Shown: positions 1-64,000 of the stretch, in pieces
How positions within the stretch are numbered: position 1 is the stretch's first letter
How the letters are laid out: each line of letters opens with the position of its first letter
Assembly (NCBI GenBank): GCA_947476145.1
Contig: CANJPH010000005.1
Coordinates: 1-64,000, forward strand
Source: Bacteroidota bacterium
GTDB lineage: Bacteria; Bacteroidota; Bacteroidia; Chitinophagales; Chitinophagaceae
Length of the DNA: 64,000 nt
Direction of reading: 5' to 3'
Program-made: the position numbers and the translations under genes
Notes under the pieces: model-generated
Database searches by the model: none
What the model was told of the DNA's origin: nothing
Seen by the model: only the letters and a program-made list of their open reading frames with translations

Positions 1-75
1 CTAAATCGAAAGATACGGTGAAGGCATAGTCCAGACTACAAACCGGAGTAGGGTGGTGAAAACCATAGTAGTAAG
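1..75 (+). ncRNA. Group I intron, 3' part (in tRNA-Leu), cut by window start
   Basis: The sequence carries the 3' core typical of small bacterial tRNA group I introns. A segment reading AAGGCATAGTCC (21-32) corresponds to the P7 3' strand region. ACTAC (35-39) can pair with GTAGT (68-72), enclosing a perfect TGGT-GAAA-ACCA tetraloop hairpin (54-65), which I read as P9. The element ends in G75, as group I introns do (omega G), directly before a tRNA 3' exon starting AAAATCC. The arrangement closely parallels the cyanobacterial tRNA-Leu(UAA) intron as I know it. The 5' exon, P1-P6 and the guanosine site lie outside the window. No homing endonuclease is visible in the part present. Confidence 0.82.
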
Positions 76-126
76 AAAATCCTGTGGGCCGCAACGCCCG
101 TGCGGGTTCGATTCCCGCCTGGGGCA
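76..126 (+). tRNA. tRNA-Leu (probably UAA), 3' exon only
   Basis: This is the 3' half of a class II tRNA: anticodon-loop bases AAAA, anticodon stem 3' strand (80-84), a long variable arm GGGC/GCCC (86-99), a T arm GCGGG-TTCGATT-CCCGC (102-118), acceptor strand CTGGGGC (119-125) and discriminator A126. A long variable arm with A35-A36 following the splice site fits only leucine NAA anticodons. The intron position (after U34) is the classic one for UAA. CCA is not encoded (the next bases are CAA), so it must be added post-transcriptionally. The anticodon's first base and the 5' half lie outside the window, so UAA rather than CAA is inferred. Confidence 0.85.
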
Positions 127-130
127 CAAA

Positions 131-159
131 GCCTCTCACGAATGTGAGAGGCTTTTTTT
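131..159 (+). terminator. Intrinsic terminator of tRNA-Leu
   Basis: A 9-bp perfect stem, GCCTCTCAC with GTGAGAGGC around a GAAT loop, is followed by seven Ts. It starts 4 bases after the mature tRNA 3' end. Confidence 0.9.
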
Positions 160-160
160 A

Positions 161-249
161 TGCGAAACAACTTCGAAAGCTCGCTTTCGTAAGTTGGGGC
201 GCATAAAAAAAGCCAATTAAAATGCAAAGCATTTTAATTGAAAGGCTTT
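161..249. repeat. Two adjacent large inverted repeats
   Basis: The first hairpin (161-203) has outer arms TGCG/CGCA and inner arms CAACTT+CGAAAG against CTTTCG+AAGTTG around CTCG. The second (about 208-249) nests AATTAAAATGC-AAA-GCATTTTAATT (215-239) inside AAAGCC/GGCTTT arms. Neither ends in a clean poly-T tract on the plus strand, so they are not obvious extra terminators. No gene is visible here. Confidence 0.7.
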
Positions 250-383
250 GGGTAAGACCCGATATCGAGGAAGACGTTTTGAGCAGAGCGAGAAACGGCA
301 GTCCCTAAGTATTAATTGAAAGGCTTTGGGTAAGACCCGATATCGAGGAAGACGTTTTGAGCAGAGCGAGAAACGGCAGTCCC
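234..383. repeat. 72-bp direct repeat, two copies (234-305 and 312-383)
   Basis: Two apparently identical 72-bp copies lie 78 bp apart. Each starts TTAATTGAAAGGCTTTGGG and ends CGGCAGTCCC. Internally each has GGGT-aag-ACCC, the palindrome CGATATCG, and CGTTT...AAACG arms that could form a hairpin. The copy boundary includes the right arm of the neighbouring inverted repeat, so the duplication also copied part of that hairpin. No ORF is credible here. Origin unknown. Confidence 0.85.
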
Positions 384-447
384 CGATATCGAGGAAGACG
401 GCGAATAAGAAGACGCGAATGAGCGTCTGATGGAAGCCGGCAGTCCC
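382..447. repeat. Third, divergent copy of the intergenic repeat
   Basis: The left border CCGATATCGAGGAAGACG (383-400) and the right border CGGCAGTCCC (438-447) match the two upstream copies. The interior is different and contains its own hairpin, AGACGC-GAATGA-GCGTCT. Conserved borders with a changed, still palindromic interior suggest a dispersed structured repeat family rather than simple slippage. Confidence 0.65.
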
Positions 448-495
448 GTTTCTCTCCGTATCTTAGCACCAATTATTTTTCTTTAATAAATCACT

Positions 496-1266
496 ATGAA
501 CCAAGCCCTTGCATCACAACGTTTTTTAGAGTTAGTAGAAATCATGGACACCCTTCGTGAAAAATGCCCATGGGATCAAAAGCAAACCATACATAGTTTA
601 AGAAGCAATACTATCGAAGAATTATATGAGCTGGTAGATTCTATTGTGGAGGAGGATTGGGATGGGATTAAAGAGGAGTTGGGTGATATTATGTTGCACG
701 TTTTATTTTATGCAAAAATTGGTAATGAAAAAGGCAAGTTCACTTTAGACGAAGTAATGGATGGGATTGCGAAAAAATTAATTCATAGGCATCCACATAT
801 TTATGGAGATGTAAAAGTGAATAATGATGAGGATGTTAAAAGAAATTGGGAACAATTAAAATTACAAGAAGGCAAAGGGAATAAAACCATTTTAAGTGGC
901 GTACCCAATAGTTTACCAGCTATGGTAAAAGCTTTAAGAATACAAGAAAAAGTAAAGCATGTAGGGTTTGAATGGGAAAATAAAGAGCAGGTATGGGATA
1001 AAGTGGAAGAGGAGATAAGTGAGTTAAAAGCAGAAATTATTGCGAATGATCAGGCGAAAATGGAACAGGAATTTGGAGACGTTTTATTTAGCATGATTAA
1101 CTATGCACGTTTTTTAAATATTGATCCAGAAACAGCACTAGAAAAAACGAATAAAAAATTTAAACATCGTTTTGAATTAATGGAATCTTATGCCAATGAA
1201 CATGGATTAGATCTCGCCCAAATGAGCCTCCTGGAGAAGGAAACGCTTTGGCAAAAAATGAAGTAA
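496..1266 (+). CDS. mazG: Nucleoside triphosphate pyrophosphohydrolase MazG
   Basis: MazG hydrolyses NTPs and dNTPs to the monophosphate plus pyrophosphate in the cytoplasm, a house-cleaning and nucleotide-pool role. The 256-residue protein has the typical two-domain form. The first MazG domain (about residues 20-100) carries CPWD, the helix EELYELVD and EELGDIMLH, which supply the Mg-binding acidic residues. The second (about 150-235) carries EEEISELKAE and EFGDVLF. Length matches the family. The ATG at 496 is the first in frame. The gene stands alone, preceded by the repeat region and closed by a hairpin shared with the convergent protease gene. No clear promoter could be assigned; TATCTTAG at 459-466 is a weak -7 candidate. 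Confidence 0.95.
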   Translation: MNQALASQRFLELVEIMDTLREKCPWDQKQTIHSLRSNTIEELYELVDSIVEEDWDGIKEELGDIMLHVLFYAKIGNEKGKFTLDEVMDGIAKKLIHRHPHIYGDVKVNNDEDVKRNWEQLKLQEGKGNKTILSGVPNSLPAMVKALRIQEKVKHVGFEWENKEQVWDKVEEEISELKAEIIANDQAKMEQEFGDVLFSMINYARFLNIDPETALEKTNKKFKHRFELMESYANEHGLDLAQMSLLEKETLWQKMK

Positions 1267-1270
1267 AAAA

Positions 1271-1296
1271 AATGCCACCAAAATTTTGGCGGCATT
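1271..1296. terminator. Bidirectional terminator between mazG and htrA
   Basis: Arms AATGCC-a-CCAAAA and TTTTGG-c-GGCATT form a stem with one A/C mismatch. It is flanked by A-runs on the left, giving a U-run for the minus-strand transcript, and lies between convergent genes. Confidence 0.65.
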
Positions 1297-1319
1297 TACG
1301 ATAAGAACTTTACTCTTTT

Positions 1320-2843
1320 TTAGTCATTTAAATTTAACATAAAAGCATAATTACCATAATAGCCGGGATAGAATCCACCAAGTTTAACACTTCCGTTGGA
1401 TTTATTGATGGCATCATAAAAATCAGTTAAGTTAGTAACTTCTTTGTCATTCACGGACATAATCACAAATCCTTTCTCAATACTGCTTTTGCTTAAAACG
1501 CCCGTTCCCAATTCTTTAATGACAACGCCACCATTAATTTCATTTTTATCTGCTGTGGCTTTATCCAATGTTTCTATTTTGCCTCCTAATTTTTCAGTTA
1601 GTTTGCTGCTTTTAGCAACCTCTGTATTTCCTAGTTTTGCTTTTAAAATAATATCAAGTGTAGACTCTTTATCATTGCGTTTTATAGTAAGTGTAATTTT
1701 GTCACCTGGTTTATATTTTGAAACCTGCTCTTGAAGTTCGGGCGAACTTTTAACGACAACCCCATTAAACTTGGTAATCATATCACCCGCTTTTAATTTA
1801 CCTGCTTCTGCGGCACTGCCTTCTAAAATACTTGTAATTAAAACGCCTTCACCTGGTTTGTATTTAATATTTAAATCGGCTTCTACTTTTTTAATTTGAT
1901 CCTCGGTCATATCTTCCTGTGCCATGGATATGCCTAAATAGGCTCTTTGCACTGTACCAAATTTCACAATATCGGTAACTACTTTCTTTACAATGTTTAC
2001 AGGTATGGCATAAGAATAACCAGCATAGGATCCAGTAGGGGACATGATGGCAGAGTTAATGCCCACCAATTCTCCATTAATATTCACCAATGCACCTCCG
2101 CTATTTCCTTGGTTCACTGCAGCGTCTGTTTGCAAGAAAGATTCGATAGGTTTATCTCCTTGTCTTGAATTCACATCTATACTTCTGTTTTTTGCACTTA
2201 TAATTCCTGCGGTAATGGTCACGTCTAAATTTAAAGGATAGCCAATAGCCAATACCCATTGACCTAATTTCACATCGTCACTATTGCCATAAACTAAGTA
2301 AGGCATATTGGTGGCTTCAATTTTAAGAACAGCAATATCGCTGTTGGGATCCGCGCCAACCACTTTTGCTTTGTATACTTTTTTATTGGTTAGGGTTACC
2401 GAAATTTCATCTGCACCAGTAATCACATGATTGTTTGTTACAATATATCCATCTCCCGTAATTAAAACACCACTTCCACTCGCTCTTTGTTCTGGCATAA
2501 TTCTAGGGCCTCCAAAATAATCGCCAAATGGATCCTCTCCAAAAAAATCAAAGAACGGGTTTCTTTGTCTTTGATTATTTCCATTTTCCATTTTTTTTGC
2601 GTTGGTCTTTGTTTTAATATGCACGACTGCGGGAGAGGCGGCACTTGCTGCTAGTGTAAAGTCGGTAGAAGCAGTTGGCGCGGCACCATTTAAAAAACTA
2701 GCATAATTAGCAGGTAATTTTCCATTCGTCTCCACAGCATTGCTATTAGACTTAGCCCATTTTGCGAATCCCAAAATGCTTAGCAGCGTTGTACAAGCAC
2801 TAATGCCAATAATGGCCAATACATTCTTGTAATTTAAATTCAT
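1320..2843 (-). CDS. htrA: Periplasmic serine protease Do (HtrA/DegP family)
   Basis: This 507-residue protein is an envelope protease/chaperone that degrades or refolds damaged exported proteins. An N-terminal hydrophobic segment (about residues 8-28) is a signal peptide or anchor. The S1C protease domain (about 115-290) shows the full triad: His139 in TNNHV, Asp169 in PNSDIAVL and Ser248 in GNSGGAL. Two PDZ domains follow (about 300-400 and 430-507). Between signal and protease domain is a Phe/Gly/Asn-rich linker (NPFFDFFGEDPFGDYF), which is common in DegQ-like proteins. The gene is monocistronic: 169 bp separate it from the upstream minus-strand gene. Family assignment is firm; Do versus DegQ subtype cannot be settled from sequence alone. 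Confidence 0.95.
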   Translation of the reverse strand: MNLNYKNVLAIIGISACTTLLSILGFAKWAKSNSNAVETNGKLPANYASFLNGAAPTASTDFTLAASAASPAVVHIKTKTNAKKMENGNNQRQRNPFFDFFGEDPFGDYFGGPRIMPEQRASGSGVLITGDGYIVTNNHVITGADEISVTLTNKKVYKAKVVGADPNSDIAVLKIEATNMPYLVYGNSDDVKLGQWVLAIGYPLNLDVTITAGIISAKNRSIDVNSRQGDKPIESFLQTDAAVNQGNSGGALVNINGELVGINSAIMSPTGSYAGYSYAIPVNIVKKVVTDIVKFGTVQRAYLGISMAQEDMTEDQIKKVEADLNIKYKPGEGVLITSILEGSAAEAGKLKAGDMITKFNGVVVKSSPELQEQVSKYKPGDKITLTIKRNDKESTLDIILKAKLGNTEVAKSSKLTEKLGGKIETLDKATADKNEINGGVVIKELGTGVLSKSSIEKGFVIMSVNDKEVTNLTDFYDAINKSNGSVKLGGFYPGYYGNYAFMLNLND

Positions 2844-3012
2844 ATCTATTTATTTTTCGAGTTGATTGTTGCCTATATTATATTATTATACAAATAATAT
2901 GCCATTGCTTCGGCAAAATAACAAAGATGAAAGAATGTCACAAATTGTTATTACTGCTTTAACAAAATATTTACGAAACTATTCGTTTTTATCAACATTT
3001 GACAACATTATT

Positions 3013-4005
3013 TTAAATTTTTGACAAAAAATCTAGGGTGTCTACTCCATCCGCATACTGAACGAGCATAGGTTTTTGTAAACTCCCAAAGGGTAGCCCT
3101 TCCTTCCCAACCACACATTGAATGTCGGCATCATTTAACTGGGGGTTTTCACCGGGGGTATAAAACTGATAATGTATTTGCGAAATCGCTGCAAAAGGGG
3201 AAGGGTTTTCACTTAATAAGATACCACCTGCATCCATATAAAACTGTCTGGTCATCATTAACAAAGCCAATTGATAATCATAATTATGCTTATACTTATG
3301 TTGGTCAATTAAATAATCATATTTCTTTAATGCACTTAGCAAGGGGATAAAATCATATTCCTTTGGTACCCAAATCTGAGTAACATTTCTACATCCCATA
3401 CCAAAATAAAGCATCATATCGTTAGCAAGGAGGTCAAGCATTTCAGGGGTTTCGGAACCATCCAAAATAGCAACCGATGTTTTATTCTTTCTAATAATAT
3501 GAGGGTACTTGCCAAAATACTGCTCAAAATATTGCCCAGCACTATTGCTTCCTGTAGCAATATAGGCATCGCAGTTTTTGAGTTGTTCCTGAACAACAAT
3601 CAAATCCTCAAATGCAGGATTTATTTCAATTAATGCATCCATAATATACTGCATTAACACAGTGTCTTTAGAGGATAGTTTAACAACGGCGGTATGCCCA
3701 GCAATAAGTACACTCAATAAATCGTGGAAGCCTACCATGGGGATATTACCAGCCATGACAATACCTATTTTTTTATGGGTGGAGCTATTGGAAATAGTGG
3801 GATATAATTGAGCCCATTCCTGCATCGCGTCTATTTGCAAATATTGATCAACGATTTGCTGGGTAGCCTGCTGAATAAACTCAGGTAAAAACCAAGCATT
3901 TTGATTATTAGCTTTCCATTTGGCATCCCTAAAACCCTCGTTTTTGTCCGTTAAATATTTATCTCCAAGGGTAAAAAAAGCCTCAATTCTTGCTTGAATG
4001 TTCAT
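3013..4005 (-). CDS. Acyl-CoA reductase, LuxC-like (aldehyde dehydrogenase fold)
   Basis: The 330-residue protein resembles the LuxC acyl-CoA reductase family, which makes fatty aldehyde from acyl-CoA with NADPH. Visible features are the nucleotide-fold segment GIVMAGNIPMVGFHDLLSVL (81-100), AGHTAVVKLSSKD (102-114) and the probable catalytic Cys205 in FGMGCRNVTQ. It is shorter than marine LuxC (about 480 residues) but appears complete with a clean start. No luxAB or luxDE genes are nearby, so bioluminescence is not implied. It is divergent from a ferredoxin gene across 56 bp, a pairing I recall from other Bacteroidota, suggesting linked expression. Substrate and physiological role are unknown. 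Confidence 0.8.
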   Translation of the reverse strand: MNIQARIEAFFTLGDKYLTDKNEGFRDAKWKANNQNAWFLPEFIQQATQQIVDQYLQIDAMQEWAQLYPTISNSSTHKKIGIVMAGNIPMVGFHDLLSVLIAGHTAVVKLSSKDTVLMQYIMDALIEINPAFEDLIVVQEQLKNCDAYIATGSNSAGQYFEQYFGKYPHIIRKNKTSVAILDGSETPEMLDLLANDMMLYFGMGCRNVTQIWVPKEYDFIPLLSALKKYDYLIDQHKYKHNYDYQLALLMMTRQFYMDAGGILLSENPSPFAAISQIHYQFYTPGENPQLNDADIQCVVGKEGLPFGSLQKPMLVQYADGVDTLDFLSKI

Positions 4006-4023
4006 ATCAGTTCTTTATATTTG
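3994..4023 (+). promoter_or_regulatory. Bacteroidota-type promoter for the ferredoxin gene
   Basis: TTG at 3994-3996 and TATATTTG at 4016-4023 are separated by 19 bp, matching the -33/-7 consensus of the Bacteroidota primary sigma factor. The expected start of transcription is about 30 bases before the ATG at 4062. The -33 box overlaps the 5' end of the divergent reductase gene. Confidence 0.7.
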
Positions 4024-4061
4024 TAAGGCAAAAGTACGTCACTAATTATTAAATTATTTTT

Positions 4062-4409
4062 ATGGCACTGAAAATCACCGACGAATGTATCAATTGTGGA
4101 GCTTGTGAACCAGAATGTCCAAATAACGCTATCTATGAAGGTGGTGTTGAGTGGGCCATGGCTGACGGCACTACAGTTAAAGGAAGTTTTAGTTTATTAG
4201 ATGGATCGGCTGTTGATGCGGACGCAAGAATTGCACCCATTGCTGCTGACACCTACTATATTACAGCTAATAAATGTACCGAGTGTCAAGGTTTCCACGA
4301 AGAGCCGCAATGTGCTGCAGTATGTCCTGTAGACTGTTGTGTGCACGATGAGTTATACCAAGAAACGGTAGAAGTATTACTGGCGAAAAAAGAAAGACTA
4401 CACGCTTAG
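4062..4409 (+). CDS. 2[4Fe-4S] ferredoxin
   Basis: This 115-residue low-potential electron carrier has two cluster motifs: [12 protein letters not shown] near the N-terminus (about residues 10-21) and [18 protein letters not shown] (about 73-90). The eight-residue insertion between the second and third cysteines of the latter motif is the signature of Allochromatium/YfhL-type 2[4Fe-4S] ferredoxins. A final VDCC follows the second motif. It is cytoplasmic and has no signal peptide. It sits divergent from the LuxC-like reductase with its own promoter and is followed by a strong terminator, so it is probably monocistronic. Its redox partner cannot be read from the sequence. Confidence 0.93.
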
Positions 4410-4417
4410 TTGAAAGA

Positions 4418-4447
4418 TAAAAAAAGGGAAGTTTTTCCCTTTTTTTA
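4418..4447 (+). terminator. Terminator after ferredoxin
   Basis: AAAAAAAGGGAA and TTCCCTTTTTTT arms around GTTT, ending in a T-run. Confidence 0.88.
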
Positions 4448-4488
4448 TTTCCTATATTTATACTACAATCATTGATTAATAGCAGAAG

Positions 4489-5484
4489 ATGAAAAAGAAA
4501 GTGGCACTCGTTACAGGTGGTTTGAGTTCAGAAGCGCAGATTAGTTATAAAAGTGCAAAGACGGTAATGAACGCGTTAGATAAAAACAGTTATGAGGTTT
4601 ATTTAATTGACATTCATCCAACAGGATGGTGGTATGAGAATTTGGTGGGGGAGGAAGTGAGTGTAAACAAAGCTGATTTTAGTATTGAAGAAGGAGGGGA
4701 GAAAATTAATTTTGATGTTGCCCTAATGTGTATTCATGGTACACCTGGTGAAGATGGAAAATTACAGGGTTATTTTGACATGATTGGAATGCCATATACT
4801 AGTTGCGATACAGCAACCTCCGCATTGACATTTAATAAAAGATTTACTGTAGCGGTGGCTGGATTTGGCGGTGTGCATGTTGCAAAGTCGTTGCATTTAT
4901 TTGCAGAAACACCCATGAGCCCTCATGAAATATTAGATCAATTAAAATTGCCGGTATTTGTAAAGCCCAATAATGGAGGAAGTAGTTTAGGGATTAGCAA
5001 AGTAAATACTGCATCGGAGTTGCCCACTGCTTTAGAAAAAGCATTCAAAGAAGATACACAAGTGTTGGTTGAAGAATTTATAAGTGGCAGAGAATTTACC
5101 ATTGGTGTTTTTAAATCCAAAGGTGTATTAACGGTGTTGCCTATTACAGAGATTACTACAGAGAATGAATTTTTTGATTTTGAAGCAAAATATCAAGGGA
5201 AGAGTAAAGAAATCACACCCGCAATTGTTTCAGAAAAAATGTTCAATGATTTAACGGCTGCTGCCAAAAAAGTATATGCTACTTTGAATTGCAGAGGGGT
5301 GGTTAGAGTAGACTTTATATATGATGAAGCCTCTGGGAAAGCCTATATGTTAGAAGTTAATACGGTGCCTGGTCAAAGTGAGGCAAGTGTAATACCGCAA
5401 CAAGTAAAAGCGATGGGTTGGAATTTAAGCGAATTTTATGCTACTTTAGTAGAAGACGCATTAGCCAATAAAAACAATTCATAA
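4489..5484 (+). CDS. ddl: D-alanine--D-alanine ligase
   Basis: Ddl joins two D-alanines with ATP for the peptidoglycan stem peptide. The 331-residue protein shows the N-terminal ligase domain (VALVTGGLSSEAQISYKSA, IHGTPGEDGKLQG) and an ATP-grasp fold with FVKPNNGGSSLGISKV (about 156-171), LVEEFISGREFTIGVF, then RVDFIYDE and the metal/substrate loop MLEVNTVPGQSEASVIP (about 288-304). Length is normal. It begins a plus-strand run in which the PASTA gene starts 14 bp after its stop, with rhodanese and lipoprotein genes further on, so the genes are probably co-transcribed. The start is ATG 4489. Confidence 0.97.
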   Translation: MKKKVALVTGGLSSEAQISYKSAKTVMNALDKNSYEVYLIDIHPTGWWYENLVGEEVSVNKADFSIEEGGEKINFDVALMCIHGTPGEDGKLQGYFDMIGMPYTSCDTATSALTFNKRFTVAVAGFGGVHVAKSLHLFAETPMSPHEILDQLKLPVFVKPNNGGSSLGISKVNTASELPTALEKAFKEDTQVLVEEFISGREFTIGVFKSKGVLTVLPITEITTENEFFDFEAKYQGKSKEITPAIVSEKMFNDLTAAAKKVYATLNCRGVVRVDFIYDEASGKAYMLEVNTVPGQSEASVIPQQVKAMGWNLSEFYATLVEDALANKNNS

Positions 5485-5498
5485 TTCATAATTCATTG

Positions 5499-6338
5499 AT
5501 GGAAGCAATTGATAAATTATTAAAAAAGCCTTTGTGGGTAAATATCTTAGTAGGTATTGGGGCCTTTTTATTTTTTATGGTTTTAATTTTCTTTTCCTTG
5601 GGTTTAATTACTGGGAATGGAAAAACCGAAAAAGTGCCCTCCGTTGTTGGATTAGATATTAGTACAGCGGAACATAATTTAACAGCATTAGGTTTTGAAG
5701 TAGTCGTTCAGGATTCTATATATGTAGATACTTTGGCGCGTACTGCGGTATTGCGACAAACGCCCGATGCAGATGAAATAGTTAAAAAAGGGAGAACAAT
5801 TTATTTAACCATTAATAGAGTACTCGCTCCTCAAATTGAAATGCCAAATTTGGTGGGATTCTCATTGCAAAGTGCCATCACTTATTTAAAAGTATTGGGG
5901 CTTAGGGTGGGGACTATTACCATGCAACCGGATAGGAATAAGAATGTTATATTAGATCAGTTGGTAGACGGGGTGCGTATTGCACCTGGCGCTAAAATTT
6001 CTTCAGGTACTGTTGTAAATTTATTTGCAGGGGATGGTTCTTTAAGCACTTTGTTAGATGTGCCAGATTTAATTGGCTTGAATGTAGAGACTGCTAGAAG
6101 TTTAATTGAAAGTTCAGGATTTATACTAGGCACTTTCTCTTCTAATTCAAGTATTCAAGATACCGCAAATGCATTTGTAATTGCACAAAACCCCATTCCA
6201 TTGTCTGATAAATTAGATTCCTTAAACATGCCCATAAAAAATAGGGTGCCTATTAAAACAGCCATTAACCTTACCATAGATATGACGGCGCCTGTCCGTC
6301 AAGCAGTCCTACAACCAGTTGATACAATAAAAAATTAA
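5499..6338 (+). CDS. Membrane-anchored PASTA-domain protein
   Basis: The 279-residue protein has a short cytoplasmic N-terminus, one transmembrane helix (about residues 13-40) and three PASTA repeats outside (about 43-108, 112-180 and 190-262). Each repeat begins with a V/M-P-x-L/V-V/I-G-x-S/D motif: VPSVVGLD, MPNLVGFS and VPDLIGLN. PASTA domains bind peptidoglycan or muropeptides in kinases and PBPs of other bacteria; here there is no kinase or PBP domain. Its position 14 bp after ddl supports a cell-wall role. I chose ATG 5499 over the in-frame TTG one codon upstream. Exact function is unknown. Confidence 0.88.
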   Translation: MEAIDKLLKKPLWVNILVGIGAFLFFMVLIFFSLGLITGNGKTEKVPSVVGLDISTAEHNLTALGFEVVVQDSIYVDTLARTAVLRQTPDADEIVKKGRTIYLTINRVLAPQIEMPNLVGFSLQSAITYLKVLGLRVGTITMQPDRNKNVILDQLVDGVRIAPGAKISSGTVVNLFAGDGSLSTLLDVPDLIGLNVETARSLIESSGFILGTFSSNSSIQDTANAFVIAQNPIPLSDKLDSLNMPIKNRVPIKTAINLTIDMTAPVRQAVLQPVDTIKN

Positions 6339-6344
6339 AATTAT

Positions 6345-6653
6345 ATGCAAACCATTACCGTATCAGCACTAAAAGAAAAAATAGATGCAGGTGAAAAAAT
6401 AAATTTATTAGATGTGCGCGAACCACATGAAAACGCCGCTTTTAATATTGGAGGCCAATTAATGCCATTGGGATTGATTCAATCCTTGCAAATTGATGAA
6501 ATTGAACATTTAAAAGACGAAACCGTTTATATTTATTGCCGCAGTGGTAACAGAAGTGGACAAGCCTGCTTAATGCTTGAGCCTTGTGGGTTCAAAAACG
6601 TAATAAATGTTACAGGGGGCATGTTGGCTTGGCAGGAAATGTATCCTTCTTAA
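6345..6653 (+). CDS. Single-domain rhodanese-like sulfurtransferase
   Basis: A 102-residue rhodanese domain with the structural motif LLDVREPHEN (21-30) and the active-site loop CRSGNRS containing Cys65, the expected persulfide carrier. The C-terminal GGMLAW motif is also typical. It is cytoplasmic with no signal peptide. It starts 6 bp after the PASTA gene, so it is likely part of the ddl operon, although the functional link to the cell wall is unclear. Single-domain rhodaneses of this kind (GlpE/PspE-like) donate sulfur or detoxify cyanide in vitro; the physiological acceptor is not known. Confidence 0.93.
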   Translation: MQTITVSALKEKIDAGEKINLLDVREPHENAAFNIGGQLMPLGLIQSLQIDEIEHLKDETVYIYCRSGNRSGQACLMLEPCGFKNVINVTGGMLAWQEMYPS

Positions 6654-6673
6654 ATAACTTAAAAAATAGGTAT

Positions 6674-7702
6674 ATGAAAAATTCTAAAAAATCATTTTTA
6701 TTTTTGACAATCTTAAGCTTTGGTTTACTTGGTTGTCAAAATAATAACACTACAGCTCCTCTAGTAAAATCTGATACAACCACTGAGATTTTATCAGGAG
6801 GCATTAAAATGATTCCAATCCAAACTCCAAAAGGCACTTTCAATGTTTGGACAAAGCGAGTAGGTAACAATCCTAAGATAAAAGTGTTGTTATTACATGG
6901 CGGCCCTGGTGCTACCCACGAATATTTTGAATGCTTTGATTCTTTCTTTCCGCAAGAAGGCTTTGAATATTATTATTATGATCAATTAGGGTCGGCTTAT
7001 TCAGATAACCCCAATGATTCTTCATTATGGAACATTGACCGTTTTGTAGAAGAAGTGGAAACCGTTAGAAAGGCATTAAAGATGGACTCCTCAAATTTTA
7101 TTTTACTGGGTCATTCATGGGGTGGCATATTGGCAACCGAATATGCTTTAAAGTATCAACAAAATTTGAAAGGGTTGGTTATCTCTAATATGGTACCGTC
7201 GGTGCCGGAGTATAACGCATATGCCAATAATGTACTTGCGCCAAAGTTGCCTAAAGATATATTGGCTAAAATTAGATCCTATGAATCGAAAGGGGATTAT
7301 ACCAATCCAACTTACTTACAATTAATCGCGGATAATTATTATCCTGAGCATGTTTTAAGATTGCCTCCTGCTACTTGGCCGGATCCTGTAAAAAGAGCAT
7401 TTGCTAAAATGAACTATCCTTTGTATTTGCAAATGCAAGGACCTTCTGAGTTTGGTATAGTTGGAAATGCAAGTTTGAAAAATTGGAATCGTAAACCCGA
7501 TTTGAATAAAATTAAAGTACCCGTTTTAAGTATTGGTGGAGAATTTGATACGATGGATCCTAAAGCCATGGAAGAGCTCTCTAAATTGGTACAAAATGGT
7601 CAATATTTATATTGTTCAAAAGGGTCACATATGTCAATGTATGACGATCAGCAAACCTACTTTACTGGGTTAATCAAATTTATTAAAGGCTTGGAGAAAT
7701 AA
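6674..7702 (+). CDS. Proline iminopeptidase-like alpha/beta hydrolase, lipoprotein
   Basis: The 342-residue protein has a lipoprotein signal with LLGC at residues 18-21, so Cys21 is predicted to be acylated and the enzyme periplasmic or membrane-attached. The fold is the S33 proline-iminopeptidase type: oxyanion motif HGGPG (75-79), nucleophile Ser148 in GHSWGG, an acid in GGEFDTMDP and His in KGSHMSMYD. Family members remove N-terminal proline from peptides or hydrolyse related amides. A longer reading frame begins inside the rhodanese gene, but the ATG at 6674 starts a clean signal peptide and lies 20 bp after the rhodanese stop. It is last in the ddl run, before a terminator. Confidence 0.88.
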   Translation: MKNSKKSFLFLTILSFGLLGCQNNNTTAPLVKSDTTTEILSGGIKMIPIQTPKGTFNVWTKRVGNNPKIKVLLLHGGPGATHEYFECFDSFFPQEGFEYYYYDQLGSAYSDNPNDSSLWNIDRFVEEVETVRKALKMDSSNFILLGHSWGGILATEYALKYQQNLKGLVISNMVPSVPEYNAYANNVLAPKLPKDILAKIRSYESKGDYTNPTYLQLIADNYYPEHVLRLPPATWPDPVKRAFAKMNYPLYLQMQGPSEFGIVGNASLKNWNRKPDLNKIKVPVLSIGGEFDTMDPKAMEELSKLVQNGQYLYCSKGSHMSMYDDQQTYFTGLIKFIKGLEK

Positions 7703-7720
7703 AAGCATAAGTATATTTAT

Positions 7721-7750
7721 AAAAAAGGAGAACATTCGTTCTCCTTTTTT
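7721..7750. terminator. Bidirectional terminator
   Basis: AAAAAAGGAGAAC and GTTCTCCTTTTTT form a 13-bp perfect stem around ATTC between convergent genes. It works on either strand because of the A- and T-runs. Confidence 0.92.
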
Positions 7751-7780
7751 ATAATGCGGGATTCATCATGACTGAATGGG

Positions 7781-9979
7781 TTATTTAAGATCTATTTTTA
7801 AACTGAGCCAAAAGTTTCTTCCAGCCATGGGGTAGTAATTATTTGACGTGGTAGTTACACCGCCGTAAGTATAACTATAGGTATAGCCATTTGGTTCATA
7901 TAAGTTGTCAAATACATTGATTAGGTATAATTGCAAATTGGCATCCCATCTTTTTTTACTTGTAAATTTCCAAATTAAATTCAGGTCATGAATCAAATAG
8001 GGTTTAAGTATCCTATTTTCATTTTGTGTATTATCTAAATATTGTTTAGAAACATACTTGCTTGTGAATATGAATTGCCATTTATTAGTAGGTAAAAAAT
8101 TGATTGAATGTGAAGCAGTGGTAGTTGGTGATAGGGCAATATCGGTTTTGTGGTGTTCAATTGCTTTTTGTTCGTAAGTATCATAGTTGTCAAAATACTC
8201 GGTGAAATGATTAATTTTATTTTTACTAAATGTAATATTGCCACTTGTATTTATTTGGTCATTAATTTTCCAGACGCCTTCAAGTTCAATGCCTGCTCGA
8301 TAACTTTTTGGCACATTAATCCTAGTATAAGCGCCAACATCATTGATTTTACCTGTTAACACCAATTGATCTTTGTAGTGCATATAGTAAAAGTTTACAC
8401 CCCAGCTATAGTTCGATTTTTTTTGTTGAATACCTGTTTCCCAATCGTATAAAATTTCTTTGGTAGGTTTTTGCAAAGCACCCGTTTCGTAATCATCTCT
8501 ATTGGGCTCCTTATGTGCAACGGCAATACTAGTATAATAGGTAGTATTGTTAAATGTATAATTTAAACCAGCCTTAGGATTGAAAAAGTCAAATTTGCCC
8601 TGTGATATTAGATTAGGCGTTTTATCAAACCCATTCATTTGATGCGTAACTTTTCTGTATTGTAAATCAAGAAAACTTCTTAATTGCGCAGTAAGCTTGT
8701 ATTGCCACTTTGTATATAAAGTATAATCTTTTTTTGTAGCATTATTCCTATAGTATTCAATGGGTGATTTGATAGCGATTACATTGGGGTAGGGTAAAAT
8801 ACCATAATGTTCCCCCTCATATTGGTTCCATCCGCCACCAATCGTCAATTCGTTATTGCCTTTTTCGTACATTAAGGAAACAATTTGACCATAAAAATTA
8901 TTTCCAAGCCATCTTCTTCTAATGATATCCGGGTTGGTACTGTTGTATAATGGGTTAGTATATAATAAGTATTCTTTAATATCTACACCTGCTTTATATT
9001 CTTCATAATAGCCATTCCCTTTTGTTAAAAATAGGGCAGTGCTCCATTTTAGATAATTACTTATTTGATTATTATAAAATAATTGATAATGGGTTTGCGT
9101 ATAATTATCGGTTTGATCTGGATAAGCAGCATCCAATTTTTCCATACCTGCTGGATTGTATGTTCTGTTTGTAGTTAATAATTCTTCAGGTACCCCATAC
9201 CAGGATTGATAGGTTTTTTCCTTGCCTGAAAATATATTCAATCTTAAAGATGAGTTGTCGCCCCAGTAGGCAGCACTTACATAAAAAGAATTTAAATTAC
9301 TTTTTGCTCTATCCATATAGCCATCAGAACTAATTCGGCTTAAACGACCATCCACCGTGAAATGATTTTTTAATAACCCAGATCCTACCACTAAATTATT
9401 TTTCAGGGAATTGAATGACCCAACACTATTGTTTAAGGATAAATAGGGGAAAGGGTTGTAACTATTTGTAGACAAGTTCATCGTTGCGCCAAAGGCACCG
9501 GCCCCATTGGTGGAAGTACCTACGCCACGTTGTATTTGAATACTATTTACACTTGAACTAAAGTCGGGTAAGTCCACAAAATAGGTCATACTACTTTCAG
9601 CATCATTATAGGGGATGCCATTTAGCGTAACATTAATTCTTGTACCATCGGTTCCTCTTATTCTAATACCTGTGTAACCAACACCCGTTCCAGCATCGGA
9701 GTGAACTACTACCGATGGGGTATTTTGTACTAAAAAGGGGAGGTCTTGCCCTAGGTTTACTTTTGCAATGGCCTCTTTACTAAAATTTGTTTTTGCAAAG
9801 GGGCTTGTTTCACTCACTCGAATTGATTTTACTTCCAGTGGCGGTAGGTTTCGTACACTATCTGTAAACTTTTTTAAGCTATTCGATGTAGATAGTTTTT
9901 GCAATGGTTTTTTTGCTTGCTGCGCCATTGCTGGTGCAAGCAGCATTAGAAAGATGATTGTTCCCAATAACTTAGTCAT
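7781..9979 (-). CDS. TonB-dependent outer-membrane receptor, probable thiamine transporter
   Basis: The 732-residue protein has a signal peptide (residues 1-19, ending AMAQ), a plug domain (about 50-170, with GIRIRGTDGTRINVTLNGIPYND and QIQRGVGTSTNGAGAFGA) and a 22-strand type barrel to the aromatic-rich C-terminus (AGRNFWLSLKIDLK). It lacks the N-terminal carboxypeptidase-like domain of SusC-type receptors. Its leader carries a TPP riboswitch, so thiamine or a phosphorylated derivative is the likely substrate. TPP-controlled outer-membrane receptors are known in Bacteroidota from comparative genomics. Energy would come from TonB-ExbBD encoded elsewhere. No inner-membrane thiamine transporter gene is adjacent. 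Confidence 0.9.
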   Translation of the reverse strand: MTKLLGTIIFLMLLAPAMAQQAKKPLQKLSTSNSLKKFTDSVRNLPPLEVKSIRVSETSPFAKTNFSKEAIAKVNLGQDLPFLVQNTPSVVVHSDAGTGVGYTGIRIRGTDGTRINVTLNGIPYNDAESSMTYFVDLPDFSSSVNSIQIQRGVGTSTNGAGAFGATMNLSTNSYNPFPYLSLNNSVGSFNSLKNNLVVGSGLLKNHFTVDGRLSRISSDGYMDRAKSNLNSFYVSAAYWGDNSSLRLNIFSGKEKTYQSWYGVPEELLTTNRTYNPAGMEKLDAAYPDQTDNYTQTHYQLFYNNQISNYLKWSTALFLTKGNGYYEEYKAGVDIKEYLLYTNPLYNSTNPDIIRRRWLGNNFYGQIVSLMYEKGNNELTIGGGWNQYEGEHYGILPYPNVIAIKSPIEYYRNNATKKDYTLYTKWQYKLTAQLRSFLDLQYRKVTHQMNGFDKTPNLISQGKFDFFNPKAGLNYTFNNTTYYTSIAVAHKEPNRDDYETGALQKPTKEILYDWETGIQQKKSNYSWGVNFYYMHYKDQLVLTGKINDVGAYTRINVPKSYRAGIELEGVWKINDQINTSGNITFSKNKINHFTEYFDNYDTYEQKAIEHHKTDIALSPTTTASHSINFLPTNKWQFIFTSKYVSKQYLDNTQNENRILKPYLIHDLNLIWKFTSKKRWDANLQLYLINVFDNLYEPNGYTYSYTYGGVTTTSNNYYPMAGRNFWLSLKIDLK

Positions 9980-10048
9980 TTTTTATATTTAACTATTCAT
10001 AAATGGGAACAGGAATAATAAGCTATGAGAAGTGCACGAGTGGTGCGG

Positions 10049-10123
10049 TACCTTCCCTTCGCAGGCATTACCCTGTTCAGGTTCAACGGGTTTTATCTCA
10101 GCTTTTTACAGCACCCCGAGGAC
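10049..10123 (-). promoter_or_regulatory. TPP riboswitch (THI element)
   Basis: On the minus strand the leader of the receptor gene reads CTCGGGGTGC (10120-10111), GCTGAGAT, ACCCGTTGAACCTGA, CAGGGTAATGCCTGC and GAAGGGAAGG (10060-10051). These are all the conserved THI-box blocks in the right order. P3 is very short. Downstream, GCAC-cactc-GTGC can form a small hairpin that may be part of the expression platform. About 70 bases separate the aptamer from the ATG. High TPP is expected to repress the receptor. I see no strong poly-U terminator, so translational control is more likely. Confidence 0.95.
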
Positions 10124-10208
10124 ATGACAAAACTAATACCTTAGCTTTAATCTACCAATTGTAACTTTAGTTTCTAATTTTCGTTATACGATAAATAACT
10201 TCACAAGT

Positions 10209-10988
10209 ATGAAAAAATTATACATTTTAGCCTTCCTTTTTTTGTGTCTTCAAGCAAATGCCCAAAAGTCGGCGCTCATTTATGACGACAATGCGCAGTT
10301 AAGGCAAGTGGGTAATTTTAAAGCCATTAAAGTATCAAGTGGAATAGATTTATACCTTACGCAATCTGATCATTGTCAAGTTGCTGTCAGTGCATCTAAT
10401 AATCAAATAAGAGATCGTATTCAAACTAGTATAGAAGGTGAAACCTTGGTGATTAAATTTGAAAACTCAAATGGGTGGAGAATGAGTAATTGGGGAAATT
10501 ACAGAATGAAAGCTTATGTAAGTATTAAAGAAATAAGTGCTTTAACAGGCTCGGGTGCCTCTAGAATTAGGTTATTATCAACTTTATCAACTCCAGAATT
10601 GAATGTAAAAATTATGGGAGCCACTGATTTTAGTGGAGATATCGAAACAGCCCTGTTAACTTTAAATTTATCAGGTGCTTCTGATTTTAAAGGAAAAATA
10701 AATACAACTTCATTTGTATTGAATGAATCGGGTGCGAGTAGTTGTGAAATTTCAGGTACTGCGGATGATCTCTCTCTTGATTTGTCGGGAGCGAGTATCT
10801 CTAAATTATATGAACTAAATACAAAAGGAGCGATTGTAGATGTTTCGGGAGCAAGCACTGCTAATCTAAGAGTGAGTCAATTGCTTAAAGTTACTGTTAC
10901 TGGAGCCAGTGAAATTAATTATAAAGGGGCTGCTGTTGTAAAAGAAATGAAAGCGTCAGGCAGTTCCAGTATTCGTTACAGGGACTAG
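10209..10988 (+). CDS. Secreted GIN-domain (DUF2807) protein
   Basis: The 259-residue protein has a signal peptide (residues 1-18, ending ANAQ) and a head GIN domain, formerly DUF2807. The characteristic repeated SGAS/TGAS turns appear at least seven times (GSGAS, SGASD, ESGASS, LSGAS, VSGAS, TGAS and a final GSSS), as expected of a parallel beta-helix-like stack. Such proteins are abundant in Bacteroidota and are annotated as putative adhesin heads, but function is unproven. It is divergent from the TPP-controlled receptor and convergent with the next small barrel gene, with only 5 bp between stops. It is probably monocistronic. Confidence 0.88.
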   Translation: MKKLYILAFLFLCLQANAQKSALIYDDNAQLRQVGNFKAIKVSSGIDLYLTQSDHCQVAVSASNNQIRDRIQTSIEGETLVIKFENSNGWRMSNWGNYRMKAYVSIKEISALTGSGASRIRLLSTLSTPELNVKIMGATDFSGDIETALLTLNLSGASDFKGKINTTSFVLNESGASSCEISGTADDLSLDLSGASISKLYELNTKGAIVDVSGASTANLRVSQLLKVTVTGASEINYKGAAVVKEMKASGSSSIRYRD

Positions 10989-10993
10989 TTGAA

Positions 10994-11473
10994 TTAAAAT
11001 ATTTTATGTAAAATCTTAAATCCAAACATACTCCAAGTGCTTGAAGCATTTGTATTTGTTGTAGTATAGTGCGCAACAAAATCAATATTTTTAAAACTAT
11101 ATCCAAGCTGAGGGCTTACTAAGAATCCACCTTTCGTGGAACCACCCGCAGTTGAACTTCCATATCCAATCCCTATACCTGGTTTTAAATTATTGACATT
11201 CACATTTGCTCCTATTAACATGGGAATGAAGGCAACATTAAATCCATTGTTTAAATAAGCATTGTATCCTGTTTGAACAAAGGCTTCTACATTTTCAGAC
11301 AATGCAGCTTTGGCAGTTACATCTAATCCAAATCCGCTAGCAGATTTTGGATTCCCCGTTGCTTTATAACTTGAATAGCCACCTCCAAAACTCAACGAGT
11401 ATTTTTGTTGAGCATTTGCATTAAATACTAATAAGGTGATCAATCCGAAACTCATTAAAAAGGCCTTTTTCAT
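10994..11473 (-). CDS. Small outer-membrane beta-barrel-like protein, paralog 1
   Basis: The 159-residue protein has a signal peptide (about 1-21, ending NANAQ) and alternating amphipathic strands with many Gly and Tyr: SLSFGGGYSSY, GFGLDVTAKAAL, PGIGIGYG and PQLGYSFKNIDFVAHYT. The pattern fits an outer-membrane barrel of about eight strands. It is clearly homologous to the gene at 11862-12344 along its whole length (FGLD, GYNAY/GYNSY, KPGIGIGYG/KPGLGIGYG, SPQLGYS, VAHYT). The two are probably a local duplication. No specific function is known to me. Confidence 0.75.
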   Translation of the reverse strand: MKKAFLMSFGLITLLVFNANAQQKYSLSFGGGYSSYKATGNPKSASGFGLDVTAKAALSENVEAFVQTGYNAYLNNGFNVAFIPMLIGANVNVNNLKPGIGIGYGSSTAGGSTKGGFLVSPQLGYSFKNIDFVAHYTTTNTNASSTWSMFGFKILHKIF

Positions 11474-11811
11474 ATATTGTTATTTTAGTCTGTTAATTTA
11501 AACTGCGATTATTGAATTTGACTCCGCTTAAGCTATGAATGGTGGGCTCATGCTTGACTTCAAAATTAAGATTTTATTTAACGCTATTGTACTTTAATTT
11601 AAAGAGGGTATATCTGTTTATTACTCATTAAACATCTAGGATGAATTATTCTATAAATAGTCCAGATTTGGTGATTTTTACTCCTTAAATAATATATCAT
11701 TTTTTATAAATATATTTATTTACATCCTTCTTAAAATAATGAGTTGGTATTGGTGCTTGATCTACTTTGTGTAATAGCTGAAGATGCGAATATGGTTGTC
11801 ATCAATTTAAA
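11474..11811. other. Intergenic stretch without a gene
   Basis: This is an AT-rich spacer between the two paralogous barrel genes. No convincing ORF, tRNA or structured RNA is visible. It should hold the promoter of the 10994-11473 gene, but no clean TAnnTTTG box with a spaced -33 element was found on the minus strand. Confidence 0.5.
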
Positions 11812-11848
11812 AAAAGATCAGATACTTATTTCAAGTATCTGATCTTTT
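11812..11848 (-). terminator. Terminator downstream of barrel paralog 2
   Basis: AAAAGATCAGATACTT and AAGTATCTGATCTTTT form a 16-bp perfect stem around ATTTC, with T-runs on both strands. It lies just 3' of the minus-strand gene. Confidence 0.88.
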
Positions 11849-11861
11849 AAAATTAGGCCTC

Positions 11862-12344
11862 TTAAAAATTGTAAAGTACTTTTAGGCCTGCAATATTAAT
11901 ATTATTACTGCTTTTTTCAATTGAAATAGAAGTGTAGTGAGCAACTAGGTCAACTTTCTCCAAGCTATAACCTAGTTGAGGGCTTAATGCAAAGCCACCA
12001 ATGCCGTCTCCACCTGAAACACTTAATCTACCATAACCAATACCTAAACCTGGCTTAAAATTACCAGACTTATAGTTTACTCCTAACAATATTGGGATAA
12101 CTCCCCATGAAGATCCGCTTTCACTATAAGAATTGTATCCAGTATGCAAGAATCCTTCAAAACTTTCATTTAAATCCTTTTTTGCTACTAAATCTAATCC
12201 AAAACCCGTTGCTGAATTTCCACCAACACTGTAAGAGGAGACGCCACCCCCAATGCTAAATTTAACATTTGAATCTTGTGCATTCGCTGCAATTGTAAAT
12301 ACAGTGGTCATGAAGCAAAGCATAAATAATTTCTTCATTTTCAT
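11862..12344 (-). CDS. Small outer-membrane beta-barrel-like protein, paralog 2
   Basis: The 160-residue protein has a signal peptide (ending AANAQ at about residue 23) followed by Gly/Tyr-rich amphipathic strands (FSIGGGVSSYSVGG, GFGLDLVAKKDL, KPGLGIGYGRLS, SPQLGYSLEKVDLVAHY). It shares its whole architecture with the 10994-11473 gene, including the conserved cores GFGLD, GLGIGYG and SPQLGYS. A second in-frame ATG two codons downstream could also be the start. The leader contains AAACG-GGG-CGTTT, a small inverted repeat that could be a protein-binding site or a hairpin. Function is unknown. Confidence 0.75.
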   Translation of the reverse strand: MKMKKLFMLCFMTTVFTIAANAQDSNVKFSIGGGVSSYSVGGNSATGFGLDLVAKKDLNESFEGFLHTGYNSYSESGSSWGVIPILLGVNYKSGNFKPGLGIGYGRLSVSGGDGIGGFALSPQLGYSLEKVDLVAHYTSISIEKSSNNINIAGLKVLYNF

Positions 12345-12553
12345 AATATTTTGTTTTAGAATTCCTACTCATATGGCTTTTCGGAAACGCCCCGTTTTTA
12401 AATTGGTTGCTGGACTCCATTTACATATTATAAATATAGTATATTAAATTCAAAATATTTATTTAAATTATTATATGAAAATAGGTGCCGCTACCCTCAA
12501 TCAGCCCCTGTTTTTACTCATTATTTACCAATTCCTCATACATCCCCTAAAAC

Positions 12554-12584
12554 TTGTTTAAGAACTAATTTAGCCCTATCTTTG
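12554..12584 (+). promoter_or_regulatory. Promoter of the initiator tRNA gene
   Basis: TTG at 12554-12556 and TATCTTTG at 12577-12584, 20 bp apart, match the Bacteroidota consensus. The tRNA 5' end is 13 bases downstream. Confidence 0.8.
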
Positions 12585-12596
12585 CCGTCCAAACAT

Positions 12597-12668
<72 letters not shown>

Positions 12669-12674
12669 CATCAT

Positions 12675-12710
12675 CCCGCTCCCGATTCCTATCGAGAGCG
12701 GATTTTTTTT
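12675..12710 (+). terminator. Terminator after tRNA-fMet
   Basis: CCGCTC-cCGAT and ATCGa-GAGCGG arms around TCCT, followed by eight Ts after one A. Confidence 0.9.
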
Positions 12711-12750
12711 GTATTAACTTTGTGTCCTGGATTAGATCAATTGTATTGAA

Positions 12751-13626
12751 ATGAAAGTAGGGTTTGTAAACATATTTGGGAAGCCAAATGCCGGTAAAAG
12801 CACTTTACTGAACGCCATCATGGGCGAGAAGATGGCTATTGTCTCTTCCAAAGTGCAAACCACCCGACATAGGATTAAGGCCTTTTTAAATAAGCCAGAC
12901 GAATACCAAATCATATTTTCTGATACGCCAGGAATTATAGATCCTAAGTATAAACTACATGAAAAGATGATGGGGGCTGTAAAAAGTGCCCTAGAGGATG
13001 CCGATATTGCTTTATTAATGGTGGATGTAAGAGATGATTTTGAAGAAATTGACGCCATGTTTACTGCTTTGAAGTTAAAAGTACCTTGTATTGTGGTTAT
13101 GAATAAGTCGGATTTGGCAGTAGGTGGGAGAGTAAAAGAGGCGAATGCTTATTTTAGTACAAAATCATACTGTACAAAAATAATTTCTATTAGTGCGTTG
13201 AATAACAGCGATATAGATAGGTTACTGAAAGTAGTGCTTCAATTAATTCCGGAAGGAGGTCATCCTTTCTTTGACCAGGAGGATTTGAGTGACATGCCAA
13301 CTAAGTTCTTTGTAAGTGAAATTATAAGGGAGAAAATTTACCAGTTGTTTGGGGAGGAGATCCCTTACCATACAGCCGTATTGGTGAACTCATTTAAAGA
13401 GCAACCCTTAATCGTGAAAATTCAGGCAGACATTATTGTTAACCGTGAAACGCAAAAGTCTATTATTATTGGACAAGGCGGGAAGATGATCAAAGAGATA
13501 GGCACTTTGGCAAGAAAAGACATTGAGGAGTTTATTGGTTCCAAAGTGTTTTTGGAATTGTTTGTAAAGGTAAAGCCTAAGTGGAGAGACAATGACACGA
13601 AATTGAAAGAATTTGGATATCAATAA
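12751..13626 (+). CDS. era: GTPase Era
   Basis: Era binds 16S rRNA near its 3' end and assists 30S assembly. The 291-residue protein has a GTPase domain with G1 GKPNAGKST (10-18), G3 DTPG, G4 NKSD and G5 SALN, followed by a KH domain (about 205-280) with the loop IIGQGGKMIKEIG. Length is standard. A -7-like TAACTTTG lies at 12715-12722, but the matching -33 position falls within the preceding tRNA terminator. The related GTPase gene der begins 78 bp downstream, a common pairing in Bacteroidota. Both act in ribosome maturation. Confidence 0.97.
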   Translation: MKVGFVNIFGKPNAGKSTLLNAIMGEKMAIVSSKVQTTRHRIKAFLNKPDEYQIIFSDTPGIIDPKYKLHEKMMGAVKSALEDADIALLMVDVRDDFEEIDAMFTALKLKVPCIVVMNKSDLAVGGRVKEANAYFSTKSYCTKIISISALNNSDIDRLLKVVLQLIPEGGHPFFDQEDLSDMPTKFFVSEIIREKIYQLFGEEIPYHTAVLVNSFKEQPLIVKIQADIIVNRETQKSIIIGQGGKMIKEIGTLARKDIEEFIGSKVFLELFVKVKPKWRDNDTKLKEFGYQ

Positions 13627-13704
13627 TTAATTTTATAAATATCTATTAAGATATTGAAAAACAATTATTTAACATAGTTTATTTGAATATTAAATTGAAT
13701 TATT

Positions 13705-15057
13705 ATGAGTTATACAGTTGCGATAGTAGGAAGACCCAATGTGGGCAAGAGCACTTTGTTTAACCGTTTTTTAGAAGAGCGTAAAGCCATTGTGGATGAT
13801 ATTAGTGGTGTGACCAGAGACCGTCAATATGGAGAGACTGAATGGGGTGGTAAACATTTTAATGTGATTGACACCGGTGGTTTTGTACCCGATTCTAAAG
13901 ACATGTTTGAAACGGAGATCCGCAAACAAGTAAGAATTGCGATAGACGAAGCCAATGCCATGATATTTATGGTGGATGCTGCAGTTGGTTTGACAGACTT
14001 AGATTCGGCAATGGCCGACTTACTTAGAAGAACTACGAAGCCCGTTTATGTATGTGTAAATAAAGTAGACAATTCAAATAGGGCCTTGGAGGCAACCGAA
14101 TTCTACGGGATGGGCTTTGAACACAACTATTTTGTGAGTGCCATTTCGGGGAGTGGAACCGGGGAGCTATTGGATGCCGTGATTAATGATATGAAGGAAG
14201 AGCCGAATCGTAAAGCCATTGCTGACGCTGCAGAATTACCAGAAGGTGAAGAGCCTGAGGAAGCGCCAACAGTTCCAAAAATTGCCATTATTGGACAACC
14301 CAATGTTGGTAAATCTAGCTTATTGAATGCCATGATTGGTCAAGACCGAACTATTGTGAGTGATATAGCTGGCACCACACGTGATACGATCCATACCCAT
14401 TACAATATGTTCCAAAAGGAATTTATTTTAATTGATACTGCAGGTATTCGTCGTAAGAACAAAGAAAAGGACGATTTAGAGTTTTATTCAGTAATCCGTG
14501 CCATTAAGGCGATGGATGAAGCCGATGTTTGTTTAATGGTGATTGATGCCGTTAAGGGCATTACTGCTCAGGATCTGAGTATTTTTAGCTTGGCGGCTAA
14601 GAAAGGAAAGGGAATCGTGGTTTTGGTGAATAAATGGGACTTAATTCCAAAAGAAACCAATACTGCCCGTGATTACGAGAAACGATTAAGAGACAAACTG
14701 GCACCTTTTACGGATGTGCCCATCTTATTTATATCTGCCGTAGAGAAAACCAGGATTTTTAAAGCGATAGAATTGGCCTTAGATGTGTTTGATAATAAGC
14801 ATCGTAAAATTGCCACTTCTAAGCTTAATGAAGTGATGCTCAAGGCGATAGGTAATTATCAAGCCCCAGTTGTGAGAGGTCATGTGATTAAGATTAAGTT
14901 TGTACAACAGCTACCTACCAGGGTGCCAAGCTTCGCCTTTTTTACCAATTTCCCTGACGATATTAAAACTCCTTACCGAAACTACCTTGAAAATCAGGTA
15001 AGGGCCAACTTTAAGTTCACAGGGGTGCCGGTAAGGATCTATTTTAGAAAAAAATAG
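13705..15057 (+). CDS. der: Ribosome-assembly GTPase Der (EngA)
   Basis: Der is the tandem-GTPase factor needed for 50S subunit maturation. The 450-residue protein has two GTPase domains: the first with GRPNVGKST (8-16), DTGG and NKVD, the second (from about residue 190) with GQPNVGKSS, DTAG and NKWD. A KH-like domain occupies the last 90 or so residues. An acidic linker (PEGEEPEEAP) joins the GTPase units. Length is typical. It follows era on the same strand. The intergenic region downstream contains the promoter of the small lipoprotein gene. Confidence 0.98.
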   Translation: MSYTVAIVGRPNVGKSTLFNRFLEERKAIVDDISGVTRDRQYGETEWGGKHFNVIDTGGFVPDSKDMFETEIRKQVRIAIDEANAMIFMVDAAVGLTDLDSAMADLLRRTTKPVYVCVNKVDNSNRALEATEFYGMGFEHNYFVSAISGSGTGELLDAVINDMKEEPNRKAIADAAELPEGEEPEEAPTVPKIAIIGQPNVGKSSLLNAMIGQDRTIVSDIAGTTRDTIHTHYNMFQKEFILIDTAGIRRKNKEKDDLEFYSVIRAIKAMDEADVCLMVIDAVKGITAQDLSIFSLAAKKGKGIVVLVNKWDLIPKETNTARDYEKRLRDKLAPFTDVPILFISAVEKTRIFKAIELALDVFDNKHRKIATSKLNEVMLKAIGNYQAPVVRGHVIKIKFVQQLPTRVPSFAFFTNFPDDIKTPYRNYLENQVRANFKFTGVPVRIYFRKK

Positions 15058-15103
15058 AATTAGCTCTGATATTATTATATATAAGAAAAAAATATTGTCA
15101 AAA

Positions 15104-15135
15104 TTTGGAAATTCAAGCCTAGACCAATATCTTCG
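15104..15135 (+). promoter_or_regulatory. Promoter of the small lipoprotein gene
   Basis: TTTG at 15104-15107 and TATCTTCG at 15128-15135 are 20 bp apart. The -7 box differs from TAnnTTTG at one base. The start codon is 35 bp downstream. Confidence 0.6.
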
Positions 15136-15170
15136 CCCTCATAATTTTAACCAAACTTAAAACTTTGAAA

Positions 15171-15362
15171 ATGAAAAAAGTATTCGCAATTTTCGCTATC
15201 GCTGCATTAACTGCATGTGGTGACGCTGCAACTGAAACAACTGCAACTCCAACTGAAGCAACTGCAACTCCAACTGAAGCAACTGCTACTCCAGTTGTTG
15301 AAACTGCATCTCCAGCTGCAACAACTGCAACTCCAGCTGCTACAACTGAGAAGAAGAAGTAA
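15171..15362 (+). CDS. Small Thr/Ala/Pro-rich lipoprotein
   Basis: The 63-residue product has a lipoprotein signal (MKKVFAIFAIAALTAC, lipobox LTAC with Cys16). Almost the whole mature part is Thr, Ala, Pro and Glu in repeats of TATPTEA, ending in EKKK. The DNA underlying it is internally repeated in 21-bp units, so copy number may vary between strains. A promoter upstream and a strong terminator downstream make it a single-gene transcript, which argues that it is real. I chose ATG 15171; an in-frame TTG two codons upstream is less likely. No function is known. It may be a surface or periplasmic spacer. Confidence 0.75.
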   Translation: MKKVFAIFAIAALTACGDAATETTATPTEATATPTEATATPVVETASPAATTATPAATTEKKK

Positions 15363-15391
15363 TTAGAAGTATAAAACTTCTTGCAAGAAGG

Positions 15392-15420
15392 TCCCTCCGA
15401 AATTCGGAGGGATTTTTTTT
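15392..15420 (+). terminator. Terminator after the small lipoprotein
   Basis: TCCCTCCGA and TCGGAGGGA arms around AAT, then eight Ts. Confidence 0.92.
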
Positions 15421-15552
15421 GCCCCTAGGTGTAAAAATAAAATTGATAATTAGGAGTTTTGGCACCAATATTGCATAATTGTTAGGGACAGTTCAATACA
15501 TAGGTATTGAAAAGAATTGTGTCATTTTGACGATTATTTAAAAAATAGAATA

Positions 15553-17952
15553 GTGAATAGATTTTTATTTAGAGAGGAAGAGGAGAATGAGGTAATCCCC
15601 TTGTTTTCATTTAATGAGCAGGATATGGAAAATGAACCTGAATTGGAACTACCTGCTTTACTCCCCATATTACCTTTAAAAAATACTGTATTGTTTCCTG
15701 GTGTGGTCTTGCCCATTACAGTGGGAAGAGACAAAAGTATACAAGCAGTAAAAGCAGCGTATAATAGTGACAAGTTAATTGGAGTGGTTGCTCAAAAAAA
15801 TGGGAATATCGAAGATCCAACACCAGCAGATTTATCTGAGATTGGTACCGTTGCAAAAATCGTGAAAATGATTAAGATGCAAGACGGAGGCACTACTATT
15901 ATTATTCAAGGAAAAAAAAGGTTTGAATTGGTAGCGATCAAAGAAGAGGATCCTTTTTTCAAAGCAGAAGTTAAAGTATTGGCAGAAGAAATTGTGAGTC
16001 CAGCGGATCAAAATTTTCAGGCCTATTTGTCTACTATTAAAGATTTAGCTACTCAAATTATTCAGTTGTCTCCTAACTTTCCATCAGAAGCGGCGTTGAT
16101 TTTAAAAAATATTGAGAGTCCTTTGTTCCTCATCAATTTTGTAAGTTCTAATTTGAATGTGGAGCTACCTGAAAAACAAGGGTTGTTATCCGAACATAGT
16201 ATCACACTCCGCGCCGAAAAGTTAATTCAATTTTTACAACAGGAATTACAATTTGTGGAGTTAAAGAATAAAGTAACCACGAAAACAAGAACGGAGATTG
16301 ACAAACAACAAAGAGATTATTTTTTACAACAGCAGCTTAAGAGTATCAAGGATGAATTAGGCGGTGATCCCAATGAAAGGGAATTGGCGGATATGAAGAA
16401 AAAAGCAGAAGGCAAAAAATGGCCGGAATCTGCTAAGAAATTATTTCAAACCGGGCTGGAGAAATTAGAACGCATGCATCCTTCTACCCCCGACTATTCG
16501 GTGGTGTACAATCATCTGGATTTATTATTGGATTTACCATGGGAAGAATATACCGATGATAATTATGATTTAAAAAATGCTAAAAAAGTATTGGATGCGG
16601 ATCATTATGGAATGGGAAAAATTAAAAATCGTATTCTTGAATATTTAGCGGTCTTAAAATTAAAGGGCGATATGAAGAGCCCCATTTTATGTTTCCTAGG
16701 TCCTCCGGGAATTGGTAAAACAAGTTTGGGAAAATCTATTGCTCATGCCATTGGTCGTAAATATGCGAGAGTAAGTTTGGGTGGTTTACATGATGAAAGT
16801 GAAATTAGAGGACATCGAAAAACATATATTGGCGCCATGCCAGGTAGGATTATTCAAAGTATCAGGAAAGTAAAAACGTCTAATCCAGTTATGATATTAG
16901 ATGAGATTGATAAAATTGGCAGTGACCATAGAGGGGACCCTTCTAGTGCCTTATTGGAAGTTTTGGATCCTGAACAAAACAATAGTTTTTATGATAACTA
17001 TTTAGAGTCTGAATATGACTTAAGTAAAACTTTATTTATAGCAACGGCTAATGATATAAGTCAAATACAACCGGCTTTAAGAGATCGTTTAGAAATTATT
17101 GATTTAAGTGGTTATGCAGTGGAGGAAAAAGTAGAAATTGCAAAAAGACATTTATTACCTAAGCAAAAAGAGGCGCATGGCTTGGATAAATTGAATTTTA
17201 AAATACAGGACAATGTATTAGAAAAAGTAATTGAGGATTATACAAGAGAAAGTGGGGTTAGAGAACTAGATCGCCAATTAGCTTCTATTATGCGTTATCA
17301 AGCAAAGGAATTGGCTTATAAGCACAAGGTGAAACCTACGGTGAGCAAGTTGGACTTGCATAAAATTTTAGGACAAGCACGCTATAGCAACGAAATTTAT
17401 AAAACAGTAAATATGCCTGGGGTAGCGGTTGGACTGGCTTGGACTTATGTAGGAGGTGATATATTGTTTATTGAAGCTTTACTTTCAGACGGAAAGGGTG
17501 AATTAAAATTGACAGGTAATTTGGGAAATGTAATGAAAGAAAGTGCATCTACGGCTTTAACGTATTTACAAGCCAATGCTAAAAAAATAGGAGTGGACCC
17601 AACTTTGTTTACCAACAAATCCATACATATTCACGTGCCGGAGGGAGCCGTTCCTAAGGACGGACCAAGTGCTGGGGTGACCATGTTAACGGCTTTGTCT
17701 TCGGCTTTTACAGGCAGAAAAGTAAAACCTTATTTAGCGATGACAGGTGAAATTACTTTACGCGGACAAGTTTTGCCGGTAGGAGGCATTAAGGAAAAAA
17801 TATTAGCTGCTAAAAGAGCGGGCATGAAAGAAATTATTTTATGTTGGCAAAATGAAAAAGACGTTAATGAAATAGACCAAACCTTTATTAAAGGGGTTAG
17901 CTTTTATTATGTAAAAAACATGCAACAGGTATTAGATCTGGCATTGGTTTAG
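15553..17952 (+). CDS. lon: ATP-dependent Lon protease
   Basis: Lon is the cytoplasmic AAA+ serine protease for damaged and regulatory proteins. An N-terminal substrate domain (from [13 protein letters not shown]) is followed by a coiled region, an AAA+ module with Walker A GPPGIGKT and Walker [11 protein letters not shown], and a C-terminal protease domain with the Ser-Lys dyad, Ser in PKDGPSAG (about residue 706) and Lys in GGIKEK (about 749). The start is uncertain. I used GTG 15553 because the segment [16 protein letters not shown] resembles N-termini of relatives. An in-frame TTG lies at 15517 and an ATG at 15625. Length from GTG is 799 residues, which is normal. Confidence 0.95.
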
Positions 17953-17988
17953 TGGATTAATATATGCTGAATACCCTAGCTTTGTATT

Positions 17989-19017
17989 ATGATTAAGTAT
18001 TTTCATTATTTACAAAAGCTAGGGTTTTTTATGGCCCTTTTTATTGTTGATGTCAATACCATACAAGCACAAACAACTGCGGGCAATGCAAGCTTTAATT
18101 TTTTATCACTGCCGTATAGTGCCAAAGCAACTTCTTTAGGAGGACTAAATATCAGTTCCATGGGATCGGACCTTGGGCTGGCCATGTATACTCCTTCTTT
18201 ATTAAACAGTGATATGAATGGGCAAATGTATGTAGGAGTGAAACCTTATTTTGCAGGTATTCAACAATATGATGTATTTGGAGTGCATCAATGGGAAAAG
18301 AAAAATATCACAGCCGGTTTTGGGGTACATTTTTTAGATTATGGTACCATACCCATGACCGATATGGCCGGCAATGAATTAGGTACCATGCGACCTAATG
18401 ATTACATGATTCAATTTTCGGCTGCCACAAAATACATTGAAAATTTTAGAATAGGCAGTACCATTAAATATATCAAGTCTAATTACGGAATGTATAAATC
18501 CAGTGGATTGGCTATGGATATTGGTCTTACCTATGCCTCGCCTAATCATTTATCCCAAGCAAGTATATTGGTTAAGAATATAGGTACGCAGTTAAGTAGC
18601 AGTGGAACAAAGCAGGATTTACCATTTAATTTAATACTAGGGTGGTCTAAAAAGTTAGCTTTAGCTCCAATTCAATTTTCGGTTACAGCCGACAGACTAT
18701 CAGTTTGGAATCGCTCTTATTATGATCCACAATATGCAGATGTATTTGGTGCAAGTGCTGCAAGTGGTTTGCAAAATTTGTTAAATCATTTTACGCTGGG
18801 CACCGAACTAACTATTGGAGAGCAAGTGGATCTGAATCTTGGGTATCATTTTATAAGAAGATATGATCTTAATGTATACAATCAATCTAATGGACTAAAT
18901 GGCTTTAGCGCTGGCTTGGGATTAAAAATGGATAAACTGCGCATTCAATATGGAAATTCATTTTTCCAAACTAATTTATACCACCACTTTTCTTTGACGT
19001 ATCAATTCTTAAAATAA
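17989..19017 (+). CDS. porQ: Type IX secretion system protein PorQ
   Basis: The 342-residue protein has a signal peptide (about 1-28, ending IQAQ) and the PorQ-type start of the mature chain, FNFLSLPYSAKATSLGG, followed by amphipathic beta strands of a FadL-like outer-membrane barrel ending in LTYQFLK. PorQ acts at the outer membrane with PorU, PorV and PorZ in the attachment complex that processes type IX cargo. It lies 36 bp after lon on the same strand and converges on the PBP gene, with stops 4 bp apart. Together with the PorW-like gene at 21519 it suggests a functioning T9SS in the genome. Confidence 0.88.
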   Translation: MIKYFHYLQKLGFFMALFIVDVNTIQAQTTAGNASFNFLSLPYSAKATSLGGLNISSMGSDLGLAMYTPSLLNSDMNGQMYVGVKPYFAGIQQYDVFGVHQWEKKNITAGFGVHFLDYGTIPMTDMAGNELGTMRPNDYMIQFSAATKYIENFRIGSTIKYIKSNYGMYKSSGLAMDIGLTYASPNHLSQASILVKNIGTQLSSSGTKQDLPFNLILGWSKKLALAPIQFSVTADRLSVWNRSYYDPQYADVFGASAASGLQNLLNHFTLGTELTIGEQVDLNLGYHFIRRYDLNVYNQSNGLNGFSAGLGLKMDKLRIQYGNSFFQTNLYHHFSLTYQFLK

Positions 19018-19021
19018 ATTT

Positions 19022-21508
19022 TTATTTTTTCTTCTTATTTGGTAACATTAATGCCTTTGGCTTGGTGGCTTCTTTGTTCACTTTCTTATCCTTAGTATCT
19101 TTTACCGGCACTTTATTTTCTTTCTTCAAATCCTTTGTAGATTTATTAGGTTCTTTTGCAGGACTTTTTATAGCATTGCTATTTGAAACTGGTGGTGTTT
19201 TGTTAATCTGGTAATCCGATTCAGCTCCTATGTCCTCTGTGGTTTCAATAGCAGGTAAATTATCCATGATCAAGCTATCCTTTGCCACAAATTGAACATT
19301 AAAATCTCCATTCAAATTGGCAGGTCTTTCGAAATTTGCATTCTGATCTAAATTGCAAGCAGGATCGTTGGTTACTTTTTCCATGAAATAACCCCATATT
19401 GGTAGTGCACCGCGCGCGCCTTGTCCAAAGTAATTATCTGTAAATCTTAAAAAACGATCATCGCATCCCACCCATGCCCCAGCCAATAGTTGAGGGGTAT
19501 AACCCATAAACCATAAATCACTATTGTCATTAGTAGTTCCTGTTTTTCCAGCAATAGCGTTTGACTTTACATTGTAATTGCTCATACTTTGTGCAGTACC
19601 ACTTGTGATGACTCCTTGCATCATATTCACCACCGAGTAGGCGGTTACCTCTTCGATAACTCTTTTTCTTTTTGGAGCAAAACTTTCTAATACATTGCCA
19701 TTTTTATCTTCGATTCTATTGATAAAAAAAGGTTGAGCATTATAGCCTGCACCCGGGAACATCGTATAGGCTTGTACCATTTCAAATAAAGAAATTTCAC
19801 ATGAACCTAAAGCGATTGAAGGGTAGGGTTGAATTTCCGATTGAACATTGCATTGCTTTAAATATTCTACAAGTTGTTTAGCCGCTTCGTTTCCCGTTCC
19901 ATTAATCTGCTTCATAATATATGCCGATGCACAGTTCCTGGATTCAGCAAGTGCTTGTGCCATAGGGATGGTCATTCCAGTACAGCTTCTACTTGTATTC
20001 GGTACCATTCCATATCCGTCAAACATTTGTTGTTGATCCAGTACCGGTGTATTGGGTGTGAAACCTGCTTTTTCAATGGCTAGGGAATACAATAATGGCT
20101 TTATCGTACTACCCACCTGACGCTTTGTGTTTACGTTTACGTGGTCATACTTGAAAGTTTTAAAATCAACGCCACCTACCCATGCTTTTACTTCGCCGGT
20201 GAAAGGATCTACTGCTAAGAAACCAGTTTGTAATATTTGCTTGTGATACCTCAGTGAATCCAGTGGAGTCATGGTGGTATCAATATATCTTTTCTTATTC
20301 CAAGCAAAAATGCGCATGGGAACATCTTCATTAAATGTTTTTCGGATGTCCTCGTCGCTTACGTCTTCCTTCTTTAAATTCTTCCATCTATCTGTTTGCT
20401 TAATGGCCGACTCTAATTGGTTATTATATTCCTTCCAAATTTCACCAGACTTTATTTTAGGTTGTGTATTAAACTCTTTTTGTAATGCTGCCATATGTTT
20501 AGCCACGGCTTCTTCTGCATATAATTGCATTCTAGGGTTGATGGTTGTGTAAATTCTTAAACCATCCTTATATAAATTGTAAGCATCTCCATTACTTTTT
20601 TTATGTTCCTTGCACCATTTTTTCATAAACTCGCCAAGGTTACTTCTAAAGTAGGGGCCTAATCCATTATTCTCATCTAGTTTTTTAAAATTGGTTACTA
20701 CTGGAAGATTTTTTAATTGCTCGGCTTGGTCGCTGGTAATAAATTTTTCACCCGCCATCCTATTCAATACAAGGTTTCTTCGTTCTAATGCAAGCTTAGG
20801 GTTTCTGTTAGGGTTATATTTGGTGGGGGCATTAATCATGCCTACCAATAATGCAGCTTCTTCAATGCTAAGTCTGTCAGGTTCTTTTTGAAAAAAGCTT
20901 CTTGAGGCATTTCCAATTCCAAATATGTTTTCGCTAAAAGGAACGGTATTTAAATAGATGGTTAATATTTCCTGTTTGGTAAACTTACTTTCTAATTTAA
21001 TAGCAATAATGCTTTCTTTTATTTTCTGAATAACACGAACAAATTTATTCTTTGTACTCCAGTTGTCTGTAAATAAATTTTTTGCAGTTTGCATGGTAAT
21101 GGTAGAAGCCCCGCCTCGGGTGCCGAAGAATGCGACTGCTCTCACTAAGCCTTCGCCATCCACTCCATAATGATCATAAAAACGCTTATCCTCAGTGGCT
21201 ACCAAAGCCTGAATTAAATGAGGACTGATATCGCTATATTTTACACTGGTTCGGTCTTCTAAATAATACTTCCCCATGGGGGTACCGTCCTGTGCATAAA
21301 CCTGACTTGCAAGGGAGGCAGTTGGGTTTTCAATATCACTTAAATCGGGCATATCCCCAATGAGTCCAAAATTGATTGACAATATAAAAAGTGCAAACAT
21401 TCCCATGGAAATAAAATAATATTTCCAAAATCTGCGTACCCAATTAGTAGGCTTACTATTTGGGGTAGCGGTTGATTTATGATTGGGTTTATTGAAATCG
21501 ATTGGCAC
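19022..21508 (-). CDS. Class A penicillin-binding protein (PBP1A-like)
   Basis: This bifunctional enzyme polymerises and cross-links peptidoglycan. The 828 residues comprise a cytoplasmic tail, one membrane helix (about 28-51), a GT51 glycosyltransferase with EDKRFYDHYGVD (106-117, catalytic Glu106) and GGASTITMQ (132-140), and a transpeptidase with Ser467 in STIK, SRN (523-525) and KTG (655-657). A Lys/Pro-rich tail of about 70 residues ends the protein and may contact cell-wall polymers. It lies 10 bp downstream of the PorW-like gene on the same strand, so the two are probably co-transcribed. Confidence 0.96.
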   Translation of the reverse strand: MPIDFNKPNHKSTATPNSKPTNWVRRFWKYYFISMGMFALFILSINFGLIGDMPDLSDIENPTASLASQVYAQDGTPMGKYYLEDRTSVKYSDISPHLIQALVATEDKRFYDHYGVDGEGLVRAVAFFGTRGGASTITMQTAKNLFTDNWSTKNKFVRVIQKIKESIIAIKLESKFTKQEILTIYLNTVPFSENIFGIGNASRSFFQKEPDRLSIEEAALLVGMINAPTKYNPNRNPKLALERRNLVLNRMAGEKFITSDQAEQLKNLPVVTNFKKLDENNGLGPYFRSNLGEFMKKWCKEHKKSNGDAYNLYKDGLRIYTTINPRMQLYAEEAVAKHMAALQKEFNTQPKIKSGEIWKEYNNQLESAIKQTDRWKNLKKEDVSDEDIRKTFNEDVPMRIFAWNKKRYIDTTMTPLDSLRYHKQILQTGFLAVDPFTGEVKAWVGGVDFKTFKYDHVNVNTKRQVGSTIKPLLYSLAIEKAGFTPNTPVLDQQQMFDGYGMVPNTSRSCTGMTIPMAQALAESRNCASAYIMKQINGTGNEAAKQLVEYLKQCNVQSEIQPYPSIALGSCEISLFEMVQAYTMFPGAGYNAQPFFINRIEDKNGNVLESFAPKRKRVIEEVTAYSVVNMMQGVITSGTAQSMSNYNVKSNAIAGKTGTTNDNSDLWFMGYTPQLLAGAWVGCDDRFLRFTDNYFGQGARGALPIWGYFMEKVTNDPACNLDQNANFERPANLNGDFNVQFVAKDSLIMDNLPAIETTEDIGAESDYQINKTPPVSNSNAIKSPAKEPNKSTKDLKKENKVPVKDTKDKKVNKEATKPKALMLPNKKKK

Positions 21509-21518
21509 GAATATCTAT

Positions 21519-24491
21519 TTATGGTTTATAAACATTATTGATCATGAATTCCCTATATATCTTCAGGTCCTGGCTATTCTTAATCAAGGATATATTTGAC
21601 TTACCAAATATATAAATTTCATACTGTTGTTGGGTAATAAAAGGAGTGATCTCTTTTATATATTTGGGCTTTACCTCATTTAGGTACTTAATTGCTTGAT
21701 TCCCATTACTAAATGGTCCAATCCATACCAAATAGTTGGATTTTTCTAGTTGGGCAAAAGTAGTGCTTAATTTAGCAGAAGGGTAGGTGCTTTTGTTGAT
21801 GTTCAAAATTGCATTTTGCGCCTTTTCTATCACCAATTCATTTTCGTTGGGAATGGCCAGGGAAACATAATGTTGTTCCAAACTATTATTTGTAAAAATA
21901 GCCTTTTGAGGCCTAGGGTTGCTTGTATCCTGAACAATCATTTCTTGTGTTAGTTGTAAGCTACTTAAATAGTCTTCTGTTTTTTTGCGATTGATTAATT
22001 CAATGCGGATATTCCTTGCTTTATCTCTAATGACGTCGTTCTTATTTTTCAAAATAATGGAGTCAAGCAGCTGCATAGCCAAATTGTCTTGTTTTTGTTG
22101 TGCATACATTTTCACTTTTAAAAATTGAAAAGGAGTATACCATTTAGTTGGTTGTATAGAAGCATTTAAGGAAACTGCCAATTGATTCATTTGATTCCAA
22201 TTCCCAATTTGGCTTAAAAAATAAAACTCGTTATAGCTACTTAAAAGATCATTGTTGTTATTTTTTTTGTTTTCACTTTCAGCTTTCTTTTTTACATAAA
22301 CTCCATTAGGAAATTGAGTGCTTACAATTTGTATGATACTGTCCGAGCTATTGTTGTTGCCTTCGTGTAAGTATTGACTGGCTAAATCTAGGAGCGCGCG
22401 TTCGGTAATAATAGGGTCTATATTATTAGCTATTATTTTATGATAAATTGGTTTTGACTTTGTGAAGTCATTTAATTTCAAAAGAAAGGTTTGAGCGGTT
22501 GTTAAAGCGGCATCATTCCATTTGATTTGAGAATTTGTAAAGTCTACTGAGGAGTTAATCAAAGTAAGTTTAGTTGTATCCTTCGTTAGTTCTTTAGTTA
22601 CTTGGCTAATGGTGCTATCGCTACTTAAGTTACTAATATTCATGCCTGATGGCTTAGCGGTCGCATTCGCCATGGTTGAACTTGTTTTTCTACGCCACAT
22701 ATCCACATTGGGGCGCTCTCCCCATTTTTGGATAAACTGTTGCTTCCCTTGTGTTAAATTATTATTGTTTAAAAAATAAAAATTGTTACCTGTGTTATTG
22801 GAAATGCTTGAGAAGTTGTTTGTATTGACTGATTCAGTGTTATTTGAAACCTTTGTATTCCCAATAGGGTCCTTGAATAATTGTTTTATAATTTCTTCCC
22901 TTGCTTGCTTCCGAATAAGATATTGAGTGGCTTTGAATTGTTGGTATTCCTTTGGAATTTGATATATGCTTTGTAAACTATCTTCTTGCTGATAAATAAT
23001 CGTTTGATTATTAATAGTGCTTAACCATTTTTTACGTAATTGAATGGTTTCGTATTGAGGATTAGACTTTAAAATATTATTTAAACTATCATAAGCTATT
23101 TTAGCAATAGCATAATTTTCATTTTGGTAGTTAATGTCGCCCAATAATTCAAATGACTGTTGTTTTTGCTGTGCATTAGAACGGTTCGTTGTTATAGATG
23201 TAATTAGCCATTGGTTTGCTTTTTGAAATGCTTTATTTTGTATCGCTAATTTAGCCATCTCGAAATAAATAATATCTACATAAGGCTTATACTTTTCTTT
23301 GCGTGTAATTTTAAGTAAATCATTAGCTAGTAATTCCCAGGATTGGTTTGATTTTTTAGCTTCAATACGTACCATATTAATTTTTGCATACACACCAATG
23401 ATTGGATTTGGAGAAAGCTCATTGGCTTTTTTGTACCATTTAAATGCTTCATCAATACGGTTTGCTTTTTGCCACATTTGCGCAATTAAATAATACCACC
23501 TACTTTTCGCATTGTTGTCTGCTGCGTTGGGTAAAGCTTCAATGAGATAAATAGCAGCGTTCTCATATGATTCAGATAAGTAGTATGCGTAGGCTAACTG
23601 TTCATCTAAAAATGGGTACAGTCTCTTAGGGAATAGTGCATCACCTTTAAGCAGTTGTAATAAACTCAAGCCTTCATTAAGTGCATTGGATTCTAAATAG
23701 TTTCTTGCCTGCCAAACCATACTTTCATTTCTTACATTTTCATTTTCCCAAACGCGGTTGGTTTCTTTATTAGCGATACTAAACTTACCGTCTATTTGTC
23801 TTGTATTACTACCAATGGCTTGATCCATACCATCGATTTTTTCGTCGAATGAGTAATTGATAAATTGTAAAATACTTCCAGCTGTATCATAATTTTTATG
23901 AAATAAGTAAGCTTTAGCAAGTAGGAGGTAAGAGTCGTCCACCCAATTGCTTCTCAAATCATGTAAAACAATATTGGCATTGCATCTATAAATGATGGAG
24001 TCAATACTGGCTTTTGAGATGTCCGATAAATCATAATCATAGAAACTTAATAATGAACTATAATCCTCCTGATATTTTAGTCTGGCTTTTTGGATAAGCT
24101 CATTTAATTCATCCTCTGCATAAAATAAATAGTTATACTGCGCTACTGTATTTTGATAAGCTCTCCGCCCTAGGTTATATTTTTTATTCAAAAGTTTTTC
24201 ATAGGGCAAGGGCCTTTCTTCTTCTACAGGCGTAAATTTGTTTACCGTATTAGTAATGCCATTGTTAATATTCTGATTGAGGTCATTGGCTTTATTGAAA
24301 ATTTCATTTTTGATCTTCTTTTGGGAAGAATCCAGCAATGAGTTTATTTTTTTTACAATTTTATTTTGGTTTAAATCTATCAGTTTTGAGCTCGTATCCT
24401 GCGCTTTGGTTTGCAGCGGATTTATTGCCAAGAGGCAAATAGCCAATAAGCTGAAACAGAAGTATTTAAATTGATTTGTTTTTAGTAACAT
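21519..24491 (-). CDS. TPR protein of the PorW/SprE type (T9SS/gliding)
   Basis: The 990-residue exported protein matches what I know of PorW/SprE, a TPR protein needed for type IX secretion and gliding. The region after the signal has NTVAQYNYLFYAEDEL and SNWVDDSYLLLAKAYLFHK, typical of that family's N-terminal TPRs. Many helical repeats follow to about residue 500, then an Asn/Ser-rich middle and a second repeat set. The C-terminal 120 residues (YLVWIGPFSNGNQAIKYL) look SPOR-like. Described PorW proteins are lipoproteins, but here the signal ends TKAQ with no lipobox cysteine. It precedes the PBP gene on the same strand. Confidence 0.75.
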   Translation of the reverse strand: MLLKTNQFKYFCFSLLAICLLAINPLQTKAQDTSSKLIDLNQNKIVKKINSLLDSSQKKIKNEIFNKANDLNQNINNGITNTVNKFTPVEEERPLPYEKLLNKKYNLGRRAYQNTVAQYNYLFYAEDELNELIQKARLKYQEDYSSLLSFYDYDLSDISKASIDSIIYRCNANIVLHDLRSNWVDDSYLLLAKAYLFHKNYDTAGSILQFINYSFDEKIDGMDQAIGSNTRQIDGKFSIANKETNRVWENENVRNESMVWQARNYLESNALNEGLSLLQLLKGDALFPKRLYPFLDEQLAYAYYLSESYENAAIYLIEALPNAADNNAKSRWYYLIAQMWQKANRIDEAFKWYKKANELSPNPIIGVYAKINMVRIEAKKSNQSWELLANDLLKITRKEKYKPYVDIIYFEMAKLAIQNKAFQKANQWLITSITTNRSNAQQKQQSFELLGDINYQNENYAIAKIAYDSLNNILKSNPQYETIQLRKKWLSTINNQTIIYQQEDSLQSIYQIPKEYQQFKATQYLIRKQAREEIIKQLFKDPIGNTKVSNNTESVNTNNFSSISNNTGNNFYFLNNNNLTQGKQQFIQKWGERPNVDMWRRKTSSTMANATAKPSGMNISNLSSDSTISQVTKELTKDTTKLTLINSSVDFTNSQIKWNDAALTTAQTFLLKLNDFTKSKPIYHKIIANNIDPIITERALLDLASQYLHEGNNNSSDSIIQIVSTQFPNGVYVKKKAESENKKNNNNDLLSSYNEFYFLSQIGNWNQMNQLAVSLNASIQPTKWYTPFQFLKVKMYAQQKQDNLAMQLLDSIILKNKNDVIRDKARNIRIELINRKKTEDYLSSLQLTQEMIVQDTSNPRPQKAIFTNNSLEQHYVSLAIPNENELVIEKAQNAILNINKSTYPSAKLSTTFAQLEKSNYLVWIGPFSNGNQAIKYLNEVKPKYIKEITPFITQQQYEIYIFGKSNISLIKNSQDLKIYREFMINNVYKP

Positions 24492-24584
24492 AATAGGGTC
24501 AAAAACTCCTTAAAAATACAATTTATCCCTATTATTTTAGTAAAAATTGTAATCACAACGTATCTTTAACAAGCAATTGTTTTT

Positions 24585-24980
24585 ATGGCAAATTTAGACA
24601 TCAATAATACCTTCAAAAGAACTAGTAATACCTACAGACTAGTGGTGATGAATGATGACACTTATGACGAAGTAGTTGCCTTTAGATTGTCTAGAAAATC
24701 GGTTTATTTGGGCATTAGTATTAGCTTTATCCTTTTAGTTGGATTAACCATTGGTTTAATTGCATTTACTCCATTAAAATATTATATCCCTGGCTACGGT
24801 ACTAAAGAGAGTAGAACTTCTCTACAATTGCTTAAAATAAGGACGGATTCCTTAGAAAGAACCATACAGTATAAGGATCAATATTTACAAAGCTTGAAAA
24901 AAGTATTATCTGAAGGCAATTTACAATCCTTAGATACCACTTCATTAATTGTACCCGATCAGAATCAAAACACCGACTAA
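24585..24980 (+). CDS. Single-TM protein resembling the N-terminus of M23 peptidases
   Basis: The 131-residue protein has a cytoplasmic N-terminus with YRLVVMNDDTYDEVVAFRLSR, a transmembrane helix (about 42-63), the motif AFTPLKYYIPGYG and a short coiled coil (RTDSLERTIQYKDQYLQSLKKVL). This whole pattern is familiar as the N-terminal part of Bacteroidota M23 metallopeptidases linked to bactofilins, but here there is no M23 domain and no catalytic residues. The reading frame ends 11 bp before atpZ. It could be a natural short form that acts as a partner or scaffold, or the remnant of a larger gene. Function unknown. Confidence 0.6.
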   Translation: MANLDINNTFKRTSNTYRLVVMNDDTYDEVVAFRLSRKSVYLGISISFILLVGLTIGLIAFTPLKYYIPGYGTKESRTSLQLLKIRTDSLERTIQYKDQYLQSLKKVLSEGNLQSLDTTSLIVPDQNQNTD

Positions 24981-24991
24981 TTTTTTACAAA

Positions 24992-25228
24992 TTGAAAAAT
25001 ACTTCAAATTCGGAAGATGATTTTCAATGGACAAAGTTTGCAGGCCTAGCTTCGCAATGGGCAGTAGCTTTAATCATTCTACTGTTTCTTGGTAAATATT
25101 TAGATAAGAAAGATTTATTTAAAATACACACCCCTTTATTCATTTGGGTTTTACCTTTTATATTTATTATTTTATCTCTATTTGATATTATAAAAAAAAC
25201 AAACGCAAAATCTAAGTCTAAGCCTTAA
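24992..25228 (+). CDS. atpZ: AtpZ/AtpI family protein
   Basis: This 78-residue protein has two membrane helices (about 16-38 and 46-66) separated by a short charged loop with GKYLDKKD, the usual AtpZ layout. AtpZ/AtpI proteins assist c-ring assembly or Mg/Ca transport for F-type ATP synthase. The only plausible start is the TTG at 24992, because no ATG precedes the conserved FAGLASQWA segment. The following gene is an AtpI-like membrane protein, but atpB and the rest of the operon are not next to it, which is unusual. Confidence 0.78.
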   Translation: MKNTSNSEDDFQWTKFAGLASQWAVALIILLFLGKYLDKKDLFKIHTPLFIWVLPFIFIILSLFDIIKKTNAKSKSKP

Positions 25229-25244
25229 TTTATAAAAACATTTA

Positions 25245-25619
25245 ATGATACGTAAACAACTTGCTCCAATTTTATTTCTATTTGTATTCGCCAATACGGT
25301 GCTGATATTTGCTTACTCATATTATGGTGTTTCAACCTCATTTAATTTAAAGTTTATATTGGTGGTCAATTTGATGTTGTTTAGTATGTCCATTTATAAT
25401 TACATTAGACTTAGAAAAATGGATGCTAGTAAGCCTAGTGCCATGGTTCGCTCCGTAATGGTGGGTACTTTGCTAAAGATGATGATATTTGCAGGGGCTG
25501 CATTAGCCTATGCTACTCAAAAAAAAGCACCAGTAGGTTATCCGACACTACTTTCCAGTATGGGTTTATATCTTATATATACTTGGATAGAAATTAGTTG
25601 GACAAAAATTATTAAATAG
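25245..25619 (+). CDS. Small four-helix membrane protein, AtpI-like
   Basis: The 124-residue protein has four predicted helices (about 7-27, 33-52, 68-88 and 97-118) with short charged loops (RLRKMDASKPSA). Its size and its position 16 bp after atpZ match the hypothetical protein usually found between atpZ and atpB in Bacteroidota, so it is probably the AtpI-equivalent of this lineage. Sequence motifs alone do not prove it. The expected atpB does not follow; the next gene encodes a SprT-like protein 10 bp on. Confidence 0.6.
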   Translation: MIRKQLAPILFLFVFANTVLIFAYSYYGVSTSFNLKFILVVNLMLFSMSIYNYIRLRKMDASKPSAMVRSVMVGTLLKMMIFAGAALAYATQKKAPVGYPTLLSSMGLYLIYTWIEISWTKIIK

Positions 25620-25629
25620 TATTCATTGA

Positions 25630-26256
25630 ATGGCCAAAGTTGAGCATCCATTACAAGCCTTAAGAAATTATTTACCCGATGGTTCATTTGAGCCAGTAGT
25701 GCAATTAATTAATTTATATAAAGTTCATTTAACTGTCACAAAGGCGCGTAAATCCGTACTTGGAGATTATCGGCATCCAGCAATGGGTACAAATCATAAA
25801 ATAACGGTAAATGGGAATTTAAATAAGTATGAGTTTTTAATCACCCTACTTCATGAACTTGCTCATTTACTTTGTTTTGAACAGTATAAAAATAGGGTAG
25901 AAGCGCATGGGAAGGAGTGGAAAAATATTTATAGTAGCTTACTTGTCCAATTTATTCGATTGGAGATTTTTCCTATTGACATCCAGAAAAGTTTACAAAA
26001 AACACTGTTGAATCCAGCAGCAACAGCTAATGGTGAAACTGCACTCTTATTGGTTTTGCGTAAGTATGATATCGTTAAAAAAGAGGGTTATTCCTTTGTA
26101 GCGCATATTGCAGAAGGCACTTTATTTGAGTCCTTAAAAGGCCGCATTTTTAAGAGAGCAAAAAAACGACGCATTAGGATTGAATGCATAGAAGTGGCCA
26201 CAGGGCAGGTGTATTCCTTTAGTGCACTGACCGAGGTGAAAGTGATTCATCCATAA
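25630..26256 (+). CDS. SprT-like zinc metalloprotein
   Basis: The 208-residue protein carries the SprT-type zinc motif HELAH (75-79) with a third histidine at 93 in EAHGKEW, the layout shared with SprT and the Spartan protease domain. Upstream is a beta-rich segment, LGDYRHPAMGTNHKITVN. The C-terminal half lacks the cysteine zinc ribbon usual in SprT and instead ends in a basic segment (KRAKKRRIRIECIE). Bacterial SprT function is poorly known; proteolysis of DNA-protein cross-links is only an analogy. It closes the atpZ run before a bidirectional terminator. Confidence 0.82.
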   Translation: MAKVEHPLQALRNYLPDGSFEPVVQLINLYKVHLTVTKARKSVLGDYRHPAMGTNHKITVNGNLNKYEFLITLLHELAHLLCFEQYKNRVEAHGKEWKNIYSSLLVQFIRLEIFPIDIQKSLQKTLLNPAATANGETALLLVLRKYDIVKKEGYSFVAHIAEGTLFESLKGRIFKRAKKRRIRIECIEVATGQVYSFSALTEVKVIHP

Positions 26257-26258
26257 AC

Positions 26259-26299
26259 TTATCAAAAAAGCCAACGAGAAACGTTGGCTTTTTTGATAA
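26259..26299. terminator. Bidirectional terminator
   Basis: TTATCAAAAAAGCCAACG and its exact complement form an 18-bp stem around AGAAA between convergent genes. A second small inverted repeat, AAGCCC/GGGCTT, lies at about 26318-26339. Confidence 0.92.
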
Positions 26300-26347
26300 T
26301 CATAATAGGATAATTTGAAGCCCGTTAAATTTAGGGCTTAATAATTA

Positions 26348-27559
26348 TCAAGCCACTGCTAATCTCACTAAATCAGCAGCTTCGCTTAATAAGATCGCAG
26401 ACTGAACTTTCAGTCCACTCTCGTCAATTAATTTTTTCGCTTCCACAGCATTGGTTCCTTGTAAACGAACTATGATTGGAATATTGATATTGCCTAATTT
26501 GTTGAATGCCTCAATGACACCTGCAGCAACACGATCACAACGAACGATACCGCCAAAGATGTTAATTAAAATTGCTTTCACATTTGGATCTTTCATAATA
26601 ATTCTAAATCCTGCTTCTACTGTTTGTGCATTGGCAGACCCTCCAACGTCTAAGAAGTTAGCGGGTTCTCCACCACTTAACTTAATCATATCCATGGTAG
26701 CCATGGCTAATCCAGCACCATTCACCATACAACCTACGTTACCATCTAACTTTACAAAGTTTAAGTTAAACTCACCTGCTTCTACTTCGGTTGGATCTTC
26801 TTCAGTCACATCACGCATCGCCAATAAATCGGGATGACGCATTAAAGCGTTGTCATCAATATTCATTTTACAATCTACCGCAATGATTTTATCATCACTC
26901 GTTTTGAATAATGGGTTAATCTCTAACATACCGCAGTCTAATGCAACATAAGTGTTGTATAAATTAGTGACAAATTTTACGCAATTCTTTAAAGCCTCTC
27001 CACTTAATCCAAAGTTGAATGCAATTTTTCTTGCCTGAAAACCTGGTAAGCCACCACCTGGGTGTACCCACTCTTTAAATATTTTTTCTGGGGTATCATG
27101 TGCTACATCTTCAATATTCATGCCACCTTCAGTACTGTACATGATCACATTCATTCCTTTTGTACGATCTAATAAAATAGAAAGGTATAATTCCTTGGTA
27201 GGTTGAGGCCCGTCATAATAAACATCCTGCGCTACTAAAATTTGATTCACCACTTTACCAGCTGGGCCAGTTTGAATGGTCACTAAAGTTCCACCCAATA
27301 TATTTTTTGCAAACTTTTCAATATCCTCGGCAGATTTACCCACTGCAACACCTCGTTGATCTGTACCAATGATACTTCCTTTACCACGTCCACCAGCATG
27401 AATTTGTGCTTTAACCACCGCAAATTTATTGTTCGTGTCCGTTGCAATTTTTTGATAGGCTGCAACTGCGTCTGCCACATTTTTTACGGCAACACCTTCT
27501 TGAACAGGAACATTGTATTTTTTTAGAAGCTCTTTAGCTTGGTATTCATGCAAATTCAT
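26348..27559 (-). CDS. sucC: Succinyl-CoA ligase (ADP-forming) beta subunit
   Basis: SucC is the ATP-grasp subunit of the TCA-cycle enzyme that makes ATP or GTP from succinyl-CoA. The 403-residue protein starts MNLHEYQAKELLKKYNVPV, has the nucleotide-binding loop GGRGKGS (57-63), the grasp-metal segment LEINPL and the CoA-ligase part with GLAMATMDMIKLSGGEPANF and INIFGGIVRCD. Length is slightly over the usual 390. The sucD partner is not adjacent, so the two subunits are encoded separately. Upstream on the minus strand, TATCTTCG (27583-27576) is a likely -7 box with no clear -33. Confidence 0.97.
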   Translation of the reverse strand: MNLHEYQAKELLKKYNVPVQEGVAVKNVADAVAAYQKIATDTNNKFAVVKAQIHAGGRGKGSIIGTDQRGVAVGKSAEDIEKFAKNILGGTLVTIQTGPAGKVVNQILVAQDVYYDGPQPTKELYLSILLDRTKGMNVIMYSTEGGMNIEDVAHDTPEKIFKEWVHPGGGLPGFQARKIAFNFGLSGEALKNCVKFVTNLYNTYVALDCGMLEINPLFKTSDDKIIAVDCKMNIDDNALMRHPDLLAMRDVTEEDPTEVEAGEFNLNFVKLDGNVGCMVNGAGLAMATMDMIKLSGGEPANFLDVGGSANAQTVEAGFRIIMKDPNVKAILINIFGGIVRCDRVAAGVIEAFNKLGNINIPIIVRLQGTNAVEAKKLIDESGLKVQSAILLSEAADLVRLAVA

Positions 27560-27640
27560 ACAGATAAAATTTTGGCGAAGATAATAGATAAACAGCAGAA
27601 AATCAGTCTAAAATTGCCTAAAAAGGGATGAAACATATAT

Positions 27641-27671
27641 TTTGCTGTTTAAACATTGAATTGTAACTTTG
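27641..27671 (+). promoter_or_regulatory. Promoter of the yceI-like gene
   Basis: TTTG at 27641-27644 and TAACTTTG at 27664-27671 with 19 bp between them, a full match to the consensus. The ATG is 54 bp downstream. Confidence 0.82.
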
Positions 27672-27724
27672 TTATATTATATTATTATAAGAACTTTAAT
27701 TATTAAAAACACAAATAACTGAAT

Positions 27725-28294
27725 ATGAAAAAAATCATGTTTTCTTTACTTACAATCGCTACGATTGCTATTTTATCTTTTGCCCCTAAATCAAGCAAGA
27801 TTGCAGGTACTACTTTTACAGTCGATGCCGCAAAGAGTAAAGTGGATTGGACGGGTTCCAAAAAAAGTGATTTCCATACTGGATTTTTCCCATTAAAATC
27901 TGGTGCTTTGCAAGTAGATGCTGGTAAACTAGTTGGTGGTAGTTTTGTAATTAATCTTGCAGGATTAAAAGTAACCGACCCTGCAGGTGAAAGATTACAA
28001 GGTCATTTGTCTTCTGCTGAATTTTTTGATATTGCAAAATTTGGCGAAGCTACTTTTACCATTTCTAAAGTAGTATACACAAAAGCAGATAAAGCAACCA
28101 TTACAGGAGATCTTTCATTACATGGTATTAGTGCGCCTGTAACCTTTAATGCTTCTATAAGAAGTGCGGATGATAAAGGTTTCTTTGCGGAAGCTTTTTT
28201 CCCATTTGATAGAACATTATTTGGAATTAATTATGGTGTAGGAAATATTGATACAGATGTTCAATTAGCCGTTCATATTTACGGTAACAAGTAA
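27725..28294 (+). CDS. YceI-family periplasmic protein
   Basis: The 189-residue protein has a signal peptide (about 1-20) and the YceI lipocalin-like barrel: FTVDAAKSKVDWTGSKK, FHTGFFPLKSGALQVD, SFVINLAGLKVTD, ERLQGHLSSAEFFDIAKFGEATF and LSLHGISAPVTF. These domains bind isoprenoid or fatty amphiphiles in their cavity. It has its own strong promoter and a downstream terminator, so it is a single-gene unit. The physiological ligand is unknown; a role in quinone handling or stress is only suggested by the family. Confidence 0.93.
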   Translation: MKKIMFSLLTIATIAILSFAPKSSKIAGTTFTVDAAKSKVDWTGSKKSDFHTGFFPLKSGALQVDAGKLVGGSFVINLAGLKVTDPAGERLQGHLSSAEFFDIAKFGEATFTISKVVYTKADKATITGDLSLHGISAPVTFNASIRSADDKGFFAEAFFPFDRTLFGINYGVGNIDTDVQLAVHIYGNK

Positions 28295-28319
28295 TTTTGA
28301 TTGTTAAGAAATCTTAAAT

Positions 28320-28351
28320 AAAAGGCCTCCAAATGGGGGCCTTTTATTTTT
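28320..28351 (+). terminator. Terminator after yceI
   Basis: AAAAGGCCTCC and GGGGGCCTTTT arms around AAAT with one G-T pair, then ATTTTT. Confidence 0.85.
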
Positions 28352-28381
28352 AGTTCGCTTTGCTTGAATGCTAAATCCTAT

Positions 28382-28894
28382 TTAAATATCGTATCGCTCT
28401 TTTAAAATATGTAAATGGTGTAATGCATGCCCAAATATGATAAATCCCAATGCATTTACTGAAATGGGTTGACCACTAGCTGTTCCCATGTTTTTAATTT
28501 GTTCCTCGGTAAAAGAAGCAAATAATAAGTTAGTGGATTGACGCACCACTCTCCATTCTGTTAACATGTCTTTCCAGTTTCTATTGGCACCCGTTCCGTT
28601 TTTTGCATATTCGTTTTCATCAAAACCTAATAATGCAGCAGGTTCTTTTCTTGCAATGGATAGGGCGCGGTAAGCAAAAATTCTTTCAGTGTCAATAACA
28701 TGTTGCAACATTTGCTTAATGGTCCATTTATCTTCGGCATATGCATAATTTGCTTTTTCAGCCGGTATTGCCGACCAGGATTCGGTGATACGATCATGGT
28801 ATTGTTGAACCAAGATGGAATAATCTTTTCCACTTGTATAGTTAACGTAAGATTGATAAAAGCTACTGTATTCGGTCGCACTTGGTCGGGACAT
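28382..28894 (-). CDS. DinB/YfiT-like putative metal-dependent hydrolase
   Basis: The 170-residue four-helix protein has the DinB_2 pattern: WTIKQMLQHVIDTERIFAYRAL near residue 57, and the C-terminal FGHALHHLHILKERY. His65, His156 and His160 are the expected metal ligands. Family members include bacillithiol transferases and damage-inducible proteins, so the activity here cannot be named. It is the last gene of a tight minus-strand cluster, 3 bp after the subtilase gene. Confidence 0.85.
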   Translation of the reverse strand: MSRPSATEYSSFYQSYVNYTSGKDYSILVQQYHDRITESWSAIPAEKANYAYAEDKWTIKQMLQHVIDTERIFAYRALSIARKEPAALLGFDENEYAKNGTGANRNWKDMLTEWRVVRQSTNLLFASFTEEQIKNMGTASGQPISVNALGFIIFGHALHHLHILKERYDI

Positions 28895-28897
28895 ATT

Positions 28898-30556
28898 CTA
28901 TTTTGTTTTTGATTTTATGTTTTTAGAAGGGATATATTTATTTGCAATTTGAATGGCATTTGCTGCATTTACGATACCTCCTGCGGATGCAATCTCGGTT
29001 AATTTTTTTGATTCCTCTTTTTGCGGAACAACAAATTCGGCATTTGGATTACTTGGCTTCCAAACACTTTGCATAATAATTTTCTTTACATCTATGGCGG
29101 ATAAATTAGGGTAATAAGAACGAATCATGGCGGCTATATGACTCACAATAGGGGCAGCCATGCTGGTCCCTTGTAAATAACCATGATTGTTTTCACCTGG
29201 TAGGGTAGAATAAATTTTATTGCCAGGAGATAAGACATCAACAATACTTGGTCCAAAATTACTAAAGTCGGTAAGTAGGGAATTGTTAATGAATTCTTCA
29301 CTACTTGCTGCTACCGTAATGATATTATTTGTAGTGTCATTTAGATAACTAGAATAGGGGTTTGGGTAAACGGCCTTGGTTTCTAAATCATAATATTCAT
29401 TGCCTGCTGCATGTATAATAAGTACGTCTTTGGAGGCAGCATATCTAATGGCATTGTCCACCCAAATTTGTTCGGGAGAAAATGATTTCCCAAAACTCAT
29501 ATTAATTATTTTGGCTCCGTTGTCTACTGCGTATTTAATGCCTAAGGCAACGTCTTTGTCGTATTCGTCTCCATCAGGTACCACGCGTACCCCCATAATG
29601 GTTATATTGGGGTATAAAGATTTTACATTCCATGTAGTTTCGGGAATGCTTGCAACCAGTCCGGCAACATGTGTGCCATGTCTTGCATTGGGTCCTGTAA
29701 TGTCATTATTGCCATAAAACCGATCGGCTAAATCTTCGTAATCATCTTTAATAATATCAGCTCTTATTGCAGTAGGGGGTTTGGTTTTAGCAGTAGCCGA
29801 CTTTTCTTTTCCTTCCACATAATCTTTTAAATCTTTTATGATTTCCAAATAAGGTGTTTCTGGTTCTATGCCTAACATTTTAACCGTTCTTAAATAAGCC
29901 ATCTTTGCTTCTAAAGTATTTCTTCCTATTGGCTGAAAAGATTTTAGTTGCTCAAGGCTGAAATTTGAATCTAGTAATTCTTTTATAATGGTATTGCCTA
30001 GTTTTTGAACCGCATTGGTAGCCATAGAAATATATCTCAAATTGGCAGCATCATCGTCGGAGAATTCAATTTCATTGGCAGCTTGTTTCCAATTTTCATA
30101 TTGTTTTTTTTCGGCAGGGTTCATTTTGCTTTCATCAATTTGTTTCCCCTCATACCTATTTTTAAACTTATGGTATACCCTGGATTTTTCGTCTGCTGCT
30201 TTATCAATATTACGACCATCTTTACCACCTAAGAAATTCCATCCATGTATATCATCTACATAACCATTGCGGTCATCATCAATACCATTTCCTACAATTT
30301 CCTTTTTGTTTACCCATAAGACAGGTTTGATTTCAATATTGTTGGTATCAACACCTCCATCCATAACGGCCACAATAATTGAAGTAGGCTTTTTTGAAAA
30401 GCTAGCTAATTTTTGATAGGCTTGAAAAAGACTAATGCCATGAACATTGTCTTGTGTATAGTCCTTCCAATGCCAGTTTTGACTTGGACTGATCGCTTGC
30501 CCGAAACTTATTAAATGAATGCAAATAAAAAAAAGTACTAATAATATTCTATTCAT
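28898..30556 (-). CDS. Secreted subtilisin-like serine protease (S8)
   Basis: The 552-residue protein has a signal peptide (1-19) and a subtilase domain interrupted by a large helical insertion (about 120-280). The triad is visible: Asp66 in VMDGGVD, His293 in HGTHVAG and Ser465 in GTSMAAP, with the oxyanion Asn385 in HAAGN. An Asp-rich loop (GIDDDRNGYVDD) after the first motif may bind Ca. No type IX C-terminal sorting domain is seen; the tail ends in IKSKTK, so it is probably periplasmic or Sec-exported. It sits between ALDH and DinB genes with gaps of 3-5 bp. Confidence 0.93.
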   Translation of the reverse strand: MNRILLVLFFICIHLISFGQAISPSQNWHWKDYTQDNVHGISLFQAYQKLASFSKKPTSIIVAVMDGGVDTNNIEIKPVLWVNKKEIVGNGIDDDRNGYVDDIHGWNFLGGKDGRNIDKAADEKSRVYHKFKNRYEGKQIDESKMNPAEKKQYENWKQAANEIEFSDDDAANLRYISMATNAVQKLGNTIIKELLDSNFSLEQLKSFQPIGRNTLEAKMAYLRTVKMLGIEPETPYLEIIKDLKDYVEGKEKSATAKTKPPTAIRADIIKDDYEDLADRFYGNNDITGPNARHGTHVAGLVASIPETTWNVKSLYPNITIMGVRVVPDGDEYDKDVALGIKYAVDNGAKIINMSFGKSFSPEQIWVDNAIRYAASKDVLIIHAAGNEYYDLETKAVYPNPYSSYLNDTTNNIITVAASSEEFINNSLLTDFSNFGPSIVDVLSPGNKIYSTLPGENNHGYLQGTSMAAPIVSHIAAMIRSYYPNLSAIDVKKIIMQSVWKPSNPNAEFVVPQKEESKKLTEIASAGGIVNAANAIQIANKYIPSKNIKSKTK

Positions 30557-30561
30557 AAAAA

Positions 30562-32085
30562 CTATAAATCAAATTGAATGCCTTGTGCTAATGGTAAAGT
30601 GTTACTCCAATTAATGGTGTTGGTTTGTCGGCGCATGTATGCTTTCCATGCATCACTTCCACTTTCTCTTCCTCCACCAGTTTCTTTTTCTCCTCCAAAC
30701 GCTCCTCCAATTTCCGCACCACTGGTTCCAATATTTACATTCGCAATACCACAATCACTTCCTTGTGCAGATAAGAATAATTCAGACTCTCTCATATTTA
30801 AAGTCATGATGGCAGATGATAACCCTTGTGGTACATTATTTTGAATGGCAATCGCTTCCTCAATAGTCGCATATTTCATTACATATAAAATAGGAGCGAA
30901 GGTTTCATGTTGTACAATGGCATCATCTGGTTTTGCAGCCGCAATACATGGCTTTACATAACATCCACTTTCATAACCAGAACCTTCTAGAACACCACCC
31001 TCCACTAAAAAATGTCCTCCTTCTTTTTTACAGGCTTCAATACTATTTAAATATAATTTCACTGCATCCTTATCAATTAAGGGGCCCATGTGATTTTTTG
31101 AATCTAGAGGATCGCCAATAATAATTTGTTGGTAAGCTTTGGTTAATTTGGCAACAAAACTATCGTAAACTTTTTCATGGATAATTAATCTTCTAGTACT
31201 CGTACATCTTTGACCCGCTGTGCCCACAGCTCCAAATACGGCTCCAATCAAAGACATATCTAAGTCTGCATTTTCTGTAATAATGATGGCGTTATTGCCT
31301 CCTAATTCTAAAATAGTTTTACCTAATCTTCCTGCAACTGCTTTGTTTAATTCTTTACCCATTCTCGTAGATCCCGTGGCAGAAACCAATGGAATTCGCT
31401 CATCATGACTCATCCATTCTCCTACATTTCTACCACCTTGAATTAAATTATTAACGCCTTCGGGAACATTGTTTTCTGCAAATACTTTGGCTACAATATT
31501 TTGAATGGCATTCCCACATAAAGGTGTTTTTTCACTCGGCTTCCATACCGTCACGTTTCCACAAACCCAGGCTAAAGCTGCATTCCAGCTCCAAACAGCT
31601 ACCGGGAAATTAAAAGCAGATATGATGCCTACAATACCCATGGGGTGCCATTGCTCATACATCCTATGTGAAGGTCTTTCGCTATGCATGGTTAGGCCAT
31701 ATAGTTGTCTAGATAATCCTACTGCAAAATCACAGATATCAATCATTTCTTGCACTTCTCCTAAACCTTCTTGTAAACTTTTTCCCATTTCATAACTTAC
31801 CAATTGTCCAAGCGCATGTTTTTCGGCACGAAGTGCTTCGCCTAATTGTCTTACTACTTCGCCACGTTTTGGTGCTGGCCATTTTCTCCATGCTAAGTAT
31901 GCAGATTGTGCAGTGGTAATTACTTTTTCATAAGCGTCTTTATCGGTTGTGCTAACCGCTCCAATCATATTTCCATCTACCGGGGAGAAACTTAAAATGA
32001 ATTCACCTTTACTTTTAACGAATGCAGTACCTGTTGAAGTTCCTTCGTTTTCCTTTTGTAACTTCAATGTTTGTAAGAATTCCAT
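30562..32085 (-). CDS. Aldehyde dehydrogenase, ALDH7 (antiquitin/AmaB) type
   Basis: This NAD-dependent aldehyde dehydrogenase of 507 residues has catalytic Cys294 in GQRCTS, general base Glu260 in LELGGNN and the NAD-site GSTRMGKE. The overall pattern (SPVDG, ISAFNFPVAVWSWNAALAWVCGN, GGAFGGEKETGGGRESGSDAWK) is the ALDH7 family, whose members oxidise alpha-aminoadipic semialdehyde (piperideine-6-carboxylate) in lysine breakdown, or betaine aldehyde. Neighbours do not supply a lysine pathway, so substrate is inferred from family only. It is separated from its upstream neighbour by 2 bp and its downstream neighbour by 5 bp. Confidence 0.93.
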   Translation of the reverse strand: MEFLQTLKLQKENEGTSTGTAFVKSKGEFILSFSPVDGNMIGAVSTTDKDAYEKVITTAQSAYLAWRKWPAPKRGEVVRQLGEALRAEKHALGQLVSYEMGKSLQEGLGEVQEMIDICDFAVGLSRQLYGLTMHSERPSHRMYEQWHPMGIVGIISAFNFPVAVWSWNAALAWVCGNVTVWKPSEKTPLCGNAIQNIVAKVFAENNVPEGVNNLIQGGRNVGEWMSHDERIPLVSATGSTRMGKELNKAVAGRLGKTILELGGNNAIIITENADLDMSLIGAVFGAVGTAGQRCTSTRRLIIHEKVYDSFVAKLTKAYQQIIIGDPLDSKNHMGPLIDKDAVKLYLNSIEACKKEGGHFLVEGGVLEGSGYESGCYVKPCIAAAKPDDAIVQHETFAPILYVMKYATIEEAIAIQNNVPQGLSSAIMTLNMRESELFLSAQGSDCGIANVNIGTSGAEIGGAFGGEKETGGGRESGSDAWKAYMRRQTNTINWSNTLPLAQGIQFDL

Positions 32086-32087
32086 AT

Positions 32088-32576
32088 TTATTTTTTAATT
32101 TTTTCTATAATATTGGTTGTGGAGAAACCTTCTATTATCGGATTGATAATTACTTTTCCTCCATGGGCAATTACTTCTTTAGCACCAACAATAGTATCAA
32201 TTGTATAATCACCGCCTTTTACCAATACATCCGGTAAAATTTGAGAAATTAATTCATGAGGTGTGTCTTCTTCAAAAATAATTACTGCATCCACCATGGC
32301 AAGGTTTGCAATAATAAGCGCGCGACTTGCCGTATTATTAATGGGCCTGTCTGGGCCTTTTAATTTTTTGATGCTTGCATCGCTATTTAATCCAACAATT
32401 AAATAGTCCGCTTCTTTAGCTGCTTCTGCAATGGAGAACAAATGTCCGGGGTGAAGTATGTCAAAACATCCATTGGTAAATGACACTGTTTTCCCTGTAA
32501 TTTTCCAAGCGTGCATGATTGCTTTGGCTTGATCAATTGTCATTATCTTCTTTTCAAATCCATCCACAAATCTCAT
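32088..32576 (-). CDS. rfaE2: Heptose-1-phosphate adenylyltransferase-like protein (RfaE2/HldE C-domain)
   Basis: The 162-residue nucleotidyltransferase has the signature GCFDILHPGHL (about 37-47), VGLNSDASI, KGPDRPINN and LPDVLVKGGDYT. It corresponds to the stand-alone second domain of HldE, which activates heptose-1-phosphate with ATP for LPS core synthesis. The kinase half (RfaE1) is not fused and not adjacent. The ATG at 32576 follows the flippase stop by one base, implying translational coupling; an internal ATG 11 codons in is less favoured. The adjacent flippase-like gene fits an envelope role. Confidence 0.9.
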   Translation of the reverse strand: MRFVDGFEKKIMTIDQAKAIMHAWKITGKTVSFTNGCFDILHPGHLFSIAEAAKEADYLIVGLNSDASIKKLKGPDRPINNTASRALIIANLAMVDAVIIFEEDTPHELISQILPDVLVKGGDYTIDTIVGAKEVIAHGGKVIINPIIEGFSTTNIIEKIKK

Positions 32577-32577
32577 A

Positions 32578-33558
32578 CTAAATTGCTTTTTTATTAATAA
32601 TAGGAAGTAAAATTAAACTAGCGCCGCCTAATATTAACAAGATGATAAATTGAGCAAACCATTGAACAGTTCCATTGGCTAGTCCTAAAGTGTAGCTTAC
32701 ACCATTTAATTTTAAAACCATGGCCATTAAAAGTGCATAAGCACCTATGCCACCTGGTGTGATGATCATTCCAATACTTGCAAAAGCAAGACAACTAATA
32801 GCAGTAGGGAATGAACTTGCAGTTCCTTCTGTCCCAAATAAACCAATATAAGTGGCAATTAAATACATAAACCAAATGCCAAAACTATATAGGAAGAATA
32901 GGTTGTGCTTTTTTAATTTGGTAGCACTGATTACACCTTCCCAAATGCCAGCAATGATATGTTTTAAACCATGAATTGTCTTTTGCAATTTACTTTTAAA
33001 AACAAACATTAATAAGATCGCTATAATAATAATGCCAATGCCAGCATAAAGTATATAATGAGTGTTGGGGGTATTTGCCTCTGTTGCAGTTTGCGCTCTA
33101 AGTTCATTCCATCCAGTAGATATGACATTGAATTGTAAGGAAAGCGCCAGTATAAAAACTATGCCTAAACTAAGGACATCAAAAGCCCTTTCCGCTACAA
33201 TGGTCCCCACAATTTTTTCGGCAGGTATTTTTTCATATTTTGAAAGCAGGGTACATTTTAGTACCTCGCCTAAACGGGGTACAGCCAAATTGGCTAGGTA
33301 GCCGATGAGTACGGCTAAAAAGGTATTGGCCACCGAAGGTTTATATCCCAAAGGCTCCATGATGAGTCTCCATCTTAGGGCCCTTAAAAAGTGAGAGAAA
33401 GTAAGTATCAGAAAAACAGGAATTAAAACCCAGTATTTAGTCGTTTTTAAGGCATTGGTAAACTTGTCCCATTCTTGGGGGGGAATTTGATGCAAACTCC
33501 ACCAAATCAGCAAGATGCCAATTAGTAAAAAGAAAGCTATTTTAAGGAATTTCCCCAT
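32578..33558 (-). CDS. Flippase-like membrane protein (LPG synthase TM domain family)
   Basis: A 326-residue integral membrane protein with seven to eight helices, including FLKIAFFLLIGILLIWWSL at the start, and the conserved family block FSHFLRALRWRLIMEPLGYKPS followed by NLAVPRLGEVLKCTLL. The C-terminal segment TPGGIGAYALLMAMVL is also typical. Relatives include the flippase half of MprF (aminoacyl-PG) and AglD-like proteins; no synthase domain is fused. I used ATG 33558; an upstream in-frame ATG would extend the protein by 63 non-hydrophobic residues into the divergent gene's leader. It is the first gene of a five-gene operon. Confidence 0.85.
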   Translation of the reverse strand: MGKFLKIAFFLLIGILLIWWSLHQIPPQEWDKFTNALKTTKYWVLIPVFLILTFSHFLRALRWRLIMEPLGYKPSVANTFLAVLIGYLANLAVPRLGEVLKCTLLSKYEKIPAEKIVGTIVAERAFDVLSLGIVFILALSLQFNVISTGWNELRAQTATEANTPNTHYILYAGIGIIIIAILLMFVFKSKLQKTIHGLKHIIAGIWEGVISATKLKKHNLFFLYSFGIWFMYLIATYIGLFGTEGTASSFPTAISCLAFASIGMIITPGGIGAYALLMAMVLKLNGVSYTLGLANGTVQWFAQFIILLILGGASLILLPIINKKAI

Positions 33559-33673
33559 GATTTTTCGTTTTTCGAATGTATTGCAATTTACAATCAATTG
33601 TGCTATAAAACTTGGATTTAGGAGGCTATTTATAACCCTTTTTAAGTGGTTTCTTAAAGTGCTTACAATTTCG

Positions 33674-33681
33674 TACCTTCG
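33674..33681 (+). promoter_or_regulatory. Possible -7 box for the GlgA-like gene
   Basis: TACCTTCG resembles the TATCTTCG -7 box at 15128-15135. The spaced upstream position holds TTTC rather than TTTG. It is consistent with a start of translation at ATG 33719. Confidence 0.4.
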
Positions 33682-33718
33682 CAAACTCATAGATGGTTCT
33701 GAGTTAAACCCAAAAGGA

Positions 33719-34537
33719 ATGTCTGAAAAAAAACGAATATTATACATCGCGACCGAAATGTCACCTTATTTAGAGTTGACAGAGTTTGCCGAGATTATTA
33801 ATAAACTGGCGATTAAGAGTAACGATAGTGGCCTAGAAGTTCGTTGTATTATGCCAAGATTTGGTGTGATCAATGAAAGAAGACACCGTTTACATGAAGT
33901 GGTTAGACTTTCCGGAATCAATGTTCAAGTGGACAGCGATGATTATCCATTACAAATTAAAGTAGCTTCCTTACCAAATGCACGTTTACAAGTTTATTTT
34001 TTAGAAAATGAGGACTTCTTCAAACGCAAGCAAATTTTTCATGATGAGAGTGAAACCTGGTTTGATGATAACGTATTAAGAACTGTATTCTTTTGTAGAG
34101 GAGCCTTAGAAACCGTTAAGAAATTTGGATGGCCTCCAGATATTATTCATTGTAGCGGATGGATGACTGGGTTAATTCCAGCTTATATTAAAACTGCCTT
34201 TAAAAAAGAGCCAGTTTTCTCTAATTCAAAAGTAGTTTTCACTATAGGTGCAAATACATTTGAAGAGAAGTTTAATAAAGATTTTTTAACGAAGTCATTG
34301 ATTAATGCAAATATTAAGGACAAGGATTTAGAACCTTTCAAAGATTTGACCAATGCAGCCATGTTCAGAGGTGGGGCTACTTATGCGGATGCCATCACTT
34401 TTGGTGCGGATGTAATTGACAAAAAATTGGTATCTGAATTTTCAGCTGTAAAAGGTAAAAAAGTGGTGCCATTTAACGGATGGGATTCCGATTTAACAGA
34501 GTATTTAGATTTATACAACGAACTTGCAGGCAAGTAA
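33719..34537 (+). CDS. Glycogen/starch synthase-like N-terminal domain protein
   Basis: The 272-residue protein resembles only the N-terminal half of GT5 glycogen synthase: ILYIATEMSPYLEL, LEVRCIMPRFGVINERRHRLHEV, VYFLENEDFFKR, FFCRGALETVKKFGWPPDIIHCSGWMTGLIPAY. The KTGGL motif that binds ADP-glucose is replaced (ELTEFAEI), and the entire C-terminal GT-B domain is missing. I therefore doubt it is a working synthase. Short proteins of this type recur in Bacteroidota, so a conserved non-catalytic role is likely. I chose ATG 33719; the frame is open upstream but overlaps the divergent flippase gene. DUF4270 follows after 14 bp. Confidence 0.8.
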   Translation: MSEKKRILYIATEMSPYLELTEFAEIINKLAIKSNDSGLEVRCIMPRFGVINERRHRLHEVVRLSGINVQVDSDDYPLQIKVASLPNARLQVYFLENEDFFKRKQIFHDESETWFDDNVLRTVFFCRGALETVKKFGWPPDIIHCSGWMTGLIPAYIKTAFKKEPVFSNSKVVFTIGANTFEEKFNKDFLTKSLINANIKDKDLEPFKDLTNAAMFRGGATYADAITFGADVIDKKLVSEFSAVKGKKVVPFNGWDSDLTEYLDLYNELAGK

Positions 34538-34551
34538 AGACAAATTAATAC

Positions 34552-36027
34552 ATGGCATCAAATATTTTAGTGAAAAGATTTTCGACAATTTTATTTATAG
34601 GCTTCCTTTTTTCAGCTTGTACACGTATTGGTACTACCGAAATAGGACTTGGTTTGCTTCCTTCGATGGATGCTTTTAACACAAAGGACACCATCTTAGA
34701 GGTAGAGACGGAGACCATCGACATGTCAGATTCCGTAAGAATTTATGGACAGGATGACCAAGTGGTGGGCATTATTAATAATGATCCAGTTTTTGGTTCC
34801 ACCACAGCAAGTATGTACTTTCAATTAAAACCAGGCTATTTCCCTTATTATCTAAGAGGGTCAAAGGATAGTATTGCAATTGATTCGGCTGTTTTAATTC
34901 TTTCTTATAAAGGTTTTTATGGGGATTCAACAAAGCCAGTGGTTTTAAATTTAAAAAGAATTAGCGCCACAACGCCACTAAGTTTAGATAATATAGTGGC
35001 TAGTAATTATCCAGAAGCCTACAATATTAAAACCGATGCTACAATGGCAGATCCATACACATTGGATTTTGACCGTGTTCATGATTCTGTGATTAACAGA
35101 TATGAGTTAGCGAAGGATCAAATTCGTATTCCTTTGAATAAAACTTTTACGGATCTTTTTATGAAAGTGTATGATTCAACTGAAGTATACAAAACGGATA
35201 CAAGTCTTCGTCAATATTTTCAAGGGTTTGCTTTAAGTGTAAGTTCCGCTGGAAATCCCAACGCATTGGTAAGAATTAATTTATTGGATACCAATACAAA
35301 ATTAGGCCTCTATTATAGAACTAATTCAACATCCTTTGTAGGAACAAGAGATACGATCGTAGATTATTTTAATTTTTCTCTTTACTCGAATGGTTATGCA
35401 AATTTTGTAAAACGCAACAGAGCAGGCTCGGAAATAGCTAAGCATCTGGGCGTTGCTAAAGATTCTTTGGTATATGTTCAAACTAGTCCAGGGACCGTTG
35501 TCAAAATAAAAGTACCAGGTTTAAAAGCTTTTGCTAATAAAATTATTCATAGAGCGGAATTAGTGGCTGAACAAGTGCCTGCTGAAACGCCAAGCTTTTT
35601 AGAGTCTCAATTTACTCCGCCTAACTATTTATTTTTAGGAGCCTATGATAGTGCTGCAAAAATGATTAGGAATGTCCCCAATGATTACCAAGGAACGGTA
35701 AATGCTGCTCAGTTTATAAAATTTGGCGGAAGAAGAATTTATAAATCTATACAAGGTTTTGAAAATGTAGCTAGTTACAATTTTGATTTGAGTAGATATG
35801 TGCAAGGAGTCATTTCGAGAAAGGATACCATTTTCGAATTGAGGTTATATGCTCCAGTTAATGATTCAATCAAATATGTACCTCCTTATCCTAATAATGT
35901 ACAATCCGGAATGGATTATCTAAATTCTTCATTGGGTAACCAACCTGCCATAGGCCGAGTAAGATTAGGTGGTGGCAAGCATTCAAGGTTTAGAATGCGT
36001 TTACGCGTTTATTATTCCGATTTATAA
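34552..36027 (+). CDS. DUF4270 lipoprotein
   Basis: The 491-residue exported lipoprotein has lipobox FSAC (Cys23) and a DUF4270 body beginning IGLGLLPSMDAFNTKDTILEVETETIDMSDSV. It is beta-rich with features typical of the family, including NDPVFGSTTASMYFQL and a C-terminal FRMRLRVYYSDL. DUF4270 is nearly restricted to Bacteroidota and commonly follows the GlgA-like gene, as here. No biochemical function is established. The location is probably periplasm or outer-membrane surface. Confidence 0.9.
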   Translation: MASNILVKRFSTILFIGFLFSACTRIGTTEIGLGLLPSMDAFNTKDTILEVETETIDMSDSVRIYGQDDQVVGIINNDPVFGSTTASMYFQLKPGYFPYYLRGSKDSIAIDSAVLILSYKGFYGDSTKPVVLNLKRISATTPLSLDNIVASNYPEAYNIKTDATMADPYTLDFDRVHDSVINRYELAKDQIRIPLNKTFTDLFMKVYDSTEVYKTDTSLRQYFQGFALSVSSAGNPNALVRINLLDTNTKLGLYYRTNSTSFVGTRDTIVDYFNFSLYSNGYANFVKRNRAGSEIAKHLGVAKDSLVYVQTSPGTVVKIKVPGLKAFANKIIHRAELVAEQVPAETPSFLESQFTPPNYLFLGAYDSAAKMIRNVPNDYQGTVNAAQFIKFGGRRIYKSIQGFENVASYNFDLSRYVQGVISRKDTIFELRLYAPVNDSIKYVPPYPNNVQSGMDYLNSSLGNQPAIGRVRLGGGKHSRFRMRLRVYYSDL

Positions 36028-36051
36028 TCATAAGATTTATTAATACATTTG
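36021..36051 (+). promoter_or_regulatory. Promoter of metK
   Basis: TACATTTG at 36044-36051 matches the -7 consensus. TTTA at 36021-36024, 19 bp upstream, is a weaker -33 and overlaps the end of the DUF4270 gene. Confidence 0.55.
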
Positions 36052-36082
36052 CACCTAATAACAAACATCTAAATAAAAGAAC

Positions 36083-37336
36083 ATGCCTTATTTATTTACT
36101 TCTGAGAGTGTTTCTGAAGGACATCCAGACAAAGTAGCGGATCAGATTTCTGACGCATTAATCGACAACTTTTTAGCATTTGATCCACAGTCCAAAGTGG
36201 CTTGTGAGACCTTAGTAACCACAGGTCAAGTGATTTTGGCGGGTGAGGTAAAATCTAAAGCGTATTTAGACGTTCAAACCATTGCACGTGATGTAATTAA
36301 GAAAATTGGTTACACAAAGAGTGAATATATGTTTGAAGCGGATAGCTGTGGTGTATTAAGTGCCATCCACGAACAATCTGCTGACATCAACCAAGGGGTG
36401 GACAGAAAAAAGAAAGAAGAGCAAGGTGCGGGTGACCAAGGTATGATGTTTGGTTATGCAACCAATGAAACCGATGATTATATGCCATTGGCACTTGACT
36501 TAGCGCACAAAATTCTAATTGAGTTAGCTGCATTAAGAAGAGAGAACAAAGCGATCAAATATTTACGTCCCGATGCAAAATCTCAAGTAACCTTAGAGTA
36601 CAACGATAAAAATCAACCTGTAAGAATTGACGCAATTGTAGTAAGTACGCAACATGATGATTTTGATAAGGAAGGAAAGATGTTGGCTAAAATTAACAAG
36701 GATATTGTTGAAATATTAATTCCAAGAGTACAGGCTAAATACAAAAAATACGCCAAGTTATTTAACAAGGATATTAAGTACCATATTAACCCAACAGGTA
36801 AGTTTGTAATTGGTGGACCACACGGTGATACAGGTTTAACAGGCCGTAAAATTATCGTAGATACTTACGGTGGTAAAGGCGCACACGGTGGTGGTGCATT
36901 CTCTGGTAAGGATCCAAGTAAGGTAGACCGTTCTGCAGCTTATGCAACACGTCATATTGCGAAAAACTTAGTAGCTGCGGGTGTAGCTTCTGAAGTTTTG
37001 GTACAAGTGTCTTACGCGATTGGAGTTGCTAAACCAACTTCTATTAACGTAAATACCTACGGAACTGCTAAAGTGAAAATGACAGATGGTCAAATTGGTA
37101 AATTAGTAGAAAGCATTTTTGATATGCGTCCTTACTTTATTGAGCAAAGATTAAAGTTGAGAACACCTATGTATAGTGAAACTGCTGCTTACGGACATAT
37201 GGGTCGTAAGAATGAAACAGTGACTAAAACATTTACCACTCCAGACGGCAAATCTAAAACCATGAAAGTGGAATTGTTTACCTGGGAGAAATTAGATTAT
37301 GTAGCGAAAGTGAAAAAAGCTTTCGGTTTAAAATAA
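36083..37336 (+). CDS. metK: S-adenosylmethionine synthetase
   Basis: MetK makes SAM from methionine and ATP. The 417-residue protein contains [17 protein letters not shown] (about 13-29), [36 protein letters not shown] and [19 protein letters not shown], all diagnostic. It is somewhat longer than E. coli MetK (384 residues), with internal loops but no missing motif. Codon choice is more uniform than in its neighbours, as expected of a highly expressed gene (impression, not computed). Promoter and terminator flank it, so it is a single-gene unit. No SAM riboswitch was seen in the short leader. Confidence 0.98.
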
Positions 37337-37351
37337 TGGATTGAATTTTAC

Positions 37352-37386
37352 AAAAGCCCGTTCCGAAATTTTCTGGACGGGCTTTT
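37352..37386 (+). terminator. Terminator after metK
   Basis: AAAAGCCCG(T)TCC and GGACGGGCTTTT arms with one bulge, then T-rich sequence. Confidence 0.88.
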
Positions 37387-37435
37387 TGTTTTAACGTGCA
37401 ATTTTATATAAAACATTTTCAAAAATATATAGGAC

Positions 37436-37984
37436 ATGAATGATCAACAAAATCCTTGGAAGACATTAAGTGGGGAAGTAAAATATGAAAACCCATGGAT
37501 TAATTTGACAGAATATAAAGTAATCACGCCGGCAGGAACCGAAGGAATTTATGGTAAAGTACATTTTAAAAATGTTGCGATTGGAGTGATCGCGTTGGAT
37601 GCAGATGACCATACTTATTTAGTGGGTCAATATCGTTTTCCTTTGGATTTGTATAGTTGGGAAATTCCGGAAGGAGGTTGCCCAGAGGGAACCGATTGGC
37701 TCACTGCAGCCAAAAGAGAATTAAAAGAAGAGACTGGTTTTGAGGCAGGGAAGTGGACAGAGATTTTACAAATGCATGTGTCCAATTCGGTATCGGATGA
37801 ATTGAGTGTGGTATATGTTGCACAGGATTTAAAAGCAGGGGAAGCAGCCCCCGAAGAGACAGAAGATTTAAAAGTTATGAAAATGCCATTTAAACAAGCA
37901 GTGGATTGGGTAATGCAAGGAAAAATTACGGATTCCATATCGGTAGCCGCTATTTTGAAATGGGAGTTACTTAAAGCGCAGTAA
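37436..37984 (+). CDS. NUDIX hydrolase (ADP-ribose pyrophosphatase-like)
   Basis: The 182-residue protein has a Nudix box ending AAKRELKEETGF (about 99-110), preceded by EIPEGGCPEGTDW. The first glutamate of the canonical box is replaced by Thr, whereas the metal-binding REL-x-EE core is intact. The N-terminal YENPWINLTEYKVITPAG resembles ADP-sugar pyrophosphatases, so ADP-ribose or similar is a likely substrate. It is followed 18 bp later by rlmB on the same strand, and the two are probably co-transcribed. Confidence 0.88.
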   Translation: MNDQQNPWKTLSGEVKYENPWINLTEYKVITPAGTEGIYGKVHFKNVAIGVIALDADDHTYLVGQYRFPLDLYSWEIPEGGCPEGTDWLTAAKRELKEETGFEAGKWTEILQMHVSNSVSDELSVVYVAQDLKAGEAAPEETEDLKVMKMPFKQAVDWVMQGKITDSISVAAILKWELLKAQ

Positions 37985-38002
37985 AAACTTTAACTTTGCA
38001 TT

Positions 38003-38824
38003 ATGCAGGAGAGAAATAATAGACCAGAAAAAAAGCATTCAGGCCCAAGAAGATTTAGCCCGCGTCCAAATTTCACAACGGAGCGTAAATTTATTATTGG
38101 ACGCCAACCTTTAATTGAATCCTTGGAGTCAGGTGCAAATATTGAAAAAATTTTAATTCAAAAAAATGCACAAGGAGAGGGATTGAATGAAATAAAACAA
38201 TTTGCAAGAGAACATACCATCCCTGTACAATTGGTTCCCATTGAAAAACTAAATGGAATGACTAAGGCCAATCACCAAGGAGTGTTGGCTTTTATTTCCA
38301 ATGTAAAATACTTAGACTTACAGCAAGTAATTGATTTTGTAGTTGCAAAAGGGGAAACGCCTTTATTTGTAATGTTAGACGGGGTAACGGATGTAAGAAA
38401 TATTGGAGCCATTAGCAGAAGTATTCATTGTTGTGGGGCACAAGCGTTGATCATTCCAGACAAAGGGGTGGGTGCTTTAAATGAAGAAGCCTTTAAAAGT
38501 AGCGCGGGTGCATTAGAGCATATTCATGTCGTGAGAGTAAGTAGTTTATTAAAAACGGTAGACGATTTGCATTTAAATGGCATACAAGTTTTCACCAGTG
38601 AAATGCGCGCCGATAAAAATGTACACGAGTTAGATTTTAAAGTACCTAGTTGTATTATTATGGGCGATGAGGGAAGGGGGGTGCAGCCATATTTAGCAAA
38701 AGCGGCAGACTATTTCTTTAAAATCCCAATGGCCACCAATTTTGATTCATTTAATGTGTCGGTAGCAGCAGGTATTGTTTTATACGAAGCCATGAAACAA
38801 AGATTATTTCCTGCATCTAAATAA
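38003..38824 (+). CDS. rlmB: 23S rRNA 2'-O-methyltransferase RlmB (TrmH family)
   Basis: This SPOUT enzyme probably methylates G2251 of 23S rRNA. The 273-residue protein has a basic N-terminal tail, a substrate-binding domain (IIGRQPLIESLESG) and the SPOUT knot with LDGVTDVRNIGAISRSIHCCGA (about 125-146), IIMGDEGRGVQP and IPMATNFDSFNVSVAAGIVLYEA. The NIGA, GDEGRG and SLNVSVA-like motifs are diagnostic of the TrmH/RlmB group. Which 23S or tRNA site it modifies is a family-level inference. It is followed by GSCFA after 6 bp. Confidence 0.92.
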   Translation: MQERNNRPEKKHSGPRRFSPRPNFTTERKFIIGRQPLIESLESGANIEKILIQKNAQGEGLNEIKQFAREHTIPVQLVPIEKLNGMTKANHQGVLAFISNVKYLDLQQVIDFVVAKGETPLFVMLDGVTDVRNIGAISRSIHCCGAQALIIPDKGVGALNEEAFKSSAGALEHIHVVRVSSLLKTVDDLHLNGIQVFTSEMRADKNVHELDFKVPSCIIMGDEGRGVQPYLAKAADYFFKIPMATNFDSFNVSVAAGIVLYEAMKQRLFPASK

Positions 38825-38830
38825 ATATAC

Positions 38831-39841
38831 ATGAGTGCATTGAAACTAAAACTAACCCTGGAGGCAAAACCGTCTAGCCTGAAAATTAATTACGGGGAAA
38901 AACTCATGTTAACGGGGTCTTGCTTTACAGAAAATATTGGATCCAAATTGCAAACTCATTTATTTGAAGCCTTTGAAAATTCGCATGGTATTTTGTTTAA
39001 TCCAATAAGTGTTCAAAACGCTTTAATGGATATTATTTCAAATAAGAAGTATACCGAATTGGATTTATTTTTATTAAATGATGTTTGGAACAGCTGGCAT
39101 CATCATAGTCGTTTTTCAGGGGTTATTCAAACTGAGGCATTGGATAAAATAAATGGAGCCATTCAAGAAGCACATAGCTATTTAAAATCGGCACATCATT
39201 TAGTGATTACTTTAGGCTCTGCATGGTTGTATACTTTAAATGAAAACGCCCCCAATAATAGGGGTATGGTGGTAGCCAATAATCATAAAGCACCCGCGAA
39301 TTGGTTTACCAAAAAATTATTGCAACCACAGGAATTGTTATCGAATTTGCAATCGCTTGTTGCTGCCTTACAATCATTCAATCCTAATTTACATATTGTA
39401 TTTACCATTAGTCCTGTGCGGCACTTAAGAGAAGGATTAGTGGAAAACAACAGAAGTAAAGCCGTGCTCATTCAAGCGGTACATGATTTGGTTTCAGTGG
39501 AGAAGAATATTGAGTATTTCCCAGCGTATGAATATGTGATAGACGACTTAAGGGATTATCGTTTTTATTCGGAGGACTTAGTGCATCCCAACTATGCCGC
39601 TACCCAATATGTTTGGGAAAAGTTGACAGATACTTATATGACAGCGGATACACAATCTATCATGAAACAAGTAGCTGAATTGCAGTTGGCATATAATCAT
39701 AAGCCCTTTTTTAGCGGTTCCACGGAGCATCAGAAATTTTTACGTTCTTGTATAGATAAAACGATGCATTTGATGTCACAATATCCTCAATTACCATTAC
39801 ACAAGCACCTGCTTTTTTTTAAAGAACAAGTTGGCAAATAA
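38831..39841 (+). CDS. GSCFA-domain protein
   Basis: The 336-residue protein begins with the family signature, here TGSCFTENIG (about 28-37), followed by the conserved HGILFNPISV and NDVWNSWHHHSRFSG. It resembles an SGNH/GDSL-type hydrolase, with GS at the start of the domain and an ITLGSAWLY block; the late DLVHPNYAATQYVWE could provide the Asp and His. It is cytoplasmic with no signal peptide. Function is uncharacterised to my knowledge. It is placed 6 bp after rlmB and 30 bp before the penicillin acylase gene. Confidence 0.87.
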   Translation: MSALKLKLTLEAKPSSLKINYGEKLMLTGSCFTENIGSKLQTHLFEAFENSHGILFNPISVQNALMDIISNKKYTELDLFLLNDVWNSWHHHSRFSGVIQTEALDKINGAIQEAHSYLKSAHHLVITLGSAWLYTLNENAPNNRGMVVANNHKAPANWFTKKLLQPQELLSNLQSLVAALQSFNPNLHIVFTISPVRHLREGLVENNRSKAVLIQAVHDLVSVEKNIEYFPAYEYVIDDLRDYRFYSEDLVHPNYAATQYVWEKLTDTYMTADTQSIMKQVAELQLAYNHKPFFSGSTEHQKFLRSCIDKTMHLMSQYPQLPLHKHLLFFKEQVGK

Positions 39842-39871
39842 TTACTTAATTTAGGACTCTAAAATTAATGT

Positions 39872-42352
39872 ATGCGCATATTGCCATTTATAGCTTCAAC
39901 ATTGGTAACGGTTGGGCTTATTACAGTATTAAATGTTCAATTAACCATTGGCAAAACTCAGACACCTAAACTGGGGTATTTTTTATCTCCACAACATGGC
40001 TTTTGGAAAAATGCCGAGAAATTAGGAGCAGGATTTGATGCCTCCATTGTTGCAAAAGACTTAAAAGGCAATGTGGATGTATATATGGACGACCGGTTGG
40101 TTCCACATATTTATGCAGACAATGACGAGGATGCTTATTTTGTTCAAGGTTTCTTGCATGCAAAATTTAGATTGTGGCAGATGGATTTTCAAACACGTGT
40201 AGCCTCGGGGAGGCTTAGTGAAATTGCAGGGGCAGATAAATTAACAATAGACCGCTTTTTTAGAAGATTGGGTATGGTATATGGTGCCGAGCAAACCGAA
40301 AAATTTATCAATGAAAACAATCCGGTAATGAAGGCTACCGTAGAGGCTTATACAGCAGGGGTGAATGCGTATTTGAAACAATTGTCTCCAGAAGATATTC
40401 CTTTTGAATATAAATTAATGAATTATCAACCTGAAGAATGGTCCCCTAAAAAAACCTATCTTTTTTTAATGTTCATGTCTTATGATTTAACAGGTCGTGC
40501 CGCTGCCGCGGATTTGCAATTAACCAATACTAGAGATTTTTTAGGCTATGATTTATTTGACAAATTGTATACCAATCAACAGGATTCATTAGATCCCATT
40601 ATTCCCAAAGGAACTACTTTTGCAGAAGCATCTTTACATCCTATCCAACCAGCAGGCGCAGATTCCGTATACCTAAAAAAACAGACTTTAAACACAGCAG
40701 CCCAAAATACATCTGCTAGTCCAGAAGCGCCAGATAAAAACAATGGTAGTAATAACTGGGCGGTCTCAGGTTCAAAAACAAAGTCGGGACGTCCCATTTT
40801 ATGTAGCGACCCACATTTGGGATTAAACCTTCCTTCCTTATGGTATGAGGTTCAAATCACTACCCCAACACATAGTACTTATGGTGCAAGTTTTCCTGGT
40901 TCACCTGCAGTGATTATTGGCTTTAATGATAGTTTAGCTTGGGGGGTAACAAATGCAGGTCGTGATGTGCTGGATTACTATGAGTTAAAATTCAAGGACA
41001 GCACCCAAAAAGAATATTGGTTCAATGGCAGTTGGCAGGCAGCTTCAAATCGTCAAGAAATTATTAAAGTAAAAGATAGTGCGGATGTGGTAGAAAATAT
41101 TGCAATGACACATTGGGGACCAGCGATGTTTGATACACATTATCAAAATGTGCAATCCATGGGTCGAAATTTAGCAGTGAAATGGACGGGACATAACGCA
41201 TCTACTGGTGTAGAAACTTTTTATAAATTAAACAGAGCAAAAAATTATGATGACTATATTAATGCCATTTCTTTATGGAAATGTCCAGGTCAAAATTTTG
41301 TTTTTGCAAGTAAGACCGGAGATATTGCCATTAAGCAACAAGGAAGTTTTGTGGCAAGATGGGATCGCCAAGGTGATTTTATAATGCCAGGGGTAGACAG
41401 TAGTTATGATTGGCAAGGAATCATTCCAAATGAGGAAAATCCAATGATGAAAAATCCAGAACGTGGTTTTGTGAGTAGTGCGAATCAGAAGTCAGTGGAT
41501 TCAACTTATCCTTACTATTTAGGCACTGCATCCTCCTTTCCATTATACAGAGGGATTAGTGTAAATAAGCGATTGGCCATTATGAATCAGATGACGCCCA
41601 TGGATATGCAGGGGTTACAAACAGACAACTATAACGTATTTGCGGAAGTGGCGAGGCCTGCTTTAAATAAATTTATGGATCAAACTAAGTTAAGTCCCGA
41701 TGCCCAGAGAATGGTAATGGAAATGAATCATTGGGATTTGTATAATAACGCGAATTCAAAAGGCACCACTGTATTTAAAATTATTTGGGACAGCGTGGAG
41801 TATGCGGTTTGGGGAGACGAAATGGCCGGGTCTAAATTACCACTTACAAAGCCAGAAGCATTTGTCTTAGTTGACCAAATGAATAGGGATAGTAATTTTT
41901 CCGTTGCAGATGATATTAGAACAAAGGATAAAATAGAAACCTTAAAAGATCAGGTGCAATTGGGTATTGAAAAAGCGACCAAGAAGTTATTAGAACTTGA
42001 AAAAGACAACAAATTAGCATGGGCTAGTTTTAAAGCAACAAGTGTGAATCATTTAACAAAAATACCAGCTTTAAGTAGGTTGAATTTACCAATAGGGGGC
42101 GGTGTAAATATTATAAATGCGACTACCGAAAATCATGGACCTAGTTGGAGAATGGTAGTGCATTTGACCGATGAAATTGAAGCCTATGGTTTATATCCTG
42201 GAGGGCAAAGCGGTAATCCGGGAAGTCCTTATTATGATACATTTGTAGATTATTGGGCAGCGGGCAAGTATTACCGTTTATTGTTTTTGCCTAAAGCAAA
42301 ATTGATTACCAACGAAAGAACAAAGTGGCGTATTCAATTTAAAAACGCCTAA
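39872..42352 (+). CDS. Penicillin acylase family protein (Ntn hydrolase)
   Basis: This 826-residue exported amidase has an N-terminal signal or anchor (about 1-25). The chain contains an alpha part ending before GSNNWAVSG; Ser293 is the predicted autoproteolysis site and N-terminal nucleophile of the beta subunit. Other family motifs are FVQGFLHAKFRLWQMDFQTRVASGRLSEI, DPHLGLNLPSLWYE, PGSPAVIIGFNDSLAWGVTN and PGGQSGNPGSPYYD. Members cleave acyl amides such as beta-lactams or N-acyl homoserine lactones; the true substrate is unknown. It should act in the periplasm. Confidence 0.93.
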   Translation: MRILPFIASTLVTVGLITVLNVQLTIGKTQTPKLGYFLSPQHGFWKNAEKLGAGFDASIVAKDLKGNVDVYMDDRLVPHIYADNDEDAYFVQGFLHAKFRLWQMDFQTRVASGRLSEIAGADKLTIDRFFRRLGMVYGAEQTEKFINENNPVMKATVEAYTAGVNAYLKQLSPEDIPFEYKLMNYQPEEWSPKKTYLFLMFMSYDLTGRAAAADLQLTNTRDFLGYDLFDKLYTNQQDSLDPIIPKGTTFAEASLHPIQPAGADSVYLKKQTLNTAAQNTSASPEAPDKNNGSNNWAVSGSKTKSGRPILCSDPHLGLNLPSLWYEVQITTPTHSTYGASFPGSPAVIIGFNDSLAWGVTNAGRDVLDYYELKFKDSTQKEYWFNGSWQAASNRQEIIKVKDSADVVENIAMTHWGPAMFDTHYQNVQSMGRNLAVKWTGHNASTGVETFYKLNRAKNYDDYINAISLWKCPGQNFVFASKTGDIAIKQQGSFVARWDRQGDFIMPGVDSSYDWQGIIPNEENPMMKNPERGFVSSANQKSVDSTYPYYLGTASSFPLYRGISVNKRLAIMNQMTPMDMQGLQTDNYNVFAEVARPALNKFMDQTKLSPDAQRMVMEMNHWDLYNNANSKGTTVFKIIWDSVEYAVWGDEMAGSKLPLTKPEAFVLVDQMNRDSNFSVADDIRTKDKIETLKDQVQLGIEKATKKLLELEKDNKLAWASFKATSVNHLTKIPALSRLNLPIGGGVNIINATTENHGPSWRMVVHLTDEIEAYGLYPGGQSGNPGSPYYDTFVDYWAAGKYYRLLFLPKAKLITNERTKWRIQFKNA

Positions 42353-42382
42353 CTCCATTACCTTATTTTTTAAAATTTATTT

Positions 42383-42757
42383 ATGAAATCAAATCAATCA
42401 GCAATTATAAAATTTTTAATGGCTACCATCGTATCTGCTTTATTGGCTTATGCAATTGGCATATATGGAAACCTTCCTTGGTGGAGTTTTGTAATTTCTA
42501 ATTTCATTGTTGCCATTGCGATTGACCAAAAGCCATGGAAGGCATTTATATCAGGAGCGTTGGGTGTTGGACTATTGTGGTTAACCTTAGCCCTTATGAT
42601 TGATCAACAAAATGGTCATTTATTGTCTACGAAAGTGGCCAATATTTTACCTTTAAAAGGGTCCACCACTGCATTAATAGCAATTACTGCTTTTGTAGGA
42701 TTTATATTGGGAGGCCTTTCCTCTTTGTCTGGTAGTTATGTAAGAAAAGCGAAGTAA
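42383..42757 (+). CDS. Small membrane protein of unknown function
   Basis: The 124-residue protein has four predicted helices (about 8-28, 32-48, 53-72 and 93-115), Gly- and Ala-rich with few charges. I recognise no family motif. Its position 30 bp after the penicillin acylase gene on the same strand suggests co-transcription, and a terminator follows. Confidence 0.7.
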   Translation: MKSNQSAIIKFLMATIVSALLAYAIGIYGNLPWWSFVISNFIVAIAIDQKPWKAFISGALGVGLLWLTLALMIDQQNGHLLSTKVANILPLKGSTTALIAITAFVGFILGGLSSLSGSYVRKAK

Positions 42758-42781
42758 AAATGGGTTCAACTATTTATTTAT

Positions 42782-42811
42782 AAAGGAGACTGACATCAAT
42801 CAGTCTCTTTT
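42782..42811 (+). terminator. Terminator closing the acylase run
   Basis: AAAGGAGACTGA and TCAGTCTCTTTT arms around a short loop, then TGTTTT. Confidence 0.85.
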
Positions 42812-42843
42812 GTTTTAAGGACTTTTATTTTTTTGTATCTTTG
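42809..42843 (+). promoter_or_regulatory. Promoter of trhO
   Basis: TTTG at 42809-42812 (inside the T-tail of the previous terminator) and TATCTTTG at 42836-42843, 23 bp apart. The ATG is 45 bp downstream. Confidence 0.6.
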
Positions 42844-42887
42844 TATCCAATTTGCTTAATCTGTAATTGAGCTTAAATTAAAAACAT

Positions 42888-43937
42888 ATGTCAGTATTAC
42901 ACAATCGTGTTTCCAACCAGGAGTTGAAGCTAAAGCTGTATGAGGAAAATTTTCCTAGAACAACCATCAGTTTTTACCAGTATTTCCCCATACAAGAACC
43001 TCAGTTATTTAGAGACGAAATTTATCGAGCCTTAAATGCTATGAAAGTATTTGGAAGAATTTATGTAGCGAAGGAAGGGATTAACGCGCAAATTAGTTTA
43101 CCAACACACAATATGGAATTAGTAAGGGATTACTTGTATTCTTTCAAGCCACTTAAGGGCTTGCGATTAAATATTGCAGTGAATGATGATGGTAAAAGTT
43201 TTTGGGTATTGAGAATTAAAGTGCGTGATAAAATTGTTGCGGATGGAATTGAGGATCCTAATTTTAGCATGGAAAATAAGGGTAAGTATTTGAGTGCAAA
43301 AGAGATGAATGATTTATTGGAAAAGGACGAGACCATTGTCATTGATATGCGCAATCATTATGAGTATGAAGTGGGACATTTTGAGAAAGCCATTGAAATT
43401 CCTTCTGATACTTTTAGAGATCAATTACCTATGGCTGCAGATTTGATGAAGGATAATAAGAATAAAAATATAATCATGTATTGCACAGGTGGTATTCGTT
43501 GTGAAAAAGCAAGTGCATATATGTTACATAAAGGGTTTAAAAATGTATTTCATTTGGAAGGGGGCATTATTAATTATGCCAATAAAATTAAAGAGGCTGG
43601 CTTAGAGAGTAAGTTTAAGGGAAAGAATTTTGTATTTGATGAAAGGTTAGGCGAGAAGATCACCGAGGATATCATTGCAAAATGTCACCAATGCGGAAAA
43701 CCTGCCGACACCCATACCAATTGCAAAAATGACGCCTGCCATTTATTATTTATTCAATGCGAGGATTGTGATAAATCCTTTGATGGATGTTGCACTACCG
43801 AATGCAAAGAGGTATACCATCTGCCTTTAGAAGAACAAGAAAAATTAAGAGCAGGCAATAAAAATGGCATTATGGTATTTAACAAAAGCAAACAGCGATT
43901 GAGGCCTAGGCTCGGTGTGGATATAGAAGTAAAGTAA
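42888..43937 (+). CDS. trhO: tRNA uridine-34 hydroxylase TrhO (YceA family)
   Basis: TrhO hydroxylates U34 of several tRNAs during 5-carboxymethoxyuridine formation. The 349-residue protein has an N-terminal ferredoxin-like domain ([25 protein letters not shown]), a rhodanese domain with the active-site loop [11 protein letters not shown] (Cys199), and a cysteine-rich C-terminal region ([23 protein letters not shown]), probably zinc-binding. The layout matches YceA-type proteins, longer than stand-alone rhodaneses. It has its own promoter and is convergent with purC. Confidence 0.93.
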
Positions 43938-43964
43938 GCATCAAAAATCTATTTTTTTTGTTAA

Positions 43965-44888
43965 TTACACTTTTTTCAAGGCTTCGCAAACTAAATCATA
44001 AGTTTCTTCCTGTGATTTAGGGGCTGGTACAAAAGCTGCTCCAATTACTTTTTCGTAAAGCTCAATATATCTTTTTGAAATGGTATCAATCCATTCATCG
44101 CTCATCTCGGGAACTGTTTGACCTTCTTTCCCCATGAAATTATTATCAATCAACCATTCACGTACAAATTCTTTACTTAATTGCTTTTGTTTTTCTTTTT
44201 TTGTTTGACGTTCTTCAAATCCATCTGCATAAAAATAACGAGAAGAATCCGGCGTATGAATTTCGTCCATTAAATAAATCGTGTCTCCAATTTTACCGAA
44301 CTCATATTTAGTATCTACTAAAATCAACCCCTGCTTCGCTGCAATTTCCTTTCCTCTTTCAAATAAAGCCAATGCATATTTTTCTAATACTGCCCAATCT
44401 TCAGCAGTTGCTAATCCTTGTTTAATAATTGCTGCTTTTGAAATATCTTCATCATGCCCTTCACTTGCTTTTGTGGATGGGGTAATAATAGGGGTTGGGA
44501 AATAATCATTCTCGACCATATTCTCAGGTAATGGAACCCCGCATAATGTTCTCCCACCTGCATGGTAAGTTCTCCAAGCATGTCCCACTAAGTTTCCTCT
44601 TACAACCATTTCAATTTTAAAGGGAGTACATTTTTTTCCAATTGCTACATTTGGGGCAGGGGTATCCAACAGCCAATTTGGGCAGATATCTGTTGTTTTT
44701 TGCAACATATAGGCGGCTATTTGGTTGAGGACCTGGCCTTTAAAAGGGATGGGTTTTGGCAAGATTACATCAAAAGCAGAAATTCTGTCACTTGCAATCA
44801 TCACAAGTAGTTCATTTTCAATGTAATACACATCTCTTACTTTGCCGTGGTATTCACCAATTTGTTGAGGGAAAGACTTTGAATTCAT
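43965..44888 (-). CDS. purC: Phosphoribosylaminoimidazole-succinocarboxamide synthase
   Basis: PurC makes SAICAR in purine synthesis, joining CAIR and aspartate with ATP. The 307-residue protein shows GKVRDVYYI (14-22), [32 protein letters not shown], and [12 protein letters not shown] with [13 protein letters not shown]. Length is intermediate between the short bacterial and long yeast-type forms; the extended C-terminus (FVREWL...) is typical of the latter type. No other pur gene is adjacent. It is divergent from the large TonB receptor across 97 bp. Confidence 0.97.
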
Positions 44889-44985
44889 ACTGCTAAATTA
44901 AAAATTAAAGGCTAAATCCCGATAATTTTTTTAAATGCTAATATTTTGTTATTTTGTACTACAATTCAATTAAAAACAAACATTT

Positions 44986-47892
44986 ATGAAACGATTTTTA
45001 AGCCAGATGGGATTAGTTTGTCTTGCCATAATCATGGCAATTTCGGCAAATGCCCAAACAGCAGGTGCCATTACAGGTACTGTTAAAAATTCAGCTACCT
45101 CGGAAACTTTAACCGCTGTTACAGTAACAGTTAAAGGTGGTAACGCAGGTACATTTACTGATGACAAAGGAAATTTTAAGTTAGTTACAACACAAAAAGC
45201 GCCTTTTACATTGGTGTTTTCTTCTGTTGGATATGCATCAAAAGAAGTTGCTGTTGATGGCTATTCTACAAAACTATCCGTTAGTTTAACACCAAGTTAT
45301 ACTTTGGGTTCTGATGTAGTTGTTTCTGCATCAAGAGTTGCGGAAAGAATTTTAGAATCACCAGTTTCTATTGAGAGAGTGAGTAGTGCTCAAATCAAGA
45401 CAGCTGCTGCAACTAACTATTACGATTTATTAGCCAACTTAAAAGGGGTGGATGTAGTTGCTGCTAGTTTAACTTTTAAAAGTATTTCAACAAGAGGATT
45501 TAATGGTAGCGGTAATAATCGTTTAAATCAATTAATAGACGGTATGGACAACCAAGCTCCAGGTTTAAACTTCTCTGTTGGTACCATTACTGGACTTACT
45601 GAATTAGACGTTGATAATATGGAATTATTGGCAGGTGCCTCTTCTGCATTATACGGCTCTGGTGGTATGAATGGTACTATTTTAATTAATAGTAAAAACC
45701 CTTTCAAATACCAAGGATTAAGTTTTCAAATTAAGCAAGGTGTAAACCATGTTGATAATTATCAGCGTCCAAAAGCTGCTTACAAAGATTACTCAGTAAG
45801 ATTTGCTAGTAAAATTGGGGACCGTTGGGCTTACAAAATTGCGACTCAATATACCGAAGCACAAGATTGGTTAGCTAACAATGATCGAAACTATTCTAGA
45901 ACGACTGGTACTGCGAATGGCCAAGTAATTCCAGGTAACAGATATTCTGATTTCAACTATGATGGAGTTAACATATATGGTGATGAAACAACCTCTTCTT
46001 TGAGTTCAGTATTTAGCTCAGTGAAAGCAGGTGTATTGGGTGCATTAACTGCTGCTTATGGCGGTAATGCTACTGCTGCGAATGCTGCTTATGGTCAATT
46101 GTACGGAGCTGCTGTTGCAGGTCCTTACTCTGTGAACTTAACTACTTATTCTGCTTTCTTAAAAGGAGCCAATGCTGCCTTAGCACCTTATGCACCTTAC
46201 TTATTTGGTGAGGCAAGAGGGTTATTTACAGGTGTGAATGTTAGCCGTACAGGTTATGCTGAATCGGATATCATTAACCCGGTTGCTAAAAACTTTAAAG
46301 TTACTGGATCTCTTCACTATAAAATAGATGATAAAACTGAAGCTTCTTTTAGTGCTTATACTGGTTCTGGTAATACTGTGTATACAGGTAGTGACCGTTA
46401 CTCTATTTATGGCTTAGGATTAAGCCAGTTTAAATTAGAAGTAAAATCTAAAAACTGGATGATTAGAGGGTATAAAACATTAGAAAATTCGGGTCAATCA
46501 TTTAATGCTACCATCACTGCACGTTATTTTAATGAACTTTGGAAGCCAAGTACTACTTGGTATCCTACCTATACTGCTGCCTTTGTTACTTACAGAGATG
46601 CTGGTATGAATTTATTAGATGCGGGTGCTGCTGCGAGAGCAGTTGCTGATGCAGGAAGACCAACAGGTAGAATTGCAGAAACCGATTTATTCAAGTCAGT
46701 AGCTGGTATTCCTATTTCTAAAGGCGGTGGTCGTTTCTTAGATAAATCAGAATTAAGTGTTGTTGAAGCAAATTATAACTTAACAGAGTTATTTGGTTTA
46801 GATAAATACAATGCAGATTTATTAGTAGGCGGTATCATTAAAAATTATTCTTTAAATTCTCAAGGAACTTTATTTGCGGATACAGCTGGAAAAATTGGCA
46901 TTAACGAAAGCGGTGCTTATGCTCAGTTGTCTAAGCGTTATTTTGGTGATATCTTAAAAGTATCATTGTCTGGTCGTTATGATAAGAACCAAAACTTTGC
47001 TGGTCGTTTTACACCAAGAGTATCTGCAGTTATTAAAGTTGCAGAGGACAATAATATCCGTATGTCATACCAACAAGCATACCGTTTCCCAACTACACAA
47101 AACCAATGGATTAACTTGTTAGTGGGTGGTGGTACACGTTTGATGGGTGGTTTACCTCAATTAAGAGATTACTATAAATTTAGTACTAACCCAGCATACT
47201 CTTTAACAAGTGTATTATCGGGTGCTCCAGTTGAACAAAAATTCGGAGAATTTAAGCCTGAGTCAATGAGTTCTTTTGAAGTAGGATATAAAACTTTAAT
47301 CAACAAGAAATTATTGATCGACTTTTACGCATACGCTGGTAAGTACACCAACTTTATTAGTGGTGTAACGGTATTACAATCTCGTAATGCTGCTAGCCCT
47401 AAATTAACTGACTTATTAGACGCTAGTACGCGTATTGCTTACAGTATTTCTACAAACGCTCCTGGTGATGTGCATACAAGTGGTTGGGGACTTTCTGCTG
47501 ACTACATGATGCCTCGTAACTTTACATTCTCTACAAGTATTTATACAGACGAAATTGGAAGTTTACCTCAAGGGTTTATTTCTTATTTCAACACTCCATT
47601 GTTCAGAGCTAATTTTGCGATCAACAATAGCGGATTCTTATTTAAGAACAGATTAGGTTTTGGTGCTAATTTACACTACCAAGATGACTTCACTTATGAG
47701 GGTACATTTGTTGTAGGTAAAATCAATTCTTACCAAACCATTGATGCTGTTTTAACGTATAAAGTGCCTTCTGTTAAATCATTGATTAAAGTAGGTGGTA
47801 CAAATATCTTGAATAAATATTATCAAACTGCATACGGTAGTCCATCTATTGGTGGATTGTATTATGTAAGTTTTGCTTACAATATTTTATAG
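44986..47892 (+). CDS. TonB-dependent receptor with carboxypeptidase-like domain
   Basis: A 968-residue outer-membrane receptor. Signal peptide 1-23 (ending ANAQ), carboxypeptidase-D-regulatory-like domain (about 28-107, ITGTVKNSATSETL and VFSSVGYASKEV), plug (about 118-230, SPVSIERVSSAQIK and SISTRGFNGSGNNRLNQLIDG), then a long barrel ending LYYVSFAYNIL. It is not followed by a SusD-like gene, so it is probably not a classic polysaccharide utilisation pair. Codon choice looks biased to a few triplets, suggesting high expression (impression only). Substrate unknown. Confidence 0.92.
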   Translation: MKRFLSQMGLVCLAIIMAISANAQTAGAITGTVKNSATSETLTAVTVTVKGGNAGTFTDDKGNFKLVTTQKAPFTLVFSSVGYASKEVAVDGYSTKLSVSLTPSYTLGSDVVVSASRVAERILESPVSIERVSSAQIKTAAATNYYDLLANLKGVDVVAASLTFKSISTRGFNGSGNNRLNQLIDGMDNQAPGLNFSVGTITGLTELDVDNMELLAGASSALYGSGGMNGTILINSKNPFKYQGLSFQIKQGVNHVDNYQRPKAAYKDYSVRFASKIGDRWAYKIATQYTEAQDWLANNDRNYSRTTGTANGQVIPGNRYSDFNYDGVNIYGDETTSSLSSVFSSVKAGVLGALTAAYGGNATAANAAYGQLYGAAVAGPYSVNLTTYSAFLKGANAALAPYAPYLFGEARGLFTGVNVSRTGYAESDIINPVAKNFKVTGSLHYKIDDKTEASFSAYTGSGNTVYTGSDRYSIYGLGLSQFKLEVKSKNWMIRGYKTLENSGQSFNATITARYFNELWKPSTTWYPTYTAAFVTYRDAGMNLLDAGAAARAVADAGRPTGRIAETDLFKSVAGIPISKGGGRFLDKSELSVVEANYNLTELFGLDKYNADLLVGGIIKNYSLNSQGTLFADTAGKIGINESGAYAQLSKRYFGDILKVSLSGRYDKNQNFAGRFTPRVSAVIKVAEDNNIRMSYQQAYRFPTTQNQWINLLVGGGTRLMGGLPQLRDYYKFSTNPAYSLTSVLSGAPVEQKFGEFKPESMSSFEVGYKTLINKKLLIDFYAYAGKYTNFISGVTVLQSRNAASPKLTDLLDASTRIAYSISTNAPGDVHTSGWGLSADYMMPRNFTFSTSIYTDEIGSLPQGFISYFNTPLFRANFAINNSGFLFKNRLGFGANLHYQDDFTYEGTFVVGKINSYQTIDAVLTYKVPSVKSLIKVGGTNILNKYYQTAYGSPSIGGLYYVSFAYNIL

Positions 47893-47916
47893 AAATTAAG
47901 GTGGGTTAGCCTTAAG

Positions 47917-47952
47917 AATCCCTCTCCAATTTATTGGGGAGGGATTTTTTTT
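47917..47952 (+). terminator. Terminator after the TonB receptor
   Basis: AATCCCTC-t-CCAA and TTGG-g-GAGGGATT arms around TTTA, then a T-run. Confidence 0.92.
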
Positions 47953-48016
47953 ATCCTAAAACACTTATTTTCTTGTATAAAACGCTAATTTTGCTACTCA
48001 AATTAAATCCAATTAA

Positions 48017-49003
48017 ATGCGATCAATAGCCTTTAGAGAAGCATTGCGAGAGGCAATGAACGAGGAAATGAGAAGAGACGAAAGAGTGTTTTTAATGGGG
48101 GAAGAAGTTGCTGAATACAATGGTGCTTATAAAGTAAGCCAGGGTATGCTAGCAGAGTTTGGCCCAAAACGTATTATTGATACGCCCATTTCCGAATTAG
48201 GGTTTACAGCAGTAGCCGTTGGGGCTGCTCAAAATGGGTTAAGACCTATTGTGGAATTTATGACTTGGAATTTTGCGGTATTGCCTTTGGATCAAATTTT
48301 GAATACGGCTAGCAAAATGTTAGCAATGAGTGGTGGTCAAATTGGTTGTCCAATTGTAATGAGAGGTCCTAATGGTAGTGCAGGTCAACTAGGTGCCCAA
48401 CACTCCACTGCATTTGAAAGTTATTTAGCCAATATACCTGGAATTAAAGTGGTTTCTCCTTCAAATGGTTACGATGCTAAAGGTTTATTAAAGCAAGCGA
48501 TACGTTATGAGGAAGATCCCATTATGTTCTTAGAGAGTGAGGTGATGTATGGAGATAAAAGTGATGTTCCTGAGGAAGAATATTATATTCCATTAGGGTT
48601 GGCAGATGTCAAAAAAGCGGGTACCGATGTAACCATCGTTTCTTATAATAAAATGATGAAAGTGGCTTTAGGGGCTGCTGCTGAATTAGAAAGAGAAGGG
48701 ATTAGCGCGGAAGTGATTGACTTAAGAACTATTCGTCCATTGGACTGGATGACTGTGTTAACGAGTGTGAAGAAAACAAATAGATTAGTCATTATCGAAG
48801 AGCAATGGCCATTTGCTTCTGTATCTTCTGAATTGTCTTATCGCATCCAAAAAGAAGGATTCGATTATTTGGATGCACCTATCCGCAGAATTACGAGTGC
48901 AGATGCTCCCATGCACTATGCGCCTAATTTAACGGCTTTAGCAATTCCAGACATTGCTAGATCGGTTAGTTTAGTGAAAGAAGTATTACGCGCTTATAAA
49001 TAG
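48017..49003 (+). CDS. pdhB: Pyruvate dehydrogenase E1 component, beta subunit
   Basis: The beta subunit of the E1 component of pyruvate (or branched-chain 2-oxoacid) dehydrogenase, which decarboxylates pyruvate with ThDP. The 328-residue protein has the typical pattern: MGEEVAEYNGAYKVSQGM, DTPISELGFTAVAVGAA, MRGPNGSAGQLGAQHSTAFES, DLRTIRPLD and EEQWPFASVSSEL. The alpha subunit, E2 and E3 genes are not adjacent, so the complex is encoded in dispersed loci here. A -7 box, TAATTTTG, lies at 47986-47993. Confidence 0.95.
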   Translation: MRSIAFREALREAMNEEMRRDERVFLMGEEVAEYNGAYKVSQGMLAEFGPKRIIDTPISELGFTAVAVGAAQNGLRPIVEFMTWNFAVLPLDQILNTASKMLAMSGGQIGCPIVMRGPNGSAGQLGAQHSTAFESYLANIPGIKVVSPSNGYDAKGLLKQAIRYEEDPIMFLESEVMYGDKSDVPEEEYYIPLGLADVKKAGTDVTIVSYNKMMKVALGAAAELEREGISAEVIDLRTIRPLDWMTVLTSVKKTNRLVIIEEQWPFASVSSELSYRIQKEGFDYLDAPIRRITSADAPMHYAPNLTALAIPDIARSVSLVKEVLRAYK

Positions 49004-49075
49004 GATTGAAGGGCTACTATTATCAGTTATTTAGGCCTTTTATACAGTTATTGAGTAATTAACAATCTTTTTTAT

Positions 49076-49104
49076 AAATATCCCTCACAAAGGGATATTT
49101 TTGT
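49076..49104 (+). terminator. Terminator after pdhB
   Basis: AAATATCCCT and AGGGATATTT arms around CACAA, followed by TTG. The T-tail is short. Confidence 0.7.
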
Positions 49105-49125
49105 TACTGTTAAAACAAAAAGAAT

Positions 49126-50637
49126 ATGGGTTTTGCATTATTGATTATTTATTGGTTAGGATGGCATTTTGGAATATATGCCTTGTTAAAGAAAGCGGGT
49201 GTTGAAAATACAAAAGCCCTTATTCCAATTTATAATACTTGGGAGGTTGTTAAATTATGTAAGATCAATTCATTTTGGTTTTGGATACAATTGGTGCCTA
49301 TTGTAGGTCAGTTTGTAACGCTATGGATTTCGATCATATTTGTAATGCACTTCAAAAAAGTAAATTTCATACAGCATACCTTAACGGTGTTTGTACCCTT
49401 TATTTACTTGCCTTATCTAGGTTATTCAGCTACTACAAAATGGCATGGCGGAGATGCATTGGTGCATTATCATAAACCTGCAACCAGAGAGTGGGCGGAT
49501 GCTGCAGTATTTGCAGTAGTTGCAGCAACATTAATTAGAACATTTTTATTTGAAGCATATGTGATTCCTACCGAGAGTATGGAAAAAACATTATTAGTGA
49601 ACGACTTTTTATTTGTTGACAAATTAACCTACGGTGCGCGTATTCCACAAACACCCTTGTCATTTCCATTTGTGCACAATACATTGCCAGGTTCTGTAAC
49701 TACACGTTCTTACTTGCAGTGGATTCAGTTGGATTATAATCGTTTTCCTAAGTTCAGAGATATTAAAAGAAATGATGTGGTTGTTTTTAATTTTCCAGCA
49801 GGAGATACCATTATCAATTTGCCAGAATTTGGAAGCAAAATGCCTTACTATGATGTGTTAAGAAGTCCTGAATTTAATGGAGACAGAGTCAAGTTGCAAT
49901 CTGAATTTCCGATACTCGTGCATCCCATAGACAAGACCGATAATTATATTAAACGTTGCGTTGGAATACCAGGAGATCTCATCCAAGTAAAAAATGGGCA
50001 GTTATGGGTAAATGGGAATCCTGCATTTGTTGCACCCAATGCGCAAACCGAATACATTGTGGTTACGGATGGTAAATCTATTCCCGAAGATTATATTCAA
50101 GACAGCTTGGGAATTAGTGGAGTAGAAGCAAGTGCCGATTTTCAAGCGATGCCAGATAGCCCGAACACTTTTGTAATTAATATGACTGCTTCGGCAGCGA
50201 GTAATCTCAAAAAATTGCCATTTATCAAATCGGTCAATTTCTATGTTGAAAATAGAGTAGGGATTACTTTTCCAAATGATATTTTACATTTCCCATGGAC
50301 TGCCGATAATTTCGGTGCCATTAGAATACCTAAAAAAGGGGATGTGATTAATTTAAATGACAGTACCATAGAATTATACAGACGTTTAATTTGCACCTAT
50401 GAGAAAAATAGTTTGGAAAAGGTAAAAGGACAATATGTGGTCAACGGAACTGTAAGTGCTAGTTATACCGTAAAACAAAATTATTATTGGATGATGGGGG
50501 ATAATCGTCACCGAAGTCAGGATAGCCGTTTTTGGGGATTTGTTCCTGAAACACATATCGTTGGAAGAGCTGCCCTTATCTGGTTTAGTTATAGCAATTC
50601 CATTAGATGGAATAGAATATTTAGTTTAATTAAATAA
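49126..50637 (+). CDS. lepB: Signal peptidase I, long Bacteroidota form
   Basis: LepB removes signal peptides from exported proteins. The 503-residue form has an extra N-terminal region with three or so membrane helices (about 1-100), then the catalytic domain with Ser151 in PTESMEKT and the general base Lys276 in NYIKRCVGIPGD, and the late motif MMGDNRHRSQDSR. An insertion of about 100 residues separates the Ser and Lys motifs, as seen in other Bacteroidota. The gene is followed 5 bp later by cdd, suggesting co-transcription. Confidence 0.95.
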   Translation: MGFALLIIYWLGWHFGIYALLKKAGVENTKALIPIYNTWEVVKLCKINSFWFWIQLVPIVGQFVTLWISIIFVMHFKKVNFIQHTLTVFVPFIYLPYLGYSATTKWHGGDALVHYHKPATREWADAAVFAVVAATLIRTFLFEAYVIPTESMEKTLLVNDFLFVDKLTYGARIPQTPLSFPFVHNTLPGSVTTRSYLQWIQLDYNRFPKFRDIKRNDVVVFNFPAGDTIINLPEFGSKMPYYDVLRSPEFNGDRVKLQSEFPILVHPIDKTDNYIKRCVGIPGDLIQVKNGQLWVNGNPAFVAPNAQTEYIVVTDGKSIPEDYIQDSLGISGVEASADFQAMPDSPNTFVINMTASAASNLKKLPFIKSVNFYVENRVGITFPNDILHFPWTADNFGAIRIPKKGDVINLNDSTIELYRRLICTYEKNSLEKVKGQYVVNGTVSASYTVKQNYYWMMGDNRHRSQDSRFWGFVPETHIVGRAALIWFSYSNSIRWNRIFSLIK

Positions 50638-50642
50638 GAGAA

Positions 50643-51125
50643 ATGCATCAAAAATTCGAATTCGAATACGATCAATTAGCTGATGATTCTGCTTTGGGAA
50701 CAGAAGACCTGGAATTACTTAAAGCGGCTAGAAAAGCCACTCAAAATGCGTATGCGCCTTATTCTAATTTCTTGGTGGGAGCAGCGGCAAGGTTATCTAA
50801 TGATCAAATTATAATAGGAGCGAATCAAGAAAGTGCCAGCTTCCCAGTAGGTGTTTGTGCCGAAAGGGCTTTATTAAATAGTGTAGGTAGTCAATTTCCA
50901 AGCTTAACCATTAACACCATGGCAATTAGTTATCAGCCAGTCGGTAAGGATTCGAAAGAGCCCATTTCACCATGTGGAATGTGTAGACAATCTTTATTGG
51001 ATTTTGAGAACAGATACGGCGCGCCTATCAAAATTATTTTAGCGGGTATGCAGGGGCAAGTAATGGTCATTTCATCGGCAAGCAATTTATTGCCTTTTGG
51101 CTTTGACGGTAAAATCTTAAAATAA
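50643..51125 (+). CDS. cdd: Cytidine deaminase
   Basis: Cdd converts cytidine and deoxycytidine to uridine forms for salvage. The 160-residue protein has AYAPYSNFLVGAAA (37-50), the catalytic CAE motif (Cys72-Glu74) and the second zinc motif PCGMC with Cys111 and Cys114, as in homotetrameric deaminases. Length is a little above the usual 130 because of an N-terminal extension of about 20 residues. It is downstream of lepB in the same run and converges on ogt. Confidence 0.95.
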   Translation: MHQKFEFEYDQLADDSALGTEDLELLKAARKATQNAYAPYSNFLVGAAARLSNDQIIIGANQESASFPVGVCAERALLNSVGSQFPSLTINTMAISYQPVGKDSKEPISPCGMCRQSLLDFENRYGAPIKIILAGMQGQVMVISSASNLLPFGFDGKILK

Positions 51126-51149
51126 ATCTTAAAGTAGTTTCAAGTGTTG

Positions 51150-51653
51150 TTAGAATAAGGTTTGAACACCTAATGCCAACCTAAATTCGTGCTGTAATAA
51201 CCATCTTTTTCTTGCCTTACCCCAAGCATAGCCTACAAGGGATTGATCTGTTCCAATAATTCTGTGACAAGGTACGATGATGGCAATTTTATTTTTTCCA
51301 TTCGCTGCAGCAGCTGCTCTAATACATTTTGGATCTCCTAATTTTTTTGCAAGGTCGGCGTAACTGATTGTTTTGCCATAAGGGATTTCATATAATTCTT
51401 TCCAAACTCTTTGTTGAAAATCAGTTCCTTCTTGGTTAATGGGTACCGAAAAATCTCGTCTTTTACCTGCAAAATATTCGATGAGTTCGTCTACGCAAAG
51501 ATGAATCACTTCAGGCACATCTTCCTCAAAATCTACCAACTCATTCATCGTCTCTGGTTCAATAAAAATAAGCTCAGTGATACAATGATCGTCCGCTGTG
51601 ATTTTTATTTTGCCAATGGGGCTATGATAAATATGTTGTACGAGAGTTTCCAT
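51150..51653 (-). CDS. ogt: Methylated-DNA--protein-cysteine methyltransferase
   Basis: Ogt repairs O6-alkylguanine by transferring the alkyl group to its own cysteine. The 167-residue protein has the active-site motif IVPCHRII with Cys129, the Asn hinge region AAAAANGKN and the C-terminal helix KRWLLQHE. The Arg-finger helix is in FQQRVWKELYEIPYGKTISYADLA. It is the short single-domain type with no Ada regulatory part. Its ATG overlaps the stop of the upstream minus-strand gene by one base (TAATG), implying translational coupling. Confidence 0.95.
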   Translation of the reverse strand: METLVQHIYHSPIGKIKITADDHCITELIFIEPETMNELVDFEEDVPEVIHLCVDELIEYFAGKRRDFSVPINQEGTDFQQRVWKELYEIPYGKTISYADLAKKLGDPKCIRAAAAANGKNKIAIIVPCHRIIGTDQSLVGYAWGKARKRWLLQHEFRLALGVQTLF

Positions 51654-52525
51654 TAATCTTCTAATAAATTAGCAATATCAGTTAAATCCTTTTGTTTGTA
51701 TTGTAAAATTGGGCTGCTAAAGCATTTAGCGAATTCTAAAATATGCTTTTTGATAATACGCACATTTGAAAGTTGCTTGTAGTAATGATTTTTTGGTTCA
51801 ATATTAGACCTTGTAAAATACTGATCAAGGTCTTTTTGAGAAAAGGGATGACCTGTAGTGCCTTCCACATAAAATTGAATGTATTCCTGAGGATGCGGGT
51901 AGTTTTCAGCGGGGTCCCAATCGGGGGTATAAAAAGCGACGATACACTGCTTAGGAATATTGATAAAGGATGCCTGTATTTCCAATTGATCACAAAGCTC
52001 TGCGTATAAAATAGTATTTGCAAAAGCATTGCCAGTTTTAGATTGAAGCGGGGCTGCAATTAAAAATTGATCTGGTTTTTCGTAGTTCACTTCCACCCCT
52101 TTTATTTGGTAATAGTTAAATAAAATATTACGAAGCACATTTGCTTGCTCCAAGGGTGTTAAATAGTTGTTTAATTCCAACCAAATATTGCGTCTTATTT
52201 TTTCCATTTGGTGCCTTAGCGTGTCCAAAGAAAGTTCTGGGAATTGAAATTTTGTGACTAATAAAGCACCTTCAAATAAGGAAGGCTCTGGATTTGATTT
52301 CCATTGAGTGAATGCCTCTTTTAAATCCTTTAACCTTAATTTATAAATCATTAATTCAATACGCTCTAAAGTGGCTTCGTCCAACGTGTTTTCCCATAAA
52401 TTTTCAAGATCGGGGATAATAGGGGTGCCATATACTAATAATCTATCTTGAATGGTATTAAAGACTTCCTCATCGGGGTCGTCAATTAAGGTGAAGAGTG
52501 CTTTTATTTCTTTTTCGTTTACCAT
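51653..52525 (-). CDS. Transglutaminase-like/SirB1-type protein
   Basis: The 290-residue protein resembles SirB1/DUF-transglutaminase proteins: an N-terminal helical region (KEIKALFTLIDDPDEEV, LDTLRHQMEKIRRNIW) followed by a transglutaminase-like fold with NVLRNILFNYYQIKGVEVNY and NAFANTILYAELCDQLEIQA. The usual catalytic Cys appears to be absent: the expected position reads GNAFANTILY instead of a cysteine motif. I chose ATG 52525; the upstream in-frame TTG adds ten residues. Coupled to ogt by a one-base overlap. Function unknown. Confidence 0.7.
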   Translation of the reverse strand: MVNEKEIKALFTLIDDPDEEVFNTIQDRLLVYGTPIIPDLENLWENTLDEATLERIELMIYKLRLKDLKEAFTQWKSNPEPSLFEGALLVTKFQFPELSLDTLRHQMEKIRRNIWLELNNYLTPLEQANVLRNILFNYYQIKGVEVNYEKPDQFLIAAPLQSKTGNAFANTILYAELCDQLEIQASFINIPKQCIVAFYTPDWDPAENYPHPQEYIQFYVEGTTGHPFSQKDLDQYFTRSNIEPKNHYYKQLSNVRIIKKHILEFAKCFSSPILQYKQKDLTDIANLLED

Positions 52526-52724
52526 GTGAGATTTTATATGCTTTATAATACCCAAAACAACACATTTTTTCTGACATCCTTCCTCTTTAGTTATCCCATA
52601 CTGTGGATATGATTTATAGGGTAAGGTATAATAATATTAAACATTCTACGTTGGGTGTAATTTATTTGCAATTTAATCGACTAAATACGCTTAAAAGGTT
52701 ATCTTTATCTATCATTTTATATAC

Positions 52725-53822
52725 ATGCAAACACAAACAGTTGCCACCCCCAAATTCCCAATAAAGACAAATTCTTTACATGCCGAATTAAAAAAAAGAG
52801 TAAAAGAATATCTTGATCAACATGATATTACATCGACAGGTAATTATAAATTATTTTCTAAGGCTATCCTTTTAATGTCCCTTTTTGTAATCTGTTATGT
52901 TCACTTGGTTTTCTTCACTCCTCCTATCATATGGGCTGTTCTTGAATCTTTATTTTTTGGAGGTCTGATTGCAGCCATTGGTTTTAATGTAATGCACGAT
53001 GGCAGTCATGGCAGCTTTAGCAAATATGCTTGGTTAAATAAATTAGCTTCCTCGTCAATAAGTGTATTAGGAGCAAGTAGATTCATGTGGGGCATGAAGC
53101 ATGTTACTATTCACCATACCTATACCAATATTGATGGCGTAGATGATGACATTGAAGTGGGTGTTTTTATGCGCATGGCGCCTACACAGAAATATTTAGG
53201 CATGCATCGTTTTCAACATATTTATTTTTGGTTCCTTTACATGTTATTATACATATTTTGGATTTTCTTTGCAGACTACAAAAAGTACTTTTCAAAAAAA
53301 ATAGGATCTATTACATTGAGTGATATGACGCTTGGAGAGCATATTGAGTTTTGGGCTGTAAAAATATACCATGTTGCCGCTTTTGTAATCATTCCCATTT
53401 ATATGGTAGGATGGCTAAGCTGGTTGGTTGGTTTTTTAGTGTCGACTTTATTTGCTGGATTTATATTAAGTATTGTATTCCAATTGGCCCATACCGTAGA
53501 AGATACAAGTTTCCCATTAGCCATTCAGCCTGAGAACAAAATGCCTGACGAATTTGCAGCGCATCAAATATTAACCACCGCTAATTTTGCTACTAAAAGC
53601 AAATTGGTAAGCTGGTTGGTAGGTGGATTGAATTTTCAGATTGAACACCACTTGTTCCCTAAAGTGTCACACGTGCACTATCCTGCAATTTCAAAGATTG
53701 TAAAAGAAGCCTGCGCCGATTTTAAATTAAAATATATTGAATACCCTACTGTATTAAGTGCTATTAAGGCGCACTTTAATTATGTGAAACTAATGAGTAA
53801 GCCCTCTTTAGCCTTAAATTAA
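52725..53822 (+). CDS. Membrane fatty-acid desaturase
   Basis: The 365-residue protein has the three histidine boxes of di-iron desaturases: HDGSH (91-95), HVTIHH (126-131) and QIEHH near residue 306, between membrane helices (about 48-68, 73-90, 164-180, 210-228 and 230-250). QIEHH with glutamine in the first position is typical of front-end desaturases; no fused cytochrome b5 is present. It adjusts membrane fluidity by introducing a double bond in acyl chains; position is unknown. No clear promoter was found upstream. A bidirectional terminator follows. Confidence 0.92.
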   Translation: MQTQTVATPKFPIKTNSLHAELKKRVKEYLDQHDITSTGNYKLFSKAILLMSLFVICYVHLVFFTPPIIWAVLESLFFGGLIAAIGFNVMHDGSHGSFSKYAWLNKLASSSISVLGASRFMWGMKHVTIHHTYTNIDGVDDDIEVGVFMRMAPTQKYLGMHRFQHIYFWFLYMLLYIFWIFFADYKKYFSKKIGSITLSDMTLGEHIEFWAVKIYHVAAFVIIPIYMVGWLSWLVGFLVSTLFAGFILSIVFQLAHTVEDTSFPLAIQPENKMPDEFAAHQILTTANFATKSKLVSWLVGGLNFQIEHHLFPKVSHVHYPAISKIVKEACADFKLKYIEYPTVLSAIKAHFNYVKLMSKPSLALN

Positions 53823-53840
53823 ATTTTCGTATCATTCCAA

Positions 53841-53878
53841 AAAAAAGGGATGCAATCGATAAGATGCATCCCTTTTTT
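53841..53878. terminator. Bidirectional terminator
   Basis: AAAAAAGGGATGCA and TGCATCCCTTTTTT form a 14-bp stem between convergent genes. Confidence 0.93.
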
Positions 53879-53890
53879 TATTAAGATAGC

Positions 53891-56254
53891 TTAGGATGCT
53901 TTCTTTTTTCTAGCTGTTTTACGTGGAGGATTCTTTTTCAATTCCTCAATAATTGCCTTCACCTCTTCAATGGTCAAGGTTTCTACTTTCTCTTGTTGCT
54001 CTTTATTTAATTTAAAATTGCGTAAACCTTGTTTGATATAAGGACCATAGGGGCCTCTTAATAATTGAATCTTTTCTTTCTCAAATACTTTAATGGTACG
54101 CTCGTCTTTTGCTTTGCGCTTTTCTGCAATCATAGGAGTCAATTCCTCCAAGCTAACCGTATAGGGGTCCATTTCCTTGTTAAGGGAGTAGAACTTCTTG
54201 TCATGTGCCGCATAAGGGCCAAAGCGGCCTATACTCACCGACACTTCGCTTTCTTCAAACAATCCTAAAGCCCTTGGCATCTTAAATAGTTCCATTGCTT
54301 CCTCAAAACTTATCGTTTCTATACTTTGTGAAGCTTTTAGCTTAGAAAATTTTGGTTTCTCTTCCTCATCCTGGTGGCCAATCTGAACCATTGGGCCATA
54401 GCGACCCATTCTTGCAATTACTTTTTTGCCGCTAATAGGATCGAATCCTAACTCTCTTTCTCCTTTAGCGCGTTCAGCATTTTCTAAAGTATGTTCAATG
54501 GTTTCATGGAAGGGGTTGTAAAACTCCTCCAACATTTTACTCCATTTTAATTTGCCCAATGCAATTTCATCAAACTCCCCCTCAATTTTAGCGGTAAAGC
54601 CAAAGTCCATTACTTTAGGAAAATTTAATTTTAAAAAGTCGGTTACCACTAATCCCAAATCGGTAGGAGAGAGTTTATTTTTTTCAGCACCTGTGATTTC
54701 CGAAGAAGTTTCTGTTGTGATTTCATCCTTATTGTTCAAGGATAGAATTTGATATATTCTTTTGATGCCTTCTTTCTCTCTTTTCTCTACATAATTACGT
54801 TTAATAATGGTGGTAATGGTAGGCGCATAAGTAGAAGGTCGACCAATGCCTAGTTCCTCTAATTTTTTAACCAAACTTGCTTCCGTAAAACGGGAAGCTG
54901 CTCTACTAAAGCGTTCTAGGCCAGTCATACTTGTAAAATCAAGTACTTGACCTTTAGCTAATGGAGGCAGGATTGCTTCCGCATCTGACTCAGTAGTGTC
55001 ATCTTCTTCCACTTCGTCGTCATCCTTACCTTCTAAATATACTTTTAAGAATCCGTCAAACTTCATGACTTCACCACTCGCCGTTAAGGTTTCTTTATTC
55101 GTTGAAATTTCAATCTTAGCGGTTGTTTTTTCAAATTGCGCATCACTCATTTGTGAAGCAATGGTTCGCTTCCAAATTAACTCATATAAACGATTGGTGT
55201 CTGCGTCGTCCACCTTAGATTCATTCATATAAGAAGGTCTAATGGCTTCATGCGCTTCCTGTGCATTTTCGTTTTTGTTTTTAAACTTACGGGGCTGATA
55301 ATACGCAGCACCAAAGCTTGAATTAATTTCTGACTTAATGGCATCCATTGCAGTTTCACTCAAGCCAATACTGTCTGTTCTCATGTAAGTGATTTTACCA
55401 CTTTCGTATAACTTTTGCGCTAGCAGCATGGTTTTACTTACACCATATCCTAATTTTCTAGATGCTTCCTGCTGTAAAGTGGATGTTGTGAAAGGTGCTG
55501 ATGGCGTACGTTTCCCGTCTTTTACGGTAACATCTTTTACGGTATAATTTGCCCCTTTACATTCATTTAAGAATTTTTCTGCAGCACCTGCAGTAGAAAA
55601 TTTTTGAGGACCCTCTGCTTTAAATTTAACTTTCTTTTTATTTATATCTAATGCAGAAAATAATGCAGATATTTTAAAAACACTTTCAGGAAGGAATTGA
55701 TTAATCTCTCTTTCTCTTTCTGCAATTAATCTTACCGCAACACTTTGAACACGTCCAGCACTCAAGCTTTTTTGCATGCCAATTTTACGCCATAATACAG
55801 GACTCAATTCAAAACCTACAATTCTGTCTAATATTCTTCTGGCTTGTTGCGCGTCTACCAAATCCATATTAATTAAGCGTGGATTTGCAACTGCTTTTTT
55901 AATAGCAGGGGCGGTAATTTCATGAAATACGATACGCTTGGTTTTCTTAGGATCTAATCCTAATACTTCGGCTAAATGCCAACTAATACTTTCTCCTTCA
56001 CGGTCCTCATCCGATGCTAGCCAAACTTCCTTGGCCTTCTTGGTCATGGATTTTAATTCTTTCACCACTTTTTCTTTCTCACTAGGTACCATATATCTAG
56101 GTGCAAACTTGTTTTTCAAGTCAATACCCATATCGGCTTTCTGTAAATCACGAATATGACCATAACAGCTTCTCACTTCAAACTCATCACCCAAGATTTT
56201 CTCAATGGTCTTTGCCTTTGCAGGCGACTCAACGATTAGTAAGTTTTTTGACAT
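53891..56254 (-). CDS. topA: DNA topoisomerase I
   Basis: TopA relaxes negative supercoils. The 787-residue protein begins with the Toprim motif LLIVESPAKAKTIEKIL (Glu9) and SDEDREGE (Asp82, Asp84). The active-site Tyr290 lies in TYMRTDSIGLS. After the core, three type IA C-terminal repeats appear (MGRYGPMVQIG, IGRFGPYAAHD and GPYGPYIKQG), without the cysteine zinc fingers of E. coli TopA. A lysine-rich tail ends the protein. I chose the ATG at 56254, which starts MSKNLLIVESP; an upstream ATG would add 14 residues with no family match. Confidence 0.97.
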   Translation of the reverse strand: MSKNLLIVESPAKAKTIEKILGDEFEVRSCYGHIRDLQKADMGIDLKNKFAPRYMVPSEKEKVVKELKSMTKKAKEVWLASDEDREGESISWHLAEVLGLDPKKTKRIVFHEITAPAIKKAVANPRLINMDLVDAQQARRILDRIVGFELSPVLWRKIGMQKSLSAGRVQSVAVRLIAEREREINQFLPESVFKISALFSALDINKKKVKFKAEGPQKFSTAGAAEKFLNECKGANYTVKDVTVKDGKRTPSAPFTTSTLQQEASRKLGYGVSKTMLLAQKLYESGKITYMRTDSIGLSETAMDAIKSEINSSFGAAYYQPRKFKNKNENAQEAHEAIRPSYMNESKVDDADTNRLYELIWKRTIASQMSDAQFEKTTAKIEISTNKETLTASGEVMKFDGFLKVYLEGKDDDEVEEDDTTESDAEAILPPLAKGQVLDFTSMTGLERFSRAASRFTEASLVKKLEELGIGRPSTYAPTITTIIKRNYVEKREKEGIKRIYQILSLNNKDEITTETSSEITGAEKNKLSPTDLGLVVTDFLKLNFPKVMDFGFTAKIEGEFDEIALGKLKWSKMLEEFYNPFHETIEHTLENAERAKGERELGFDPISGKKVIARMGRYGPMVQIGHQDEEEKPKFSKLKASQSIETISFEEAMELFKMPRALGLFEESEVSVSIGRFGPYAAHDKKFYSLNKEMDPYTVSLEELTPMIAEKRKAKDERTIKVFEKEKIQLLRGPYGPYIKQGLRNFKLNKEQQEKVETLTIEEVKAIIEELKKNPPRKTARKKKAS

Positions 56255-56397
56255 AATTGTCAACCGCTCCTTCGGGATTTTTATATTGAAAATCAACTAT
56301 TTGTGAAAAACAAACTCGTATCCATTAAAGTGTACCAGTCTATTTCTCGTGATGCAATATTAGAGTATTAGACTTAAAAAATAAAAATCATCTGAGT

Positions 56398-57267
56398 TTA
56401 GGACCCCAAAAAGGCTACAATTTGATCTATAATTTCAGGTGTTTTGTATATTTTATTATGACCTAATCCATTGGTAATCAAGAATTTAATGTTTTCTGGC
56501 GCTTTTTCTTTAAATTTTTCTAAATCTTTATAAGGACAAACCCGATCCCCTTGGTCATGTACCCATAGCACCTCTCCCTTATAATTTTCAATAGCTCTGT
56601 CTGCTTCAAAATAGGTGATAGGTAACTGAGTTTGTTTACTAATTTCTTCAAAAAATGCAGTTTTAATGGCATCTGAGAAGTGCATCATACTAAAATAATT
56701 GTCAAAAGTGGTGGTTGTTTTTGTAGCGGGAGCAATCAGTACAAACTTATGGGATGCAGGATTTTCAATGGTTTCTGCAATCATGGCAATGGTAATACCA
56801 CCCAGTGAATGACCTATAAAATGGTCAATAGGGCCACAGGACTTCATCACTTGTTCTATAGCATCTTTATAAACAGGTATATTAATATATTTTCCTTCAC
56901 TTTTCCCATGACCAGGGGCATCAAATCCAATCACCCTAAACCCTTGTCTTAATAAGGGTTGAATATATTGCTCAAATTTGTAAAAATAACTAGCATAACC
57001 ATGGCAAATTAATACCGTCTTGCCATTGGGCTTAGTAGGATGCCATTCAAACCCATTGATGGCAATTTGGTTAGTTAAGGTTAATGTTTTCGGCTTCGCC
57101 TGATGAAATATAGCGGGGGCTTTTGTTTTTTTATATTTTGGATAAGGAGTGCAAAACAAATTAAATGCAAGCTTGCCAGCAAGGGCAGGGGAAAGGCCTC
57201 CAATCGTGCTAAATTTTGTTCTTAAATATTGTAGATACATTCTTTCTGAAAAGCCAAGCTTTGCCAT
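56398..57267 (-). CDS. Alpha/beta hydrolase
   Basis: The protein (289 residues from ATG 57267) has an alpha/beta-hydrolase core: CHGYASYFYKF oxyanion region, DAPGHGKSEG, nucleophile in GHSLGG, acid in HDQGDRVCP, and His in GLGHNKIY. A leading segment, STIGGLSPALAGKLAFNLFCTPYPKYKK, recurs in Bacteroidota homologues I know. The start is uncertain; an in-frame TTG at 57354 would give 318 residues but would overlap the -33 box of the divergent ferredoxin. Substrate unknown. It is divergent from fdx. Confidence 0.85.
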   Translation of the reverse strand: MAKLGFSERMYLQYLRTKFSTIGGLSPALAGKLAFNLFCTPYPKYKKTKAPAIFHQAKPKTLTLTNQIAINGFEWHPTKPNGKTVLICHGYASYFYKFEQYIQPLLRQGFRVIGFDAPGHGKSEGKYINIPVYKDAIEQVMKSCGPIDHFIGHSLGGITIAMIAETIENPASHKFVLIAPATKTTTTFDNYFSMMHFSDAIKTAFFEEISKQTQLPITYFEADRAIENYKGEVLWVHDQGDRVCPYKDLEKFKEKAPENIKFLITNGLGHNKIYKTPEIIDQIVAFLGS

Positions 57268-57345
57268 ATTCACCAATTTGGCTGCAAAGATAGGTAGCAG
57301 TGTGCTCCATCTACTATTTTTTTTGTATTTCGACAACAAAAAGCC

Positions 57346-57375
57346 TTGCTTCAAGGTTGTTTAAAGCTATTTTTG
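57346..57375 (+). promoter_or_regulatory. Promoter of fdx
   Basis: TTG at 57346-57348 and TATTTTTG at 57368-57375, 19 bp apart. The ATG is 22 bp downstream. Confidence 0.75.
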
Positions 57376-57397
57376 CAAAAACACATTAGCTATCATT

Positions 57398-57733
57398 ATG
57401 TACGCACTTAAAATTAATTTTGAACAAAAGGGGTTAGAACCTGTGGTATTGGAAAATGTAAAAGCAGGTGAAAGTATTTTAGAAGTATTATTAGATGCAG
57501 GGATAGAATTACACCATAATTGTGGTGCTGTTTGTGCTTGTAGTACTTGTCATTTATATGTGAAAAAGGGGATGGAATTTTTAGAAGCATTGTCGGATAA
57601 GGAGGAGGATTTTATTGATAGAGCTTTAATCCCAAGAATTGAATCTAGATTAGGTTGTCAATGTGTTATTCAAGAGGGTGCTGGTGAAATAGAAGTAACC
57701 CTTCCTGATCAAACACAATTCTTAGGAGAATAA
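57398..57733 (+). CDS. fdx: 2Fe-2S ferredoxin, ISC/adrenodoxin type
   Basis: A 111-residue plant/adrenodoxin-fold ferredoxin. The cluster ligands are in HNCGAVCACSTCHLYV (about 40-55) and the fourth in LGCQCVI (about 87-93). The CxxxxCxxC spacing is the adrenodoxin/ISC-Fdx type, which supplies electrons to cluster assembly. The next gene, iscX, is a partner of the ISC system, which supports this role. iscS and iscU are not in the window. Confidence 0.93.
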   Translation: MYALKINFEQKGLEPVVLENVKAGESILEVLLDAGIELHHNCGAVCACSTCHLYVKKGMEFLEALSDKEEDFIDRALIPRIESRLGCQCVIQEGAGEIEVTLPDQTQFLGE

Positions 57734-57754
57734 TTAAGTGAATGATTTAACAAA

Positions 57755-57792
57755 ATAAAAAGAGATAAATAAAAAGAGATAAATAAAAAGAT
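57755..57792 (+). repeat. 14-bp tandem repeat in the iscX leader
   Basis: Unit ATAAAAAGAGATAA occurs at 57755-57768 and 57769-57782 and partly at 57783-57792, ending at the iscX ATG. Because the array spans the ribosome-binding region, copy-number change would alter spacing and expression. No canonical Shine-Dalgarno is otherwise present apart from the AAGAG cores. Confidence 0.8.
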
Positions 57793-58032
57793 ATGACACA
57801 GTTTGAACCACCCATTCATTGGAATGATCATGAAGACATTGCACAGAAATTATATGAAAAGTTCGGAGATGACTATTCGGAATCAAAGATATATAGAGTT
57901 CGTTTCACAGACTTGTTAGAGTGGGTATTGACTTTGCCACATTTTGAAGGTAAAAAAGAAGAATCCAGTGAAGGTCATTTGGAAATGATCCAAAGTGCGT
58001 GGGTATACGAATGGCGTGATAATCAAAAATAG
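57793..58032 (+). CDS. iscX: Fe-S assembly protein IscX
   Basis: The 79-residue protein matches IscX (YfhJ): IHWNDHEDIAQKLYEKFGDDYSES near the start and VRFTDLLEWVLTLPHFEG, with an acidic C-terminal half and ESAW-like ending QSAWVYEW. IscX binds IscS and modulates cluster synthesis, possibly as an iron-dependent regulator. It lies 59 bp after fdx on the same strand; a short tandem repeat fills the gap. Confidence 0.9.
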   Translation: MTQFEPPIHWNDHEDIAQKLYEKFGDDYSESKIYRVRFTDLLEWVLTLPHFEGKKEESSEGHLEMIQSAWVYEWRDNQK

Positions 58033-58062
58033 ACGTACATTTAAATATTAAAATTATTTCTG

Positions 58063-58578
58063 TTGTTAGAAAATTTAAAAAACATAAGCTGCTTTATATT
58101 TGACGTGGATGGGGTTCTCACCAATGGCGAAGTGATTGTCATGCCCAATGGAATATTGGTTCGTAAAATGAGTATAAAGGATGGATATGCCATTCAGTTG
58201 GCCATCAAAAAAGGCTATCATGTTTGGATCATCTCTGGGGGCAATTCGGAAGAGGTAAAAGATCGTTTACTCAACTTGGGGGTGAAGGAAGTGTATATGG
58301 GTGTGCGAGACAAAAGTATGCTGGTAAAAAAGTTAGTAAACGAACATCAGGTGCCGCTTAATAATATTATATATATGGGTGACGACATGCCCGACTATGC
58401 GTCCATGAAATTAGTGGGTATTGCTGCTTGCCCTAATGATGCAGCAGATGATATTAAAGCCATAGCTAGTTATATCACATTGGCTAAAGGAGGAGCGGGA
58501 TGTGCTAGAGAAGTAATTGAAAAAGTATTAAAGTTAAATGATCATTGGGATTTAGTAGATCATATACCCGCTAGATAA
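58063..58578 (+). CDS. kdsC: KDO-8-phosphate phosphatase-like HAD protein
   Basis: The 171-residue protein is a small HAD phosphatase of the KdsC type: motif I FDVDGVLTNG (about 13-22), motif II ISGG (about 57-60), and motif IV MGDDMPDYASM (about 105-115). KdsC hydrolyses KDO-8-P for LPS. Alternative small HADs (YrbI-type) share the same motifs, so activity is probable rather than proven. The only usable start is TTG 58063; no in-frame ATG precedes motif I. It is followed after 19 bp by a UbiA-type gene with another TTG start. Confidence 0.85.
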   Translation: MLENLKNISCFIFDVDGVLTNGEVIVMPNGILVRKMSIKDGYAIQLAIKKGYHVWIISGGNSEEVKDRLLNLGVKEVYMGVRDKSMLVKKLVNEHQVPLNNIIYMGDDMPDYASMKLVGIAACPNDAADDIKAIASYITLAKGGAGCAREVIEKVLKLNDHWDLVDHIPAR

Positions 58579-58597
58579 TAAAATTAAATCCAAATTC

Positions 58598-59533
58598 TTG
58601 AAGACATTTGTATATTTTTTGCGATTGATAAGATGGCCCAATTTGGTATTTATTTTATTGGCAGAAATTTTATTTCATTTTTGCATTTACAAACCATTAT
58701 ATCCTAATGCAGGATTGGCAGTTGACTTTGACTTCTATTTAATTGTACTAACTTATTTATGTATAGCGGCTGCTGGATATATTATCAATGATTATTTTGA
58801 TATTAATATTGACCAGGTAAATAAACCTCATAAAGTAGTGGTGGGATCTCATATTAATAGACGCTGGGTTATCTTCTGGCATATGTTTTTTAGTTTAATG
58901 GGCATTTATATTTCTACAGTTGCCTTTCCTTTCAAACAATACTGGCACATACATTTGTCTAATTTATTGACCATTTTATTGTTGTGGTTTTATTCTACCA
59001 ATTTTAAGAAAGGTTTTTTAGTGGGTAATGTGGTGATTGCTGTATTAACAACCTGGTCTATTGCGGTGGTTTATTTTTCAAAATTCACTTTCCAACAATT
59101 GATGCATCCTGATATTAAGGATGTTGCAAATTTTAGGTTCGCAAAGTTAATGGCACTTTATTGCGCCTTTGCTTTTATATTAACATTGGTTAGAGAAGCT
59201 TTAAAAGATATGGAAGATATAGACGGCGATCAGAAATTTGGATGTAGAACGCTTCCCATTATTTGGGGGCTTAAACCAACAAAGGTATATATTGGTGTTT
59301 GGTTAGTTGTGGTGATTGCCATGCTTTCTATTATTCAGCTGTATGTGATCCCTTTTGGCTGGTGGTATTCGATCTTATATTGCATCGCTTTTATTATTTA
59401 TCCTTTACTATATGTTTTGGTAAAATTGAGAACAGCATATGTAAGTGCTGATTTTAAAAAACTAAGCCTGTATGTAAAAATTGCCATGCTTTCGGGAATT
59501 TTGTCTATGATATTTTTTTATTTTTTATTATAA
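58598..59533 (+). CDS. UbiA-family prenyltransferase
   Basis: The 311-residue membrane protein has about eight to nine helices. The Asp-rich motifs are NDYFDINID (about 65-73) and DMEDIDGDQKFG (about 206-217), the Mg-diphosphate sites of UbiA enzymes. Relatives make menaquinone precursors or geranylgeranyl-glyceryl phosphate ethers; the latter (GGGP synthase partner) is the likelier annotation for such Bacteroidota proteins, but the substrate is not proven. The start is TTG 58598. It sits between kdsC and maf with gaps of 19 and 3 bp. Confidence 0.8.
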   Translation: MKTFVYFLRLIRWPNLVFILLAEILFHFCIYKPLYPNAGLAVDFDFYLIVLTYLCIAAAGYIINDYFDINIDQVNKPHKVVVGSHINRRWVIFWHMFFSLMGIYISTVAFPFKQYWHIHLSNLLTILLLWFYSTNFKKGFLVGNVVIAVLTTWSIAVVYFSKFTFQQLMHPDIKDVANFRFAKLMALYCAFAFILTLVREALKDMEDIDGDQKFGCRTLPIIWGLKPTKVYIGVWLVVVIAMLSIIQLYVIPFGWWYSILYCIAFIIYPLLYVLVKLRTAYVSADFKKLSLYVKIAMLSGILSMIFFYFLL

Positions 59534-59536
59534 AGT

Positions 59537-60124
59537 ATGGCTTCTTTTATTTTAGCATCTCAGTCGCCTAGGCGAAAATCTTTATTAGAATGGGCTGAAA
59601 TGAAATTTGAAATTGTTGTTTCAGAAACCGATGAGTCTTATCCCGCCAATTTATCAATACCTGAAATTCCAGAATACATTGCAAGACATAAAGCCATCGC
59701 AGTGGAACAAAAAATAAAAGACCAGGGCACTTATCGTCATGATACCTGTATTATCGCCGCAGATACAGTGGTTGTGCTAAATCATGAAATTATTGGAAAA
59801 CCAGAGGATAGGGCTGCTGCCATTGCGTCTATTAAAAAATTAGCAGGCAAAACACATCAAGTGATTACGGGAGTGTGTTTAATGTATAATGGAGTAATGG
59901 AATGTTTTTCGGAAGTGACGGATGTTCTTTTCCATCCCTTAACGGAAGAACAAATCACTTATTACGTGGATACTTACCAACCTTATGACAAAGCAGGGGG
60001 TTATGCGATACAAGAATGGATTGGTGTGGTAGGTATAGAAAGCATTAATGGAGACTTTTATAATGTAATGGGATTGCCGGTAAGTAAATTGATACAAAAA
60101 ATAAAACAGCTAGGACTTTTATAG
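59537..60124 (+). CDS. maf: Maf-type nucleoside triphosphate pyrophosphatase
   Basis: The 195-residue protein has the Maf signature LASQSPRRKSLLEWA (6-20), SETDESYP, AADTVVVL and the later YDKAGGYAIQEWIG. Maf proteins hydrolyse non-canonical or dTTP/UTP nucleotides and are loosely linked to septum formation. The ending overlaps osmC on the opposite strand by 6 bp (60119-60124). It lies 3 bp after ubiA, so kdsC-ubiA-maf form one transcript. Confidence 0.95.
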   Translation: MASFILASQSPRRKSLLEWAEMKFEIVVSETDESYPANLSIPEIPEYIARHKAIAVEQKIKDQGTYRHDTCIIAADTVVVLNHEIIGKPEDRAAAIASIKKLAGKTHQVITGVCLMYNGVMECFSEVTDVLFHPLTEEQITYYVDTYQPYDKAGGYAIQEWIGVVGIESINGDFYNVMGLPVSKLIQKIKQLGLL

Positions 60125-60523
60125 CCAGTTAAAAGCGATATCTAATTCTACATCTGGGTGCAAACTTCTTTCAACCGGACAAGTTCTTGCAACTCTTTCT
60201 AAAATCTCTTTTGTTTTATCATCTAAGTTTAAAATAGGCATGGTGACATGCGCCACTATCTTTCCAATTCTTCTTGGATCTGATACCATTACTTTGGTTA
60301 CTTCTACTTTAGCGCCATCTAATATAATATCCATCGTTTCTGCTTTTATGCCCATAGTGGTAATCATGCAAGCGCCAAGACCGGTTGCAATTAAATCGGT
60401 GGGTGAAAATCTTTCGCCTTTTCCCTTATTATCGGTTGGGGCATCGGTTTCAATGGCCGATCCACTTTGCAAATGAAGACAAGTGGTTCTAAGGTTAGAT
60501 TCGTAGGTTACGGTTGCAGTCAT
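60119..60523 (-). CDS. OsmC-family peroxiredoxin-like protein
   Basis: The 134-residue protein has the OsmC/Ohr fold: [20 protein letters not shown] (about 39-58), carrying the first conserved cysteine in GAC, and [10 protein letters not shown], carrying the second cysteine. Both cysteines of the thiol-peroxidase pair are present. OsmC proteins reduce organic hydroperoxides. It sits convergent to maf with a 6-bp overlap of stops and divergent from lipA. Confidence 0.9.
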
Positions 60524-60584
60524 AATAACATTTTTTGAATTTATGATTTCGGTAAAATTACAATATTATTCCCCTTCAATCTTG

Positions 60585-60592
60585 TATTTTTG
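60585..60592 (+). promoter_or_regulatory. -7 box of lipA
   Basis: TATTTTTG matches TAnnTTTG. The predicted transcript start, at about 60600, excludes the more upstream in-frame ATG (60543) and supports ATG 60612. No clear -33 box. Confidence 0.55.
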
Positions 60593-60611
60593 CCAAGTTA
60601 ATCAAGAACTT

Positions 60612-61535
60612 ATGCAATCATTGCCCATCTTAAATACGGAGTCTACTGAGCGTTTGAAAAAACCTGATTGGTTAAGGGTTAAATTGCCAATAGGAGAAAG
60701 CTATAAGCATGTGAGGGGACTCGTAGACAATCATAAATTACATACCATTTGCGAGAGTGGCAATTGTCCTAATATGGGAGAGTGTTGGGGAGAAGGAACG
60801 GCCACTTTTATGATACTTGGTAATATCTGTACCAGAAGCTGTCAGTTTTGTGCGGTCGCAACAGGACGCCCCAAACCCGTTGAATGGGATGAGCCCCAAA
60901 GAGTAGCAGAGGCGGTGTATTTAATGAAAGTGAAACACGCGGTTTTAACCAGTGTGGATAGAGATGAACTTGAAGATGGTGGTTCTATAATTTGGGCCAA
61001 TACAATTAAAGCCATTAAAGCATTAACGCCCGAGACTACCTTAGAAACCTTAATACCAGATTTTAGAGGAATACAAGAACAGATAGATCGTATTATTGAA
61101 GCAGCACCTGAAGTAGTGAGTCATAATATGGAAACCGTGGAACGCAATACAAGACGTGTGCGTGTTCAAGCAAAGTATGAGCGTAGTTTGGGTGTATTAG
61201 AAACTTTGAAAAAAGGGGGACGTCGAACTAAGACTGGTTTAATGTTAGGTATTGGCGAAGAAAAACATGAAGTGATTCAAACAATGAAAGACTTAGTGAA
61301 TGTAGGTTGTGATGTACTTACCCTTGGACAATATTTACAACCCACTAAAAAACATTTACCAGTTCAACGTTTTGTACACCCCGATGAATTTGCAGAGCTA
61401 AGACAAATAGGCTATGAATTAGGATTTGATTTTGTAGAGAGTGGCCCATTGGTTCGTTCCTCTTACCATAGCGAAAAACATGTGATCGCAGGATGGGGTA
61501 GAAACAAATGGCTGGAAGAACAAGCGAATAAATAA
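60612..61535 (+). CDS. lipA: Lipoyl synthase
   Basis: LipA inserts two sulfurs into the octanoyl chain of lipoyl domains, serving pyruvate and 2-oxoglutarate dehydrogenases. The 307-residue radical-SAM enzyme has the auxiliary cluster motif [12 protein letters not shown] (about 46-57), the SAM motif CTRSCQFC (about 72-79) and the C-terminal RSSY serine ligand in VRSSYHSE. Length is standard. ATG 60612 is chosen because the -7 box lies between it and the earlier ATG. It abuts the ROK kinase gene, with stops one base apart. Confidence 0.97.
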
Positions 61536-62486
61536 CTACTCCCACATTAATGCCGAAGCTCCTAAAATGGCAGCGTCTGATTCTTTTAAATGACTAAATA
61601 AAATTTTCACTTTATTTTCAAAGATTTCAATCACGTTTGCTTCCATATGTTCTCTAGTAGGCTTTAAAATTAAATCGCCTGCTTTCGTCAATCCACCAAA
61701 TAGTATAATGGCTTCTGGACTAGAGAACATTACAAAATTTGCTAAAGACATCCCTAGGATTTTACCGGTAAACTCAAATACTTCCTTAGCCACTTCGTCG
61801 TCATTTTGAGCTGCTTCAAAAACATCTTTCGAAGTTATTTTTTCAATTGGTATTTTTCTTAATAAGCTTGGTCTGTCCGTGTCTCTTAAAATCTCCATAG
61901 CAGATTCTGCAACACCAGTAGCGGATGCATAACTTTCTAAAGAGCCTTTCTTTCCAGTGCCAGGGTGTAATCGGCCATCTGGAATAATAATGGTATGTCC
62001 TAGTTCGCCCGCAAATCCATCATGACCATATATGAGTTGACCGTTGGCAACAATGCCACTCCCCACACCAGTGCCTAAAGTAATCATGATAAAATCTTTC
62101 ATGCCTTTTGCAGCGCCATACATCATTTCACCAACTGCAGCCGCATTGGCGTCGTTGGTTAGTTTAACGGGGAGCTTAAATTTATCCTGCAACATTTTTG
62201 CAAAAGGAATAATTCCTTTCCATGGTAAATTTGGTGCGTATTCAATTGTACCAGTATAAATATTTCCGTTGGGTGCACCCACACCAATTCCTTTAATACG
62301 ACCTACGCCACCTACTTTCTCAATAAGCTCAGAAATTTTTTCATAGAGCTCATCAATATAAGTATGCACTTGCTCGTGGGTATTGGTTGCCATAGAACTT
62401 GAGTGTAGCACATTTCCATCTTTGTCTACAATACCATATTTGGTTCCCGTACCGCCTATATCTACACCAATCACATATGAATCCAT
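61536..62486 (-). CDS. ROK-family sugar kinase (glucokinase-like)
   Basis: The 316-residue protein has the ROK/glucokinase pattern: GVDIGGTGTKYGIVD at the N-terminus (phosphate loop), LTNDANAAAVGE, TLGTGVGSGI and GELGH. The usual zinc-binding CxCGxxGCxE is changed to PGTGKKGSLE, with no cysteines. Similar cysteine-free ROK kinases are, I believe, found in Bacteroidota, so activity may still be normal. It likely phosphorylates glucose delivered by the neighbouring MFS permease, whose 3' end is 20 bp upstream on the same strand; they are likely co-transcribed. Confidence 0.9.
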   Translation of the reverse strand: MDSYVIGVDIGGTGTKYGIVDKDGNVLHSSSMATNTHEQVHTYIDELYEKISELIEKVGGVGRIKGIGVGAPNGNIYTGTIEYAPNLPWKGIIPFAKMLQDKFKLPVKLTNDANAAAVGEMMYGAAKGMKDFIMITLGTGVGSGIVANGQLIYGHDGFAGELGHTIIIPDGRLHPGTGKKGSLESYASATGVAESAMEILRDTDRPSLLRKIPIEKITSKDVFEAAQNDDEVAKEVFEFTGKILGMSLANFVMFSSPEAIILFGGLTKAGDLILKPTREHMEANVIEIFENKVKILFSHLKESDAAILGASALMWE

Positions 62487-62506
62487 TGTTCAGTTTTTAT
62501 AAATTT

Positions 62507-64000
62507 TTAATGTCCCCCTTTCGCTTCTGTTTCTTCGTAATTAATGCCTTGTTTTTTTAAGATGCCTTTTACTGCAATCGCAAAGAATAAAATATAAGCA
62601 AAACAAGCTACGGCTACCCAGAATGAATTATGAATACCGCTTCCTTCCACCGCATTTTTAGAAGATTGTAAAAAGTCGGATAATTTTCCTTGAATAGGAG
62701 GGATGATACCACCACCTAAAATCATCATAATTAAAAATGCTGCTCCTTGAGTTGTATATTTTCCTAGTCCTGCAATAGATAATGAAAAAATAGAAGGCCA
62801 CATAATTGAACATGCGATACCCCCAGTTAAAAATGCATAAATAGCTAAATCACCTGTATTAAATATTCCAATTAACATGGCAACAATTCCAATAACGCTA
62901 AAAATTAATAATGTCTTAGCTGGCTTGTCTTTACTTAAGAAAAATGCAGCGATTTGAATGAAAACACAAACCACATACATATATAGTGGGCTCATATCAT
63001 ATTGTGCAATACTATTGGCGCCAATCACAATTCCAAAAGCAACTAATGGTACAATGATCGTCAATAACTTTTTAGTGTTATTTTTAAACTCAAATGCCGA
63101 AATCGCACCAGTCCATCTACCAATCATCATGCTACCCCAATACATTGAAATATAAGGAGCAATTTTAGAGGAAGGGATACTGCCAAAATCTTTTTGTTTT
63201 AACAATTCTCCTAAGTTGGATCCAATGGCTACTTCAACCCCCACATAAACAAACAATGCAAGCATTCCTAAAACCAATTGAGGGTATTTCATAGCACCCC
63301 AACCATTTTCATTTTTTTGTGCGGAGAAGTTAGCAAATAATAATCCAAAAACAACGGTTGCTAAAGCACCAAATAACCATTTTAATCTCATGGTCTCAAT
63401 TGCTAATTTTTCAGCAGGGTCAGTAATGGTTTTAGGATCAATTTTATAGCTATTAAAAATGGGTACAAACATGATAATTAAAACACCGGTCATTATTATT
63501 AATAAATACAATGCTTTATTAGCGGGTTCGATTTTTTCTTCGCTAATTCCTGCAGGTACTTTTTTAGAAAAGTGAAATAAGGCGGCAGCAGCTAAAAATA
63601 AGCAACCAGCAGCACTATAAAGAATCACTACTTTACTAAGACTTAGATTTTCAATTTGCTTGTCGGTAATAGCAGCAGCTGTACCAAATAATGCAAATGC
63701 TACTACAATGGGTCCAATGGTAGTTCCAAAAGAGTTGATACCACCTGCAAGATTTACACGGCTTGCGCCTGTACTCTCGTCGCCAAGTGCAATAGCAAAT
63801 GGTTGGGCAGCAGTTTGTTGTAATGAAAAACCTAATGCAACAATAAATAATCCCACCAACATGCCGGTAAATGTATTTGCATTCACTGCAATAATCATTG
63901 CTGCAGCACCAATGGCTGAAAACAACAATCCATAAACAATACTTTTTTTATAACCCCATTTACCAACCAAGTCCTTTCCGCCAAATGCGCCGTATGCAAA
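62507..64000 (-). CDS. MFS sugar permease (FHS/fucose-glucose type), 5' end beyond the window
   Basis: At least 497 residues of a 12-helix transporter are visible; the frame continues beyond the right edge ([20 protein letters not shown]), so the start is not in the window. Motifs resembling the FHS family are [18 protein letters not shown] and [15 protein letters not shown], known in L-fucose and glucose/galactose permeases. An insertion between helices about 6 and 7 carries a cytoplasmic loop. Located just upstream of the ROK kinase gene, it likely imports the sugar that the kinase phosphorylates. Confidence 0.88.

Follow-up and report, generated by a model that had tools for sequence, protein, structure and literature searches.

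The tRNA-Leu(UAA) Locus

The window, by which is meant the whole stretch of 64,000 nucleotides that was analyzed, starts at the first base of contig C5 of a Bacteroidota genome (G000) whose genus is taken as Sediminibacterium (Chitinophagaceae). Its first 126 nucleotides comprise two parts, both on the forward strand. The first part (1–75) is the 3′ portion of a group I intron (roughly 75 nt out of some 219), the only portion visible there as the contig begins within the element. It includes the 3′ strand of P8 (17–20, +; taken from the structure counted on relatives) and, placed by alignment with complete relatives, J8/7 (21–26, +), the 3′ strand of P7 (UAGUC, 27–31, +) and P9 (35–72, +; positions 35–39 pair with 68–72), which encloses a GAAA-capped P9b (54–65). 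The 5′ strand of P7 (GACUA, seen in relatives) and almost all of the 5′ strand of P8 fall in an assembly gap. The intron ends with a terminal G (75, +) followed by the 3′ splice site at 75|76. The second part (76–126, +) is the 3′ exon of a class II tRNA-Leu(UAA), which, according to its sequence and to its relatives, extends from A35 to the discriminator A73 and does not encode CCA. A terminator-like hairpin with a run of T was read by eye 3′ of the gene (129–159, +). Elsewhere in the window, a TPP riboswitch (10037–10128, −) and a DUF805 RNA motif (12358–12425, −) score above the Rfam cut-off.

ARAGORN and Rfam reported neither a tRNA-Leu nor a group I intron on the window fragment, and positions 1–75 alone show no unusual folding stability (z −0.88), so the identity of the element was decided by its relatives. 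BLAST comparison with 60 genomes yielded full-length matches to positions 1–126 in 10 of them (G000 itself and nine relatives, the latter with E 1.3e-48 or better, by which a chance match was dismissed); the others match only from base 76, which sets the intron/exon boundary at 75|76. In complete relatives ARAGORN finds a tRNA-Leu(taa) with an intron of 217–219 nt, and in intronless relatives a tRNA-Leu(taa) with a clean empty site, in both cases behind a tRNA-Gly gene. The missing 5′ half was located on a second contig of the window's genome (G000:C51:4365-4600), where tRNA-Gly is followed by a tRNA-Leu 5′ exon ending in GGACTT, 70 nt of intron and the contig end; about 74 nt of intron core, as estimated from relatives, are absent from both contigs. 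A contig likewise ends within the intron in five of the nine full-match relatives, perhaps because co-assembled species carry nearly identical introns.

The original prediction, drawn from the letters of the window, held that a group I intron interrupts tRNA-Leu(UAA) of a Bacteroidota chromosome. Complete relatives, empty sites and covariation bear this out, and positions 1–126 are confirmed as the 3′ end of a group I intron plus the 3′ exon of tRNA-Leu(UAA). The signs on which it relied are in place (the P7 3′ strand, the GAAA cap, which sits on P9b within P9, the terminal G, and a class II tRNA 3′ half starting with A35-A36 next to the splice site), as are the tRNA 5′ half with a 5′ exon ending in CUU and the U-G pair (U34-G) at the 5′ splice site that it anticipated upstream.

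The Group I Fold

As modeled, the element is a small group I intron (self-splicing type, IC3-like) inserted between U34 and A35 of a chromosomal tRNA-Leu(UAA), which agrees with the predicted insertion at the point used by the cyanobacterial and plastid intron. The subgroup label IC3 is our assumption, as is the resemblance of the core to that of the Azoarcus tRNA-Ile intron. The structure (P2, P3, P4, P5, P6, P6a, P7, P8, P9, and P9b) was drawn manually on a single phage row, itself among the rows counted. Over 43 introns, the 46 hand-placed pairs are formed in 96.6% of cells vs. 76.2% in shuffles, 31 of the 46 pairs show changes on both sides, and covariation reaches 0.570 vs. 0.185 in shuffled alignments and at most 0.111 when the structure is slid. 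The catalytic core P3–P8 with its P3/P7 pseudoknot is thus supported by covariation, seen on relatives and on other introns of this type; of the structure, the window includes only the part from the P8 3′ strand to P9. The guide GAG is invariant (43/43 rows), and the 5′ exons end in GGACTT (GGACTC in L102, a Bdellovibrionota contig), which gives U34-G at the splice site; the junction called by ARAGORN is off by one base or more in some rows.

The Rfam model RF00028 spans the complete intron of one relative (L003, 1361–1554) from end to end with 38.5 bits (E 1.3e-8), a score below the curated cut-off of 50 bits and obtained only with a short query and permissive filters. With default settings and longer queries RF00028 had no match on the window, on its own genome or on long relatives. 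Seven loci whose group members come from phages, Betaproteobacteria, Bdellovibrionota, and Bradyrhizobium likewise yielded none at the cut-off, so the shortfall is taken as a limit of the model and not as a failed fold.

Relatives in Phages and Other Bacteria

A pattern scan of named genomes gave 119 listed matches, of which at least 48 qualify as introns; the 71 other rows are unconfirmed and include real introns cut by a contig end (e.g., L114). Among the matches listed, the hosts are mainly Sediminibacterium-like Bacteroidota and Betaproteobacteria, with a few others, for instance Bdellovibrionota with an intron in tRNA-Leu(CAA). The betaproteobacterial Leu introns mostly measure 212–229 nt.

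The same pattern is frequent in predicted-viral sequences: among the 120 IMG/VR matches listed, at least 107 qualify as introns in a tRNA gene, at least 88 are tRNA-Leu(taa) genes with an intron according to ARAGORN, and at least 17 introns exceed 500 nt. A 45-nt core stretch typical of Sediminibacterium has an exact match in one IMG/VR contig (L197). Among eight phage contigs taken from the closest of the matches listed, five carry a terminase domain; the terminase of contig L193 shares 52% identity with its counterpart in Flavobacterium phage immuto, and that of L197 is only distantly related to known terminases. Of four phage loci to which Rfam was applied, three have other tRNA genes nearby. 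No integrase was found in five phage contigs, and the viral contigs searched held no match to the cyanobacterial pattern.

A covariance model (R1, built on A1 without any cyanobacterial intron) was used to estimate how widespread such introns are. With strict filters, which make the counts lower bounds, it matches 30 of 395 Bacteroidota genomes, 40 of 396 at the level of the order, and 50 of 146 in the cyanobacterial phylum; it misses the split intron of the window's own genome. In the 28 Bacteroidota loci inspected, the intron occupies the identical Leu position, lies one base further upstream, or interrupts a tRNA with a 3′ exon starting with CAT; four of these introns are 715–725 nt long. 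On the basis of these matches and loci, group I introns in tRNA genes are not rare in Bacteroidota.

Several further introns were encountered in these searches. Seven tRNA-Leu introns of 660–922 nt (L179, L192, L221, L415, L431, L438, and L439) contain HNH frames in various loops, one of them on the opposite strand, and some lie on Bacteroidota chromosomes. A Bradyrhizobium plasmid typed as conjugative (CP094621.1; L023, 4826–5116) carries a tRNA-Leu(taa) with a 204-nt group I intron. Genes called tRNA-Leu(CAA) hold group I introns in three Bdellovibrionota contigs (L102, L105, and L141) and in a contig titled as a Streptomyces griseus MAG (L123).

Kinship of the Sediminibacterium Intron

Two intron trees were examined. 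In the first, with 80 introns and a bootstrap that had not settled, the 11 Sediminibacterium introns form one clade (100/98) inside a 19-row clade that also includes eight phage introns (92/99), four of which have an HNH gene inside. The second tree (98 introns) takes in 17 cyanobacterial introns and 21 from other Bacteroidota chromosomes. Here Sediminibacterium groups with three phage rows, two of them identical, in a 10-row clade (95/88), and the enclosing 35-row clade (97/98) comprises 27 phage rows, one Bdellovibrionota row and seven Sediminibacterium rows. A clade that joins Sediminibacterium to introns of other Bacteroidota at this Leu position is rejected by AU tests (p 0.011), and so is one with the betaproteobacterial introns (p 0.0245). 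Membership of the Sediminibacterium intron in a lineage of phage tRNA-Leu introns is supported by the trees.

The original prediction raised the question of shared ancestry with the cyanobacterial intron versus transfer to the same site. Kinship with that intron, whether by common descent or by direct transfer, would account for the identical insertion site and for the many cyanobacterial genomes matched by R1, and a joint clade is not rejected by the AU test (p 0.135). In the 98-intron tree, however, the classical cyanobacterial Leu introns form a clade of their own (100/98), apart from the 35-row phage clade, and this origin is regarded as very improbable. The part of the prediction that considered transfer is thus favored by the tree, with the source pointing to phage tRNA-Leu genes rather than to cyanobacteria.

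Phages might instead have acquired intron-bearing tRNA-Leu genes from Bacteroidota hosts. By eye, the tRNA exons of phage contigs L193 and L197 look like those of Sediminibacterium, and trees in which the phage introns form one group without Sediminibacterium are not rejected (AU p 0.11 and 0.18); since the AU tests do not force Sediminibacterium within the phage rows, both the nesting and the direction are read from the tree topology. Against such an exchange, the 27 phage rows are deep and surround a single shallow Sediminibacterium clade, and within the larger clade that holds both, introns with an endonuclease gene inside are seen in phages, not in Sediminibacterium. Passage from host to phage appears quite unlikely, and transfer from phages to Sediminibacterium is the direction suggested by the topology.

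Turnover Within Sediminibacterium

Comparison with relatives revealed two features beyond what the window sequence alone shows, namely turnover of the intron at the species level and an endonuclease gene beside it. The intron sequence occurs in at least 26 of the 121 genomes of the genus, most of which are drafts or MAGs, and for 36 of the 38 genomes retrieved as intronless, ARAGORN confirms this state. On a RecA tree of 50 genomes, which leaves out those without a full recA gene (including G004, G026, and G100 among the 20 intron-bearing genomes counted below), the distribution of the intron needs at least 17 gains or losses, 12 of them forced by well supported branches; 340–346 of 500 shuffled labelings require as few changes, i.e., presence is without phylogenetic signal. 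A MazG tree of 38 rows gives 12 changes, eight of them forced, with 174–210 of 500 shuffles as low. Since the MazG and tRNA genes come from one and the same retrieved stretch, this turnover is not explained by binning errors alone. At the finest scale, an intronless contig end (G026:C129) is 97.1% identical over 2103 nt to the upstream flank of an intron-bearing species (G093).

These data bear on the alternative that the intron is old and vertically inherited, with a single entry into the ancestor of a Sediminibacterium subclade, many precise losses, no ongoing homing, and an HNH gene that is a hitchhiker. Part of the history of the intron does appear vertical, since in 13 genomes with a complete intron and recA (mean difference 4.2% for introns and 14.6% for recA) the distances between introns are correlated with those between RecA sequences (Mantel r 0.40, p 0.0018); besides, the Sediminibacterium introns form one clade and some clade mates have P9 and exon variants in common. 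The number of changes, the lack of phylogenetic signal and the nearly identical upstream flank of an empty allele argue against a purely vertical history, and precise loss requires a mechanism of its own. The endonuclease gene described below, which is confined to intron-bearing loci and kept by purifying selection, also counts against it. All in all, this scenario is considered unlikely, and an intron that is still on the move is preferred.

The HNH Endonuclease Gene Beside the tRNA

A search of Sediminibacterium loci for kin of the phage endonucleases identified a free-standing HNH gene downstream of the tRNA. It is present in 8 of 20 intron-bearing genomes and in none of 29 intronless ones (Fisher p 2.8e-4; p 0.0035 when the comparison is limited to the 18 intronless genomes that fall within the intron-bearing RecA subclade), counting loci with a 3′ flank of more than 900 nt and a recognized 3′ exon; the intron-bearing genome G024, where an HNH gene reaches the contig end, is outside this count. 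Phylogenetically independent pairs are on average 2.6 for the association, 0 against and 2.4 neutral (median p 0.25, a sign test on few rows). The corresponding stretch of the window (127–495, +) was found to hold no HNH gene, and the window's genome is one of the 12 intron-bearing genomes in which the gene is absent from the locus; a search for relics in these 12 gave a best match with E 0.19. Genome G143 has two intron-bearing contigs, only one of which carries the gene.

Seven of the eight HNH frames are intact (145–147 codons), that of G114 being shortened, and the seven proteins are 71–92% identical to each other. Their median dN is 0.17 vs. a dS of about 2 (based on the 17 of 21 pairs with a dS, hence on few rows), which indicates purifying selection. 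The one protein that was scanned matches PF01844 and phage HNH families.

Between G122 and G130 the sequence is collinear on either side, and the two loci differ at the intron and, separately, at the HNH stretch; the same applies to G109 and G012, where the intronless partner has more than 1 kb of other DNA at the place of the HNH gene. The layout with a free-standing HNH gene beside the tRNA recurs in phage contig L193, which carries one of the closest introns; its HNH protein is 44–50% identical to those of Sediminibacterium.

In phages both arrangements of the endonuclease occur. The 120 listed rows, less 12 that are not real and 23 duplicates, correspond to 85 distinct phage introns, of which at least 8 have an HNH gene inside, at least 19 have one flanking the tRNA (14 downstream and 5 upstream among the matches listed) and 58 have none, the last figure including L179, whose internal HNH frame is on the opposite strand. 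A search started from the HNH gene found that 16 of the best 80 of 224 viral loci hold an intron adjacent to the gene or within about 630 nt of it; this count keeps copies of the same phage, shares some phages with the intron-started set, and omits a weak match on the opposite strand (L533). An ORF-less intron and a free-standing endonuclease gene linked to one host gene thus occur together in relatives of the window's genome, not in that genome itself.

Two additional observations concern this region. A direct repeat with a 78-nt period is present downstream of the tRNA gene in the window (241–395; AAAGGCTTTGGGTAAGACC at 241 and 319), and G130 has three tandem matches to a G122 stretch resembling this repeat, near the place of the HNH gene in other species. 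The motif AGACAC occurs early in the P1 loop in 4 of 7 distinct Sediminibacterium introns, 2 of 9 long phage introns, and none of 34 short phage and 14 betaproteobacterial introns; the idea that the P1-loop hairpin of Sediminibacterium is a relic of a lost endonuclease gene was judged too weak to claim.

Proposed Mode of Spread

The explanation regarded as probable is that of a phage-derived intron which moves by collaborative homing and of which the window holds a copy without the HNH gene. The transcript of the gene is predicted to fold into P1 with U34-G, P3–P9 and a pseudoknotted P3/P7, and the intron would be excised by two guanosine-started transesterifications that restore the UAA anticodon. 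As suggested by the tree, the intron would have reached Sediminibacterium from phages. The HNH enzyme, judging from its linkage and layout, may cut or nick the tRNA-Leu site of an intronless allele, after which repair templated by a copy with the intron would install the intron and sometimes also the endonuclease gene. Once targets are exhausted, the endonuclease gene would decay, as in the window's genome, and the intron would then be lost, leaving an empty site open to renewed invasion, with which the cycle would restart. The allele states observed are intron with HNH gene, intron without it, and neither.

A more far-reaching version, in which a phage-borne ORF-less intron and a separate HNH gene invade, degrade and re-invade tRNA-Leu(UAA) of Sediminibacterium in a live cycle, and phages with the same pair among their tRNA genes serve as both shuttle and reservoir, is plausible with slightly less than an even chance of being right.

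With its kin in phage tRNA genes, its presence or absence among sister species and an adjacent homing-type endonuclease gene in several of them, the locus provides a natural test case for the spread of introns between viruses and bacteria. As closely related genomes have alleles with the intron, alleles with the endonuclease gene, and empty ones, the gain and loss of introns and the way in which composite mobile introns arise become directly testable in bacteria. The case is also a warning that such tRNA genes can be missed or broken by the Rfam cut-off, by tRNA finders applied to fragments and by assemblies.

Comparison With Known Systems

A gammaproteobacterial tRNA-Leu(UAA) intron was reportedly published in 2002. 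Among the tRNA group I introns named in sections of the literature are those of cyanobacteria and a few alpha- and betaproteobacteria (PMC4033280), with the Azoarcus tRNA-Ile intron as the named proteobacterial case (PMC3984707), as well as fMet and Ile2 tRNA introns (PMC8450103) and introns in some tRNAs of genomes from a study mainly on CPR bacteria (PMC8172020). A literature search, with subscription papers largely outside its scope, recognized no report of tRNA introns in Bacteroidota or phages by title or abstract start. In the relevant passages of a 2014 review, the phage introns then known were all in protein-coding genes despite the many tRNA genes of phages, and little evidence was seen of bacterial introns moving between species (PMC3984707). 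In the present data, at least 107 of the 120 predicted-viral stretches listed qualify as carrying an intron within a tRNA gene, and at a single site in one bacterial genus, sister species differ in whether they have the intron. Phages as carriers are not a new idea, since the likeness of some Bacillus introns to phage introns had already been noted in the same source (PMC3984707).

The cyanobacterial tRNA-Leu(UAA) intron, described as ancestral in part of one source (PMC4033280), shares with that of Sediminibacterium the host gene, the position between U34 and A35 and the general fold, and is found by model R1. It differs by its separate clade in the tree, a separation that the AU test leaves short of significance, and the Sediminibacterium intron is, unlike it, patchy at the species level and flanked by an HNH gene in some relatives. 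The betaproteobacterial Leu introns are similar in length but belong to a separate tree group, a joint clade being rejected.

In collaborative (trans) homing, a free-standing endonuclease targets the insertion site of an ORF-less intron; the process is known from phages, with one named case in psbA, according to the section of the review that deals with it (PMC3984707, where Zeng, Bonocora and Shub 2009 is cited). The Sediminibacterium locus is similar in that an ORF-less intron is combined with a free-standing endonuclease gene adjoining the host gene, and differs in that the genes concerned are tRNA genes, both on bacterial chromosomes and in phages. A further parallel is the recurrent invasion and loss that Goddard and Burt reportedly described in 1999 for an rRNA intron of yeast mitochondria that contains its endonuclease gene. 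There as here, closely related species show the full state, the state without endonuclease and the empty state, whereas in Sediminibacterium the endonuclease gene lies outside the intron and the hosts are bacteria.
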